Assembly (NCBI GenBank): GCA_020721775.1
Contig: DYLZ01000002.1
Location: 1-62,664, forward strand
Length of the DNA: 62,664 nt
Reading direction: 5' to 3'
From: Sulfurovum sp.
GTDB taxonomy: Bacteria; Campylobacterota; Campylobacteria; Campylobacterales; Sulfurovaceae
The position numbers were made by a program, and so were the translations under genes. How positions within the stretch are numbered: the first letter of the stretch is position 1; the number at the start of each line of letters is the position of its first letter. Of the stretch, positions 1 through 62,664 are shown piece by piece. Under the pieces are notes generated by a model. That model was not told the origin of the DNA and made no database searches. It was given only the letters and a program-made list of their open reading frames with translations.

Positions 1-44
1 TCTCTTAAGAATGACTCCATGGGTTCAAATCCTTGTAAAATATA

Positions 45-160
45 TTGAATCCTCTGAATAAATCCTGATAGACAATTTTGCCAGGCAGCTCGAAGGCGAA
101 AGCTTCGGGGTTCCCATCGTGGCAAACTCTTGGCTTGAATGATTTGTTTAGAGGGTTCTA
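45..160 (+). repeat. Dispersed MITE-like inverted-repeat element, copy 1
   Basis: TTGAATCCTCTGAATAAATCC...TTTGCCAGGCAGCTCGAAGGCG...GTGGCAAACTCTTGGCTTGAATG...TTTGTTTAGAGGGTTCT; same architecture as copies at 28413 and 57073. Confidence 0.85.
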
Positions 161-195
161 TTGGATAGATTATACCATATGGGGCTAAAAAGTTA

Positions 196-1203
196 TCATG
201 CTACGACTATATCTATCCCTATACTTTTCATATCTTCATAAATTTTTTTCGCTAAATAATAGCCAAGACAAGGAGGAACTGCATTGCCTACCATCTTATA
301 TCCTGCCATTACATTAGTATAATAGAATTTGTGAGTATCCGGAAATGTTTGAATTCTTGCACACTCTCTGACACTTAATCTTCTATATAGATGCTCATAA
401 TTCTCTACAAAAACTCGCTTATTTTGTTCTACAAACTGCATCTTTGGTGCTTGCGGATGGATCGGCGCATGCCTACCGCCTGCTTGTATAGTAAATGATG
501 GTTCGTCCCAGCTCCTCACACGATTTCTTGACATAAAAATTGTTGAAAAGCTTCCTATAGCATATTCGTGATTGTCGATATGGCATTTATTGCCATTAGT
601 ATAGTTTTTTTCTCTTGCCGGTAAGGCATTGTCTTTTATATCCCAAATCACATCTTTGAGATATCTTTTTGTATTAAATCCTTTTGGAAATTCGAACTCT
701 ATGCCCAGATCATCTCTATAGCCTACAAAAAATACCCTTTTTCTATCTTGTGGGACTTTGTAATCATGGGCATTTAACATCTTAAATGATAGTTTGTAGC
801 CACTTTCCCTAAAGTGATTTTTGATATTTTCCAGTGCATCACTATGACGCCTTGCAAGCATTCCTGATACATTTTCAGCCAAGAAAAATAGTGGTTTTTT
901 ATCTCTAAGAACTCTTATAAATTCAAAAAACAACTGTCCTCTATGGTCATTTATGCCACGAGATTTTCCCGCTTCACTCCAACTTTGACATGGTGGACCA
1001 CCGATAAGCCCTATGGCATCGGGAATTTCACTTGATGGAATATCTACTATACTCCTCCTATCAAGCTTTGTACTTGGAAAGTTTTTCTCAAAAGTCTCTC
1101 AAATATCTTTGTCGTATTCATTTGCCCAAATGGTTTTAAATCCTGCTTTTTCAAAACCTAGATCTAAACCGCCAGCACCGCTGAAGAGGGAGATGATGTT
1201 CAT
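196..1203 (-). pseudogene. C5-cytosine DNA methyltransferase, M.NgoPII/M.HaeIII-like, interrupted by an in-frame TGA at codon 35
   Basis: Minus strand from 1203 reads [43 protein letters not shown]...IGGPPCQSWSEAGKSRGINDHRGQLFFEF, then continues in the same frame into the listed 245-aa ORF (ENVSGM, RKRVFFVGYR, SFTIQAGGRHAPIHPQAPKM, VGNAVPP). The stop is at 1101-1099. Confidence 0.88.
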
Positions 1204-1842
1204 TTAATTACTTTTAAAATTGAATAAATTTTTTGAATTCAAAAAATCGTGTTTATTATTTACTTCTTCAACATTTCCAATAGGTTCTCCAAATAATTTA
1301 AAATCTTTTAATTTCAGAGGTTTAATATAATCCAAACTATACTGTTTATATATTTCTCTTAATTCCATCAATAAACGCCCAAGTATATTCATTCCTTTAT
1401 ATTCTGCTCCATCAAAATAAGCACCCCAGAAATTATCTTTTGTCGATTCTTCAACAATATTTTTTGAACCCGTCTCTAACAACAATCTTCCAAAAGTTTC
1501 TTTATTTTGAATAAGTTTTACTCTTAATACCCATTTCATTATTGCTATTTTTATTTGTTCCCAATCTTCTCTAGTTTGTGAACGATATTTTTTTGATTTC
1601 ATTTTGGCTGTCATTGGGCTTGACTCGTTAATAATAATCATTTGTACCTTTGGTAAATGAGGGAATCTCATTGCTTGATATAAAGCTTCTGAAGATTTAA
1701 TATAAATCCCATTTACTACGATTGGATAACCAGAAGCCATATTGGATAATCCACCATATTTTTCAGTTGTTTTTCTAAATGATATACATTCATTCACTTT
1801 ATATATTCGTGTTTCTTCTTCAGGATTCACTTTATATCCCAA
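1204..1842 (-). CDS. NADAR (YbiA/DUF1768-like) domain protein
   Basis: YGGLSNMASGYPIVVNGIYIKSSEALYQAMRFP and DNFWGAYFDGAEYKGMNILGRLLMELRE motifs; stop codon directly abuts the methyltransferase ATG. Confidence 0.85.
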   Translation of the reverse strand: MGYKVNPEEETRIYKVNECISFRKTTEKYGGLSNMASGYPIVVNGIYIKSSEALYQAMRFPHLPKVQMIIINESSPMTAKMKSKKYRSQTREDWEQIKIAIMKWVLRVKLIQNKETFGRLLLETGSKNIVEESTKDNFWGAYFDGAEYKGMNILGRLLMELREIYKQYSLDYIKPLKLKDFKLFGEPIGNVEEVNNKHDFLNSKNLFNFKSN

Positions 1843-1862
1843 TTAAATTTTATAGTAGGTAA

Positions 1863-2873
1863 CTATTTTGGATAAGTTTTTCTTTGGAATAATGGATACC
1901 AAATAGAATTACCATTCCAATCACCCCACCAAAAAGCTAAAGGAGTGTTATTAGGACAATTCCGATAACTAAAAAGTAAAGCTCCAAATCCAAAACCTGC
2001 GAAAGAAGATATACCCAAAGGTTTCCATTTTTTTCTATCTATTTCATTGATTTTACTAATAATATTTAGGCCTGCAAGAGTAAATTCTTCTTCGAGTATT
2101 GCTCTATTTGTTTCAGATGAAAAAATCGTTTTTCCACAGTGTGCATTAGCTATTTGATTCGTATCCCTAAGTATATAATTAGTCCCTTGAGTTTTTAAAT
2201 ATGCTAAAACATCTGGATTAGTTAAACATTTTTCACTTGGCCAAAGAACTTCTGAGACATTTTGACAATTTGGATTGTTTTCTAATTCTTCCAATCTCCA
2301 AAATGTTATTTTAATATTATTTGGATTCTCTGTACCTAGCTCTTGGTTGGCATGATATTGCCCATTTTTATAATAAGCTATATAAATAATATCAAGACTA
2401 GCATCTTTAGGAGCAGTTTTGAGCCAATCAATTAAATCTGTTTTTAGTCTATTTCCAGTAAATAAAAAATCATCAAGATGAATAAAATGTTTTTTTGTTA
2501 AATCATTAATAGAAATATCAATATTTTTTTCTTGTTTAATAATCTGCTTGAACTTTTCATTCATTAATTCTTGACTTTTACCATTTTTTTGAATTTGTAG
2601 TAATGATGCTTCTTCCCAAAAATTCGGATTATTTTTTGTTAAATTCGTATTCGATATTAAACCGTTTAAAAATCTATCCAATTCATTTTCACACAAATAT
2701 CTTTGTTCAAAAATATGTATCATCTCTTCTAAAATTAGTAAACGATTTTCTTCACTAAACTGTGCCACCCATTTTAAAATATTTTCTTTTTTGGGGTTTA
2801 ATCCTTCTGATTGTCTATAATCTTTTAATTTTTTTGCCATTTCTTCTGCTAAATCTTGTTGCTCTATATTCAT
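1863..2873 (-). CDS. PRTase-CE-like (phosphoribosyltransferase-like) protein
   Basis: PRPP-loop-like LDDFLFTGNRL and C-terminal CPNNTPLAFWWGDWNGNSIWYPLFQR motif, typical of the conflict-system phosphoribosyltransferase-like family. Confidence 0.7.
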   Translation of the reverse strand: MNIEQQDLAEEMAKKLKDYRQSEGLNPKKENILKWVAQFSEENRLLILEEMIHIFEQRYLCENELDRFLNGLISNTNLTKNNPNFWEEASLLQIQKNGKSQELMNEKFKQIIKQEKNIDISINDLTKKHFIHLDDFLFTGNRLKTDLIDWLKTAPKDASLDIIYIAYYKNGQYHANQELGTENPNNIKITFWRLEELENNPNCQNVSEVLWPSEKCLTNPDVLAYLKTQGTNYILRDTNQIANAHCGKTIFSSETNRAILEEEFTLAGLNIISKINEIDRKKWKPLGISSFAGFGFGALLFSYRNCPNNTPLAFWWGDWNGNSIWYPLFQRKTYPK

Positions 2874-2882
2874 TTGAAAATC

Positions 2883-3017
2883 CTATTTTCTATTGCTTAA
2901 TACTTTATAATCATACCTTAGATTATATTGATTGATAGATTTAATAATTAACTTTTTATCAATATTATAATCTAAACTCATTTGTTTGATATCTAAATGA
3001 TTTATATCTATATACAT
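2883..3017 (-). CDS. Small uncalled ORF (44 aa) between the REase fragment and the PRTase-CE-like gene
   Basis: ATG at 3017 to TAG at 2883: MYIDINHLDIKQMSLDYNIDKKLIIKSINQYNLRYDYKVLSNRK. Confidence 0.4.
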   Translation of the reverse strand: MYIDINHLDIKQMSLDYNIDKKLIIKSINQYNLRYDYKVLSNRK

Positions 3018-3021
3018 GACA

Positions 3022-3381
3022 TTAAATATTTACATTATTTTCTACAAAATGTTCTGGGAATAGTTTTGCTTTGGGATATGAGCTATTAAGAGCTATTGCG
3101 GTGCTATGTGATTCTATCTTTTTTATCTCTATCGCATCACTATTTTTGAGTATCAAATCGGGCGGGTTGTTTTTATTACCGCTGTAAGAATAAATTTGTG
3201 AAAATGCGGCTAGTCTATTTTGTTCATTTGTTTCATTTATCGTTCCTGCAAAAATATCTTTGACAAACTCCTCTAGCCCATCGCCCATATTATTGGCACG
3301 ATTATTTCCATTTGTCAGAGTTGAAACATTGGCTTGATAATTATTAACAATATTGATAAATGCCCTAAGTATATTTGACAC
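3022..3381 (-). pseudogene. NgoPII-family restriction endonuclease, N-terminal fragment
   Basis: NNRANNMGDGLEEFVKDIFAG...NPPDLILKNSDAIEIKKIESHSTAIALNSSYPKAKLF; stops at 119 aa whereas family members are about 270-280 aa. Confidence 0.75.
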
Positions 3382-3466
3382 AAAATCACCTTTTTTCGAT
3401 TTATTTTATAATCTTATCTAAAAAATTATATATAGATTTATAAATATGTCAAAATGTCATATTTTT

Positions 3467-4180
3467 TTATTTGCCGACAAACGAAGCAACAAGTCCTATA
3501 ATCCCGCCAAAAACGCCGCCCCATACAACAAGCCAGCCAAGATGTTCCCTAATAAGTGTTTTTATGAGATCTTTTACCATAGCAGGAGTTAATTCATTTA
3601 ACCTGTTTGTTACTATTATCTCTATGGAATTTATCAAGTCATGTTGAAAACTTGTACTGTTTATATGGTTTTTTATCTCTTCATGAAAAGAGTTTGATTT
3701 TACTATTGAGACCAAAGAGGCTCTTAATTTGTCCAAAAATTGCTCCCTAAAAGATTCCAACACACTCTCCCCGCCAAACATTCCTATCAGACCGCCAAAT
3801 TTTGACTCCATGATAGTGCTTTTTAATGCATCAAAAGCCCTGTTCATATCAACATTTGCAACAACGCCTGATATATCTATCTTCATCTCTTCGGTATTTA
3901 GAAAATTTTGAATATTTTTTTTACTAAAAAACTGCTCCATCATCATATCTTTGATAGATTTTTTAAAAACTTCAAAATTAAGCTCAATTATCCCGGAACC
4001 GTACAAAAATGGTACTTTTTCAAATAACATATAGATAGCAAGCCAATTTGTAACAGCACCCGAGAGTGCATAAAACCCCATATCAAATAGATGTTTTGAC
4101 AAAATTGTCGGAACAAAAAAAGATATTGCCACTATCAAAAAAGCTGTTAAATTTGTCAAAACTGATTTATCTATATTCAT
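3467..4180 (-). CDS. DUF445 family membrane protein
   Basis: GAVTNWLAIYMLFEKVPFLYGSG motif; C-terminal TM GGVFGGIIGLVASF. Confidence 0.75.
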   Translation of the reverse strand: MNIDKSVLTNLTAFLIVAISFFVPTILSKHLFDMGFYALSGAVTNWLAIYMLFEKVPFLYGSGIIELNFEVFKKSIKDMMMEQFFSKKNIQNFLNTEEMKIDISGVVANVDMNRAFDALKSTIMESKFGGLIGMFGGESVLESFREQFLDKLRASLVSIVKSNSFHEEIKNHINSTSFQHDLINSIEIIVTNRLNELTPAMVKDLIKTLIREHLGWLVVWGGVFGGIIGLVASFVGK

Positions 4181-4735
4181 AACCTCATCCTTGAAAGTAA
4201 AAGTTTATAAAATCTTATCTCATTTTTTTAAAACTTTTAAATACAAAATATATTATATACTTGTTTTTCATCGGTATTATCGTACCTTTTTAGCACTTTA
4301 TACCTCGTTAAGTTGTCTTGAGCCTTATTAAAATATGGAAATGATAATTGGCGGTGAAGTTTTTGGAATTTTAATGATGTGTGGTTTTTGTGATAGACTA
4401 TATTGCTGTCATTTTACATAGTTTGTACAGAGTAGAATACAATGCAATTACAGCAAGCGAAAAGTATCTTTTGCTAAATACTCTTAAATGTTTCATGATT
4501 CTACTTCTCTACTTTATAAAAATGTTGACAATCTTTTGCACCATTGCATACTTTGTTTTGCAGAAATCTCATTTATACTTTCATCAGTACAAATAAAAAG
4601 AGTTGATATCAATAGTAAAATATGATAAATTGCGATTTTTTTTCAAATGTAACATACTTTATTATACACTATTTATACTTTGGAGTTTAAAAAATTCAAA
4701 GTATAATATCCATAAAATAAATAGCAAGGATTTAT

Positions 4736-5926
4736 ATGATAAAACAAATTTTGACTACAGATGAGTTCAAAAACTTTATAGAAAATACAAGATCAAAAGC
4801 AGGATACAAAGAGCCAATAGCATTTGGTATTGCTAAAGTTGACCGTGGTCAAAAAAATGTCGAAAAAATACTGCAAGCCAACTTTCCTTTTGTAAATTGG
4901 ATGGAAAATTATGGATCAGCTGCCGTTTTTATAGCTTCACTTGAAGATGCCGGGATAAAAGTTGACTTTAGCGCTTCAGAGTTTGTTGCAACAATAAATG
5001 AAAAATTTATCACAAATGCTCTCAATATTTTTACACCATATCTTGATGAAGCAAAAGGTGATGCGCATAAAAATGTGCAGGTTATAAAAGCATTATCAGA
5101 TATTAAACAACTTGATTCAAACTTTAGAATAGTATTTCTATTTGAAGATACAAATCCTGTGAGCGTAGAGGCAGTTTATCTAAAACTATATGCTCTGTCT
5201 CAATCAAAAGTAAAACTTAGAAGCATTAACCTTAACGGTGCATTTGGAGTGCTTAATAATGTAGCGTGGGTTGGCAATAAGCCATATGAGCTTGACTTTT
5301 TGAGAGACAATGAGATTGAAATGAAATTAAAGGGAACTTACCCTAATATCGATAGCGTTGATAAATTCCCTAGATATCTGCAACATATAATTCCTGCTGA
5401 TAACACAAGAGTACTTGATGCAAGTAAAGTTAGAATGGGAGCTCAGCTTGCAGCCGGAACTACAGTAATGCCCGGAGCAAGCTATATTAATTTCAACGCA
5501 GGAACACTCGGACCAGTTATGGTTGAGGGCAGAATATCAAGTTCGGCCATAGTAGGAAGCGGCTCTGATGTAGGTGGAGGAGCAAGCATTCTCGGAGTTC
5601 TTAGCGGAACAGACGGCAATCCTATTAGCATAGGAGAAAATACGCTTCTTGGTGCAAATTCTGTTACCGGAATACCTTTGGGTGACGGATGTATAGTAGA
5701 TGCAGGCATAACAATACTTGCCGGCACTAAAATCAAAATATCTCCTGAAAATCTAGAGAAAATAAAAGCTGCAAATCCTGATGTTGATATAGAAAACAAA
5801 ACAACATTTAAAGGTAGCGAACTTCAAGGCTTACATGGAATCCATTATAGAGTCAATTCACTAACAGGCGAAATGATAGCCTCCAGAAGTACGCGGGAAG
5901 TAAAATTAAATGCCGAACTCCACTAA
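4736..5926 (+). CDS. dapD: 2,3,4,5-tetrahydropyridine-2,6-dicarboxylate N-succinyltransferase (epsilon type)
   Basis: Left-handed beta-helix region and MVEGRISSSAIVGSGSDVGGGASILGVLSGTDGNPISIGENTLLGANSVTG. Confidence 0.9.
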   Translation: MIKQILTTDEFKNFIENTRSKAGYKEPIAFGIAKVDRGQKNVEKILQANFPFVNWMENYGSAAVFIASLEDAGIKVDFSASEFVATINEKFITNALNIFTPYLDEAKGDAHKNVQVIKALSDIKQLDSNFRIVFLFEDTNPVSVEAVYLKLYALSQSKVKLRSINLNGAFGVLNNVAWVGNKPYELDFLRDNEIEMKLKGTYPNIDSVDKFPRYLQHIIPADNTRVLDASKVRMGAQLAAGTTVMPGASYINFNAGTLGPVMVEGRISSSAIVGSGSDVGGGASILGVLSGTDGNPISIGENTLLGANSVTGIPLGDGCIVDAGITILAGTKIKISPENLEKIKAANPDVDIENKTTFKGSELQGLHGIHYRVNSLTGEMIASRSTREVKLNAELH

Positions 5927-6170
5927 GATGGCACCTGAAGATACTGAGCTGCTTGAAGATCTTTTTTTGCTTGCAATGCTAAATAAAGAACAAGATGAGA
6001 CGATAGACGATATCAGCTCTATACTTGTTGAAACAAATTCACTTAGTTTCGATGAAGCCAAAGAGATAGTGGCAAACCTAAAAACAAAAGGTGCTATAAT
6101 AAATGACGGTTTATCGTTTTTGGGCATAACGCTTGCCAATATTGCAAAAGAAAAGTTTCAATTAAAATAA
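5910..6170 (+). CDS. Hypothetical protein overlapping the dapD end
   Basis: Contiguous ORF in operon direction; 17-nt overlap with dapD. Confidence 0.6.
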   Translation: MPNSTKMAPEDTELLEDLFLLAMLNKEQDETIDDISSILVETNSLSFDEAKEIVANLKTKGAIINDGLSFLGITLANIAKEKFQLK

Positions 6171-6202
6171 AAAATTAGTCAAATGAGTGCAAAGGAGTAA
6201 TT

Positions 6203-6448
6203 TTGAGAATAGACAAATGGCTCTCAAGCGTAAATGTTATCAAAAGAAGAACAATTGCCACAGATATGGTAAAAAATGGTGTAGTTTTTGTAAATGACAT
6301 TGAAGCAAAGCCCTCTAAAAATATCTCCATTGGAGATAAAATTAAGATAAAATACTTGACAGAAGAGAAGAATTATGAGGTATTGAACATACCCACAACA
6401 AAAACTATCCCAAAAAGCCAAAAAGAGCTTTATGTAAAAGAACTCTAA
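6203..6448 (+). CDS. S4-domain RNA-binding protein
   Basis: MRIDKWLSSVNVIKRRTIATDMVKNGVVFVN S4 signature. Confidence 0.85.
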   Translation: MRIDKWLSSVNVIKRRTIATDMVKNGVVFVNDIEAKPSKNISIGDKIKIKYLTEEKNYEVLNIPTTKTIPKSQKELYVKEL

Positions 6449-6458
6449 AGGAAGTTAT

Positions 6459-7436
6459 ATGTTAACCCAAGTCAATTTTGAAAAACTATTTGCAAACGAA
6501 ATGAGCGATGATGAAGCAAGGGAATTTCTAGTAGCCCTATATGAAAACGGCGAAAGTTCTTCAGACTTGGCAATTGCTGCAAGAGTAATGCGTAGATACG
6601 CAAAAGAGCTTGTGATACCGGATGAATTAAGAGAAAAAGCGATCGATATCGTTGGAACAGGCGGGGACAAAAGCGGAACTTTCAATATTTCCAGCGCTGC
6701 ATCACTTCTTTTGGCATCCATGGGATGTTATGTTGCAAAACATGGCAACAGAAGCATTACGAGCAATTCAGGCTCGGCCGATGTGCTTGAAAAGCTTGGC
6801 ATAAATCTAAACTTAACAACTAAGCAGCAAGCTTCAATGCTTGAACATGTCGGCTTTTGCTTTATGTTTGCTCCAAACCATCATCCTGCAATGAAAAATA
6901 TCATGCCGATAAGACACTCTATTCCGCACAGAACTATATTTAATCTGCTTGGTCCTCTTACAAATCCTGCTCATGTAAAAAAATATCTAATAGGTGTCAG
7001 TGAGCCAAAATTTATAGATATAGTTGCGAATGCTTTGGTTGATCTTGGCATAAAAAGAGCTATGGTAGTTAGCAGTATAGACAATGTTGATGAGATTTCA
7101 ATTTCTACAAAAACCAAATTTGCGTTTATTGAAGATAGTTTTATATCACACGGCGAGATAGATCCGATCGATCTCGGATTTAAACAATACGAAGCAAGCG
7201 AAGTCCTTGGCGGCGATAGCAATACTAATGCGCAAATTATAAAAGATATCTTTTCAGGAAAAGAAAAAGGGGCAAAGAGGGATATAGTAGTTATCAATGC
7301 CGCATTTGCTCTATTTATAGAAAGCGGTGCCGTTGATATCAAAGAGGCGATCTTCAAGGTTAATGCAGCTCTTGATAGCAATAAAGCTATGGATCATCTT
7401 GCAAAGATCATAGAATTTTCAAATTCATTTAAATAA
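6459..7436 (+). CDS. trpD: Anthranilate phosphoribosyltransferase
   Basis: VGTGGDKSGTFNISSAASLLLASMG and KHGNRSITSNSGSADVLEKLG. Confidence 0.93.
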   Translation: MLTQVNFEKLFANEMSDDEAREFLVALYENGESSSDLAIAARVMRRYAKELVIPDELREKAIDIVGTGGDKSGTFNISSAASLLLASMGCYVAKHGNRSITSNSGSADVLEKLGINLNLTTKQQASMLEHVGFCFMFAPNHHPAMKNIMPIRHSIPHRTIFNLLGPLTNPAHVKKYLIGVSEPKFIDIVANALVDLGIKRAMVVSSIDNVDEISISTKTKFAFIEDSFISHGEIDPIDLGFKQYEASEVLGGDSNTNAQIIKDIFSGKEKGAKRDIVVINAAFALFIESGAVDIKEAIFKVNAALDSNKAMDHLAKIIEFSNSFK

Positions 7437-7853
7437 ATGCAAACAAAAATAACAGTTTCTTTACAAAATATCTCAAGCGTTGCAAAAAAACTCAAAGAGT
7501 TACTGCCTCAAAATTGCATTATATTTCTAAACGGCACATTGGCGTCAGGAAAAACGACACTTACAAAAGCTATCGTCAAAGAATTTGGCAATTTGGATTC
7601 CGTAACATCCCCTACTTTTTCTTTGCAAAATATATATGGAAACAATATATTTCATTATGACCTATACAGAGTAGGCTTTGATGAGATAATGGATCTCGGT
7701 CTTTATGAAGAGTTTGATAAGAACGGTTGGCATATAGTAGAGTGGGCCAATCCAAAACTCAAAACCTTTTTAGAAAGCGCTGGATATAATACATTTAACA
7801 TTTCTATTAATATTTTAGATCTAAACAGTAGAGAATATATACTAGGAGCCTAA
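7437..7853 (+). CDS. tsaE: tRNA t6A biosynthesis ATPase TsaE
   Basis: LNGTLASGKTTLTKAI, SPTFSLQNIY, HYDLYR motifs. Confidence 0.88.
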   Translation: MQTKITVSLQNISSVAKKLKELLPQNCIIFLNGTLASGKTTLTKAIVKEFGNLDSVTSPTFSLQNIYGNNIFHYDLYRVGFDEIMDLGLYEEFDKNGWHIVEWANPKLKTFLESAGYNTFNISINILDLNSREYILGA

Positions 7854-8576
7854 GTGCATACTTTAGAAGCAAATCATCTTGCCAAAAAGATCAAAAAAGC
7901 AAAACTTGTTCACGACATATCACTAAATGTAAAAACAAAAGAAGTTGTCGGACTGCTAGGACCAAACGGCGCAGGAAAAACTACAACTTTTTATATGATA
8001 TGCGGGCTGACAACTACAACCGGCGGTAATGTACTGCTTGACGGAAAAGATATAACCAATCTTCCGTTAAGCTCAAGAGCAAAACTGGGCATTGGCTATC
8101 TGCCTCAAGAATCTAGCATATTTAAAGATCTGACCGTAGAAGAAAACCTGCAAATCGCAGGTGAAGCTTTGAGTTTGGATGAAAATAGTATGAAAGAAAG
8201 AATAGAGAAGCTTCTAGAGATCTTCAATATAGAGCCTATTAGAAATCGTGAAGGCATCAGACTTAGCGGCGGGGAGAGAAGGCGGGTAGAGATAGCAAGA
8301 TCACTTATGGGAAAACCAAAATTTCTTCTTCTTGATGAACCTTTTGCCGGTGTTGATCCTATAGCTGTGCTTGATATTCAAAACATCATAAAACAACTTG
8401 TTGAGCTGGATATGGGAATACTTATCACCGACCATAATGTTAGAGAGACACTTGGTATTTGCGATAGAGCATATGTTATGAGAAGCGGTGAAATGATGGC
8501 TTATGGAACAAGTGAAGAGATCATACAAAACGAGGATGTAAAAAAATACTACCTTGGCGAGAACTTCTCTTTTTGA
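7854..8576 (+). CDS. lptB: LPS export ABC transporter ATP-binding protein
   Basis: GPNGAGKTTTFYMICGL, LSGGERRRVEIARSL, GVDPIAV; GTG start. Confidence 0.9.
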   Translation: MHTLEANHLAKKIKKAKLVHDISLNVKTKEVVGLLGPNGAGKTTTFYMICGLTTTTGGNVLLDGKDITNLPLSSRAKLGIGYLPQESSIFKDLTVEENLQIAGEALSLDENSMKERIEKLLEIFNIEPIRNREGIRLSGGERRRVEIARSLMGKPKFLLLDEPFAGVDPIAVLDIQNIIKQLVELDMGILITDHNVRETLGICDRAYVMRSGEMMAYGTSEEIIQNEDVKKYYLGENFSF

Positions 8577-8587
8577 TATTGTCTACA

Positions 8588-8959
8588 ATGAATACAAAAG
8601 AACTAATAAGATCAAAATCACTGAAGCTTACCCATGCTAGAGAAAGCTTACTGAATATATTTGAAAAACTATCAAAACCGATCAGCTACGAAGAGATAAA
8701 AGATAGCATATCTATGGATAAAGCCACTTTTTATCGCAATATGTCTGCTTTTGAAAAAATCGGCATACTCAAGAGCTTTGAGTCCAATGATAAAAAAAGA
8801 TATTACGAATTGATTGGATCTATGCATGCGCATCTTATCTGCACAAAATGCAATAGTATAGAATGCCTGCACGACATCCCGCAGGAGCTTTTTAATGATC
8901 CCGATATTGAAGGCATAACCATTCATGGGAAATGCAAAAAATGCAAACAAGAAAACTAA
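8588..8959 (+). CDS. Fur-family transcriptional regulator
   Basis: KATFYRNMSAFEKIGILKSFE, HAHLICTKCNSIECL; ATG at 8588 preferred over 8573. Confidence 0.8.
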   Translation: MNTKELIRSKSLKLTHARESLLNIFEKLSKPISYEEIKDSISMDKATFYRNMSAFEKIGILKSFESNDKKRYYELIGSMHAHLICTKCNSIECLHDIPQELFNDPDIEGITIHGKCKKCKQEN

Positions 8960-9734
8960 TATGTCTCTTTTAAAGTTAAAAGAAGTTTTAGACCATGAGA
9001 TGGATTGCAGGAACAATTTATGTGAGCTATCAAATGACAAACCAGATCCGCTAATGGTTGCAAAAAAACACAACGATGAAACGATTGCATTGATATGCTC
9101 CTTATTTGCATACGGCAATGCTAAACAAATAGTAAAATTTCTAAATTCATTAAACTTTGCTCTTTTGGATGAAAACGAAGAAATAATAAAAAAAGAGTTA
9201 AAACACCACTATTATAGATTTCAAAAACCGAGTGATATCATAGATATTTTCATAGCACTAAAAAGGTTAAAAGGCATATCTTCTATAGAAAATATAGTTT
9301 CAAATGAATATAAAAAGAACGGAAATATTATTGATGGTTTAAATATGCTTATCAATACTATAAAAAAGCTCTCAAACTGTACAAATACGCAAGGATTTGA
9401 TTTTTTGGTCGGCAACGCAAATACAAACAGCCCATACAAAAGATATATGATGTATTTTAGATGGATGACAAGATTTGACAATCTCGATATGGGATTATGG
9501 AGCAAGATAGATAAAGCTGATCTGATATTACCTCTCGATACTCATACTTTTAAGGTTTGCAGAAAGATAGGATTGCTTTCAAGAAAAACATATGATCTTA
9601 AAGCTGCACTCGAAGCAACTGAGAATTTAAAAAAATTCGATCCTCTAGATCCTATAAAATATGATTTTGCGCTATATAGAATAGGACAAGAGAAAAATTT
9701 AGATGAAATTATCAAAAAAATAGCTTTAAACTAA
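8925..9734 (+). CDS. TIGR02757/DUF2400 family protein
   Basis: FAYGNAKQIVKFLN, YRFQ, RWMTRFDNLDMGLWSKIDKADLILPLDTHTFKVCRKIGLL. Confidence 0.8.
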   Translation: MGNAKNANKKTNMSLLKLKEVLDHEMDCRNNLCELSNDKPDPLMVAKKHNDETIALICSLFAYGNAKQIVKFLNSLNFALLDENEEIIKKELKHHYYRFQKPSDIIDIFIALKRLKGISSIENIVSNEYKKNGNIIDGLNMLINTIKKLSNCTNTQGFDFLVGNANTNSPYKRYMMYFRWMTRFDNLDMGLWSKIDKADLILPLDTHTFKVCRKIGLLSRKTYDLKAALEATENLKKFDPLDPIKYDFALYRIGQEKNLDEIIKKIALN

Positions 9735-9800
9735 TTATACTTAATGAGCTATTTAGGAGCTTTTTTGTAAAATAAACAAAATTTCAAAGAAGGTTTTTGT

Positions 9801-10484
9801 ATGGAAGGCATATTTACCATATTGGGTTCAATTTTCGGTCACGGAAATGGACTTGTTATTTCTCATATTGCTTTGGTTATTGCGCTTGTTTTGTTGGTTG
9901 CATTTTTTGCTACAAAAAGCATGAAACTTGTTCCAAGCGGAGCTCAAAATATGATGGAAGCATATTTAACCGGCGTTATATCTATGGGTAAAGATGTGAT
10001 CGGTGAAGAACTTGCTAGAAAATATCTACCGTTAGTTGCTACTATCGGTCTGTTTGTATTCTTTTCAAATCTCATAGGTATCATTCCGGCATTTGAATCA
10101 CCTACATCAAATATCAATGTTACTCTTACATTGGCTCTTATAGTATTTGTTTACTATAACTATGAAGGTATAAAAGAGCAAGGCGTTGTTCATTATTTTG
10201 CGCATTTTGCAGGTCCTGTTAAAATCCTGGCACCACTTATGTTCCCTATAGAGATAGTTTCTCATATCTCTAGAATAATCTCACTTTCTTTCCGTCTTTT
10301 TGGTAATATCAAAGGTGACGATCTGTTTTTGTGGGTTCTTTTGATGCTAGCGCCTTGGCTTCTTCCGCTTCCGGCATATGTTTTACTTGCTTTTTCGGCA
10401 ATACTACAAACATTTATTTTTATGATACTTACTTATGTTTACCTAGCTGGTGCTGTTGTGGTTAGCGAGGGCGATCACCACTAA
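9801..10484 (+). CDS. atpB: F0F1 ATP synthase subunit a
   Basis: [40 protein letters not shown]. Confidence 0.92.
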
Positions 10485-10486
10485 AA

Positions 10487-11026
10487 ATGCTAGCTTATGC
10501 CATAAGCGATACAACAAATTTAGACTTTCATAACCTTGAAGCATCCATACAAAGGATTGCTTCAAAAGCTTCCATGATCGTTTATAGAGATAAAAACAAT
10601 CCAAATTACAAAGAAAACTCAAAGCTTTTTTTACAAACAGCCAAAAAATATCCATTTGAAAAAATACTGCTTCATAGCAATATAGACTTAAGCGCAAAAC
10701 TAAAAGCTGACGGTGTACATCTGACAAGTTTGCAAATAGAATGCATACCTATCGCAAAAGAAAAAGGTCTCTTTGTGGTTGCAAGTACCCATGCACTAAA
10801 TGAAGCAATAAAAGCTCAAAAATTAGGGGCTGATATGGTAACACTCAGTCCTATATATGATTCACCAAACAAAGGCAAACCTATAGGGTTGAAAAAGTTA
10901 AAAGAAGTTATTTTAAACCTCAAGATACCGGTAATTGCACTTGGCGGCATATTGACAGAAGAACAAATACAAGAGTGCCAAAATGCCGGAGCAAAGTGGT
11001 TTGCTTCGATAAGGTATTTTGCGTAA
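10487..11026 (+). CDS. thiE: Thiamine phosphate synthase (ThiE/TenI-like)
   Basis: GVHLTS, TLSPIYDSPNKGKPIGL, VIALGGI motifs. Confidence 0.72.
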   Translation: MLAYAISDTTNLDFHNLEASIQRIASKASMIVYRDKNNPNYKENSKLFLQTAKKYPFEKILLHSNIDLSAKLKADGVHLTSLQIECIPIAKEKGLFVVASTHALNEAIKAQKLGADMVTLSPIYDSPNKGKPIGLKKLKEVILNLKIPVIALGGILTEEQIQECQNAGAKWFASIRYFA

Positions 11027-11038
11027 TTGCAAAATACC
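11013..11038 (+). terminator. Stem-loop at the thiE-like gene end
   Basis: GGTATTTTGC-gtaatt-GCAAAATACC perfect 10-bp stem; stop codon lies in the loop. Confidence 0.5.
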
Positions 11039-11147
11039 ATTTCATAATAACTTTTCTAAAAATATCTTTTAATATATAAAACATAAATTTTTATAAATAT
11101 CATAAAAAAATTATCTAAAAAAGCAAAAATATGATATACTTCAATTG

Positions 11148-11171
11148 TATTTTGAACATATGTTCAAAATA
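11148..11171. promoter_or_regulatory. Perfect 24-bp palindrome, putative operator upstream of the DUF134 gene
   Basis: TATTTTGAACAT|ATGTTCAAAATA immediately before AAGGAG RBS and downstream of TATACT -10-like sequence. Confidence 0.65.
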
Positions 11172-11181
11172 AGGAGTGTAA

Positions 11182-11505
11182 ATGAAACAATGCGGAAGAA
11201 AAAAAATAAACAGATGTATCCCCATGGATTATTCAAATTTTTGTTTTAAGCCTTGCGGTATAAAAGCTGTAAGCTTGGAGCATATATGTCTGGATGCCGA
11301 TGAGATAGAGGCGATAAGATTAGCAGACCATGAGGCAAAATATCACAAAGAGTGTGCTATATCGATGGGAATATCCAGATCTACATTTTCAAGAATTCTT
11401 TCTTCTGCTCATGAAAAAATAAGTGATGCCTTACTGCATCAAAAAGCACTTCATATAAAAATAACAAAGGAAAAATATGATAGCAGTTCCCGTAAAAACA
11501 AATAA
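11182..11505 (+). CDS. DUF134 family putative DNA-binding protein
   Basis: DEIEAIRLADHEAKYHKECAISMGISRSTFSRILSSAHEKISDAL. Confidence 0.85.
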   Translation: MKQCGRKKINRCIPMDYSNFCFKPCGIKAVSLEHICLDADEIEAIRLADHEAKYHKECAISMGISRSTFSRILSSAHEKISDALLHQKALHIKITKEKYDSSSRKNK

Positions 11506-11887
11506 AGACAATCCTGCTGTAGCGCCATTGTTCGGTAAAGCCAAATGGTTTGCTTTTGTTGATAATGGAAAAATAACAATAGAAGAAAATCTATGTGACG
11601 GCGGCAGAGCAGTCGCAGAATGGCTGAAAAGCAAAGGAACAGATAAACTCATAATCCAAGAGATGGGAATCAACCCATACCAAAAGATAAAAGCATATAA
11701 TGATATAGTGATATATCATTCCGGATTTGAGAGAATCACCTTGGATGAAGTTATAAAAAAACTAGATAGCAATGAATTAAAAATATTAGATGAAGAGGCG
11801 ATGCAAGAGATCATAGCTCACCACGAGAGCAGACATGCCCATACGCACGACCATGATGGTCACCATGGTCACGGTCATAATCATTAA
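11477..11887 (+). CDS. NifB/NifX-type dinitrogenase iron-molybdenum cofactor-like protein with His-rich tail
   Basis: VAPLFGKAKWFAFVDNG core; HHESRHAHTHDHDGHHGHGHNH tail. Confidence 0.8.
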   Translation: MIAVPVKTNKDNPAVAPLFGKAKWFAFVDNGKITIEENLCDGGRAVAEWLKSKGTDKLIIQEMGINPYQKIKAYNDIVIYHSGFERITLDEVIKKLDSNELKILDEEAMQEIIAHHESRHAHTHDHDGHHGHGHNH

Positions 11888-11897
11888 AGGATAATTT

Positions 11898-12263
11898 ATG
11901 AGAATTATATTTCCAACAGATGAAAATAACGGCTACCTAAGTAAAAGAGGGGCGCATTTTGGTAAAGCCAAATTTTATACTATCGTAACACTTGAAGATA
12001 ATAAAATAGTGGATGTTGAAGGTGTTGCTAATGCCGGACACGGTAGTGGAGCTTGCGGCAATGCCATAATGAACATAATGAGTCTAAATCCGGACGCTCT
12101 TATAGTTAGCGGCATAGGCGGAAGTCCTGCAGCAGGTTTTGCAAATGCCGGGCTTGCCGTATATGTAGATCAAACAAGTCAAACAGTTCAAGAAAGTATT
12201 GCTCATTTTATAGAAGGTAACTTGCGAAAAATAGGAAGCCAAGGAACTTGCTCGGCACACTAA
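11898..12263 (+). CDS. NifB/NifX-type family protein
   Basis: GAHFGKAKFYTIVTLEDNKI, GHGSGACGNAI, GIGGSPAAGFANAGLAVY. Confidence 0.8.
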   Translation: MRIIFPTDENNGYLSKRGAHFGKAKFYTIVTLEDNKIVDVEGVANAGHGSGACGNAIMNIMSLNPDALIVSGIGGSPAAGFANAGLAVYVDQTSQTVQESIAHFIEGNLRKIGSQGTCSAH

Positions 12264-12282
12264 GCTACGGCACAATTATTGT

Positions 12283-12473
12283 ATGAAAAAATCAATTGAC
12301 AAATTCTCAAACCATATAAAAAGCCTTTGCATAGTTTTTTTCTAAGCATAGGCGGCATAATACTTAAATACACTCATTTTATGGCTCTCGTGATCACAAC
12401 TTTACTATTTTTGGGTGTTGGGTTATATTATTTACTTCAGCTAACAGAAGAACCCCATGATCAAGGAGAATAA
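12283..12473 (+). pseudogene. Possible frameshifted small membrane protein
   Basis: Frame from ATG 12283 stops after a T7 run; the alternate frame continues HSFFLSIGGIILKYTHFMALVITTLLFLGVGLYYLLQLTEEPHDQGE to 12473, then the TAA|ATG junction. Confidence 0.4.
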
Positions 12474-13020
12474 ATGGGAAATATATCTATTGGATTTTTA
12501 TTGTTGTCTTTTTTTATTATTGGCAAATGAAGCATATAAATATTTTTATCCGAATTACAATATAAGGGCAAAAAGAATAGAGTGTCAAGCAAAAAGTATT
12601 ACTTTTGAGAGAATCTATTCACCTTCGCATATTAAGGAAGCCATAAATGCACTCAAAAGCGGAAATGTAAAAACAAAATACAAAATGGTGCCTTCAGTTT
12701 ACGCTACTAGCCAAATGGGGAAATATTTTACTATCGAAGATATTAATAATGACTTATTAAAGATACTAGCGAATCACAAAAAAACAAAATAAAGCAAACG
12801 AACAACCTTTGCTTATTGACTACTATGTATATGAAAATGATGTTGATAATCCTGGTAAAAAAAACAGAAGATGCTAAAAAATATGCAGGATATATACGAA
12901 TGACTTTTTATATTAAATTATAAAGTGTATGCAAATCAAATAGATTTTATGGATTGGCAAGGAAAAGATATAAAAGATAGACTAGAATGCGCTATTAACT
13001 CTCTATCAACTCTAGAATAA
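12474..13020 (+). pseudogene. Multiply frameshifted hypothetical secreted protein
   Basis: MGNISIGFLLLSFFIIGK then the 111-aa ORF (EAYKYFYPNYNIRAK...), then NEQPLLIDYYVYENDVDNPGKK, KTEDAKKYAGYI, YKVYANQIDFMDWQGKDIKDRLECAINSLSTLE in successive frames. Confidence 0.6.
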
Positions 13021-13027
13021 ATTTAAA

Positions 13028-13915
13028 TTATCCTAGTAAATCTTTTACACTTTGGCGTGGATCTTTCCCCTCATAGAGCATATTGTAAACTTCTTTTGCT
13101 ATTGGTAAATATATGTTTTCTTTTTGCGCTATATCATATAGCGCTTTTGCGGTGGGGACGCCCTCTGCTACTTCTCCAAGCTCTTGCAAAATATCCTCTA
13201 ACTTCATTCTATTTGCGAACAAAAATCCAACCCTGTAATTTCTAGATAATTTTGAACTTGCAGTAAGAAATAGATCCCCCGCTCCACCAAGTGATAAAAA
13301 TGTCTCTTGTTTTGCGCCAAAACTCATCCCGAATCTGCTCATTTCGACCAATCCTCGTGCCAAAAGTGCCGCTCTGGCATTATTGCCAAGTTTCAAACCA
13401 TCACATACTCCGCCGGCAATTGCAATTACATTTTTATATGCTCCGGCAATCTCTTCTCCTGTTACATCACTACTAATATAACCTTTGATAAAATCGGGCA
13501 TTGCCTCGGCAAACTTTTTGGCTAAACTCTCATTTTTAGAACTTACTACAAGCGCAGTTGGAAGCGATTTTTGAACTTCTGCGGCAAATGACGGTCCTGA
13601 TAAAAATGCAAGCCTCTCTTTTGAGATAAAATTTCCATATACTTCATTTAAAAAAGCGCCGCTTTTAACTTCAATACCTTTGGCTGCAACAAGCAAAGAC
13701 TGCCCATTATCTATAAAATTTTGCTCCATCCATCCTCTGACTTCTTGCGCAGGAATTGCCATCACTAGATATGGAAACTTTAATGCATCATCAAGCGACA
13801 CAAACCCTTCGATGTCCCTATATGTTCTTGATGTTATAATGCACTCATTTTTCTCTTTAAAAGCATGAAAAAGAGCCTGTCCCCATTTTCCTGCCCCGAT
13901 AATAGCTATTTTCAT
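13028..13915 (-). CDS. gpsA: NAD(P)H-dependent glycerol-3-phosphate dehydrogenase
   Basis: IGAGKWGQALFHAF, LSGPSFAAEV, AGAYKNVIAIAGGVCDGLKLGNNARAALLARGL. Confidence 0.93.
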   Translation of the reverse strand: MKIAIIGAGKWGQALFHAFKEKNECIITSRTYRDIEGFVSLDDALKFPYLVMAIPAQEVRGWMEQNFIDNGQSLLVAAKGIEVKSGAFLNEVYGNFISKERLAFLSGPSFAAEVQKSLPTALVVSSKNESLAKKFAEAMPDFIKGYISSDVTGEEIAGAYKNVIAIAGGVCDGLKLGNNARAALLARGLVEMSRFGMSFGAKQETFLSLGGAGDLFLTASSKLSRNYRVGFLFANRMKLEDILQELGEVAEGVPTAKALYDIAQKENIYLPIAKEVYNMLYEGKDPRQSVKDLLG

Positions 13916-14610
13916 GAAATATTCTCTTTTAATATTAGCTCAAATTTATCTAAATCATTATCTTTACCTAGGCAAACTATAATATCTCCAGCATCAATTT
14001 TATGGTTTATATTGGTAGTTGAAAAGATAAATTTATTTCCAAGTTCAAAATCAACCATGCCAACCATAATAATATTATATATAGAAAAATTTAGACTATC
14101 TATAGTTTTTCCATCAATAATAGAGTTTTTTGGTACAGATATTTCTCTAAATGATATGTCGTGGCTTGATGATATGAAGTTATCAAGTAGCTTTGTAGCT
14201 ACAGGTTTATTAAAGATATTGTGGATACGATTTGCACTTACTTGATATATATCTATCACTTTATTTGCTCCAGCCATTTTGAGTTTTTGTGTCGCATGTA
14301 TAGAATGAGATATTGCTATTATCTCATTATTTGGGCAAAAAGATCTTAGTGAGAGAGTCAAAAATACATTGAGATGTTCATCATCCATAATACATACCAA
14401 AATATCTTTTGGTTTTATATCTAATTTTTCCAGCTCTTCATCATCAGTGATGTCAAACATATAGCTCTCATAGCCATCTTCGAGTGCATCTTTATAGTTA
14501 TTCTCATCTTGATCAATAATATTTATAAAAAACTCATCTTTATTTAATGATTGAGCTATCTTTTTTGTCGATTTTGAGTATCCAAATATCCATATATTTT
14601 TTTTATTCAT
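13912..14610 (-). CDS. TrkA-N/TrkA-C (RCK) domain protein
   Basis: IWIFGYSKSTKKIAQSL Rossmann start; adjacent to K+ channel gene. Confidence 0.7.
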   Translation of the reverse strand: MNKKNIWIFGYSKSTKKIAQSLNKDEFFINIIDQDENNYKDALEDGYESYMFDITDDEELEKLDIKPKDILVCIMDDEHLNVFLTLSLRSFCPNNEIIAISHSIHATQKLKMAGANKVIDIYQVSANRIHNIFNKPVATKLLDNFISSSHDISFREISVPKNSIIDGKTIDSLNFSIYNIIMVGMVDFELGNKFIFSTTNINHKIDAGDIIVCLGKDNDLDKFELILKENIS

Positions 14611-16127
14611 CAGATGCCTTGATATCTGTTTTTAAAATATTCTATACTTATTTTTAATCCCATCATAAGTACTATATCATTACTATGTAATCTAATATTT
14701 GGTTGAGGATTAAATATGAAGTCGCCATCTCTTTTAATCCCGATTAATAAAAGTTTATTCTCTTTCATATTTAACTCTTCAATAGTTTTATTATTTAGGC
14801 TATCGTATTCGTGAACAATAATTTCATCAAGATAAGCAGCATTCTGACCTGTCAAAATAGAGTGCATTACACCATACATTACAGGTTGATTAATGGCGGC
14901 AAGGAGCATTACATTTGCAATTTTATTGGGCATTATGACATGATTAGCACCAGCTAACTGTAGCTTCTTCTCCATGGAGGTATCACTAGCTCTTGCTATA
15001 ACTTTTATATTTTTTGATAAACTTTTTGCATTGAGCGTAATATATATATTTTCAACATCATTTTTTCCCAGACACAATACTGATATTTCAGCATAAGTAG
15101 AATCAAATCTAGCAAGTACATCTCTCCTACTGGCATCTTCTGTAATGACATTAAAACCCTCTTTTGCTATCTGTTTTGTCACTTCTGGATCTTTTTCTAA
15201 TATGATATATTTTCCATTGAAATCATCTTGACGAAGTAACATTTTTGCCATCTGTCCATATCCACAAATAATCACAAATGATCTATGTTTATTGATGTTA
15301 TCAACTATTCTATCCTCTTTTATCTCTGTTAATTTTTCGTAAAATGCTGAAACGATTACAGAGGTAGCAAAAGTGACAACCAAAACACCGCCAACAATAA
15401 GCACCATTGCAAGTACTCTTCCTTGGGTAGTAATAGGCGAGATATCGCCATATCCTACTGTAGAACTGGTTACCAATGCCCAATATAGAGCGTCAAACAG
15501 TGAGTTTATATTTTTATTGATATTGCCTTCAAAAGCATATATTGCAATCGCAGATGTAACTATCAAAAACATCAAAAGCATAAATAGAGTAGCAAGCTCA
15601 AACCGCTTGGCTATCAAAACATTTACAAATTGATTGATACTCTTTGTATATCTAAATAGCTTAAAAATTCTCAAAATCCTAAGCTCTCTATACATAGGAA
15701 TAATAGCTATAAAATCTATTATGGCAACCGGTGATTTGATGTATTCTATTTTTTTATGAAACGCATACAATAAAGCATCTATAGTAGAAAATTTTGCTTT
15801 TAAAAATTTTGTTTTTTCATAGTTATCTATAATATCTTTATGTATATCACTATAAACCCAAAATCTTAATATATATTCCAATGCAAAAATAATAGATACT
15901 ATATAAAAGTCTATGTAGTGGATAATAGGATTAGTTTGATGTTTAATACTATATGTTAGCTCGACAACTGAAAAGATTATCAGAAAAATTAAAAAATAGT
16001 CAACATACTTTTTGAGTTTGCTATTTTTATCTTCCATTATAGTATGGAAGAATTTTTTGATTTTGTTATATCTGGTTGAACTATGCAACCAAAATGCAAA
16101 TCTAACTAAAAGGTTATCCATGCTCAC
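14610..16127 (-). CDS. Voltage-gated-type potassium channel with RCK domains
   Basis: Selectivity filter SSTVGYGDISP; S4-like RELRILRIFKLFRYTKS; TrkA-N domain. Confidence 0.88.
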   Translation of the reverse strand: MSMDNLLVRFAFWLHSSTRYNKIKKFFHTIMEDKNSKLKKYVDYFLIFLIIFSVVELTYSIKHQTNPIIHYIDFYIVSIIFALEYILRFWVYSDIHKDIIDNYEKTKFLKAKFSTIDALLYAFHKKIEYIKSPVAIIDFIAIIPMYRELRILRIFKLFRYTKSINQFVNVLIAKRFELATLFMLLMFLIVTSAIAIYAFEGNINKNINSLFDALYWALVTSSTVGYGDISPITTQGRVLAMVLIVGGVLVVTFATSVIVSAFYEKLTEIKEDRIVDNINKHRSFVIICGYGQMAKMLLRQDDFNGKYIILEKDPEVTKQIAKEGFNVITEDASRRDVLARFDSTYAEISVLCLGKNDVENIYITLNAKSLSKNIKVIARASDTSMEKKLQLAGANHVIMPNKIANVMLLAAINQPVMYGVMHSILTGQNAAYLDEIIVHEYDSLNNKTIEELNMKENKLLLIGIKRDGDFIFNPQPNIRLHSNDIVLMMGLKISIEYFKNRYQGI

Positions 16128-16128
16128 T

Positions 16129-17562
16129 CTAAGATAATTTTGCTTTTAACAGCTCATTGGCTTTTACCGGATTTACGCTTCCGCCGCTTGCCTTCATAAG
16201 CTGACCTACAAAAAAGCCAAATAGCTTATCTTTTCCGCTTTTGTATTCAGCTACCTTGTCCTCATTTGCATTAAGTATCTCATCTATCATAGCGTTAATT
16301 ACTCCGTCATCGCTGACTTGCGCAAGTCCAAGCTTATCTATGATGGCATCAATATCCCTTTCTTCATTTTCAAACATATAATCAAGCACTTCTTTTGCCG
16401 CTTTACCGGATATCGTATCATCGGATATTTTTGATAATAGATCAGACAATACTCTTGCATTTATAGGCGAATCGGCTATATCTAACCCAAGTTTGTTTAA
16501 TCTTCCGAGAAGTTCGCTTGTGATCCAAGTTACAGCCATTTTAGGATCGCTTTCAAATGCCAGCATCTCTTCAAAATAGTAAGCCATCTCTTTTTGAGAA
16601 GTCAACACTAAAGCATCCTCTTTTTTAATGCCAAGCGTATCTATATATCTTTTAACCTTTGCATCCGGAAGTTCAGGTATTTGTTTGGCTTTCTCCATCA
16701 TCTCATCAGTTACAATCACAGGGCGTAGATCAGGATCAGGAAAATATCGATAATCGGCGCTATCTTCTTTGCCTCTCATACTTTTTGTTACACCTTTTGC
16801 TACATCCCAAAGTCTTGTTTCTTGATATACCTCTTCTTCATAAACTCCATCTTCATATGCTTCGATTTGTCTTTCTACTTCATAAGCGATAGCAGCTGCA
16901 ACAAAACGGAATGAATTGATATTTTTTATCTCTACTCTTGTGCCAAACTCTTCTTGACCTTTTGGTCTTATGGAAACATTGACATCGCATCTAAAAGATC
17001 CTTCTTGCATATTTGCATCACTGATATCGAGGTATCTCACAATAGAATGAAGTTTTTTAAGATAACTAACCGCTTCATCGCTGCTTCTTAGTTCAGGTTC
17101 TGAGACAATTTCTAAAAGAGGCGTTCCTGCGCGGTTAAGGTCTATTTTCGACACTGCACCCTCGTGTAGATTTTTACCTGCATCAGCTTCAAGGTGGGCT
17201 CTTGTAATTCCTATTCTTTTGGTAGTGCCATCTTCAAGATCGATAAAAAGCTCTCCTTTTTCAACTATCGGTATATCAAACTGGCTGATTTGATAAGCCA
17301 TTGGGCTATCCGGATAAAAATAACTTTTTCGGTTAAAGATAGATTTTTGATTTACAGTAGCATTTACGGCATATCCAAAAGACATGGCTTTTTTTACCGC
17401 TTCGATATTAACTACAGGCAATGCGCCCGGTAGTGCTAAGCATACTGGGCAGGTATTACTATTTTGATGAGCTGCGAAACTTGTAGCACACGAGCAAAAA
17501 AGTTTAGATTTTGTATTTAATTGAACATGAACCTCAAGTCCGATTACTGTTTCAAACTGCAT
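16129..17562 (-). CDS. gatB: Asp-tRNA(Asn)/Glu-tRNA(Gln) amidotransferase subunit B
   Basis: [25 protein letters not shown]; start trimmed to 17562. Confidence 0.93.
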
Positions 17563-17683
17563 TTGTTTCCTTATAACTTCATAAATTGGTTGTATTATAG
17601 CCAAATATCGATTATGTTTTGGGTAAGTTGGGACTATTTTATAAACCAAATAGTAAAATACATTTTAAAAACATGAGTTAGTT

Positions 17684-18571
17684 TTGGGACAAATATATTT
17701 TATAATATTACTTTTATCTTTCGGTTATATTTTGCAATATGCCAAATTGCCTCAAAAAATGCCGCACATATTAAATAAGATAGTCATATATGTTTCATTT
17801 CCTGCGGCTGTTTTACTATATGCTCCAAAGATAGAATTTTCACAAAGTATATTGCTGCCCATCATTACTCCTTGGATACTTTTGCTTGTAAGTATAATAT
17901 CAGTTTTTATATTTTTTAATAATACAAATACCAACACGAAAGCCGCCATGTTGCTGCTTATCCCACTTGGCAATACATCATTTTTAGGATTTCCGCTTAT
18001 TGAATCAGTTTTAAGCAAAGATGCTTTACAGTATGCCATACTTTATGATCAATTTGGAAGTTTTTTGATGTTATCGATCTATGGAACGATCGTAGTTTCT
18101 CTATACAGTCACGGAAAATTAAATCCGGCAGATATAGTAAAAAAAATAGCTCTTTTTCCGCCGTTTATTGTTTTAATTTATTCTATTCTCGTAGGCTACA
18201 CACCTGAAATAATAATGCCTTTGGTGAAGATGCTGGCAAGCACTCTAACTCCACTTGCCATTATTAGCGTAGGTATGACCATGAAACTGCGCATAAGTGA
18301 AGATAGGGCTATATTTGCAAAAGCATTGCTTCTAAAACTACTTATTCTTCCGATATTGGTTTTGAGCGTATTTATATACTTTGATTTTAACGATTTGACA
18401 GCCAAAACAACGCTATTGGAGAGCGCTATGCCGTCTATGATAACAGCCGGGATATTGGCAGCAAATGCAGGATTTGCGCCTCGTCTTAGTTCAACGCTTG
18501 TAGGGTACGGAATAATTTTAAGCCTCGTTACAGTACCGCTTTTTGGCAAACTTTTTGACTTTATATTTTAA
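17684..18571 (+). CDS. AEC family transporter
   Basis: Multi-TM, NTSFLGFPL, ESAMPSMITAGILA. Confidence 0.78.
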   Translation: MGQIYFIILLLSFGYILQYAKLPQKMPHILNKIVIYVSFPAAVLLYAPKIEFSQSILLPIITPWILLLVSIISVFIFFNNTNTNTKAAMLLLIPLGNTSFLGFPLIESVLSKDALQYAILYDQFGSFLMLSIYGTIVVSLYSHGKLNPADIVKKIALFPPFIVLIYSILVGYTPEIIMPLVKMLASTLTPLAIISVGMTMKLRISEDRAIFAKALLLKLLILPILVLSVFIYFDFNDLTAKTTLLESAMPSMITAGILAANAGFAPRLSSTLVGYGIILSLVTVPLFGKLFDFIF

Positions 18572-18574
18572 TTT

Positions 18575-18617
18575 TTTTTGTCTCGTTCCCACTTTCCAAG
18601 TGGGAACGAGACAAAAA
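18575..18617. repeat. REP-like perfect hairpin upstream of the cyd operon
   Basis: TTTTTGTCTCGTTCCCACTT-tcc-AAGTGGGAACGAGACAAAAA, 20-bp perfect stem. Confidence 0.85.
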
Positions 18618-18677
18618 GTATTTCAGTTTGACATTTAAGGATGATTAAGAAAACTTTTGCTATAAACTGTATCTATA

Positions 18678-18914
18678 ATGATTATAAGTGCAAGCAAACA
18701 AGGAGATTGGGTGAAGATACTTCAGTTTTATATAGATGGGTTTAGAGATATGAAGGTTGGAAAGAGCCTTTGGATAATTATTGGGATTAAATTTGTGATA
18801 TTTTTTGTTATTATGAAAACACTATTTTTTCCAAACTTTATGAAAGAGAATTTCTCTAATGACACCGAGCGAGCAAATTATGTGCTTCAAATTTTAACAA
18901 ATAAGGAGAAATAA
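18678..18914 (+). CDS. DUF4492 family protein
   Basis: FYIDGFRDMKVGKSLWIIIGIKFVIFF; upstream of cydA. Confidence 0.8.
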   Translation: MIISASKQGDWVKILQFYIDGFRDMKVGKSLWIIIGIKFVIFFVIMKTLFFPNFMKENFSNDTERANYVLQILTNKEK

Positions 18915-18918
18915 AAAA

Positions 18919-20445
18919 ATGGAAAATATTGCTTTAATAGACTGGTCAAGAGCTCAATTTGCTCTTACAGCTATATATCATTGGTTTTTTGTCCCACTTA
19001 CACTGGGACTCTCGTTTATAGTTGCAATTATGGAGAGCATCTATGTAAAGACAGGCAATGTAGTTTGGAAAGAGATTACTAAGTTTTGGATGACGCTTTT
19101 TGCTATTAACTTTGCTATTGGTCTTGCTACTGGCATTATCATGGAGTTTGAATTTGGCACAAACTGGTCAAACTATTCGTGGATTGTAGGAGATATATTT
19201 GGAGCACCACTTGCAATCGAGGGAATTATGGCATTCTTTATGGAATCAACTTTCTTTGCTGTAATGTTTTTTGGTTGGGATAAGGTAAGCAAAGAAATGC
19301 ATCTATTCTCTACTTGGCTAGTCGCAATAGGTTCAAACCTATCGGCCCTTTGGATTTTGGTAGCCAATGGTTGGATGCAAAACCCAATTGGCATGGTATT
19401 TAATCCTGATACGGCACGATTTGAGATGAATAGCTTTTTTGATGTGCTTTTCAACCCAAATGCCTATTCAAAATTTTTGCACACCATAGGTAGCGGCTAT
19501 GTAATGGGATCACTATTTGTTGTAGGGATTAGTGCTTGGTATCTACTCAAAAACAAAGATGTAGTTAAAGCTAAAAAAAGTATTGTAGTAGGTGCAACTT
19601 TTGGGCTTATTACCTCTATATTTCTTATTTTTACAGGAGATGAGTCTGCCCACGAGGTAGCTCTGAATCAGCCAAGTAAATTAGCAGCAATGGAAGGGCT
19701 ATATGACGGACATAGAGATGTTGGAATAGTTGCTATTGGTATGCTTAATCCCGAGAAGCAAATAGGTGACAAAAAAGAGCCGTTTGTGTTTGAAATCACT
19801 GTACCACATGCGTTATCGCTACTTGGATTTCACGATACTGATGCATATGTCCCAGGGATAAATCAACTTATCTATGGAGACCCAAAAGAGGGGATTGAAC
19901 CTGCAAGTGACAAGATAGAAAAAGGCAAAATAGCCATATCTGCACTCAAAGAGTATAAAGAGGCTAAAAAAGCCGACGATAATGCAACTGCCCAAAAATC
20001 ACTAGTAGAGTTTAGGGCAAATGAAAAATATTTTGGTTATGGTTACCTAAAAGATGCGAAAGATATTATACCTCCTGTGGCACTGACTTTTTATAGTTTT
20101 CATCTGATGGTTGGACTCGGTACATGGTTCTTGGCACTATTTTTCTTTGTGCTTTATTTTGCTATGGTTGGTAAATTGGATAAACAGAAGCTTATACTTA
20201 GGTTAGCTGTACTATCAATCCCTCTTGGGTATCTTGCTGGAGAGATGGGTTGGATTGTAGCAGAGGTAGGAAGACAGCCGTGGGCTATTTTTGAGATGTT
20301 ACCTGTGGGTATGGCAACATCACAACTAAGTGTAATTGCGGTGCAAACAACATTTTGGCTATTTGCTGTTACTTTTACAGCACTGTTAATAGCTGAGATA
20401 AAAATTATGATTACACAAATTAAAAATGGAATGGAGGAGCACTAA
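18919..20445 (+). CDS. cydA: Cytochrome bd ubiquinol oxidase subunit I
   Basis: LIDWSRAQFALTAIYHWFFVPLTLGL, GRQPWAIFEMLP. Confidence 0.95.
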   Translation: MENIALIDWSRAQFALTAIYHWFFVPLTLGLSFIVAIMESIYVKTGNVVWKEITKFWMTLFAINFAIGLATGIIMEFEFGTNWSNYSWIVGDIFGAPLAIEGIMAFFMESTFFAVMFFGWDKVSKEMHLFSTWLVAIGSNLSALWILVANGWMQNPIGMVFNPDTARFEMNSFFDVLFNPNAYSKFLHTIGSGYVMGSLFVVGISAWYLLKNKDVVKAKKSIVVGATFGLITSIFLIFTGDESAHEVALNQPSKLAAMEGLYDGHRDVGIVAIGMLNPEKQIGDKKEPFVFEITVPHALSLLGFHDTDAYVPGINQLIYGDPKEGIEPASDKIEKGKIAISALKEYKEAKKADDNATAQKSLVEFRANEKYFGYGYLKDAKDIIPPVALTFYSFHLMVGLGTWFLALFFFVLYFAMVGKLDKQKLILRLAVLSIPLGYLAGEMGWIVAEVGRQPWAIFEMLPVGMATSQLSVIAVQTTFWLFAVTFTALLIAEIKIMITQIKNGMEEH

Positions 20446-20446
20446 G

Positions 20447-21571
20447 ATGTTTGAATCTCTATCACTTTTAACACTCCAACAATATTGGTGGTTTATTCTA
20501 AGCTTGCTTGGTGGATTGTTTACATTTATGATGTTTATACAAGGTGGACAAACCCTACTAAATACTTTAGCAAAAACAGAAACAGAAAAAAATATTATCA
20601 TAGCTTCACTGGGGCGTAAATGGGAGCTTACTTTTACGAATTTAGTACTTTTCGGTGGGATTATTTTTGCAGCTTTTCCGCTACTTTACTCAGTTAGTTT
20701 TGGTGGTGCGTACTATGTTTGGATGGCTATACTGTTTTGCTTTGTTATACAAGCCATATCTTATGAATATCGAAAAAAAGCAAATAATTTTTTGGGTCAA
20801 AAAACATACGAGACATTTTTGTTTATTAATGGTTCTTTGGGAGTTATCTTGCTTGGTGTTGCCATAGCGACATTTTTTACAGGTGCAAACTTTGTAAAAA
20901 CAGATACGAACCTATCCTCTTGGACTAATCACACTTACGGACTTGAAGCGGTGCTAAATCCATTTAATGTACTGTTTGGATTTGTTGTATTTTTCTTGGC
21001 TCGTTCACAAGCATCTCTCTATTTTATCAATAATATTAGTGAAGAATCTATCGTACAAAGAGCTAGAAAACAACTTCGCATAGATGCAGTTATATTTACT
21101 CTGCTTTTCTTGGTTCTTACCGGAATGCTACTTATGATGAGTGGAGTGGAGTATCATAAAGAGATGTTTAGCATGGTTAAATATAAGTTTCTGAACAATC
21201 TCATAGAGACACCACTAATATTAGTTGTATTGCTTGTGGGTGTTGCATCGGTGCTATACGCATTTGTTATAGCTATTCGTAAAAATGCAACCAATGGTAT
21301 TTGGTTTTCAGGAGTAGGAACTGTGTTAACGGTTTTAGCTCTATTTAGTCTTTTGGGCTATAATCATACCGCTATTTATCCATCACTTGCTGATATAAAT
21401 AGTTCGCTCACTATAGAGAATGGTTCAGGAAGCCATTACACGCTAACGGCTATGAGTTATGTTTCATTGTTTGTGCCTTTTGTGCTTGGATATATCTATT
21501 TAGTGTGGAAATCGATGGATAAAGAGAAGATTACATCTGGCGAGATAGAATCTGACAATCATCACTATTAA
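20447..21571 (+). CDS. cydB: Cytochrome bd ubiquinol oxidase subunit II
   Basis: LQQYWWFILSLLGGLFTFMMFIQGGQTLL; start adjusted to ATG 20447. Confidence 0.92.
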   Translation: MFESLSLLTLQQYWWFILSLLGGLFTFMMFIQGGQTLLNTLAKTETEKNIIIASLGRKWELTFTNLVLFGGIIFAAFPLLYSVSFGGAYYVWMAILFCFVIQAISYEYRKKANNFLGQKTYETFLFINGSLGVILLGVAIATFFTGANFVKTDTNLSSWTNHTYGLEAVLNPFNVLFGFVVFFLARSQASLYFINNISEESIVQRARKQLRIDAVIFTLLFLVLTGMLLMMSGVEYHKEMFSMVKYKFLNNLIETPLILVVLLVGVASVLYAFVIAIRKNATNGIWFSGVGTVLTVLALFSLLGYNHTAIYPSLADINSSLTIENGSGSHYTLTAMSYVSLFVPFVLGYIYLVWKSMDKEKITSGEIESDNHHY

Positions 21572-21581
21572 GGAGAATAAA

Positions 21582-21725
21582 ATGGAAGAAATCAATTATA
21601 TAAATGCACTACTATGGTATGCCTCGTGGCCAATAGTTATATTTATCTGTTATAAATTTATTATGCTCAATATAAAGCATTTAGAGGAAAATTTAGAATC
21701 AAAAGATAAAAATAATATTGCATAA
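21582..21725 (+). CDS. CydX-like small membrane subunit (47 aa, not in ORF track)
   Basis: MEEINYINALLWYASWPIVIFICYKFIMLNIKHLEENLESKDKNNIA; AAGGAG RBS directly after cydB. Confidence 0.75.
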   Translation: MEEINYINALLWYASWPIVIFICYKFIMLNIKHLEENLESKDKNNIA

Positions 21726-21742
21726 AATTTAATTATTTTTTG

Positions 21743-21773
21743 TCTCGTTCCCACTTTCCAAGGGGGAACGAGA
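21743..21773. repeat. REP-like hairpin downstream of the cyd operon
   Basis: TCTCGTTCCCACTT-tcc-AAGGGGGAACGAGA, one mismatch; near-identical to 18575-18617. Confidence 0.85.
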
Positions 21774-21870
21774 GATAGTATTATATAACAAAAGTGAAAA
21801 TTCAACGCCTGACTCGTTATAAATGTCAAGATTATTAAGTTGGGATATTTGTGATTATGTATAAATGTAG

Positions 21871-21945
<75 letters not shown>

Positions 21946-22024
21946 ATAGTTATCTGAAGTTGAGCTTCTCTCATCTTTTGTGGATAGTATTATAGTATAA
22001 TTTTGTTTAAATGTCAAGAGATTT

Positions 22025-22936
22025 TTATGCCGATTTATAAAAATCTACACCTGAATGGTTAATAATTTTTATTTTTCCTGCTTTCAAAAGATTTTGAAAT
22101 ATCTCCTTGCTCTTCTCATCAAAGAGCGCGTCAATATCGTCATCGCTAAGCGGGCGGCTTTTCAATGTTTTTAAAATCTCTTCCTCGCCATAGGACTCTT
22201 TTGTGATTTCAAGTTTTTTTCTATGCGCGATATATATAGGAAGGCTAGTGTCAAAAAGTTTTGAAATGTTTATCATATCTTCATACGACAATGCTTCTAC
22301 TTTGTAAGCAGGTGGTCTATCGATGGTGCTGATGTCTATTCTTGCAGGTTTTAGCTGAGTTAAAAATTCATTTAATTTTGTGATCTCTTCTATATTATCA
22401 TTTATATTCTTGACAAACAATATCTCTATAATAAGCGGATTTTTAAAACTTTTTTTAAACTCTATCATACCATCCATAATATCTGATACATATATCCCTT
22501 TAGCAGGACGATCAAGCTTTTTGAGACACTTATCAGTTGCACAATCAAGTGAAAGCTTTACGCTGTCAAACTTACTTAAAGCATTTCTGACATTTTCATA
22601 GCTTATAGTGCTGCCGTTGCTAAGTATTAGTGTTTTTCTTGATTCTTTGATCTTGTTTATCTCGTCAATGAGTTCGCCGAGATTTGGATAAAGTGTCGGC
22701 TCGCCGTTTGCAGTTACGGTAATAACATCTATATCTTTATGGATTTCAAGAGCTTTTTTTAATTCACTTATAATGAGTTCAACACTTACTATATCATCAT
22801 ATTTCTCAACAACATCAGCAGGTTTTAGTTCACAATAAAGACAATCAAAATTGCACTGTTTTTTATTTGGACTAAGATCAATTCCAAGAGATTTACCAAA
22901 TCTTCTTGATGGGATCGGACCGAAAATTATAGACAT
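22025..22936 (-). CDS. Radical SAM protein
   Basis: FGPIPSRRFGKSLGIDLSPNKKQCNFDCLYCEL (CxxxxxCxxC-type cluster region). Confidence 0.88.
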   Translation of the reverse strand: MSIIFGPIPSRRFGKSLGIDLSPNKKQCNFDCLYCELKPADVVEKYDDIVSVELIISELKKALEIHKDIDVITVTANGEPTLYPNLGELIDEINKIKESRKTLILSNGSTISYENVRNALSKFDSVKLSLDCATDKCLKKLDRPAKGIYVSDIMDGMIEFKKSFKNPLIIEILFVKNINDNIEEITKLNEFLTQLKPARIDISTIDRPPAYKVEALSYEDMINISKLFDTSLPIYIAHRKKLEITKESYGEEEILKTLKSRPLSDDDIDALFDEKSKEIFQNLLKAGKIKIINHSGVDFYKSA

Positions 22937-22937
22937 T

Positions 22938-23969
22938 TTATCTCTTTGATAATTTTTGGCACATTTGGACAAAATATTTTGCATTTTCAACCGGAACATC
23001 AGGCAGTATGCCGTGACCAAGATTGAAAATATGTCTGCCGTCTTTCATAACATTTGCAAGATGCTTTACGCACTCCAAAGTTGCCTCTTGGCTATATAGA
23101 CGACATGGCTCCATATTTCCTTGAAGCACATAACGATCCCCGAGCTTTTCTTTGGCCATACCCATCGGCGTGCTCCAGTCAACTCCAAATACATCAAAAT
23201 TACCGTACACTTTATCTAAAAATGCAGGAATTCCTTTTGGAAATATAATAACAGGGATATGAGGATATTTTGATTTGATATAATCACTTATTTCCACCAT
23301 ATATTTCCATGAGAACTCATCATATTTTTCAGGTTCGATCGCTGCGGCCCAACTGTCAAATATTTGGACTACATCAACTCCTGCTTGAATTTGTTTTTCA
23401 AGATAGTATTTCACAACTTCTGTTACTTTTGCAAGAATTTTATGCAAAAGCTCAGGATTTGAATACATCATTTTTTTGCAAACATTGTATGTTTTTGTTC
23501 CTTGTCCTTCTATCATATAAGTTGCCAATGTCCATGGAGCTCCGGTGAATCCTATAAGAGCTTTATCGTTAGATAATTTTCCTCTAACAAGTTTAATCGT
23601 TTCATAAACATATGTCAGCTTATTTGCAGCTTCTTCGCCGCCCAATAGCGCATCAACATCTTCTTTGGTTACGATAGGTTTGTCAAAAACAGGACCTTCA
23701 CCCTTGACAAAATCAAGTTTCATACCCATTTCATTTGGCACAACAAGAATATCACTAAAAATAATTGCTGCATCAACGCCGACTATATCAACAGGCTGCA
23801 GAGTAACCTCTGCGGCAAGCTTTGGATCGTGGCAAAGATTTAAAAAATTGCCTGCCTTTTTTCGCACTTCCGTATATTCAGGAAGGTATCTTCCTGCCTG
23901 TCTCATCATCCACACAGGAGTGTAAGGTGTTGGTTTTCCAAAACATGCATCTACAAACATTTTACCCAT
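22938..23969 (-). CDS. hemE: Uroporphyrinogen decarboxylase
   Basis: [31 protein letters not shown]. Confidence 0.95.
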
Positions 23970-24484
23970 TAATGACCGCCATTCTTATGCAAAAAATATA
24001 ATCCAACAGCAAGAGCCAATATAGAAATAGAAAAATATAACATTTCCAATGCACCCGTATAATTGGTATGCAAAACTCTCTGGAAAAAACTAACAACCAA
24101 AACCATTACAATTACTTTTGCTAACTTGTCTTTGAGCTCATCAAGCGAGTGTATCTCAAGTATTTTAGATGAAGCTCCCTGTTTAGCTATGTCAATATCA
24201 GATATAAAAAGCTCATACAGCCCAAAACCAAATATAAACAAAACTATTGCCATGAGGTACAAATCAACGGCACCGATTAGTCCACCGACAACCTCTTCAT
24301 GAAAATGTTCCGGATGAAGATGATTTAAAAACACATCACTTACGCTAACAACTACACCAAAAACATCCATACTTGCAACGATAAATAGCGCCATACCGCC
24401 TAACATACTAAATATAACTGCCAGCAGTACAAAAAATCTACTGTCCCATAATATTCTTTCAAAGATAGATTCTATAAATTTCAT
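23969..24484 (-). CDS. YqhA family membrane protein
   Basis: [28 protein letters not shown]; start trimmed to 24484. Confidence 0.8.
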
Positions 24485-25515
24485 ACTTCCTCCAATTTGA
24501 TCCATTTTTGCGCTATTCTAACTGCATTTGTTGCAGCCCCTACTCTAACTTGGTCAGCAACGCCCCACATATGAAGTATATTTGGCGCGAAGTTGTCCTT
24601 TCTAATCCTGCCGACATAAGTATAATCCGTATCAGTTGCCGTTAAAGGCATAGGATATTCTTTATTTGGAAGGTCGTCTATAACTTTTACATTTTCAAAG
24701 TTTGCCAAAACTTCTCTTGCTTTATCCACATCCACATCCACACTATCATCAAATGTTACGGTGATACTTTCGCTATGGCTTCTAAGTACCGGCACACGAA
24801 CACAAGTAGCGCTTACCGCAAAGTTTGAGTGCATTATCTTGTTTGTTTCATTTACCATTTTCATCTCTTCTTTGGTATAACCGTTATCAAGAGGAGCATC
24901 AATTTGAGGAATTACATTTAACGCTATTCTATGGGAAAATGCTTTTACTTCGCTTTCATCAAGTTTAAAGGCAAAAAAGTCTTGCATCTGACGAACCAAC
25001 TCTTCCATCCCTTTTTTACCTGCGCCGCTTACTGCTTGATATGTGCTGACATCGACTCTTTTTATGCCATACAGGTCATGAAGAGGTTTAAGCAACTGTA
25101 CCATTTGGATAGTTGAACAGTTTGGATTTGCTATTACCCCGCTCTCTTCCCAAAGTTCTATATCCTCAGGATTTACCTCCGGTACGACAAGAGGAACTTT
25201 CGGATCCATTCTGAAATGGCTTGTATTGTCTATTACAACAGCGCCTGACTCTACGGCATATTTTGCAAATTCGGCCGAAATATTTCCGCCTGCGCTAAAG
25301 AATGCGATATCTATATCACGACCTTCAAAAACCGTACTTGTTAGCTCTTCTATTTTATACTCTTCGCCGTTAAACTCTATTGTTTTGCCGGCACTCCTTG
25401 CGCTTGCTAAAGGCAACAGATTTGCCACCGGAAACTTTTGCTCCTCAAGAACCCTAAATAACTCTTCACCTACTGCGCCGCTTGCACCAACTACGGCTAC
25501 ATTGTATTTTTTCAA
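24481..25515 (-). CDS. asd: Aspartate-semialdehyde dehydrogenase
   Basis: VAVVGASGAVGEELFRVLEE, NPNCSTIQMV. Confidence 0.94.
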   Translation of the reverse strand: MKKYNVAVVGASGAVGEELFRVLEEQKFPVANLLPLASARSAGKTIEFNGEEYKIEELTSTVFEGRDIDIAFFSAGGNISAEFAKYAVESGAVVIDNTSHFRMDPKVPLVVPEVNPEDIELWEESGVIANPNCSTIQMVQLLKPLHDLYGIKRVDVSTYQAVSGAGKKGMEELVRQMQDFFAFKLDESEVKAFSHRIALNVIPQIDAPLDNGYTKEEMKMVNETNKIMHSNFAVSATCVRVPVLRSHSESITVTFDDSVDVDVDKAREVLANFENVKVIDDLPNKEYPMPLTATDTDYTYVGRIRKDNFAPNILHMWGVADQVRVGAATNAVRIAQKWIKLEEV

Positions 25516-25518
25516 TTT

Positions 25519-27990
25519 TTACTCCTGCTCATTTAAGTTTTCTTCGCCGTTTTCATCCATCTCTTCTTTTGGACATTTGGCGATACTTACAACTTTATCT
25601 TTATTGTCAACATTCACTATTATTACGCCTGATGTGTTTCTGCCGGCTTTTCTTATAGTATCACTATCTACTCTTATCATTTTTCCGATACTGGTCAAAC
25701 ACATCAAGTCTTTGTCCTCTTCAACAAACACAACACCTACAACATCTCCTGTTTTAGGGGTCAGCTTCATAGAAATTACGCCCTTACCTGCCCTGCTTTG
25801 CTCTCTGTATTCACTTGCTGTTGTTCGTTTGCCGATACCTTTTTCACTTACCATCAATATTTCATTTTGTTCATCGTTTATAGTTGTTGCTCCACAAACA
25901 AAATCTCCGGCTATCTTAAATTTGATACCGGTAACTCCTCTAGCCACCCTTCCTATTTCTCTAAGTTCATCAAGTTTAAATCTGATACACATACCTTTTT
26001 TAGTAGCAATAAATAGATATTTCGTCTCGTTTGTTGCTATATGTGTCTCAACAAGTTCATCATTTTCATCCAAATTTATTGCTCTGATGCCGTTGCTTCT
26101 GATATTTGAATACTCACTTAGGTTTGTTCTTTTTACTATGCCGTTTCGTGTGAAAAACACCAAGCTCTTATCTGCGGCAAAATCGGTAGTCGGAATGATA
26201 GCCATGATCTTCTCGTCTGCTTGAAGATTGATAAGATTTACAACCGCTTTTCCTTTTGCAGTTCTGCTGCCTTCAGGTATCTTATAAACTTTCAGCCAGT
26301 ACAACTGCCCTTTATCTGTAACAAACATTAGTGTATCGTGCGTATTTGATATAAAAAATTTCTCTATAAAGTCATCATCATAAGTCGTAACCGCTATCTT
26401 GCCTTTACCGCCTCGATTTTGTTTTTCGTATTGTTTAACCGGAACTCTTTTGATATATCCGCGGTGAGTGATAGTTACCACCATCGGCTCATTTGGAATA
26501 AGATCTTCTATGTCAATATCATCATAATCATCTACTATTTCAGTCAATCTTTTTGTAGTATACCTTTCACCGATCTCAACCAATTCAGCTCTAATGATAC
26601 CGTTTATCATATCTTCGCTTTTTAGAACACTTTCTAAATACTCGATAGTTTTTCTAAGTTCCGCAAGTTCAGTTTCTATCTTTTCTATCTCAAGACCGGT
26701 CAATCTTCTTAGTCTCATTTCTAAAATTGCTTTTGCTTGAATTTCAGATAGAGCAAATCTATTCATTAAGCTTTCTTTTGCTTCATTATCATCACTGCTT
26801 GCTCTAATGATACGAATAACCTCATCTATATTGTCAACTGCTATCTTCAAGCCTTCTAAAATATGAGCTCTTGCTCTTGCTTTTTCAAGATCAAAGATAG
26901 TTCTTCTGATAACTATGGTTTTTCTATGATTAATAAATAGGTCAAAAAGTTCCAATAGATTAAATATTTTTGGCTCTTTATTGATAATCGCAAGCATTAT
27001 TATCCCAAATGTTATTTGCATTTGAGTAGATTTAAACAGATTATTTAAAACTATTTCGCTCATCGCATCACGTTTTAGCTCTATAACAACCCTGATCCCC
27101 TCTCTATCCGACTCATCTCTAAGTTCAGAGATGCCCTCTATCTGCTTATCTTTGACAAGCTGGGCAATATTTTCTATGAGTCTTGATTTATTCACTTGAT
27201 AAGGAAGCTCATCGATAACAATAATCTCTTTATTGGCTTTTTGCTCTATATGAGTTTTTGCTCTTACTTTTATACGGCCTCTTCCTGTCTCATAGGCTTC
27301 ATTGATGCCTTTTTTGCCAAATATAATTCCGCCTGTCGGGAAATCTGGTCCTTGGATGAACTGCTGCAAATCGGCTATTGTCGCATTACTATTGTCTATT
27401 CTATATATAAGGGCTTGGACAAGCTCGTCAAGTCTATGTGGAGGGATATTTGTCGCCATACCGACAGCAATTCCGGAACTGCCGTTCAAAAGAAGATTTG
27501 GAACACGGCTAGGCAATACATCGGGTTCACTCATGCTGTCATCATAGTTTGGAACAAAATCAACAGTATCTTTATCCAGATCTGCAAGAAGTTCTTCTGC
27601 CATCTTTGTCATTCTAGCTTCGGTATATCTCATAGCAGCTGCATTATCGCCGTCAACGGATCCAAAGTTACCTTGTCCGTCGATAAGAGGCACTCTCATA
27701 GAAAAGTCTTGCGCCATTCTAACAAGCGCATCATAAACAGCAGTATCGCCATGTGGATGATATTTACCTATTACATCCCCTACTATACGGGCGGATTTTT
27801 TATAGGCGCTTTTATATCCGAGGTTTAGCTCATTCATTGCGTACAATATACGGCGATGAACCGGCTTAAGCCCATCTCTGGCATCCGGTAAGGCACGGCC
27901 GATAATTACGCTCATTGAGTAGTCAAGATAACTGCTCTTTATGCTATCTTCTATAAGTACTTCTTCTGTATTTTCCGTAAACAAGTTCAT
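25519..27990 (-). CDS. gyrA: DNA gyrase subunit A
   Basis: [52 protein letters not shown]. Confidence 0.97.
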
Positions 27991-28075
27991 CCGACTCCCT
28001 TTATATGACTAAAAAGTTTAAATATTATATCTAAGCGAGGCTTAATCGACTATTGCACTATGTTAGTCTTGTTTT

Positions 28076-28393
28076 TTAATCAAACATCATATTGTAAGGT
28101 CTTGAGAGTTTGGCTGCAAACTCCACCAAACTTATGTTTCTGCCTTCCCGTAAAAACTCTTTGCCACCTAAATATACTATGATAGTCGGAACGCTAAATA
28201 CTCCGACTTGTGAAGCTATCTCGATATTTTCTTCTGTTTTGATATATACCTGTTCAATTTTAGGAAAATTTGTCTCTATGACCTCTTTTACTTTTGGCTT
28301 AAGTGCATCGCATACACCGCAATTCTCGCCACTAAAATACAGCATCACACCATCATGCGTGCCTATAAACTGCTCTAACTCTTCTATATCCAT
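28076..28393 (-). CDS. Thioredoxin-family protein
   Basis: SGENCGVCDALKPKVKEV; VFSVPTIIVYLGGKE. Confidence 0.85.
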   Translation of the reverse strand: MDIEELEQFIGTHDGVMLYFSGENCGVCDALKPKVKEVIETNFPKIEQVYIKTEENIEIASQVGVFSVPTIIVYLGGKEFLREGRNISLVEFAAKLSRPYNMMFD

Positions 28394-28412
28394 TTTGCCT
28401 CTTTTAAAATAA

Positions 28413-28519
28413 TTGAATCCTCTGAATAAATACTGATGCCAGGCAGCTCGAAGGCGTTAGCTAGCGAGGTTTCTGTCGTGGCAAACTCTTGGCTTGAATG
28501 GTTTGTTTAGAGGGTTCAA
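28413..28519 (+). repeat. Dispersed MITE-like inverted-repeat element, copy 2
   Basis: TTGAATCCTCTGAATAAATACTGATGCCAGGCAGCTCGAAGGCGTTAGCTAGCGAGG...GTGGCAAACTCTTGGCTTGAATGGTTTGTTTAGAGGGTTCAA. Confidence 0.9.
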
Positions 28520-28556
28520 TTTAAATTATAGCAAAAGAGTATTGAGAGCTTTTAAT

Positions 28557-28659
28557 AAAGTGCATCATGGATATGCAGAATTGATACTTTACTATTCATA
28601 TTTTTACTAAAAGTGCATAATAAATATGCCAAATTGATACTTTACTATGCACTTTTTTC
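28557..28659. repeat. Two-copy imperfect direct repeat (about 53-nt period), second unit with an intact inverted repeat
   Basis: AAAGTGCATcATggATATGCagAATTGATACTTTACTATtCA / AAAGTGCATaATaaATATGCcaAATTGATACTTTACTATGCA. Confidence 0.75.
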
Positions 28660-28787
28660 TTTTTAAGGTTCTATTTTGAGATAAATTAACCGTTTATAAA
28701 AAATTTGAATGGCCCAAAAACTCTATAAAAGCGACTCCTAAAGAGCCTCATTGTATAATACTATCAAAATATAATCAGGAGAATTTT

Positions 28788-29525
28788 ATGGGAAGAGCCT
28801 TTGAGTATCGTAAAGCGGCCAAAATGAAAAGATGGGGGAATATGTCAAAAGTATTTCCCAAATACAGCAAACTTATAACTATGGCAGCTAAAGACGGAAT
28901 ACCTGATCCGAATCAAAATGCCAAACTTAGAACTATCATCCAAAACGCAAAAGCGGAAAATGTACCAAAAGATGTTATAGAAAATGCGATAAAAAAAGCA
29001 ATAGGTAAAGATGCTGCAGACTTTAAAGAGATTAGATATGAAGCCAAGGGTCCTTACGGTGTTCAGCTTATCATAGAATGCGCAACGGACAATCATACAA
29101 GAACTGTTGCCAATGTCAAAGCAATACTGGTAAGAAATAAAGCCGAGATGCTGACATCCGGAGCGCTTGATTTTATGTTTACCAGAAAAGCTGTTTTTGT
29201 ATTTGATAAAAAAGACGATATGGACTTAGAAGAGCTTGAGCTTGAACTTATAGATTTTGGACTTGAAGAGATCGAAGAAGACATAGAAGCGCAAGAAAAC
29301 GGCGAAGATAAAGCGATCATAAGAATTTACGGTGATTTTACATCTTTTGGAGAACTTAGTCATGCTCTTGAAAAACAAGGCATAGAAGTAAAAAAATCTA
29401 CTCTGGAATATATACCTAATACTCCTATCGAAATAACCGAAGAACAGATGAATGAAGTGGAAGCTTTGATAGAAAAACTTGAAGACGATGAGGATGTGCA
29501 GGTAGTTTATACAAATTTGGCATAA
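28788..29525 (+). CDS. YebC/PmpR-family transcriptional/translational regulator
   Basis: MGRAFEYRKAAKMKRWGNMSKVFPKYSKLI, GPYGVQLIIECATDN. Confidence 0.92.
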   Translation: MGRAFEYRKAAKMKRWGNMSKVFPKYSKLITMAAKDGIPDPNQNAKLRTIIQNAKAENVPKDVIENAIKKAIGKDAADFKEIRYEAKGPYGVQLIIECATDNHTRTVANVKAILVRNKAEMLTSGALDFMFTRKAVFVFDKKDDMDLEELELELIDFGLEEIEEDIEAQENGEDKAIIRIYGDFTSFGELSHALEKQGIEVKKSTLEYIPNTPIEITEEQMNEVEALIEKLEDDEDVQVVYTNLA

Positions 29526-29546
29526 GCGTAACGCTTATGCTTTTTT
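29520..29546 (+). terminator. Intrinsic terminator of the yebC-like gene
   Basis: GCATAAGCG-taa-CGCTTATGC-TTTTTT. Confidence 0.8.
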
Positions 29547-29928
29547 AGCTCAATGGCTCTTCGCCAAATCTATTTTCTCCTGATGTACCTTGCAAAGCAA
29601 GCAATACAAGTAGTATAATTCCGCCAACATATGGGATGAAAGATATCAGATACCACCATCCGCTTTTATCCGTATCATGAAGCCTTCTGACTGCTGCGGC
29701 AATATTCGGAACTATCAGCGCTAAAACAACCAACAAAAATACTATTGCTCCAAAACCATTTACTTCTCCTGTTTCATAATTGATTACTCCTCCGGTTACT
29801 AATGTAAGAGCAAGATAAATCAAAAATTGAAACAGCGCAAACCACCAATATTCACTTCTAGATGCTCTGCCGTTAAAGTCGGCATACTTTTGTTTCAAAC
29901 ATGTATTTATAGATTCACCAAATGTCAT
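29545..29928 (-). CDS. DUF805 family membrane protein
   Basis: YADFNGRASRSEYWWFALFQFL, AAVRRLHDTDKSGWWYLISFIPYVGGI. Confidence 0.9.
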   Translation of the reverse strand: MTFGESINTCLKQKYADFNGRASRSEYWWFALFQFLIYLALTLVTGGVINYETGEVNGFGAIVFLLVVLALIVPNIAAAVRRLHDTDKSGWWYLISFIPYVGGIILLVLLALQGTSGENRFGEEPLS

Positions 29929-30067
29929 ATGATCTCCTTATGTTAGTGTATATTTGAATTGTAGTTTAATAATACTTAATAAGATATTGTAAAAAAATGA
30001 TAAAGATAGTATTGTTTTGTAGAAAATATTTTAAAATAAGAAGTGCAGGCAAACATGAACACTAAAA

Positions 30068-31663
30068 TCAGTGTCCATATTCCTCAACGAAAGCCTCATA
30101 ATTGCCTTCAAAATCAAGCAGGCTTCCGTCAGGAAGTATCTTGATGATACGATTTGCAAAAGCGTCAATCAACTCACGGTCATGAGTTATACATATAACT
30201 CCGCCCTGATATTTATATAGTGCTTCACCAAGTGCGATAATAGCCTCAAGGTCAAGGTGATTGTTCGGCTCATCAAGAACTAAAAAGTTTGCGCTATCCA
30301 TCATCATACGACTAAGCATCAAGCGATGTTTTTCTCCACCGCTGCAAGCGCTTACTTTTTTTGTCTGCTCTTCGCCGGTAAATAACATTCTTCCCAAACA
30401 TTTTCTTATCTCGTCTATATGCCATTTTGGATCAAAATTTTGCACCCATTGAGGCAAGATATCGTCTCCTTGAATAATGTCTGTAGTATTTTGAGGAAAA
30501 TAAGTTGTGTGTACTGTTTGTCCCCAGTTAAATTTTCCGCTTGTCGGTTTGAGTTTGCCCATAAGAATTTCAACCAATGTAGTTTTACCTGCTCCGTTTG
30601 AGCCTATCAAAGCAACTTTATCACCCTTTTTAAGCTTAAATGAAATATTTTTAAGAGCCTCTACATCTCCGTAATTATGACAAATATTTTCAACTTCAAG
30701 CACTTCATTTCCAATCTCTCTATTTGATTTAAATACTATAGAGGGTTCTCTTCTTGAAGATATCTTAACTTCAGCTATATCAAGCTTATCTAGCTGCTTT
30801 TGACGGCTTGTAGCCTGTTTCGCTTTTGAAGCATTCGCGCTAAATCTCGCTATAAATTTCTCCAGTTCGGCTTTCTCTTTTAAAGATTTATCTCTTTCTG
30901 CTTGAGCTTGTTTTGCAATCAAATTTGCAGCTATATACCAATCGTCATAATTACCCGTAAATTCCCTGATATTTTGAAAATCAAGATCAAGTATATGAGT
31001 AGCTACAGCATTAATGAAGTGTCTGTCATGCGAGATAACAAGTAGTGTTCCTTCGTGTCGTTGAAGCTCATTTTCAAGCCAACTGATAGTTTCGATATCG
31101 AGGTTATTTGTCGGCTCATCCAGAAGCAGTATGTCAGGCTTCAAAAACAGTACTTGGGCAAGAAGAATTTTAAATTTATCGCCGCCGGTAAGTGAACTCA
31201 TAAGATCATCATGTTGTGAAGCCGGAAACCCGAGAGCTTCTAGAAGCTTTTCTATTTTAACATCACTCTCATAGGTCGGATCTTCGTCTGCACATATCAT
31301 CTCAAGCTCTGCAAGACGATTGTTTACTTCATCACTTTCAAAGTCGCCCTCCATATAAAGCCGCTCTTTTTCTTTTTGGGCATCATAAAGTTTTTTATTG
31401 CCATAAAGAACTGCATCCCGAAGTGTAAAATTTTCGAAAGCATATTGATTTTGCCCAAGAACGCCCAACTTTAAACCAGGCTGAATATGAACTTCACCTT
31501 CACTTGGTTCAATTTCACCTGATAGAATTTTAATAAATGTTGATTTTCCGGCCCCATTCGCTCCTATCAAACCATATCTTTTTCCTGCATCAAGCGTTAT
31601 ATTTATTTTATCAAACAATACCCTCTTGCCGTATCTTTGAGTTAAATTTACTGTAGATAACAA
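30068..31663 (-). CDS. ABC-F family ATPase (YbiT-like)
   Basis: Two ABC domains, GANGAGKSTFIKIL, FIARFSANASKAKQATSRQKQLDKL. Confidence 0.9.
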   Translation of the reverse strand: MLSTVNLTQRYGKRVLFDKINITLDAGKRYGLIGANGAGKSTFIKILSGEIEPSEGEVHIQPGLKLGVLGQNQYAFENFTLRDAVLYGNKKLYDAQKEKERLYMEGDFESDEVNNRLAELEMICADEDPTYESDVKIEKLLEALGFPASQHDDLMSSLTGGDKFKILLAQVLFLKPDILLLDEPTNNLDIETISWLENELQRHEGTLLVISHDRHFINAVATHILDLDFQNIREFTGNYDDWYIAANLIAKQAQAERDKSLKEKAELEKFIARFSANASKAKQATSRQKQLDKLDIAEVKISSRREPSIVFKSNREIGNEVLEVENICHNYGDVEALKNISFKLKKGDKVALIGSNGAGKTTLVEILMGKLKPTSGKFNWGQTVHTTYFPQNTTDIIQGDDILPQWVQNFDPKWHIDEIRKCLGRMLFTGEEQTKKVSACSGGEKHRLMLSRMMMDSANFLVLDEPNNHLDLEAIIALGEALYKYQGGVICITHDRELIDAFANRIIKILPDGSLLDFEGNYEAFVEEYGH

Positions 31664-31719
31664 AACAATCCCTTACATTATATTTTGTGCGTATTTTATC
31701 CAAAAGAGATAAATTTTTC

Positions 31720-32247
31720 TCAACCTCTTGCTATATCATAGTTTCTAGGTATTATGCATTTTAGATTTTCGCTCGGGATGCTTCTGTTTTTATATTTTAT
31801 GCCGGTAAAATTTATAGTAACTTTGTTGTCCAGATCATCAACATAGAAAACCTGCAACAACTTGCCATTGCTGTTTAATTTTATATTGTAATTCTTTTTC
31901 TGATATTTTGCGCTAAATATCCCATTTGGTTCTTTTTTGGCGCTTTTTAACACTTCAGGCAAATTGAAACCTTTATTGATAGTATAAAAAGATACCTGCT
32001 CCAGATCATTATCAACTATAACAACTTCTTTTCCATTTGTACAAACCTCTTTTTTGGTTGGGGATGAATATATCCACTTAAGAAGCGATCTGTCAGAGTA
32101 AAGCACTCTGCCCTTGTATGTTATTTTTTTATTTTTAGGAGAAATGATCTCTTGAGTAAAACTCGAGTCAAATGCCATAGGCAGCTTGATACCGTCTGCG
32201 CCTAGAAACATTGTAAAAAATAATAAAAATAAAAATTTAAATTTCAT
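31720..32247 (-). CDS. lolA: LolA-like outer-membrane lipoprotein carrier protein
   Basis: Signal peptide, FTQEIISPKNKKITYKGRVLYSDRSLLKWIYSSPTKKEVCTNG. Confidence 0.78.
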   Translation of the reverse strand: MKFKFLFLLFFTMFLGADGIKLPMAFDSSFTQEIISPKNKKITYKGRVLYSDRSLLKWIYSSPTKKEVCTNGKEVVIVDNDLEQVSFYTINKGFNLPEVLKSAKKEPNGIFSAKYQKKNYNIKLNSNGKLLQVFYVDDLDNKVTINFTGIKYKNRSIPSENLKCIIPRNYDIARG

Positions 32248-32378
32248 TTATAGTCCTAATATTATTTTATAGTTGCAAATTATTATAAAAAATTGTGAAA
32301 TAATAGCGTAACAATAATTTTACATTTTTTTGGTAAAATACTTACAAATTATACAAAATATAAATTAAACGGATAGAT

Positions 32379-34979
32379 ATGTTGAGCATCTTAAACAAAA
32401 TTTTTGGAACACAAAATGATAAAAAAGTAAAAAAACTGCTAAAGAGAGTTGAGAAGATAAATGCTTTAGAAAAAAACTATTTAGATCTTAGTGACGATGA
32501 ACTTAAAAATGCTTTTTTTGAATTGAAAAGAAGTGTCCAATCAGGCGAAAAAACAATGGATGATGCGTTAGAAGAGTCATTTGCAATAACAAGAGAGGCA
32601 AGTAAAAGAGTTTTAGGCATGAGACATTTTGATGTGCAGCTTGTAGGCGGACTTGTTTTGCATCAAGGCAATGTAGCAGAGATGAAAACCGGCGAAGGAA
32701 AGACGCTTGTCGCAACACTTGCTGTTGTTTTAAATGCGATGAGCGGCAAAGGGGTTCATGTAGTTACGGTAAATGACTACCTGGCAAAAAGAGACTCTGA
32801 GCAAATGGGCAAACTGTATGAATTTTTGGGCTATAGCACAGGTTGTATAATATCAGGGCAATATGATGATTTCACCAGAAAAGCGCAATATCATGCCGAC
32901 ATAACATATGGCACAAATAATGAATTTGGCTTTGACTATCTTAGAGACAATATGAAAGTAAGAGCGGAGGAGAAAGTTCAAAGAGAACATAACTTCGCTA
33001 TTATTGATGAAGTTGACTCTATTTTAATCGATGAAGCAAGAACACCTCTGATAATATCCGGACCTGCCAGAAGAGATCAAAAACACTATGAAAGAGCAAA
33101 TCAAGTAGCTCTTCAAATGATACGCGGAGAAAGAAAAGAGACAAAACCGGGTGAACCTGAAAAGATAACGGGTGATTTTATAGTTGATGAAAAAAACAGA
33201 GTTATAATAATGACGGAAGACGGTCTTAGTAAAGCTCAAGAGTTATTTGGTGTAGATAATTTATATAGTTTAGAAAATGCATCTCTTTCTCATTACTTGG
33301 AACAAGCTTTAAAGGCTCATTATTTATTTGAAAAAGATGTTGATTATGTGATAAAAGACGGTGAAATTATAATCGTTGATGAATTCACAGGAAGACTTAG
33401 TGAAGGAAGAAGGTATAGCGAAGGGCTGCATCAGGCTCTTGAAGCAAAAGAAGGCGTTTCTATTAAAGAAGAGAGTCAAACTCTGGCTGAAATTACATAT
33501 CAAAACTATTTTAGAACATACAATAAACTTGCGGGGATGACAGGAACGGCTCAAACTGAAGCTAGCGAATTTGCCCAAATATACAATCTTGATGTTATAT
33601 CCATTCCTACAAATGTTCCCATAAGAAGAATCGATAAAAATGACCTTATCTACAATACGGAAAGAGAAAAACTGGATGCTGTTATAAAAAAGGTCAAAGA
33701 GCTTCACCAAAAAGGACAGCCCGTTCTGATAGGAACCGCATCGATCGAAAAAAGTGAAATAATACACGAAAGGCTTAAAAAAGAGAAAATACCTCATAAT
33801 GTGCTTAATGCAAAAAACCATGAGCAAGAAGCGCAGATCATCATGCAAGCCGGAGTGCGAGGAGCTGTAACGGTTGCTACAAATATGGCGGGCCGTGGTG
33901 TTGATATAAAGATAACAAACGAAGTAAAAGAACTTGGAGGTCTTTATATACTCGGTACTGAAAGGCACGAAAGCAGAAGGATAGATAATCAGCTAAGAGG
34001 AAGAAGCGGAAGACAAGGAGATCCCGGTGAGAGCCAATTTTACCTAAGTTTAGATGATAATCTTTTAAGAATTTTCGGTGGCGAAAAGATCAGAAAGATC
34101 ATGAACAAGATAGGCGTTAAAGAAGGTGACTTTATAGATTCCAAGCTTGTTACAAGAAGTGTCGAAAAGGCTCAAAAGAAAGTTGAAAATATGCATTATG
34201 AATCAAGAAAGCATATATTGGAATATGATGATGTAGCAAATCATCAAAGAAAAGCCATATATGGTTTTAGAGATCAACTTTTAGATCTAAATTTTGATAT
34301 TGCATCAAAAATTAAAGAAAATAGAGTGGAATATCTAAATCATTTGTTGTATGAATGTGATATAGACCAAGCGATGGATGAATCAGAGTTTAATATTGAA
34401 AAACTTCAACTTCTCCTTCAAGAGGAGCTTATGTTCGCTACAGACATAAATGCACTAAAAAATAAAAACTATGACGAATTAAGCAGTTTTATATTTGCAA
34501 AAATCACTACTCAATACGAGGCAAAAATGTCCGGCCTTGCAAAAGAACAAAGAGATGAGATAGAAAGAATACTCTATCTTCAAATTCTTGATAAAGAGTG
34601 GAGAGAACACTTATATGAAATGGATACTCTTAAAACTGGCATAGGTCTAAGAGGATACAATCAAAAAGATCCGCTTACGGAATATAAACAAGAGAGTTAT
34701 CGGCTTTTCTCGGACCTTATCAATAGAATAAAATTTGAAGCCGTAAAAACTTTACAGATCATCCAATTGGACTTTTTAAATGAAACGGATGAACACGAAC
34801 AGATAGAAAATATAAAAGATGAAATGTCGCAGGAGATAAATTTGTCACAAAACAACTCAAATAGACCTTTAAACGCAACTAAAAAACCAAAAAGAAACGA
34901 TGAGTGTCCTTGTGGCAGCGGGAAAAAATATAAAAATTGCTGTGGAACAAGCGGGCCTAAAAAAGGCTTGCTTGCATAA
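32379..34979 (+). CDS. secA: Protein translocase subunit SecA
   Basis: [35 protein letters not shown]-terminal [14 protein letters not shown]. Confidence 0.97.
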
Positions 34980-36184
34980 TGAATAAAAATAATTTATTTA
35001 TAAATTTCATTATAAGGCATTACTTAAAATATGACCGCGATAATCCGTTCATATTTATAGCGGCCATCTTGGCTTATCTTGGCATTGCGGCAGGTGTAAT
35101 GGTACTAATGCTGGCAATGGGAATAATGAACGGAACTCAAAAAGAGTTTGAAAAAAAACTTTTCGTAATGAATTACCCCCTAACTATAACATCCATTATC
35201 CCAAATACAATAGATGATAACCTGATATCAAATCTTCAAAAGAACTTTCCTGACTTAAAATTTAGCCCATACTACACAAGCCAAATAATAAGCAAAAACG
35301 AATCGCTTGTCCAAGGCGCTCTTTTGTACGGTGTTGATTTCGCAAAAGAAGGTGCCATAAATGAGGTATTTAAAAAAGCAAACTCTACGGCGGACATTCC
35401 TTTTAAGATCGTTATCGGTGATGGACTTGCAAATGAAATGAATGTATCAACGGGCAACAAAATAACCCTCTATTTTTCAGAACAGCAGGCAATAGGATTT
35501 GACACTATGCCTTTGCAAAAAAGATTTATGATAGACGGTGTTTTTAAAAGCGGGTTGAAAGCTTATGACAAAGCGATAATATACACCACACTTGAAGCAT
35601 TTGAGAAAATACTAGATAGACAAAAAGGTCTGTATGACGGAATTCACATATACGCCAAAAATCCGATGAGTGCCATAAAAGAGATAGAGCCTACTCTTCC
35701 CGAAGGTGTTATTATTGAGGGATGGTGGCAGCAAAACGGTAGTTTTTTTGCCGCAATGCAAATGGAAAAAAAGGCTCTATTTCTAGTTCTTTTACTTATT
35801 ATACTTGTTGCGTCACTAAATATAATATCATCCCTTTTGATGACTGTTATGAGCAGAAGAAGCGAAATAGCGCTTCTAAGAACACTTGGAGCTACAAAAG
35901 CAGAAATACGCAGTATATTTTTTAGACTTGGTCTTATAGTCGGAATTAGTGGGCTTATAACAGGCTCTATACTTGGGATAATAGGCAAATGGATACTTGA
36001 ACATTTCGATATCATCACATTACCTGAAGATGTATATGGTACAACCAAACTTCCGATAGATTTGATGTTTAGCGACTATCTTATGATAATAATAGGAACT
36101 GTCGTAATAGTGATAATATCCTCACTGTATCCGGCTAGAAAAGCATCCCAAATAGACCCGGTAACCGTTCTTAGAAACGAATAA
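34979..36184 (+). CDS. ABC transporter permease, LolC/LolE-like
   Basis: GIAAGVMVLMLAMGIMNG; MSRRSEIALLRTLGATKAEIRSIF. Confidence 0.85.
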   Translation: MNKNNLFINFIIRHYLKYDRDNPFIFIAAILAYLGIAAGVMVLMLAMGIMNGTQKEFEKKLFVMNYPLTITSIIPNTIDDNLISNLQKNFPDLKFSPYYTSQIISKNESLVQGALLYGVDFAKEGAINEVFKKANSTADIPFKIVIGDGLANEMNVSTGNKITLYFSEQQAIGFDTMPLQKRFMIDGVFKSGLKAYDKAIIYTTLEAFEKILDRQKGLYDGIHIYAKNPMSAIKEIEPTLPEGVIIEGWWQQNGSFFAAMQMEKKALFLVLLLIILVASLNIISSLLMTVMSRRSEIALLRTLGATKAEIRSIFFRLGLIVGISGLITGSILGIIGKWILEHFDIITLPEDVYGTTKLPIDLMFSDYLMIIIGTVVIVIISSLYPARKASQIDPVTVLRNE

Positions 36185-36192
36185 GGACAGCG

Positions 36193-37197
36193 ATGAAACA
36201 ACAAAAAAAAAGAAAGCTTGCTCGCAATAAAAAATTTCAAATCAAAAAACGAACAAAAATAAATAAACTGCTCATGATACCAAAAGCCCTTTTATTGGTT
36301 TCACTTGTATTGTTTATATTGTATATATTTGAATCCATAAAGCCGGAACAAAAAGTTAAAATAGAACATGGCGGTATATCACAAGTGGTAGAAGGCTTAA
36401 AACAGCAAGGCTATAGTGTAAATATCATAGACAAATACATCTTGGCTCTTCTTGGAAGTCCAAGAGCAGGAACAATTCTTTTTGAGAAAGATGAAACATT
36501 ATCCAGAGTAGTTTTTTTATACAAAATTGCAAATACAAAACCGACAGGAATAGATAATAACATTACGCTAATACCGGGAGAAACTTTAGATATATTTTTT
36601 GAAAATATTGCAAAACAGATGAATCTAAACAAAACTATTCTTATGGAAGAATATAAAAAACAGTCATATTATAAAGAAGCCGGCATAAGCCCTGATACTT
36701 ATTTTGTAAATACAAATATGAATGAGAAAAAATTGATAGAGTTTTTAGTTAAACAATCAGAGGAAAAGTATAAGCAAATAGCAACAAAATATTTCAATTC
36801 ATATGACAAAGACAAATGGCAAAATGTTCTCATAAAAGCTTCTATAATACAAAAAGAGGCAGCAAATAAACAAGAAATGCCTATAATCTCTTCTGTGATA
36901 GATAACAGAATATCCAAAAATATGAAACTTCAAATGGATGGCTCGTTGAACTACGGCATATACTCTCATGTAGCCGTAACGCCGGAGAGAATAAAAAACG
37001 ACACTACTACATTCAATACATATAAAAACTATGGCTTGCCAAAATCACCGATCTGCTCTGTATCGCAAGAAGCGATAGAGGCCGCCATCAATCCAAGCAA
37101 AACAGACTATCTATATTTTGTAAAAAACAAAGAAAACATTCATACCTTTACAAAAGATTTCAGATCACACAGAGATGCTATAGAAAAAAACAAATAG
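36193..37197 (+). CDS. mltG: Endolytic transglycosylase MltG
   Basis: IKASIIQKEAANKQEMPIISSVIDNRISKNMKLQMDGSLNYGI, YGLPKSPICSVSQEAIEAAINPSKTDYLYFV. Confidence 0.92.
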   Translation: MKQQKKRKLARNKKFQIKKRTKINKLLMIPKALLLVSLVLFILYIFESIKPEQKVKIEHGGISQVVEGLKQQGYSVNIIDKYILALLGSPRAGTILFEKDETLSRVVFLYKIANTKPTGIDNNITLIPGETLDIFFENIAKQMNLNKTILMEEYKKQSYYKEAGISPDTYFVNTNMNEKKLIEFLVKQSEEKYKQIATKYFNSYDKDKWQNVLIKASIIQKEAANKQEMPIISSVIDNRISKNMKLQMDGSLNYGIYSHVAVTPERIKNDTTTFNTYKNYGLPKSPICSVSQEAIEAAINPSKTDYLYFVKNKENIHTFTKDFRSHRDAIEKNK

Positions 37198-37219
37198 ACT
37201 ATTATTGATAACAATACCT

Positions 37220-38110
37220 CTACTTCCACGCAGAAAGGTCTTGCAGATCAAAAAGCAGCAAATCTTTATCTTTTGAATTTTTAAGCTCCATTGAAAAACC
37301 TTGTTTTGAAAAAAGCACCCAATGTTTTGCAGTCAAATTTGACTGCGCTGCTTTTAATTTTAATTTGGTCAATTCATTTTTGCATACTTTTCTCTCTTTG
37401 TATTTACATTCAGCCAAAACAACTTCTTGTGACTCAGTCACTGCAACTATATCAAACTCATTATCCCTATCCCAGTAGCTGCCGGAAAAAACAATATTGA
37501 TGCCTTTATTGCCATAATAGTCTATAAGAAATTCTTCTGAAAGATGTTCAAAAACAAGGCTTCGCAGCCTTTCGTAATGCGCTTTAAAATTTTCAATAAA
37601 CTTATCTTTTTCACCGATTTGCAAACTATCTCGGTATGGCTCAACAAAACCAAACCAAAATCTGTAAAACGGTTTTTTAAATCTAAGTTTTGATTGTATC
37701 CTGTACTTTTTATGCGAATTTGTTTCAAGCTCTTTTGATGCTTCAAGTCTAACAATGCCCAATCCGGTCAATTCATCTATTATATTTTCTCCCAAATGTT
37801 CATTGAGTCTTGCTTTTTTAATTGATGAATATATTTTGCCGTCGCCTCTTGCGATTGCCACGAGAACTTCTCTGTAAGGACTTTCAAGTATATATGTAGG
37901 TTCTATTTGCGATGATATAATATCTATATTATGCAAAAAACTATTTTCAATAAATTCAAAAAGAGTAGCAAAATAATCAAGCTCCAACTCGCTAACGCCG
38001 CCGAATATAGAAAAATAATCGATCAATTGTTCAAAATCTAGATATGGATGCTTTTGTGAAAAACTTTGAAATAATTTTTTAATTATAAACCTTTTTTGAA
38101 AATATATCAA
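37220..38110 (-). CDS. DUF234-domain protein lacking the usual N-terminal ATPase
   Basis: YRIQSKLRFKKPFYRFWFGFVEPYRD; DNEFDIVAVTESQEVVLAECKYKER (nuclease-like core). Confidence 0.65.
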   Translation of the reverse strand: MIYFQKRFIIKKLFQSFSQKHPYLDFEQLIDYFSIFGGVSELELDYFATLFEFIENSFLHNIDIISSQIEPTYILESPYREVLVAIARGDGKIYSSIKKARLNEHLGENIIDELTGLGIVRLEASKELETNSHKKYRIQSKLRFKKPFYRFWFGFVEPYRDSLQIGEKDKFIENFKAHYERLRSLVFEHLSEEFLIDYYGNKGINIVFSGSYWDRDNEFDIVAVTESQEVVLAECKYKERKVCKNELTKLKLKAAQSNLTAKHWVLFSKQGFSMELKNSKDKDLLLFDLQDLSAWK

Positions 38111-38178
38111 TTTATATATTTTAACATATTTTAGCTACAATATTTTATTGAAAGTATGATTATTTTTTAATCAACAAT

Positions 38179-38937
38179 ATGACTATATTTAATAGCGGAG
38201 AAAATATGTTTTTTAGCAATTGCAAAAAAATAAAGCAGATAAAAAAAGGATTTGAGCTTACAAGAAATATGCAAATATCAACCTTGCTGTATGGTGAGGC
38301 AAATATAGGCAAAAAAACATTGGTCAAATCCATATATAATAATGCAATATGGGTTGACGGAAGCGATTTATTAAAAGTCAAAAATGCTTTTCTTGAAAAT
38401 AGTGAATTAGTAATATATAATTTTGATATACATAAAAATTATGATATGGATGATTTTAATAATAAAAAAATAGTCGCTATAGCAAACGAAACAATAGTGC
38501 CCGACTATATAGATTCTCTATTTGGCTTTATATATAAAATGCCTTCACTAAAAGAGAGGCCCGAGGATTTGGATTTTTTTGTCAACAAGTATACAAAAGA
38601 GGCAAATGACAATTTAGCAAAAGAAGCAAGTTTAAATTTTGATATAAACAAAATAGATTTGAGCGATAATATAAAATCATTAAAAATTGATATTTATAAA
38701 AAAATTGCATTCAGTAATCTAGAAAAAAATGAGATACAAGATATATTATATGACTATTTCAAGAAAAATCTTAATGGCAACAATGATTATGTAAAATTTT
38801 TGAATATTTTTGAATATCCGCTCATAAAAGCCGGCTTGGACAAATTTGGTTCACAACTCAAACTATCCCAAATACTTGGGATCAACAGAAATACTCTTAG
38901 AAAAAAGGTTAATGAAAATGGAATCAATAGATTTTAG
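38179..38937 (+). CDS. Degenerate NtrC-like AAA+/Fis-HTH protein
   Basis: LLYGEANIGKKTLVKSIY, MPSLKERPEDLDFFVNKY, C-terminal Fis-type HTH LDKFGSQLKLSQILGINRNTLRKKVNENGI; no GAFTGA. Confidence 0.65.
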   Translation: MTIFNSGENMFFSNCKKIKQIKKGFELTRNMQISTLLYGEANIGKKTLVKSIYNNAIWVDGSDLLKVKNAFLENSELVIYNFDIHKNYDMDDFNNKKIVAIANETIVPDYIDSLFGFIYKMPSLKERPEDLDFFVNKYTKEANDNLAKEASLNFDINKIDLSDNIKSLKIDIYKKIAFSNLEKNEIQDILYDYFKKNLNGNNDYVKFLNIFEYPLIKAGLDKFGSQLKLSQILGINRNTLRKKVNENGINRF

Positions 38938-39616
38938 AAATTTCATAGAAAATGACAGTAATCCTTTTATACTTTTTGATTTCGGCGGACACATAAAATA
39001 TCTTAACAACTCGGCAGAGATACTCTTGGGGTATGTAAACCCTAAAGTTCTTTATGAATTAGCCACAGAGTATGCGCCAAAAAGCTATGGACACAAAAGC
39101 ATACTCAGCAACCTTGAGTTTGATACATTCTCTTTTTACTCCATAATGGTAGGATATGAAGATGACGAGACTATCTATATAAGACTATACAACAAGCCGC
39201 TAACCAAGCAAGAAAAGATCGTATCAAAAGAGTTAATGATCCCAACTGATATCAACAGTCTCCTTGAGGCAAATATAACTCTTTTTGAAATGCAAAGCAG
39301 CAATACAAAATTGTCTCTATTTGTTGATCAGGATTTACCAATGTTTAAAATAGACCAAAATAGCTTTTCTAAAGTTATAAGAAAAATGCTTAGCTCGTTC
39401 AAGGGATGTGAAAACTTAAGTATTGATCTAAAACTGTTGTTCGGTGAATATATTGTTTTAGGCGACACAAAATATCAAATAGTAGAATTGATCTTAAAAT
39501 CACAAAAACGCGACACCAGCAATGATGAAGAGATATCCCAAATAGTAAACAATACATACCTAACTTGTCAAATCAAAAAGGATGCTTTTAAGCTTCAAAT
39601 GCCGATAATTGTATAA
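38918..39616 (+). CDS. PAS-like sensor protein (degenerate NtrB-like)
   Basis: DSNPFILFDFGGHIKYLNNSAEILLGY; overlaps the upstream gene; no convincing kinase N/G boxes. Confidence 0.5.
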   Translation: MESIDFRNFIENDSNPFILFDFGGHIKYLNNSAEILLGYVNPKVLYELATEYAPKSYGHKSILSNLEFDTFSFYSIMVGYEDDETIYIRLYNKPLTKQEKIVSKELMIPTDINSLLEANITLFEMQSSNTKLSLFVDQDLPMFKIDQNSFSKVIRKMLSSFKGCENLSIDLKLLFGEYIVLGDTKYQIVELILKSQKRDTSNDEEISQIVNNTYLTCQIKKDAFKLQMPIIV

Positions 39617-39639
39617 TTGCCTATTTTTTAATCACTTTT

Positions 39640-39852
39640 AAGTTTATTTTGAAGTTTTCAACATGGATGATTTTTGTAGCTTTATGGAGTGTTGTAGTTT
39701 ATGCTCCAATAGCGCATATAGTTTAGGGAGGCGGTTACCTATTCAATGAAGGTGCATTGGATTTTGTCGGAAGCGCATTTAGAGTAAGCGCACAAACTGA
39801 AGAAGTTGGAATGGATGAAGCTGTTCATGGCGAAAAAGTAATGAATCTTTAA
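39640..39852 (+). pseudogene. amtB ammonium transporter remnant (internal deletion and in-frame stop)
   Basis: FILKFSTWMIFVALWSVVVYAPIAHIV*GGGYLFNEGALDFV | GSAFRVSAQTEEVGMDEAVHGEKVMNL* in one continuous frame. Confidence 0.85.
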
Positions 39853-39892
39853 TCGGTTCTTACATATAATTTTATAAAGTTATCAAGGATGA

Positions 39893-40237
<345 letters not shown>

Positions 40238-40415
40238 TATCATTTTTCTGTACTCCTCAAGAGTGCACTCTCTCATATACTCCGCTTTTTTAGCGGGGTG
40301 ACAAATCTATTTCAATAACAAACTTCGTACTATATGTAAATCATAAATTAATGATTATCATATTTTTGGTACAATATATAAAATAAATCAACTTAATACT
40401 ACAAAAGGAATATTA

Positions 40416-40862
40416 GTGAAAGTACTGCTAATAAAAGATGTAAAAACATTAGGACGCGCAGGTGAGATAAAAGATGTAAAAGATGGATATGGTCAAAACT
40501 TTCTCATAAGAAAAGGTTTTGCAAAACTAGCGACTCCTGAGGTTATAGAAAACTATAAAGCCGAAATAGCTTTAAAAGAAAAGCTTGAAAAAGAAGAATT
40601 AGAAAGATTAAATAGAGAAAAAATCGAATTAGAAACTAAAAATATAATAATAAAAAAACATAACGCACCTGTCGGAATACAAGGCTCGGTAAGAAACAAT
40701 GATATTGCTTTAGCCATAAAAGAACAGTTTGGTTTTGAATATGATAAAAAAAGTATCCATTTAGATAAACCTATCAAATCTACAGGCTTACATGAAGTTG
40801 ATCTAAAGCTTGGTCATGGGATACATGTTAAACTAAAAGTAGAAGTTGTAGGTGTAGATTAG
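40416..40862 (+). CDS. rplI: 50S ribosomal protein L9
   Basis: MKVLLIKDVKTLGRAGEIKDVKDGYGQNFLIRKGFA. Confidence 0.95.
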   Translation: MKVLLIKDVKTLGRAGEIKDVKDGYGQNFLIRKGFAKLATPEVIENYKAEIALKEKLEKEELERLNREKIELETKNIIIKKHNAPVGIQGSVRNNDIALAIKEQFGFEYDKKSIHLDKPIKSTGLHEVDLKLGHGIHVKLKVEVVGVD

Positions 40863-40900
40863 TATACTTAAAACAATAAATTATATTTTATGGAAATTAA

Positions 40901-41788
40901 ATGAAAGATCAAAAAGCAGGCTTCATAGCAGTAGTTGGAAGGCCTAATGCCGGGAAAAGTTCCATTTTAAACCTGCTTGTAGGCGAGAGAGTGGCAATGG
41001 TGTCAAAAAAAGCGCAAGCTACTAGAAAAAGAATGCAAATAATTGTTATGCACAACAACTCACAATTGATATTTGTAGATACACCCGGTATTCACAAAAA
41101 AGAGAAATTATTAAATAAATTTATGCTGGAAGAAGCGCTAAAGGCGATCGGTGATTGTGACTTGATACTGTTTGTTGCGCCGGCAAGCGACAAAACGGAT
41201 GAATATGAGAAATTTTTGCAGTTAAGCGAAAGAAAAAAAACTAAACATATAATAGTTTTAAATAAAATTGATCAAGTTCCTCAAGCCAAGCTGCTGCAAA
41301 AACTTGGGGAATATCAAAAATTTCAAGAACATTTCGAAGCTATTATCCCATTTTCCGTAAATAAAAATGTGGGCAAAAAGGAACTTTTAGATATTGTTTC
41401 AAAATATATGCCTGAGCACCCTTGGCTTTATGATGATGAGATCCTAACAACGGAACATATTCGTTCTATTTATAAAGAATTTATAAGAGAATCTATTTTT
41501 GAAAATATGAGCGATGAAATACCTTATGAGAGCGATGTGATAATAGACAAAATAGACGAAGATATATATATGGACAGGGTTTTGGCGACTATAATCGTAG
41601 AAAAAGAGATACAAAAAAAGATTATCGTAGGCAAAAGCGGAGAAAGCATAAAAAGAATCGGCATGCTTGCTAGAAAAAATATTGAAAGCTTTTCCGGTAA
41701 AAAAATATATCTTGAGCTCCATGTCAGCGTAAAAAGCGGGTGGAGTAAAAATAAATCTGAATTAGAAAATTTTGGTTATATATTTTAA
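40901..41788 (+). CDS. era: GTPase Era
   Basis: VGRPNAGKSSILNLLVGERVAMVSKKAQATRKR; KH domain GKSGESIKRIGMLARKNIE. Confidence 0.95.
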   Translation: MKDQKAGFIAVVGRPNAGKSSILNLLVGERVAMVSKKAQATRKRMQIIVMHNNSQLIFVDTPGIHKKEKLLNKFMLEEALKAIGDCDLILFVAPASDKTDEYEKFLQLSERKKTKHIIVLNKIDQVPQAKLLQKLGEYQKFQEHFEAIIPFSVNKNVGKKELLDIVSKYMPEHPWLYDDEILTTEHIRSIYKEFIRESIFENMSDEIPYESDVIIDKIDEDIYMDRVLATIIVEKEIQKKIIVGKSGESIKRIGMLARKNIESFSGKKIYLELHVSVKSGWSKNKSELENFGYIF

Positions 41789-41846
41789 TATTAAGATTTA
41801 TTTAAATATTTACATTATAGAATTAGGGTAATCTTTATTTAGAAAG

Positions 41847-43388
41847 GTGTCTATGTTTAAAAAGTTGCAAGTCACTAAATCGCCTTTTAGCAGCATAGTT
41901 ACGATCGATCCGTATGAAAATAACTACTCTATCGTAAAAAACAACTCTGTAGATTTTATTGCCAAGCCATCATATTCAAAAGATCAATTCGTCTCTTCTT
42001 TTATAGCAAATAAAGATCTATTAATCTCTTCAATTAGTATGAGCCGTAGAATTCCGGATGAAGATATGGCCAGCGCTATTGAAATTAAAATGCAAGAAGA
42101 GCTCGGTATAAGTGAAGAGGAGAATGAATACCTCATAAGCTATATAGAATCGGAAAGTGCAACCGATGAGCGGGTTTTTCATGTATTTGCAACCAAATCT
42201 GAAGAAAATTTTACACTTTTTGAAAATCATAAAAAAAATCTAAAATATATAGATCTGGTTACCCCTGCTCCATTATTGTGTAGAACTCTTTATAAGAACA
42301 ATCTACTCCAAACGAATGAAGTTCATATTTTTATATATTTAATGCATAAAGATGCTTTTATCGCTATATACAAAGACGGAAATTTTGTTTATAGTAAAGG
42401 TCTTGACTATTCCATAGATAAGTTGCACGATAAATACTGTGAAACAGTTGGAAGCCATATAGATAAAGAATCTTTTTTAGAATTGTTGCTAAAAGATAAC
42501 CTATATGGGATAAATACAAATATATCACAATCTCTTGCTAAAATATTCGGTAATTTCTTTTTATCGATCAACGATGTAATTGTATATTCAAAAAGAGCGT
42601 TTAAGATCGAAACCATTGATGATATATTTATAGGTACCGATATTGGTGATATTCCATTGTGTCATAAATATATATTAAATTACATAGGCAACAGTTCAAA
42701 AAATTGGGACTTTGATCTCGGTTTTGATAAAAGCAAGCACAATAAAGTAACTCAACTTGAGTTAATGCTTGCAAAAACATCTATTGACTACATCAACGAT
42801 ACAAATTCAGCTGTCAACCTGACGCAATTTCAAAGACCCCCTGCTTTTGCAAAAAGGTCGGGCGGTAAATTTTTGATAGCAGCCGGCGCTGCTACGGTTA
42901 TCGGTTTATCTTTGCCGCTTTACTATTTGGCATATTCATATATAAACGATATACAATCATATACGAACAGTAAAAGATCAGAAGAACTTGCGCCTGAAGT
43001 TGCAAAATACAAATCTATAATTTCTGAAAAAGAAAATGAGTTAAAAATACTCGGCATTGAAGAAAAAACAAAAAAAGAAGCATATGATTCAAAAGCTCAA
43101 ACGCTTGATAGCATCTATAATAAAAAAGTAAACTATATAATGAAATCAAAGATATTTTACGAATTATCCAATGATTTAAAAAAATTTGGTGTTACTATAC
43201 AAAAATTTCAAAATCATGACAATAATTTTTCTATCGGACTAATTGGAGATAACGATAAAAAAATTACAGAATTTATCAAGTTTATCTCTGAAAAATATGA
43301 AAATATCAAAAATATCAATATGCAACTATTGGAAAAAGATCAAAATAGCTCATTTTACGAAGGTGAGCTAAGAATGGAGCTAAAATGA
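41847..43388 (+). CDS. PilM/PilN-like fusion component of a T2SS/T4P-type locus
   Basis: Position at start of the locus; actin-like N-terminus, then TM and coiled-coil region. Confidence 0.5.
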   Translation: MSMFKKLQVTKSPFSSIVTIDPYENNYSIVKNNSVDFIAKPSYSKDQFVSSFIANKDLLISSISMSRRIPDEDMASAIEIKMQEELGISEEENEYLISYIESESATDERVFHVFATKSEENFTLFENHKKNLKYIDLVTPAPLLCRTLYKNNLLQTNEVHIFIYLMHKDAFIAIYKDGNFVYSKGLDYSIDKLHDKYCETVGSHIDKESFLELLLKDNLYGINTNISQSLAKIFGNFFLSINDVIVYSKRAFKIETIDDIFIGTDIGDIPLCHKYILNYIGNSSKNWDFDLGFDKSKHNKVTQLELMLAKTSIDYINDTNSAVNLTQFQRPPAFAKRSGGKFLIAAGAATVIGLSLPLYYLAYSYINDIQSYTNSKRSEELAPEVAKYKSIISEKENELKILGIEEKTKKEAYDSKAQTLDSIYNKKVNYIMKSKIFYELSNDLKKFGVTIQKFQNHDNNFSIGLIGDNDKKITEFIKFISEKYENIKNINMQLLEKDQNSSFYEGELRMELK

Positions 43389-44044
43389 TTTTTTTAGAAA
43401 ACATACTTGAAAAACTGGATATCTATCTAAATGCAAAACAGGAAAATGAAAAAAATATCATGATATATGGGGTGGGGGTGCTTATAGCTGTTCTTGCATA
43501 CTATATACTTTTACCTTTGGCAGAAGATAGATATAATTTTACAGCAGAAGAAAAAGAAAAAATACAGAAAGTTTTAGATGAACAAGAAGCGTATATGTCG
43601 TCAATTACCGTTCATGGTGACAAAGATTACAAAGTAAAAGAGCTCTCAAACGAAATTGAACAAAAAAAGCATGCAATTGCAGATATGGAAAATAAAACTG
43701 CATTGATCAACAATAGTATGCATAAACTTGAGGATATGATATTTGACAAAAAAAGTTGGTCAACATTCCTAGATTCCATAACAACAACAGCATCTAAAAA
43801 TAATGTCAATATTTTAAAATTGGATAATAATTTTACAGAATCAAACAAAACTACTTTTGGACATGTGCTAGAGATAAAAATCAAATGTCAAGGCGAATAT
43901 AAGGACATCTTAAAATTCATGAATGACATAGAACAAAATAGATTGGTAACAGATATTTACGGCAGCCAGCTAAAAGTCAACAAACAAAAATCTGCGATTT
44001 TAGCAGATCTCAACATCTCAGTATGGGGGATAAGTAATAGATGA
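43385..44044 (+). CDS. PilO-like inner-membrane component
   Basis: N-terminal TM, coiled coil, C-terminal ferredoxin-like region; locus position. Confidence 0.5.
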   Translation: MIFLENILEKLDIYLNAKQENEKNIMIYGVGVLIAVLAYYILLPLAEDRYNFTAEEKEKIQKVLDEQEAYMSSITVHGDKDYKVKELSNEIEQKKHAIADMENKTALINNSMHKLEDMIFDKKSWSTFLDSITTTASKNNVNILKLDNNFTESNKTTFGHVLEIKIKCQGEYKDILKFMNDIEQNRLVTDIYGSQLKVNKQKSAILADLNISVWGISNR

Positions 44045-44454
44045 AATATACAATATTTTTATCAATTGTCCTTACGGGCACATTGTTATCAGCTACGCTT
44101 AGCATAAAAGACATAGACCAAAAAGTAGCGCAAATTAGAGCGCCGAGAGGCGGTCTAAACAGTTCTATATTTAATGTTGTTGCCGACCCTTTTGTTTACT
44201 ATGATAGAAATAAAACAACCGGGGCAATAATAATGCCAAAAGAAACCGATGAAGATTCCAATGCAACAAAGCTAAGTGCGATCATGAACGGCAAAGCATT
44301 TATTGGCGGCAGCTGGAAAAAAGTCGGGGATACTGCGGGTAGTTATACGATAACAAAAATAGGTCAGAGCAGCGTTTTTTTAAACAATGGCAAAAAAACA
44401 AAAAAAATTCATTTAAACCGCGGTTCAAATGAAAAAAAATTGATTAAATTTTAA
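44041..44454 (+). CDS. Small secreted component preceding the secretin (CtsR/PilP position)
   Basis: Signal peptide, AFIGGSWKKVGDTAGSYTITKIGQSSVFLNNGKKTKKIHL. Confidence 0.5.
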   Translation: MKYTIFLSIVLTGTLLSATLSIKDIDQKVAQIRAPRGGLNSSIFNVVADPFVYYDRNKTTGAIIMPKETDEDSNATKLSAIMNGKAFIGGSWKKVGDTAGSYTITKIGQSSVFLNNGKKTKKIHLNRGSNEKKLIKF

Positions 44455-44459
44455 GGAAG

Positions 44460-46070
44460 GTGGCAATCATGAAATTCATTAGTATTGGTAAAAAAATCTC
44501 AAAGGGTCTTATTATTTTTGCACTAATAAATAGTTTGGCAAATGCCGGACAATGCGATACAAGACTTTTTAGCGTAACAGCAGATAGCAGTTTAACAATT
44601 GGTGATATGATTGATAACCTAGCAGATACTTGTGGACTCAGCGTCATCGTAAAAGATGAAGCTGCTAAAATGAGAATGAACAAAAAACTTTATTATGTAA
44701 AACTTAAAAATGCCACAATGAGAACATTTTTAAATACTGTTTTAAAAGACAATGATCTGCACTACTCTATTGAGGGCAATAAGCTGACGATCTCATACCT
44801 TATAACAAAAACTTTTAGAGTTCATTATATATCAGGTAATCGTGTTGGAAAAAGTAATGCCGGAGTTACTATCATAGCAGGAGGAAACGGCACAGGAACA
44901 TCGACTTCAGGCTCAAGCTCAAGCCAAAGTACAACCACAACTATGGGGGGCGGTTCAGAATCTCACACCGGTATAAGCATTGAAAGCAATGATGAGTTTT
45001 TATTTTGGAAAAATATCGGACTAGAAATACAAAGGATTTTGGTAAGTGCCGGTGACGGAAGTATACATTTTGCAAAAACCTCTGATAAATCATGGGTGGG
45101 ACCTGACGGTCAAGTATGGGAATACAATCCTGTAGCTCCAATAGTCAATGCAGAAGCCGGAATGATAACAGTAACAGGCACTCCTGCTCAGATAGACAGA
45201 GTTGCAAAGTATATAGATACACTGACAAATCAACTTAACAAACAGGTTTTAATAGATGTACGCATAATGTCAGTTAAGTTTGATGACAGTAAAACAACAG
45301 GTATTGACTGGTCGCAAATATACAGCTTACAAAATTTAGCTGTCAATACCACCCTAGAAGCGGCCAGAAATATATATCCAACCAAAGTTGAAAATAATAT
45401 AATTACGGAATGGGCTCGCGATGAAGCCTCAAATCCGGCCGGAGCATCTGTATTTGCTACGGGAAATGTAAATGTGGCTGATATCGTAAAATTTCTAGGA
45501 ACACAAGGAGATGTTAGAAGTATCTCAAGTCCTAGAGTAATGACGCTAAATAACCAGCCGGCATTGATAAGTGTAGGTAAAGAGCTTTTTTACAAAATAA
45601 CAGCTGCCAGCACGACAGCCAGCGGCGGCGGCTCTACATCGGCTCAAGGAGAAGAGATCAACTCTGTATTTGCAGGTATTTTGCTTGATATCACGCCGGA
45701 AATAGACGATAACGGCATGATAACACTTAAAATAAATCCATCAATTTCGGACACTATAAATACAACATCATCTACCGATGGAAAAAGAACCATGCCGCCT
45801 GATCTAGTAAGAAGACAATTGGCTTCTGTTATAAAAGTTAAAAACGGTGAGCACGCTATTTTGGGCGGACTAATTTCATCCAAAGAAGGCGTAGAATCAA
45901 ACAAAGTTCCGATACTTGGTGATATTCCAATTCTTAACTATGCATTCAAGAGGGAAAAAAATATAAAAACTACTGAAGAATTGGTGCTTATAATAACTCC
46001 TCATATTGTTGAAACACCAAAAGATACTCTTATGAAAGATTTGGGATACAGCAAGCTTAATGAAAAGTAG
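44460..46070 (+). CDS. Secretin (PulD/MshL/CtsD-like)
   Basis: NQPALISVGKELFYK; KVKNGEHAILGGLISSKEGVESNKVPILGDIPILNYAFKRE. Confidence 0.9.
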   Translation: MAIMKFISIGKKISKGLIIFALINSLANAGQCDTRLFSVTADSSLTIGDMIDNLADTCGLSVIVKDEAAKMRMNKKLYYVKLKNATMRTFLNTVLKDNDLHYSIEGNKLTISYLITKTFRVHYISGNRVGKSNAGVTIIAGGNGTGTSTSGSSSSQSTTTTMGGGSESHTGISIESNDEFLFWKNIGLEIQRILVSAGDGSIHFAKTSDKSWVGPDGQVWEYNPVAPIVNAEAGMITVTGTPAQIDRVAKYIDTLTNQLNKQVLIDVRIMSVKFDDSKTTGIDWSQIYSLQNLAVNTTLEAARNIYPTKVENNIITEWARDEASNPAGASVFATGNVNVADIVKFLGTQGDVRSISSPRVMTLNNQPALISVGKELFYKITAASTTASGGGSTSAQGEEINSVFAGILLDITPEIDDNGMITLKINPSISDTINTTSSTDGKRTMPPDLVRRQLASVIKVKNGEHAILGGLISSKEGVESNKVPILGDIPILNYAFKREKNIKTTEELVLIITPHIVETPKDTLMKDLGYSKLNEK

Positions 46071-46875
46071 ATTTAAAATAGCAAAAAATGCTTTTTTAGA
46101 TAATATAATCATTAAGGACTATATAGAACTAGAGTCATCTATGATTGCCTTTAGGCAATTAGCAGATGCAATCGAAAAGCCATTTAAAATGATTATTTTA
46201 TATGGCAAACCTGGAACCGGAAAATCAATCTTATTAAAAAATCTTTTTGAGAAAAAAAAATACCAGAAAGAACTTTTTTATCTAGATACGCCATCGAATA
46301 ATGAAAAGGAATTTTTAGGACAGATTTTTTATGCTTTTACAGGCGAATATGTACCCGATGGGAATGAAGTTAATTTTCTAGGTTTGATAAAATATGCAAA
46401 AAGTATTTTAAACAAAAAAGAGTTTGTTTTTTTGTTGGATGAAGCGCAAATGTATGGAATTGATATTTTAGAAAAAATAAGACTGCTCTCAGATACCGGA
46501 TCTATTAAATTTATAATGGCTCTCCATCAAAATAACAAAGAAGAGCTTTTGGCTCATAGTCATTTTAGCTCGCGTATATGGGAGATGATAGAATTAAAAA
46601 ATGTCAATATTAAAGAACTCTCAACATATATCAATAAAAAACTATTGAAAAAAAATCTATTTGATATTTCAAATTATTTTAAAGAAAAAGATTTTCAATT
46701 AATTTTTAAATTCACTAACGGAAACTTTAGAGAATGCAATAAGTTAATGTATACGATTTTTGAGATATGTGAATTTTACGAAGAAAAAGAACCAAAAAAA
46801 ATTGCAAATATAAACAAAGGTTTTTCTCCTCTTGTCGAGATAGCCGCACTTAAACTCGGATATATAAATGCATAA
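46060..46875 (+). CDS. ExeA/MshM-like AAA ATPase (CtsP-like)
   Basis: LYGKPGTGKSILLKNLF; FLLDEAQMY. Confidence 0.8.
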   Translation: MKSRFKIAKNAFLDNIIIKDYIELESSMIAFRQLADAIEKPFKMIILYGKPGTGKSILLKNLFEKKKYQKELFYLDTPSNNEKEFLGQIFYAFTGEYVPDGNEVNFLGLIKYAKSILNKKEFVFLLDEAQMYGIDILEKIRLLSDTGSIKFIMALHQNNKEELLAHSHFSSRIWEMIELKNVNIKELSTYINKKLLKKNLFDISNYFKEKDFQLIFKFTNGNFRECNKLMYTIFEICEFYEEKEPKKIANINKGFSPLVEIAALKLGYINA

Positions 46876-47617
46876 CATTAATATATTGGAACAAAGACTA
46901 TTAAAATATAAAATAAAAAAATATGCGGTATTAGCGCTGCTATTGATTGGTTTTATGGGATTTTTGTTTTTTATTATTCTGCTAATAAATAATTCGCTAA
47001 AAAATTCCAACATACCGCAAAGCAAAAAAAAAATAAAACTTTATATAAATGCAAATTTAAATATACTTGAACCAACTCTTACAAACAGTAAATCAAAAAA
47101 ACATATACAAATTATTACGGCTAATACAAAAAAACAAAGTGAACAAATTATAAAACAGATCAATAATATTCATCCTAAAGATCAAAAAATTACAAGCGGG
47201 CGTATCTTGGGCACTCAAGAGATGAAAAATCGATCTGCATTTGACTCAAATACAAATAACAACGAAAATTATGCTGCCCCAAAAAGAAAGACAAAAGTAA
47301 GCCTGGGAGGAGAGTCTAATGTGGCTACTCTTATCGATATTATGAAAAGATTTAATGAATATCATGATCCAAACGACTCTTTATTTTTAGCTATTAGCTA
47401 TTATGAAAAAAAAGAGTATAATAAAGCACTGTTTTGGGCAATAGAAACCAATAAGATAACAGAAGAAATTGAAGACAGTTGGATTATAATGGCAAAGTCT
47501 AAATATTATCTTGGCGACAAAAATGAAGCTCTTAGGATTTTGAGAGCTTATGCTTCTAAAACAGGCTCAAAAGAAGCATTGAACATAATAGATCAATTTG
47601 AAAATGAGAATAAGTAA
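46868..47617 (+). CDS. TM + TPR protein (MshN/CtsX position)
   Basis: N-terminal TM; TPR-like ALFWAIETNKITEEIEDSWIIMAKSKYYLGDKNEALRIL. Confidence 0.55.
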   Translation: MHNINILEQRLLKYKIKKYAVLALLLIGFMGFLFFIILLINNSLKNSNIPQSKKKIKLYINANLNILEPTLTNSKSKKHIQIITANTKKQSEQIIKQINNIHPKDQKITSGRILGTQEMKNRSAFDSNTNNNENYAAPKRKTKVSLGGESNVATLIDIMKRFNEYHDPNDSLFLAISYYEKKEYNKALFWAIETNKITEEIEDSWIIMAKSKYYLGDKNEALRILRAYASKTGSKEALNIIDQFENENK

Positions 47618-47645
47618 TGTCAAATTATAGCGGGGGTTTTTAAAA

Positions 47646-49382
47646 ATGGTAAAAGTTATTCAAATGATGATAAATGAAAATATCGTTACAAAATCTGATA
47701 TTGAAAAACTTGTACGAATGAGACCCCCAAAAAAAATCACATTTGGAAATTTAATAGCAGAGGGTTTTTTAAAGAAAGATGTTCTAGAAAATTTTTTAGT
47801 TAAAAAAATAAGACAAGGTGAGATAGCGCTAGAGCAGCTTGATCATATGGATGGTTTTAATATAAATGATCTGTTACAAAGATTGGCCAAAGAGTTGGGT
47901 ATCAAATATATAGATCTGGAAAATTTTGAGATAGATATGAAACTATTTTTAAAATTTTCATTTTCTCATCTTCTAAGGTATAGCGCTATTCCGATTGAAG
48001 AAACAGATTTAAATATTACCATAGCTTTTGCCGATCCGTTTGATCTCGAGGCAAAAGAGGCACTGCAAAGACTTGTTCCAAAAAAACCGATCGTTATTGC
48101 ATTTGCTCAACCAAAATTAATTGCTCAAAATCTTCAAAGACTTGAAACAAGTGAAAGTATTAAAAATATAATAAGCGAAATAAGAAAAGACTTAACCCAA
48201 AAAGGTAATGATTTTGACAATGAAGAAGACTCTGCTATAGTTAAGCTTATTGATATAATTTTCAAAGCATCTATTTATGCGGGAGCAAGTGATATACATA
48301 TTGAAGCGCTTGAAAAAAGCTGTATAGTTAGGATCAGGGTTGATGGGCTGCTTAGAGAACTTTACAGTTTTGACAAAGATATCTTTGCCCCGCTTGATTC
48401 AAGAATAAAACTAATGTCAAATCTGGATATTGCAGAAAAGAGAAAACCTCAGGACGGCAGGATCACAAAAAGTGTAAACAACAAAGAATATGATTTCAGG
48501 GTATCTACTCTTCCGACTCTCCTTGGAGAATCTATCGTTCTAAGGATACTCGATAAATCAAAAGTTATGATAAAACTTGAAGATAGCGGAATGAATAAAG
48601 TGTCATTTGAAAAATTTTCACAAGCCATCAAGGTTCCATATGGGATAGTGCTCGTTACAGGACCGACCGGAAGCGGAAAAACAACTACGCTATATGGCGC
48701 CATAAATGCCATTAGAGATGTTAGAGATAAAATAATAACTGTTGAGGATCCGGTTGAATACCAATTAAACGGTATTCAGCAAGTTCAAGTAAATCCCAAT
48801 GCCAATCTTACTTTTGCAAGTGCGCTTAGATCTATCCTGAGGCAGGATCCGGACAAAATAATGATCGGTGAGATAAGAGATCAAGAGACACTTAGAATTG
48901 CCATACAAGCAGCACTTACGGGTCACTTGGTTCTCTCAACACTGCATACCAATGATGCAATAAGCGCGGTAACTAGAATTTTGGATATGGGGATCGAAAG
49001 TTATCTCGTAAGCGGAGCTTTAATCGCCATAGAAGCGCAAAGACTTGTTAGAAAAATATGCGTACACTGCAAAACAAAAGTTGAATTGCCGGAAAAACTT
49101 TTACAAGATATCGCAGAATACATTCCTGAAAATCCGATTTTTTACAAAGGTGCCGGATGCAAAGAATGTAACCATAGCGGATATGCCGGCAGAGAAATGA
49201 TATCTGAAGTTTTGGTTGTTACAGAAAAACTTTCCCGTATGATCGCTTCGAATGCATCCAAAGAAGAGATAACCAAACAAGCCATAAAAGATGGTTTTAT
49301 GAATATGTTTGAAGATGGTATCAAAAAAGCTCTGGAAGGCAAAACAACAGTTGAAGAAATATATAGAGTAGCGAGGTTATAA
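47646..49382 (+). CDS. GspE/PilB-type assembly ATPase (CtsE-like)
   Basis: GPTGSGKTTTLYGAI, VEDPVEYQLNGIQQVQVN, LRSILRQDPDKIMIGEIRD, CNHSGYAGR. Confidence 0.94.
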   Translation: MVKVIQMMINENIVTKSDIEKLVRMRPPKKITFGNLIAEGFLKKDVLENFLVKKIRQGEIALEQLDHMDGFNINDLLQRLAKELGIKYIDLENFEIDMKLFLKFSFSHLLRYSAIPIEETDLNITIAFADPFDLEAKEALQRLVPKKPIVIAFAQPKLIAQNLQRLETSESIKNIISEIRKDLTQKGNDFDNEEDSAIVKLIDIIFKASIYAGASDIHIEALEKSCIVRIRVDGLLRELYSFDKDIFAPLDSRIKLMSNLDIAEKRKPQDGRITKSVNNKEYDFRVSTLPTLLGESIVLRILDKSKVMIKLEDSGMNKVSFEKFSQAIKVPYGIVLVTGPTGSGKTTTLYGAINAIRDVRDKIITVEDPVEYQLNGIQQVQVNPNANLTFASALRSILRQDPDKIMIGEIRDQETLRIAIQAALTGHLVLSTLHTNDAISAVTRILDMGIESYLVSGALIAIEAQRLVRKICVHCKTKVELPEKLLQDIAEYIPENPIFYKGAGCKECNHSGYAGREMISEVLVVTEKLSRMIASNASKEEITKQAIKDGFMNMFEDGIKKALEGKTTVEEIYRVARL

Positions 49383-49383
49383 A

Positions 49384-50634
49384 ATGGGATATTTTAAGAT
49401 TTCTTTAATTCACAAGGGAAAAAGAGAAGCTCAAATACTTGAAGCTGAAAATAAAATTGATGCGAAAGAGAAAATAAAGCATAAATACAATTCTGCGATA
49501 ATCACGAAAATAGAAGCTACGGCAGCGCCGCTGGATGTACTGGCTAAAGATTTTTTTGCAGATCTGCAAAAACAATTCAAAAAGAGTATTAACATCAATG
49601 ACAAAATAGCAACAATAAGACAAATTGCTGTTATGACCGATGCCGGGCTTCCTATACACGATACGCTAGCCGATGTTGCAGTAAACACGCAAAACAAACA
49701 GCTAAGTGACATATACTATAATATAAGCAGCGATATTGATGCCGGAAAAAGCTTGTCTGATAGCATGGAAAGGTATAGAGATGAATTTGGACATATAACT
49801 CTTGCTATGGCAAAACTTGGAGAGAGAACCGGTAGCATTGCGGCATCTTTTACTAAACTCTCGAGCATACTAGAAAACATTAGAGACAATAACGCAAAAT
49901 TTAAAAAAGCTATCAGATACCCTTTAATAACGCTTGCCGCAATGGCAATTGCATTTACAATTCTTATTATGGTCGTTGTGCCTAAATTTAGAGATATATT
50001 TCAACAATTTAAAACCGAACTGCCGCTTCCGACAAAAATACTTTTAGGAATTGAATACGCATTCAGCAACTATGGTCTTATATTGTTGATAGGCCTAATT
50101 GGAGCGATATACGGCATCTTGTATTATTATAAAAACAATAAAGATTTTAAATTTAAAGTTGATACAATACTGATAAATAAAAGATTTTACCTTATTAATA
50201 AGGTTGTATTTTTATCTACAATGCATAGATATACTCTTGTTTTGGGCGAACTGATAAAATCAGGCATACCTGTTTCTGATGCGCTAGATACAGCTGTCGG
50301 AATGGTTGATAATCTTGCGATCAGACAAAAGCTTGAAGGTGTAAATGCAAACATAGGAAGAGGTTTTAGCTTGTCTGAATCATTTGAGCAAACAGGGTTA
50401 TTCGAAAATATGCTGCTTCAAATGATAAGAGCCGGGGAAGCCAGTGGACAGCTTGATAATATGCTTGAAAAAGTTACACAGTATTATGATATGCAATTTC
50501 AAAGCATCATTGACAACTTAAGCTCATACATAGAGCCTATCATGATGTTTTTTATTGCCGGTCTTGTTCTTCTTATGGCGCTTGGTATATTTATGCCTAT
50601 GTGGGATCTTGGCAAAGCTGCCCAAGGAGGCTGA
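49384..50634 (+). CDS. GspF/PilC-type inner-membrane protein (CtsF-like)
   Basis: IRQIAVMTDAGLPIHDTL; MIRAGEASGQLDNMLEKVTQYYD. Confidence 0.92.
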   Translation: MGYFKISLIHKGKREAQILEAENKIDAKEKIKHKYNSAIITKIEATAAPLDVLAKDFFADLQKQFKKSININDKIATIRQIAVMTDAGLPIHDTLADVAVNTQNKQLSDIYYNISSDIDAGKSLSDSMERYRDEFGHITLAMAKLGERTGSIAASFTKLSSILENIRDNNAKFKKAIRYPLITLAAMAIAFTILIMVVVPKFRDIFQQFKTELPLPTKILLGIEYAFSNYGLILLIGLIGAIYGILYYYKNNKDFKFKVDTILINKRFYLINKVVFLSTMHRYTLVLGELIKSGIPVSDALDTAVGMVDNLAIRQKLEGVNANIGRGFSLSESFEQTGLFENMLLQMIRAGEASGQLDNMLEKVTQYYDMQFQSIIDNLSSYIEPIMMFFIAGLVLLMALGIFMPMWDLGKAAQGG

Positions 50635-50661
50635 TGAGAATCTTTTCTCATCCTATCTATT

Positions 50662-50695
50662 TTTCATATACTATATGTATTTATAGTATATGAAA
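50662..50695. terminator. Bidirectional stem-loop between convergent genes
   Basis: TTTCATATACTATA-tgtatt-TATAGTATATGAAA, 14-bp perfect stem. Confidence 0.65.
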
Positions 50696-51400
50696 CTTTA
50701 ACGCTTTTTCCAGATCTTCTTGTGTGTCTATTCCAAAACTTTGTGTTTCGACTTCTATCATAGATATTTTATAATCATTATATAAAGCTCTAAGCTGTTC
50801 TAATTTTTCGATATGCTCTATTGGGGCGGCGCCCAGAGTGCAAAATCTTTCCAATCCGATCATACTAAAACCATATATCCCGATATGGCCTTTAAACTCA
50901 TCAAAGTGATGATCTCTAGGGTATGGTATTTTAGATCTTGAAAAATACAGAGCATTACCGTCCCTAGAAGTAACTACTTTTACCAAGTTTGGATCATCAG
51001 CTTCACTGGAATTTAATATTTTATAACAAGAATTCATCAAGATATTTTCATTTTTTAAATTACTTTTTGTTAGATCATAAACAGCTTTTACGACCTGTTC
51101 TTCTATAAAAGGCTCATCGGCTTGAACATTTATAACCACATCTTGACCTTTTAAACCGATTTTTTTTGCTGCTTCAAAAATTCTATCAGTGCCGCTTTGG
51201 TGCCCTGAACTTGTTAACACGGCCTTATAGCCAAAACTTTCGGCTATTTTTATAACTTCATCGCTATCAGTTGCTATTAAAACATCGTCTATATCCTCTA
51301 CTGATTTGGCTGTTCTAATAACCATCGGCATTCCGCCAATATCTGCCAATATTTTATTTGGGAATCTAGTTGAGCCAATCCTTGCTGGTATAATAATCAT
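50681..51400 (-). CDS. kdsB: 3-deoxy-manno-octulosonate cytidylyltransferase
   Basis: MIIIPARIGSTRFPNKILADIGGMPMVIRT; VQADEPFI. Confidence 0.95.
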   Translation of the reverse strand: MIIIPARIGSTRFPNKILADIGGMPMVIRTAKSVEDIDDVLIATDSDEVIKIAESFGYKAVLTSSGHQSGTDRIFEAAKKIGLKGQDVVINVQADEPFIEEQVVKAVYDLTKSNLKNENILMNSCYKILNSSEADDPNLVKVVTSRDGNALYFSRSKIPYPRDHHFDEFKGHIGIYGFSMIGLERFCTLGAAPIEHIEKLEQLRALYNDYKISMIEVETQSFGIDTQEDLEKALKFHIL

Positions 51401-51493
51401 TTAAAAACCTTTCAAACTTTTCTAAATTGTACCAAAAGCTGTAAAAAATTGATTTAATTTTATGATATAATGAAATTAAAAAGGCAATTTTTT

Positions 51494-53455
51494 ATGTTTT
51501 GTGAATTTAAAGAACCAAATTATTCTACTTTTATATCCGAATTGGAAAATATTATAAATATCTACAATAAGGCTGTCCAAGAAATATCTGAGAGTGAAGA
51601 AATAGAATTTGTAAAAACTATAAAAATACTAGAAGAATTGGATGAAATATTAAATATTCATTTTACTCCCTTAAGTCATCTAAATAGCGTTATGAACAGT
51701 GAAGAAAATCAAAAAATCTATGAAGAAGCATTGCCGATTCTTTCATCATTTCATACTAAATTAGCACACAACAATGCTTTATACGAAAAACTAAAAACTA
51801 TAAATGCAAATTCAGACGAACAAAAACGCGTCATTAGTGAAAATATAAAAGACTTTAAACTCTCAGGGGTTGATCTGCCACAAACCACAAAAGAAAGATT
51901 AGAAGAGATAGACAGTAAACTAAGTCTGCTATCAAATCAGTTTTCTCAAAATCTCTTAAATGCAACAAATGCTTTTAGCTTAATTATAGAGAGTGAAAAA
52001 GATATTGAAAATATGCCACAAAATGCCATAGAGAGTGCAAAAATAGAAATAGACGGCAAAACATGCTACAAATTTACACTTCAAATGCCTAGCTATATAG
52101 CCTATATGACATATGGGCCAAATAGAAAAATAAGAGAGAGTTTATATCAAGCATACACAACTAGAGCACCCCAAAACTCACAAATTATAGATGAGATACT
52201 AGCTTTGAGAGATGAAAAGGCAAAGCTTCTTGGCTTTGAAAGTTACGCTTGGCTTGCTTTAGAAAAAAGAGACGCCGATACTCCAAATGATGTTATTGAA
52301 TTCTTGGAAAAAATAGCGAACATTGCAAAAACTTATGCCAAAAAAGAACTTGAAGAGCTAAGTAAATATGCTTATAAGCTTGATGGAATTGAAAAATTAG
52401 AGAGCTATGATATCGGATACTATAGTGAGAAACTAAAAAAAGAGTTATTTGATTTTGATGAAACTGAAGTTCAAGAATATTTTGAACAAGAAAGAGTGCT
52501 AATCGGACTTTTGGATATGGTATCAAATCTTTTTAATGTTAAATTTAAAAAGACAGATTTAAAACTTTGGCATAAATGCGTAAAAGTTTATGATATGTAT
52601 GAAAATAATAAGCCAAAAGCCAGACTATATTTTGATCTTGAAGCAAGAAAAGAAAAACGCGGCGGCGCTTGGATGCATGATTTTGAGACTCATTTTATTG
52701 ACTCAAAGGATAAAAAGCATCTTGCTTCGGCATTTATTGTATGCAACTTTTCACCAAAAACAGACACGATGCCATCGCTATTGAGGCACGATGATGTAGT
52801 TACATTATTTCACGAAATGGGACATGCTTTGCATCATATATTTAGCAATAATCAAGAAAGATCAATTTCCGGAATAAATGGCGTAGCATGGGATGTTGTG
52901 GAATTTCCATCGCAATTCCTAGAAAACTTTGCTTACAAAAAAGAGATTCTTAAAACTTTTGCAAAACACCACAAAACATTAGAAAGTATGCCTGATTGTT
53001 TATTGGAAAAAATAGAAAAGAGTAAAAATTTTCAAGCTTCACTTGGCATATTAAGACAACTTGAATTTGCTATGTTTGACATCAAACTTCATCTAAAACT
53101 ATATAATTCCGATGAAGCACAGATCCTTCTTGATGAAATTAGAAAAACAACATCTCTAATAACGCCGCCGAAATATAATAAATTTCAAAACGGTTTTAGC
53201 CATATTTTCGCCGGAGGATATGCTGCCGGATATTATAGCTATAAATGGGCGGAAGTTTTAAGCGCGGATGCATTTTTTGAATGCATAGATGAAAGTGGCA
53301 ATTTTAATAGATCAAAAGCTTTAGGGTATAAAGAAAATATTCTTGCAAAGGGGAGTTTAAATAATATGAGAGTATTATATGAAAAATGGCTTGGCAAAAC
53401 TCCTGATTTAGGCAATTTATTTAAACTATATGGCTTAGAAGGTAATCAAAAATGA
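51494..53455 (+). CDS. M3 family metallopeptidase (oligopeptidase A-like)
   Basis: LFHEMGHALHHIFS zinc site; start trimmed to 51494. Confidence 0.92.
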   Translation: MFCEFKEPNYSTFISELENIINIYNKAVQEISESEEIEFVKTIKILEELDEILNIHFTPLSHLNSVMNSEENQKIYEEALPILSSFHTKLAHNNALYEKLKTINANSDEQKRVISENIKDFKLSGVDLPQTTKERLEEIDSKLSLLSNQFSQNLLNATNAFSLIIESEKDIENMPQNAIESAKIEIDGKTCYKFTLQMPSYIAYMTYGPNRKIRESLYQAYTTRAPQNSQIIDEILALRDEKAKLLGFESYAWLALEKRDADTPNDVIEFLEKIANIAKTYAKKELEELSKYAYKLDGIEKLESYDIGYYSEKLKKELFDFDETEVQEYFEQERVLIGLLDMVSNLFNVKFKKTDLKLWHKCVKVYDMYENNKPKARLYFDLEARKEKRGGAWMHDFETHFIDSKDKKHLASAFIVCNFSPKTDTMPSLLRHDDVVTLFHEMGHALHHIFSNNQERSISGINGVAWDVVEFPSQFLENFAYKKEILKTFAKHHKTLESMPDCLLEKIEKSKNFQASLGILRQLEFAMFDIKLHLKLYNSDEAQILLDEIRKTTSLITPPKYNKFQNGFSHIFAGGYAAGYYSYKWAEVLSADAFFECIDESGNFNRSKALGYKENILAKGSLNNMRVLYEKWLGKTPDLGNLFKLYGLEGNQK

Positions 53456-53970
53456 AAGATTTTATATATTTAGTTTTAACTGCTTTGTTTATATTTTTAA
53501 TAATATTTTTGGGAATAATTTTTGGGAATACATTTTCCGAAAAAGCTACATTTTTAGAGCTTTTTATTTTGTATGGAAATTTACTTTTTATCGTCTGTCT
53601 GCTTATAGTTATAGCATATTTTGGATTTAAGTATTTTTCAATTTTCTTGGCAATAGTTTTTGCCGCAATTTTATCACTTAGCGGAGTGCAGAGTGCTTTT
53701 TTAGCCGCAATCATTACTTATATAATTTGGGGCATGATGTTTTCTATTCAAACTTTGCTTTTTAGCCAAGATATCCAAAGTGCCAAAGAGTGGTTTGCAA
53801 TTAGATATACCAAAAAAAGTTTTAGGCGTGAGTACTTATGGTTTTACCCATTATTATGGGTTTTTTATATTCTTCTTGAAATAATTCCGGATCTTATATA
53901 TAAAGATAAACTCGTTGCTTTTAAACCGTCAGATATACTAAAAAAAATGAATATTTTTTTAAAAAAATAA
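53452..53970 (+). CDS. Hypothetical membrane protein
   Basis: Several hydrophobic segments; overlaps the M3 peptidase end. Confidence 0.6.
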   Translation: MKDFIYLVLTALFIFLIIFLGIIFGNTFSEKATFLELFILYGNLLFIVCLLIVIAYFGFKYFSIFLAIVFAAILSLSGVQSAFLAAIITYIIWGMMFSIQTLLFSQDIQSAKEWFAIRYTKKSFRREYLWFYPLLWVFYILLEIIPDLIYKDKLVAFKPSDILKKMNIFLKK

Positions 53971-53978
53971 TTCATAAA

Positions 53979-54006
53979 ATCGGCAAGCAGTTTTTTACTT
54001 GCCGAT
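53979..54006. terminator. Stem-loop between convergent genes
   Basis: ATCGGCAAG-cagttttttA-CTTGCCGAT; argG stop lies in this region. Confidence 0.65.
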
Positions 54007-55260
54007 TATGAGATCTTTGATTCTTTGTGGCTGTTTTTTACCCTCTATGATAAATCTAAGGGCATTTAGTCTTATAAAACCTTCGGCATCTGCTTGATTA
54101 TATACATTATCCTCTTCAAAAGTAGAATGCGCTTCGCTATAAAGCGAATTGTCCGATCTTCTTCCAACAACCATCACATTGCCTTTGTAAAGTTTGACTC
54201 TCACTTCTCCATTTACTTGCTCTTGCGTTGCATCAATAGCTGCTTGAAGTGCTTTTCTCTCAGGAGACCACCAATAGCCTGTATAAATAAGTTTTGCATA
54301 GCGCGGCATCAATTCATCTTTCAAATGAGCTTCTTCCCTATCTAGTGTGATCGATTCTATTGCTCTGTGAGCTTTTAGCATGATAGTGCCGCCCGGTGTC
54401 TCATAGCATCCTCTTGCTTTCATTCCTACATATCTATTTTCAACTATATCTATTCTGCCGATGCCGTGCTTGTTACCATAATCATTTAATGTTTTAAGCA
54501 ATGTTGCAGGAGACATTTTTTCACCATTAATTGCTACAGGATCGCCTTTTTTGTACTCTATAGTTATATATTCTGCCTCATCGGGAGCATTCTCAGGACT
54601 ATTTGTCCATAGCCACATATTCTCTTCCGGCTCATTATTTGGATTTTCCAAATGAAGTCCCTCATATGATATATGAAGCAAATTTGCATCCATTGAGTAT
54701 GGACTAACTACCGGATTACCATTTTCGTCAAGATGTTTTTTTGAAATTTCTATACCATTCTCTTTTGCATACGCCAAAAGCTTTTCACGGCTATTTAAAT
54801 CCCATTCTCTCCATGGAGCAATTACTGTTATATCAGGATTTAAAGCCAAATAGCCGAGTTCAAACCTTATTTGGTCATTTCCTTTTCCGGTAGCTCCATG
54901 GCTTACGGCATCAGCGCCTGTTTGCTGCGCAATTTCGATCTGCTTTTTTGCAATAAGAGGTCTAGCGATAGAAGTGCCTAGCAGATATTCGCCTTCGTAT
55001 ATTGCATTTGCTCTAAACATTGGAAATACAAAATCTTTTACAAACTCTTCTCTTAAATCCAGTATAAATATATTTTCAGGTTTTATACCAAGTTTTAAAG
55101 CCTTCTCTCTTGCAGGCTCTACCTCTTCGCCCTGCCCTAGATCTGCAGTGAATGTAACGACTTCACAGTTGTATTCATCTTGAAGCCATTTTAGTATTAT
55201 ACTCGTATCAAGCCCGCCACTATAAGCCAACACTACTTTTTTGATAGATTTTTTTGCCAT
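53995..55260 (-). CDS. argG: Argininosuccinate synthase
   Basis: [30 protein letters not shown]. Confidence 0.96.
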
Positions 55261-55389
55261 TTTAAAGCCTTTTTAAAAAATTATTCGTGATTTTAGCAAA
55301 AGATTGGTAATAGAGTGTTTATGGTCTCTTTTGAGATATGTTTATAATTACTTTTGATATAATTAATAAAACATTATCGGAGCAAACAG

Positions 55390-56169
55390 ATGAAACTGGG
55401 CGTAAATATAGATCATATAGCAGTTTTAAGAGAAGCAAGAAAAATAAACGATCCAAATCCGCTAAATGCGGTTCCTATCTGCGAGCTTGCTGGCGCCGAT
55501 CAGATAACCGTTCATTTAAGGGAAGACAGAAGGCACATACAAGATAATGATATTATTGACATTATTAGACTTTCATCATTGCCTGTAAATTTAGAGTGTG
55601 CTGTTGCTCCCGAGATCATAAATATCGTCTGTTCTCTCAAACCTCACCGAGCAACAATAGTGCCTGAAAAAAGAGCGGAAGTCACGACAGAAGGCGGGCT
55701 TGCTCTTGAAGACAACTTTAACACTATAAAAGATGCAATTTTGAAACTGCAAGAAAACGACATTGAAGTTTCTCTTTTTATAGATCCAAGCATTAAAAAT
55801 GTTGAGTTATCAAAAGATCTGGGAGTTCAGTGGGTAGAATTTCATACGGGTCGCTATGCAAATATATACGCCATGCTCTATGGGGGGCTAGCAAATTCTC
55901 ATCACTCTATAAAGAGCCTAGATCTGCCAAGAAACGAACTTGAAATAATGCTCTCCAATGAATTAGAATGCATAAAAGATGTAACTAAACTTGCCTCATC
56001 TATAAATCTAAAAGTTGCGGCAGGTCATGGTTTAAACTATCATAATGTAAAACAAATAGCGCAAATAGAGCAAATAGAAGAGCTTAATATCGGTCAAAGC
56101 ATCATAGCAAGATCGATATTCACAGGTTTGGAAAAAGCTATAAAAGATATGATAGAATGCATAAAGTAA
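55390..56169 (+). CDS. pdxJ: Pyridoxine 5'-phosphate synthase
   Basis: KLGVNIDHIAVLREARKINDPNPL; TVHLREDRRHI. Confidence 0.95.
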   Translation: MKLGVNIDHIAVLREARKINDPNPLNAVPICELAGADQITVHLREDRRHIQDNDIIDIIRLSSLPVNLECAVAPEIINIVCSLKPHRATIVPEKRAEVTTEGGLALEDNFNTIKDAILKLQENDIEVSLFIDPSIKNVELSKDLGVQWVEFHTGRYANIYAMLYGGLANSHHSIKSLDLPRNELEIMLSNELECIKDVTKLASSINLKVAAGHGLNYHNVKQIAQIEQIEELNIGQSIIARSIFTGLEKAIKDMIECIK

Positions 56170-57089
56170 AAAAAGTTGCCATTAGTGTCGGCGATCTAAA
56201 CGGTATCGGCATAGAATTGATTTTAAAAAATCATGATATTGTCTCAAAAATGATCGAGCCGTTTTATATCATTGATAAAGAAATGCTTTATCAAGTTTGC
56301 AAATTGCTTGATATTGATATACCGTCAAATTTCAAAACTATTTCTCCAAACTCAAAATATTTCAATATACAAAGCGGCGAAATATCAAAAGAGAGCGGCG
56401 CATACAGTTTTGACTCGTTTAAAAAAGCTGTTGAATTGGCGCAAAATAATGAAGTCGATGCTATATGCACTTTACCAATTCATAAAAAAGCATGGGAACT
56501 TGCAGGAGTGCCTTACAAAGGACATACGGATGCTTTGAGAGATTTTTGCAACACAGATGCTATTATGATGCTTGGATGTCCAAAACTTTATGTTGCTCTG
56601 TTTACGGAGCATATACCTCTAAAGAGTGTTCCAAATGCTTTAACATTTGGAAAATTAGAAAAATTTTTGCTTGATTTTTACAGTTCTGCAAAACCTAATA
56701 GCATAGTTGGGGTACTTGGACTCAATCCACATGCCGGAGACGGCGGGGTTTTGGGAAATGAAGAAGAAATTATCACGAGCGCAATACTTGGCGCAAATGA
56801 AAAAATAGGCAATAAAATTTATAATCCAACTCCGCTTGTACCCGACATTGCCTTTACACCTAATGTGCGTAAAAATTATAAATATCTTATTGCGATGTAT
56901 CATGATCAAGGTTTGGCGCCGCTAAAAGCGCTATACTTTGATGAAAGTATCAATGTATCTCTTAACTTGCCGTTTTTGAGGGTTTCGGTTGATCACGGAA
57001 CTGCATTTGATAAAGCTTATAAAAAGGCAGACATTAGCGGAGCAAGCTATATAAATGCTATAAAATATATAATTGAATCCTCTGAATAA
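56157..57089 (+). CDS. pdxA: 4-hydroxythreonine-4-phosphate dehydrogenase
   Basis: ISVGDLNGIGIELILK; GHTDALRDF; GLNPHAGDGG; YHDQGLAPLKAL. Confidence 0.94.
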   Translation: MHKVKKVAISVGDLNGIGIELILKNHDIVSKMIEPFYIIDKEMLYQVCKLLDIDIPSNFKTISPNSKYFNIQSGEISKESGAYSFDSFKKAVELAQNNEVDAICTLPIHKKAWELAGVPYKGHTDALRDFCNTDAIMMLGCPKLYVALFTEHIPLKSVPNALTFGKLEKFLLDFYSSAKPNSIVGVLGLNPHAGDGGVLGNEEEIITSAILGANEKIGNKIYNPTPLVPDIAFTPNVRKNYKYLIAMYHDQGLAPLKALYFDESINVSLNLPFLRVSVDHGTAFDKAYKKADISGASYINAIKYIIESSE

Positions 57090-57189
57090 ATCCTGATAGA
57101 CAATTTTGCCAGGCATGTCGAAGGCGTTAGCTAGCGAAGTTCCCGTCGTGGCAAACTCTTGGCTTGAATGGCTTGTTCAGAGGGTTCAA
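57073..57189 (+). repeat. Dispersed MITE-like inverted-repeat element, copy 3 (overlaps the pdxA 3' end)
   Basis: TTGAATCCTCTGAATAAATCCTGATAGACAATTTTGCCAGGCATGTCGAAGGCGTTAGCTAGCG...GTGGCAAACTCTTGGCTTGAATGGCTTGTTCAGAGGGTTCAA. Confidence 0.9.
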
Positions 57190-57194
57190 CTGAT

Positions 57195-57413
57195 TTAAAA
57201 TAAACCGGATTCTCCTGCTTCAATTACACAATCCTCATTCATATTTAAAGCTAGTTTTTCCATACAATCCTTGCAAATATATCTATATGAGTGCATATCG
57301 TAATATATGGTTTCACCCTCTTCAAAGGTCTTGTAACACAATCCGCATACATTTGTAACTCTTAACAGTATATTGTTTGTTGCATCCTGCTCTACAAAAC
57401 ATTGCGTATTCAT
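57195..57413 (-). CDS. Small cysteine-rich (zinc-ribbon-like) hypothetical protein
   Basis: CGLCYKTFEEGETIYYDMHSYRYICKDC. Confidence 0.65.
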   Translation of the reverse strand: MNTQCFVEQDATNNILLRVTNVCGLCYKTFEEGETIYYDMHSYRYICKDCMEKLALNMNEDCVIEAGESGLF

Positions 57414-57426
57414 TACATTTCCTTTG

Positions 57427-57903
57427 TTATAGTTTTTCTAGCATCTCTTTGGCAATTTTACAATTCTCATCAAGCGTAAGAGCTTTTTGAAAATAATATT
57501 TTGCATCTTCAAATTTTCCCGTCTCAAAATAAACAGTACCAAATCCGCATATTACATCCACATTTTTATTATCAATGATATATGCGCTTCTTAAAGCTTT
57601 CATAGCCTCTTCATAATCTTTTTTTCCAATAGATTCATTTGCGCTAAAAATGAGCTCATCTATCTTTGATAGAATCGGTTTAGTTTTTGCAAATATTTTT
57701 TCAGGATTACTTAAGCCGCCTATTTGCTCATTTGATAATTTGGTTTCATAATCTATTCCTCTTTTTGGATAATTGCCGCTATACAGCTGTTTAAAAAAAA
57801 TAACAAGTATAGCAACAGCAACAAATATAAGTATGATCTGAAAAAGCGACATAGAAACTCCTATCCATTTATAGTATAATAGAAAAAAATAACTTAAAAT
57901 CAA
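57427..57903 (-). CDS. TM + TPR-repeat protein
   Basis: AMKALRSAYIIDNKNVDVICGFGTVYFETGKFEDAKYYFQKALTLDENCKIAKEML. Confidence 0.7.
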   Translation of the reverse strand: MILSYFFLLYYKWIGVSMSLFQIILIFVAVAILVIFFKQLYSGNYPKRGIDYETKLSNEQIGGLSNPEKIFAKTKPILSKIDELIFSANESIGKKDYEEAMKALRSAYIIDNKNVDVICGFGTVYFETGKFEDAKYYFQKALTLDENCKIAKEMLEKL

Positions 57904-57983
57904 AAAAACAATATTATATCGAGCAGTGTTATTTCACCGCCACCCTAATCTCATAGGAATCCACAAAAAATATTTTTATAAAA

Positions 57984-58781
57984 CTATTTCATGCCGTACT
58001 TTAGATCAGAGATTGCCTTAGTAATATTGTCTTGCCTCATAAAATGCTCGCCTACCAAAAAGGCATCTGCGCCTATTTTAGAAAGCTCCACAACAGTATC
58101 ATGGTTATCTATACCACTTTCGGCTACTATAATCTTGCCGTTTGGAATAAGTGGAATCAGTTTTTCACTCAGACTCATATCCATCTCAAATGTCTCAAGA
58201 TTTCTATGATTTATACCGACTATATCGGCACCCGCAAACATAGCTTTTATAAGATCACTTTTATCATGTAATTCTACCAGCACATCAAGTCCTAAATGCC
58301 TTGCATATTCATAAAGCTCTTTTAGCTCTTTTTTACTTAAAGCCGCGGCTATCAAAAGTACAAAATCTGCTCCATACACAAGCGCTTCTACCAGCTGATA
58401 TTTGTCCACTATAAAATCTTTTCTCAAAAGCGGCAAAGAAGAATATCTGCGAATCATCCCTAAATATTCCTTATCACCTTTAAAAAAATGCGGCTCAGTC
58501 AATATCGACAAAGCATCTGCGCCGCCTTTTTCATAGGCCTGCGCTATAGATATAGGATCAAAATCTTCCCTAATTATTCCCTTGCTAGGACTTGCTTTTT
58601 TTACCTCGGCTATAATTCTATATGGATTTTGGGGTGTAGATCTAAGGGCGGATTTGACATCTTTTGGAATAAAGGGGTTGTATGCCAAAGATCGCCCAAG
58701 CCAATCAATCGGAAATTCAACTTTTCTTTTTTCCAGATCGTCTTTTGTGACTCTGATAATTTCTTGTAATATCTTAGACAT
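57984..58781 (-). CDS. trpC: Indole-3-glycerol phosphate synthase
   Basis: [49 protein letters not shown]. Confidence 0.95.
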
Positions 58782-59501
58782 CTATATTTTACCTTTTGCG
58801 CTGTTTTTTAACTTTTCAATCTCATGCAGTTTTTGCTCAACTGCCTGGTTGCTTCCAAATTTTTGTATATGTGATTTTAAAAGAGTGATTGCCTGTTCAT
58901 GCTCTCCATACATATCCGAAAGAATTGAGGCTATTCTCAAAAGTATATCTTCTCTGCTTGTTTCGTCATATATCTTCTTAAGGAGTTCAAGGGCTTTGTT
59001 TGGTTCATTTGAATAAAGATAGGCATCGCTGGCTATCTCAAGATCTGTATAATCATTTGAAATTTGTGTCAATCTTCCGGCCTCGCTGCTCGCAAGGTCA
59101 AATTTACTTTGCATCAAATGCAGTGTCAATATGAGCTTAAGCACATCTTTATCATTTGGATCTTGAGCATAAAGAATATCAAGCTCTTTGCCGGATATTT
59201 CCAAATCCCGATTTAGCAAAAGTGAAAGATGTATCTTTTTGAGTTGATATACTTTTGCTTTTGTCTCCTGATATAGTTTTGAAAAAACTTTATAACTATT
59301 TGCCAGATCTCCATTCTCTTCATACCACAATCCATGCATGATCTTATCATCTTCTGTCGTAATATCAAGATTCATAGGCTCAGATACAATCTCTTCTTTT
59401 TTACTATCAATAACTTTATGCATTATCTTTATAGCGATAAAAAAAATGGCGGTAACAAACAAAAATGATAAAAATATTGTGACTAAACGATTCCTGGACA
59501 C
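58782..59501 (-). CDS. TM + TPR-like hypothetical protein
   Basis: N-terminal TM followed by TPR-like helices. Confidence 0.6.
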   Translation of the reverse strand: MSRNRLVTIFLSFLFVTAIFFIAIKIMHKVIDSKKEEIVSEPMNLDITTEDDKIMHGLWYEENGDLANSYKVFSKLYQETKAKVYQLKKIHLSLLLNRDLEISGKELDILYAQDPNDKDVLKLILTLHLMQSKFDLASSEAGRLTQISNDYTDLEIASDAYLYSNEPNKALELLKKIYDETSREDILLRIASILSDMYGEHEQAITLLKSHIQKFGSNQAVEQKLHEIEKLKNSAKGKI

Positions 59502-59863
59502 TCGTCTCTTACCTCTTGTTCATTTTTTTTAAATTGTTCCCAAAAAGGGAATGTTCTGCATTGCATAGGCCTTACTTCGTAAATACCGCACTGCTCTTTT
59601 TCTTCATCAAAAAATATGCAAGCATAATCATTTTCGCCCAACTTCTTTTCGTTCAAAGAGTACCTATGTCCTACTTTTTTAATGTGCATTATAGCAAAAT
59701 CCTCTATCTCCATAGCTAAAAATTTAGATATTGCTTCAATATCTTCATGTTTTACCCAAATATATCCACTCTCTCCCCTGCAACACTTACCGCCACAAGT
59801 AGCGCATTTTGAAGGATCAAAGCAGTATCCATACCCTTGCTTGGACATAAATGTATCACTCAT
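59483..59863 (-). CDS. YkgJ-family cysteine cluster protein
   Basis: CATCGGKCCRGESGYIWV; CGIYEVRPMQCRTFPFW. Confidence 0.88.
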   Translation of the reverse strand: MSDTFMSKQGYGYCFDPSKCATCGGKCCRGESGYIWVKHEDIEAISKFLAMEIEDFAIMHIKKVGHRYSLNEKKLGENDYACIFFDEEKEQCGIYEVRPMQCRTFPFWEQFKKNEQEVRDECPGIV

Positions 59864-60557
59864 GCATTTCTCCTTTTATACTATGTAAAGATGCAAACCT
59901 AAAAGCCTCTTTTGCCTCTTTGCCGTACTCATCATTATCTTCAAAAACGACTAATGGCTTAACAACTTTGGCAGCTGCTTTAGAGTTATGCCTGCAAGCT
60001 ATCATTACAAGTTTTGAATCTTTATCTTTTTTAGAATGAACAAATCTTATCACCTCCGGTGTCAGATGGTATTTCCTTGCAAAATACAATACATCAACTA
60101 TTTGCTTAGAGTCATAACAAAAATAAAACCTCCCTTGCGGAGTAAGTATCTTATGGACTTTTCTAAAAAAATCCTCCAATGGAAGATGATGAGCATATCT
60201 AGCGATATTTATGATAGTTTCACTGCTTTGCAGTACATTTGGACTATAAAACGGCGGATTTGAGATAATGGTGTCAAATTTAATTTTTGGCTCAAAATCT
60301 AAAAAATTATCATTATACACATCAACTTCTATGTTATTTATGGCAAAGTTGTGTTTTGCAAAATTTATCATATGCGGCTGCTTATCTATGATACTGATCT
60401 TTATATTAAATTCTCTTGCAAGAATTAGTGATAGCACGCCTATACCGCATCCCACATCAAGCACTCTTCCGCTCGGCTTAAAGGATGCGATAAAATGCGC
60501 TAAAAAAATAGAATCACTATTGTAACAATAACCGTTTGGCGATTGATAAAGAAGCAT
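59856..60557 (-). CDS. tRNA1(Val) (adenine-N6)-methyltransferase-like protein
   Basis: GRVLDVGCGIGVLSLILA; IISNPPFYSP. Confidence 0.82.
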   Translation of the reverse strand: MLLYQSPNGYCYNSDSIFLAHFIASFKPSGRVLDVGCGIGVLSLILAREFNIKISIIDKQPHMINFAKHNFAINNIEVDVYNDNFLDFEPKIKFDTIISNPPFYSPNVLQSSETIINIARYAHHLPLEDFFRKVHKILTPQGRFYFCYDSKQIVDVLYFARKYHLTPEVIRFVHSKKDKDSKLVMIACRHNSKAAAKVVKPLVVFEDNDEYGKEAKEAFRFASLHSIKGEMHE

Positions 60558-60609
60558 TATTTAATCTTTTTTGGTGTAATTTTACTACAAAATTAGTATA
60601 ATCGCGGTT

Positions 60610-61371
60610 ATGAATAGAGATGATTTACTAAACCCGCCTTCAACAGACTTTTCTATGATAGATTATGAGTGCGCTTATCTTCCAAATAAACTTGTTAGAA
60701 TGCACTATAAATATGTCATAAAGCCAAATCAAACTTTTGCCACGGCAGTTATACAAAGGGGATGGAGAAGATTTGGCAGATACTATTTTCATCCGGTCTG
60801 TCAAGGATGCAATGAGTGCAAGAGTCTCAGAATAAATGTTGATGATTTTACGCCAAGCAAAAGTCAAAAAAAAGCTATCAAAAGAAATCAAGCCACCAAG
60901 GTCATCATACAAACACCGACGGTTACAAATCATCATTTGGAGCTTTACAACAAATATCATTTTTTCAAACAAAAAAAAGACGGCTGGAGGCATAAAAAGA
61001 TAAACGGCAAAGAGTATTTTGAAAATTTTGTAGATGGAGCAAGCAATTTTGCTAGAGAAGTTTTGTATTTTCAAGATGAAAAACTCATTGGTGTTGACCT
61101 TATAGATATACTTGATGACGGTATCAGCTCCATATACTGCTACTACGACCCTGACTTTTCACATCTCTCCATCGGCACTTTTTCGCTTCTTTATCAAGTT
61201 GCGTTGGCAAAAAGTATGGCTTTATCATGGATATATTTAGGTTACTGGGTGGATGGATGCAAAGCGTTCAGATACAAAACTAACTTCCAACCGCAAGAGA
61301 TACTCGACGGCTTCCCACCAATCGACCAAGAACCAAATTGGGTGGGGTTTAAGGATAAGAATAGAATATAG
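60610..61371 (+). CDS. Arginyl/leucyl-tRNA-protein transferase (Ate1/Bpt-like)
   Basis: CQGCNECKSLRINVDDFTPSKSQKKAIKRN; GTFSLLYQVALAKSMALSWIYLGYWVDGCKAFRYKTNFQP. Confidence 0.9.
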   Translation: MNRDDLLNPPSTDFSMIDYECAYLPNKLVRMHYKYVIKPNQTFATAVIQRGWRRFGRYYFHPVCQGCNECKSLRINVDDFTPSKSQKKAIKRNQATKVIIQTPTVTNHHLELYNKYHFFKQKKDGWRHKKINGKEYFENFVDGASNFAREVLYFQDEKLIGVDLIDILDDGISSIYCYYDPDFSHLSIGTFSLLYQVALAKSMALSWIYLGYWVDGCKAFRYKTNFQPQEILDGFPPIDQEPNWVGFKDKNRI

Positions 61372-61504
61372 TACAATAACTTTAACAAAATTAATATCAT
61401 TTTCGATATTAGGATACAATTTGCCGTCAAGGCTTAGTTTTTCATAGATTAAATTATAATTATTTTTTGTTTTATAGTTTTAAGGTTTTTATATGTATGC
61501 GTTA

Positions 61505-61513
61505 TGGTATAAT
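61505..61513 (+). promoter_or_regulatory. Extended -10 promoter element (TGGTATAAT)
   Basis: Perfect TGnTATAAT on the + strand in an intergenic region, reading towards the 3' end of the BECR-like gene. Confidence 0.6.
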
Positions 61514-61519
61514 ATATAA

Positions 61520-61611
61520 AATTGACTTCTACCAAGTGTTGTAGTCCTACAAAAGGCTTTTAGCTTCTGTGCCAGAGAAGGTCGAAAGACCGTGAAAAAC
61601 AGAGGCTTTCA
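61520..61611 (+). ncRNA. Candidate structured small RNA, antisense to the 3' end of the BECR-like gene
   Basis: UUGUA-guCC-UACAA hairpin (61539-61552); AGCUUCUGU/ACAGAGGCU outer stem (61562-61570/61599-61607) enclosing GGUC-GAAA-GACC GNRA hairpin (61580-61591); follows the perfect extended -10. Confidence 0.45.
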
Positions 61612-62061
61612 AAACTTCCATTTAGGTCCTTTCTTAATCAAATCAATAGCTTTTTCACCTTTCCCATTTATACCATCTGCAACATAAGCAGTAATGAATT
61701 TTGCTTTTTTTGTATCTTTTCTATCTATTCCAATTATCACTGCATAATCATCAACGCATATAGCTACTCGACGAGTATTGTCATATCTTTTTGTTTTTGA
61801 ATTATATCCTATATATAATTGAGCTTGAGGATTTTCTAAAACCCATTTTATCCAATAAATTCGATTTGCTCTTTTGTACGAAAAAACTAATTTATCTTTT
61901 TCTTTTCGATTTTTACTTTCATAAAAAGCATGGTCAAAATCACTGACATAAAATTTTACACTGATTCCATCGAAAGTTAAAACGGGAGATGTGCAGTAAA
62001 ATTTTCGATAGATATTTTTATAAAAACCAATCTCTTGATTTTCGATAAAACTACAAAGCAA
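61609..62061 (-). CDS. BECR-fold-like (PBECR-type) putative nuclease
   Basis: FSYKRANRIYWIKWVLENPQAQLYIGY...RRVAICVDDYAVIIGIDRKDTKKAKFITAYVADG pattern; TTG start with AGGA upstream, abutting the DUF3800-like stop. Confidence 0.55.
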   Translation of the reverse strand: MLCSFIENQEIGFYKNIYRKFYCTSPVLTFDGISVKFYVSDFDHAFYESKNRKEKDKLVFSYKRANRIYWIKWVLENPQAQLYIGYNSKTKRYDNTRRVAICVDDYAVIIGIDRKDTKKAKFITAYVADGINGKGEKAIDLIKKGPKWKF

Positions 62062-62664
62062 CTAAAAATTCCTATCTAAATCAATTTCAAAAATATTAAA
62101 GGGTTCGGTATATTTTTTGGTTTTTTTATCAAGTGGCAACCCTAATTTCTCACAAGCATACTCATAAAACTCTTTTTTTACACCATTTTTATTTTTTGTA
62201 TTGTATCCATAAGATACAAGTCCTATCAAAACATCTACATATTGAATAAAAAGATTTTCAAAACTATCTCTAGGTTCTATCAATTTTACTTCACCGATAT
62301 AAATAGCATTATTCAATACTTTTTTGAGTAATGGTAAAGGCTTATAAACCTTATTTGTTTTGTCATCTACATAGATATAATATTCGTTATGTCGGGTGGC
62401 TGTATTCATTTTGTGAACCAAAACTTGATAATAAAATTTATAAAAACCAATATCACTATTGTTTTGGTGATATTCAAAATTTATCTTTGAAGTATCAACA
62501 ACAATAGCTTTAAAAAAATGAAACTCCTGATATGATGTAAAAATATCAATAAGTTCTTTGTAAAATGGGAGCATTTTATAAGATATTTTTGTCCATTTTA
62601 TCTCAACATTAAAGTTGTGTTTTTGTTTTGCTTCTTTGATTTTTGATTTTATGTAGTCTCTTTT
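62062..62664 (-). CDS. DUF3800 family protein, partial (5' end beyond the window)
   Basis: Frame stays open through the window edge (KRDYIKSKIKEAKQKHNFNVEIKWTKISYKMLPFYKELIDIF...SFENLFIQYVDVLIGLVSYGYN). Confidence 0.7.
   Translation of the reverse strand, partial: KRDYIKSKIKEAKQKHNFNVEIKWTKISYKMLPFYKELIDIFTSYQEFHFFKAIVVDTSKINFEYHQNNSDIGFYKFYYQVLVHKMNTATRHNEYYIYVDDKTNKVYKPLPLLKKVLNNAIYIGEVKLIEPRDSFENLFIQYVDVLIGLVSYGYNTKNKNGVKKEFYEYACEKLGLPLDKKTKKYTEPFNIFEIDLDRNF

Follow-up and report, generated by a model that had tools for sequence, protein, structure and literature searches.

A DS-32-type PRTase-CE and NADAR gene pair inside a decayed NgoPII-type restriction-modification operon of Sulfurovum

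The genome of Sulfurovum sp. contains two adjacent genes, one for a PRTase-CE protein and one for a NADAR protein, that, by their profile matches, order and conservation, almost certainly represent the anti-phage system DS-32. The pair is lodged between the two broken genes of an NgoPII-type restriction-modification (RM) operon, and comparison with relatives indicates that this R-M junction is very probably a recurrent site of defense cassettes in this bacterial order. The stretch of DNA that was analyzed, hereafter the window, spans 62,664 nucleotides. A first-pass annotation of the window had presented the pair as a candidate conflict or defense cassette. The pair itself is not novel, being already named as an anti-phage system; the new points are its placement and the phosphoribosyl reading of its chemistry.

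A DS-32 pair between broken restriction-modification genes

Read 5' to 3' on the minus strand, the unit comprises a fragment of an NgoPII-type restriction endonuclease gene (3022..3381, 119 aa), a 44-aa open reading frame (2883..3017), the DS32_1-type PRTase-CE gene (1863..2873, 336 aa), the DS32_2-type NADAR gene (1204..1842, 212 aa) and an interrupted gene for a HaeIII/NgoPII-type C5 cytosine methyltransferase (196..1203). The five reading frames lie where the annotation had placed them, and the motifs it quoted are present. The PRTase-CE and NADAR genes are intact immediate neighbors on the same strand, with the PRTase gene first and a gap of 20 bp, and the TAA of the NADAR gene (1206-1204) directly adjoins the ATG of the methyltransferase gene (1203-1201). 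The NADAR gene starts with TTG, a GTG a few codons further in being an alternative start. The unit is flanked by the genes for a DUF445 protein and tetrahydrodipicolinate succinyltransferase, that is, by ordinary chromosome, in an assembly of 1.2 Mb in 67 contigs that is about 96% complete.

Given that the 44-aa frame (3017-2883) has no match in Pfam and no relative in any of the loci compared, it probably is not a gene; PADLOC yielded no match either. Its candidacy as a third component of the system was rejected on the same lack of relatives in any locus. A promoter-like site, TTGACA-16-TATAAT (3425..3452, minus strand), matches the consensus at 12 of 12 positions and lies 44 bp upstream of the start of the endonuclease fragment, in a scan whose hits overall were at chance level; it could possibly be the promoter of the whole unit. 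Terminator-like sites were absent from positions 2700-3500 in a scan of that interval, which, together with the perfect promoter-like site, fits a single transcript. The GC content of the cassette, 23-30% compared with about 36% in the methyltransferase gene, is as expected for import, and where a recombinase might have left short repeats, at either end of the cassette, only weak ones of a chance-like kind were detected.

A separate feature of this genome is a repeat of about 120-130 bp, found in the window at 36-165, 28401-28533 and 57061-57187 and at about 18 other places. On one strand, the repeat folds as a long hairpin (z -4.7), and it matches no Rfam family; the roughly 21 copies in the host genome compare with 0 in 39 relatives, of which 10 belong to the same genus.

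Both RM genes are decayed. The endonuclease fragment matches positions 1-109 of the 262 in the Pfam RE_NgoPII model (PF09521, E 4.8e-46), and alignment with intact relatives shows that it consists of residues 1-110 of about 281, followed by a short unrelated tail. The methyltransferase gene, of which relatives carry intact copies, contains a single in-frame TGA at codon 35 (1101-1099), and the parts on either side both match DNA_methylase. With 109 of 262 endonuclease model positions covered and the methyltransferase interrupted, the operon does not qualify as a functional NgoPII-type RM system, and the intact pair has, as the annotation proposed, outlived its host RM genes. The break in the endonuclease gene near codon 110 recurs at four loci with different cargoes, namely the window (3040-3080), L156, L157 and L159, and the contig of L155 ends at that point. 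At L157, the C-terminal tail of the endonuclease is still kept past the break, which indicates an internal deletion beside the cargo at that locus. Among the loci where both RM genes could be judged, truncated endonucleases occur mostly where cargo is present (the window, L156, L157, L158, L160 and L208); partial or decayed endonucleases without cargo are found at L161, L204, L205 and L207.

The NgoPII R-M junction as a site of defense cassettes

The usual arrangement in relatives has the NgoPII R and M genes side by side, with a gap of -22 to +4 bp. Among the 46 NgoPII loci with both genes judgeable, 26 have abutting genes (two of these with a decayed M gene) and 20 carry cargo of 0.84-3.3 kb, on the same strand and precisely between R and M. 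The Eco47II-type RM loci of the same relatives, examined as a control, include none with cargo among the 27 in which both genes were visible (22 abutting and 5 fused). The difference between 20/46 and 0/27 is significant (Fisher p 1.8e-5), also at a cargo count lowered to 15 in view of cargo types that loci share (p 1.8e-4), and it bears out the earlier suggestion that the pair had entered an RM defense hotspot.

Of the 20 cargoes, 18 match defense or RM profiles. Apart from the DS-32 pair in the window, they encode a CBASS cyclase with a 2TM effector (L168), AbiJ_NTD4 (L169, L173), AbiTii (L163, L174), AbiU (L175), TIR proteins with PDC-M50 (L176), a PDC-S26 nuclease with a small toxin-antitoxin-like pair (L157), a PDC-S45 protease (L172), an IetA-like ATPase (L177), Mrr-type nucleases (L162, L196, L199), an AAA_15/AAA_21 ATPase (L200) and the products of other RM genes (L158, L160, L208). 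The remaining two cargoes, which encode proteins of 309 aa (L156:4649-5578) and 613 aa (L198:2562-4403), have no Pfam or PADLOC match and are candidates for new defense genes. A limited literature search, which can say little about novelty, found no description of this hotspot, so the junction is apparently undescribed so far; it offers a ready place to seek further defense genes.

Identity and spread of the pair

The domain calls of the first-pass annotation were upheld by profile searches, in which the 336-aa protein scored 153 bits with the PRTase-CE profile (PF24390, E 1.4e-44; cut-off 27) and the 212-aa protein matches NADAR (PF08719, E 6.5e-27). Both proteins also match the NCBIfam anti-phage equivalogs, NF053875 (DS32_1_antiphage) with 315 bits at a cut-off of 250 and NF053876 (DS32_2_antiphage) with 271.4 bits at a cut-off of 240, and the NADAR protein additionally matches TIGR02464 (80.9, cut-off 73.7). 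The DefensePredictor study (2026) confirmed 42 DS systems by validation in E. coli, and a PRTase and NADAR domains are listed among them (PMC13092281). The DS32 families most likely correspond to DS-32 of that work, the link being made through the family name since the main text does not contain "DS-32" (PMC13092281). The equivalog matches and DefensePredictor (PMC13092281) support the conflict or defense role that had been suggested for the pair.

The pair is present in E. coli chromosomes, where PGAP names the products phosphoribosyltransferase-like and NADAR family anti-phage proteins, and the NADAR stretch of the query was matched in 62 of 5,426 E. coli genomes. The window pair and DS-32 have both genes, their order and their spacing in common, whereas the locations differ, the pair of the window occupying an RM operon junction and the E. 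coli copies examined lying in a lambdoid prophage, with the replication gene P on one side and the nin region on the other.

Across 95 loci (69 from genomes, 21 from viral collections, scanned with PRTase peptides only, and 5 others), the NADAR gene lies directly downstream of the PRTase gene on the same strand in 94, at a spacing of -104 to +33 bp. The starting alignment consisted of four NADAR-linked members, so this proportion applies to the present PRTase subfamily rather than to PRTase-CE proteins in general. Most of these loci lack RM genes, and the pair thus recurs without dependence on RM, as had been surmised. The range of the pair encompasses Gammaproteobacteria, Bacteroidota, one Sulfurovaceae relative and single assemblies of other phyla, and extends to plasmids and prophages. 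The PRTase protein was unmatched in phage records, and a distant DNA search of plasmids did not find the pair. The lone exception, L091, has a frameshifted PRTase gene and no NADAR gene. At three further loci (L109, L110 and L111), a damaged PRTase gene accompanies an intact NADAR gene, and no intact PRTase gene without NADAR was found. The distances among the PRTases and among the NADARs are correlated (Mantel r 0.82, 0 of 2000 permutations), the NADAR being the better conserved protein, with 36-54% identity to relatives compared with about 22-36% for the PRTase. No third recurrent gene emerged among 109 genes flanking the pair, the largest cluster having 3 members, and PADLOC families among the neighbors are represented by at most 2 members each.

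Three loci (L054, L064 and L073) contain two tandem PRTase genes ahead of a single NADAR gene. In the nearest pair-bearing relative (L011/L171), the pair ends a same-strand row with type I RM and SIR2-like genes (L171 2148-11350).

Fold, binding residues and possible chemistry

The PRTase-CE protein contains a PRPP-loop-like motif, LDDFLFTG, at residues 133-140, and the C-terminal CPNNTPLAFWW...YPLFQRK. Its AlphaFold model (pLDDT 89) displays the type I PRTase pattern, with strand 129-137, a PRPP loop in which two acidic residues are followed by T/S-G, and helix 141-153. Type I PRTases head the Foldseek list for the model (best E 5.7e-4, prob 1.00), with uracil PRTase, PyrR and HGPRT the closest, although the fold matches are weak and distant (best E 6e-4, target-based TM about 0.4-0.56); a sequence search of solved structures with this protein returned nothing significant. 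No variation occurs in 84 homologs at D134, D135 and G140 of the PRPP loop, nor at R236, R257, R304, N305, N308, P311 and W315.

The NADAR model (pLDDT 92.6) is similar in fold to YbiA (2b3w, TMt 0.76, 36% identity), and the Phytophthora NADAR with ADP-ribose (8bau) was matched with TMt 0.69. In the Phytophthora protein, the distal ribose and the phosphates are enclosed by E43, E125, K50, W89 and W133, and the adenosine is bound by Y84 and D86. The catalytic E52 and the subfamily-defining E131, which aligns with a Glu of YbiA, are present in 84 of 84 DS-32 NADARs, and the phosphate and distal-ribose residues are retained as well (R or K59, K80, W94, D136 and W139). The position of D86, which contacts the adenine-proximal ribose, is taken by R91 in 84 of 84, as in YbiA, and the position of the adenine-stacking Y84 is variable. 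In 75 of the 84 NADARs, the phosphate-binding position has changed from K to R, a substitution that in another NADAR kept in vitro activity and lost antitoxin function against DarT1. By sequence and predicted fold, the NADAR of the window is YbiA-type: it shares with YbiA/COG3236 the fold, the catalytic Glu, the Arg at the W-3 position and the TIGR02464 match, and it differs by the pairing with a PRTase, the defense context and a C-terminal extension.

The riboflavin intermediates on which this family acts are 5-phosphoribosylamino-pyrimidines. YbiA/COG3236 acts as an N-glycosidase on intermediates of the riboflavin pathway (PMC4921024, PMC11543638). Taken together, a transferase that uses PRPP and an adjoining glycosidase of the YbiA type suggest 5-phosphoribosyl as the group that is attached and taken off again. 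In the mechanism that we propose, DS-32 rides as cargo in the NgoPII-type R-M junction and is probably transcribed from the promoter of the operon. The PRTase-CE protein would be the effector and would move 5-phosphoribosyl from PRPP onto a target nitrogen, for which, on the basis of the fold and the invariant motif, we see about an even chance; nucleobases, nucleotides, nucleic acids and proteins are candidate targets. That the YbiA-type NADAR hydrolyzes the resulting N-glycosidic bond appears slightly short of evenly balanced, and if so, NADAR would most likely serve as an antidote that guards the cell until infection upsets the balance. The entire chain, from DS-32 as hotspot cargo through the phosphoribosylating effector to NADAR hydrolysis, is advanced tentatively, and with a little more reserve still we suggest that DS-32 acts by reversible phosphoribosylation, either with an antidote or as a PRPP-burning cycle, and that the NgoPII R-M junction is an interchangeable defense slot on a restriction promoter. 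An effector-plus-reversal reading of the pair, as such, is plausible. A literature search found no mechanism for DS-32, which is listed as an anti-phage system.

The decay asymmetry of 3:0, with NADAR surviving damage to the PRTase gene and never the reverse, fits an antidote, though three cases are too few to prove one. The same loci bear on a different use of this chemistry, in which the two enzymes together are the weapon: the PRTase would load phosphoribosyl on a base or small molecule and NADAR would release it, so that PRPP is converted to ribose-5-phosphate and pyrophosphate and phage nucleotide synthesis halts. A donor and a hydrolase activity would together complete this cycle, separation of the two genes is very rare, and NADAR is the better conserved partner; nevertheless, three loci hold NADAR without a working PRTase, which an antidote fits better, and we regard PRPP wasting as unlikely. 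Less probable still is the chemistry emphasized in the first-pass annotation, an ADP-ribose toxin-antitoxin module in which an ADP-ribosyl-type group, produced or transferred by PRTase-CE, is taken off guanine by NADAR, following the pattern of DarT1-NADAR and YarT-YbiA. NADARs including YbiA hydrolyze guanosine-ADP-ribose in vitro, and a YbiA is the antitoxin to YarT (PMC11543638, PMC11125620); E. coli YbiA itself can strip guanosine of ADP-ribose in vitro (PMC11125620), so that residues of the YbiA kind are compatible with ADP-ribose, and the catalytic residues are retained in the DS-32 NADARs. The partner, however, shows a PRPP loop and the fold of type I PRTases, not that of an ADP-ribosyltransferase, and the NADAR is YbiA-type. 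The retention of the distal-ribose and phosphate residues along with the loss of the adenosine contacts favors phosphoribosylation or PRPP wasting over ADP-ribose chemistry. A DarT partner was considered and rejected, given that the genome yields no DarT match and that the partner of this NADAR is PRTase-CE.

It is very improbable that the two genes are functionless passengers in a dead locus: the RM genes on both sides are indeed broken, but the PRTase and NADAR frames are full length, all invariant catalytic residues are in place and both proteins exceed the equivalog cut-offs. A detached retron effector, that is, the toxin PRTase of a type III-A retron minus its reverse transcriptase and msDNA, with an incidental NADAR, is hardly credible. 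Type III retrons do carry PRTase effectors (PMC12548924), and the PADLOC PRTase_III-A profile matches the protein, albeit distantly (best E 1.5e-11), but NADAR is present in nearly all relatives. A retron origin was rejected on the lack of any RVT_1 match in the genome, at the completeness given above, and of a retron RNA family in the window, where the sole Rfam match is a tRNA.

DS-32 has features in common with several known systems. It shares a homologous PRTase domain with the effectors of type III-A retrons but has a NADAR partner in place of a reverse transcriptase and retron RNA. The DarT1-NADAR and YarT-YbiA pairs likewise place a NADAR/YbiA hydrolase beside a presumed transferase effector, which in those systems is an ADP-ribosyltransferase and in the window has the PRTase fold. 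With this residue pattern, the mechanism of DS-32 can be put as a direct biochemical question of phosphoribosyl versus ADP-ribosyl; if true, reversible phosphoribosylation would be new chemistry for phage defense. PRTase-CE is also shared with operons at L010 and L012, where it is accompanied, instead of NADAR, by an N6 methyltransferase and an ORC-CDC6-like ATPase.
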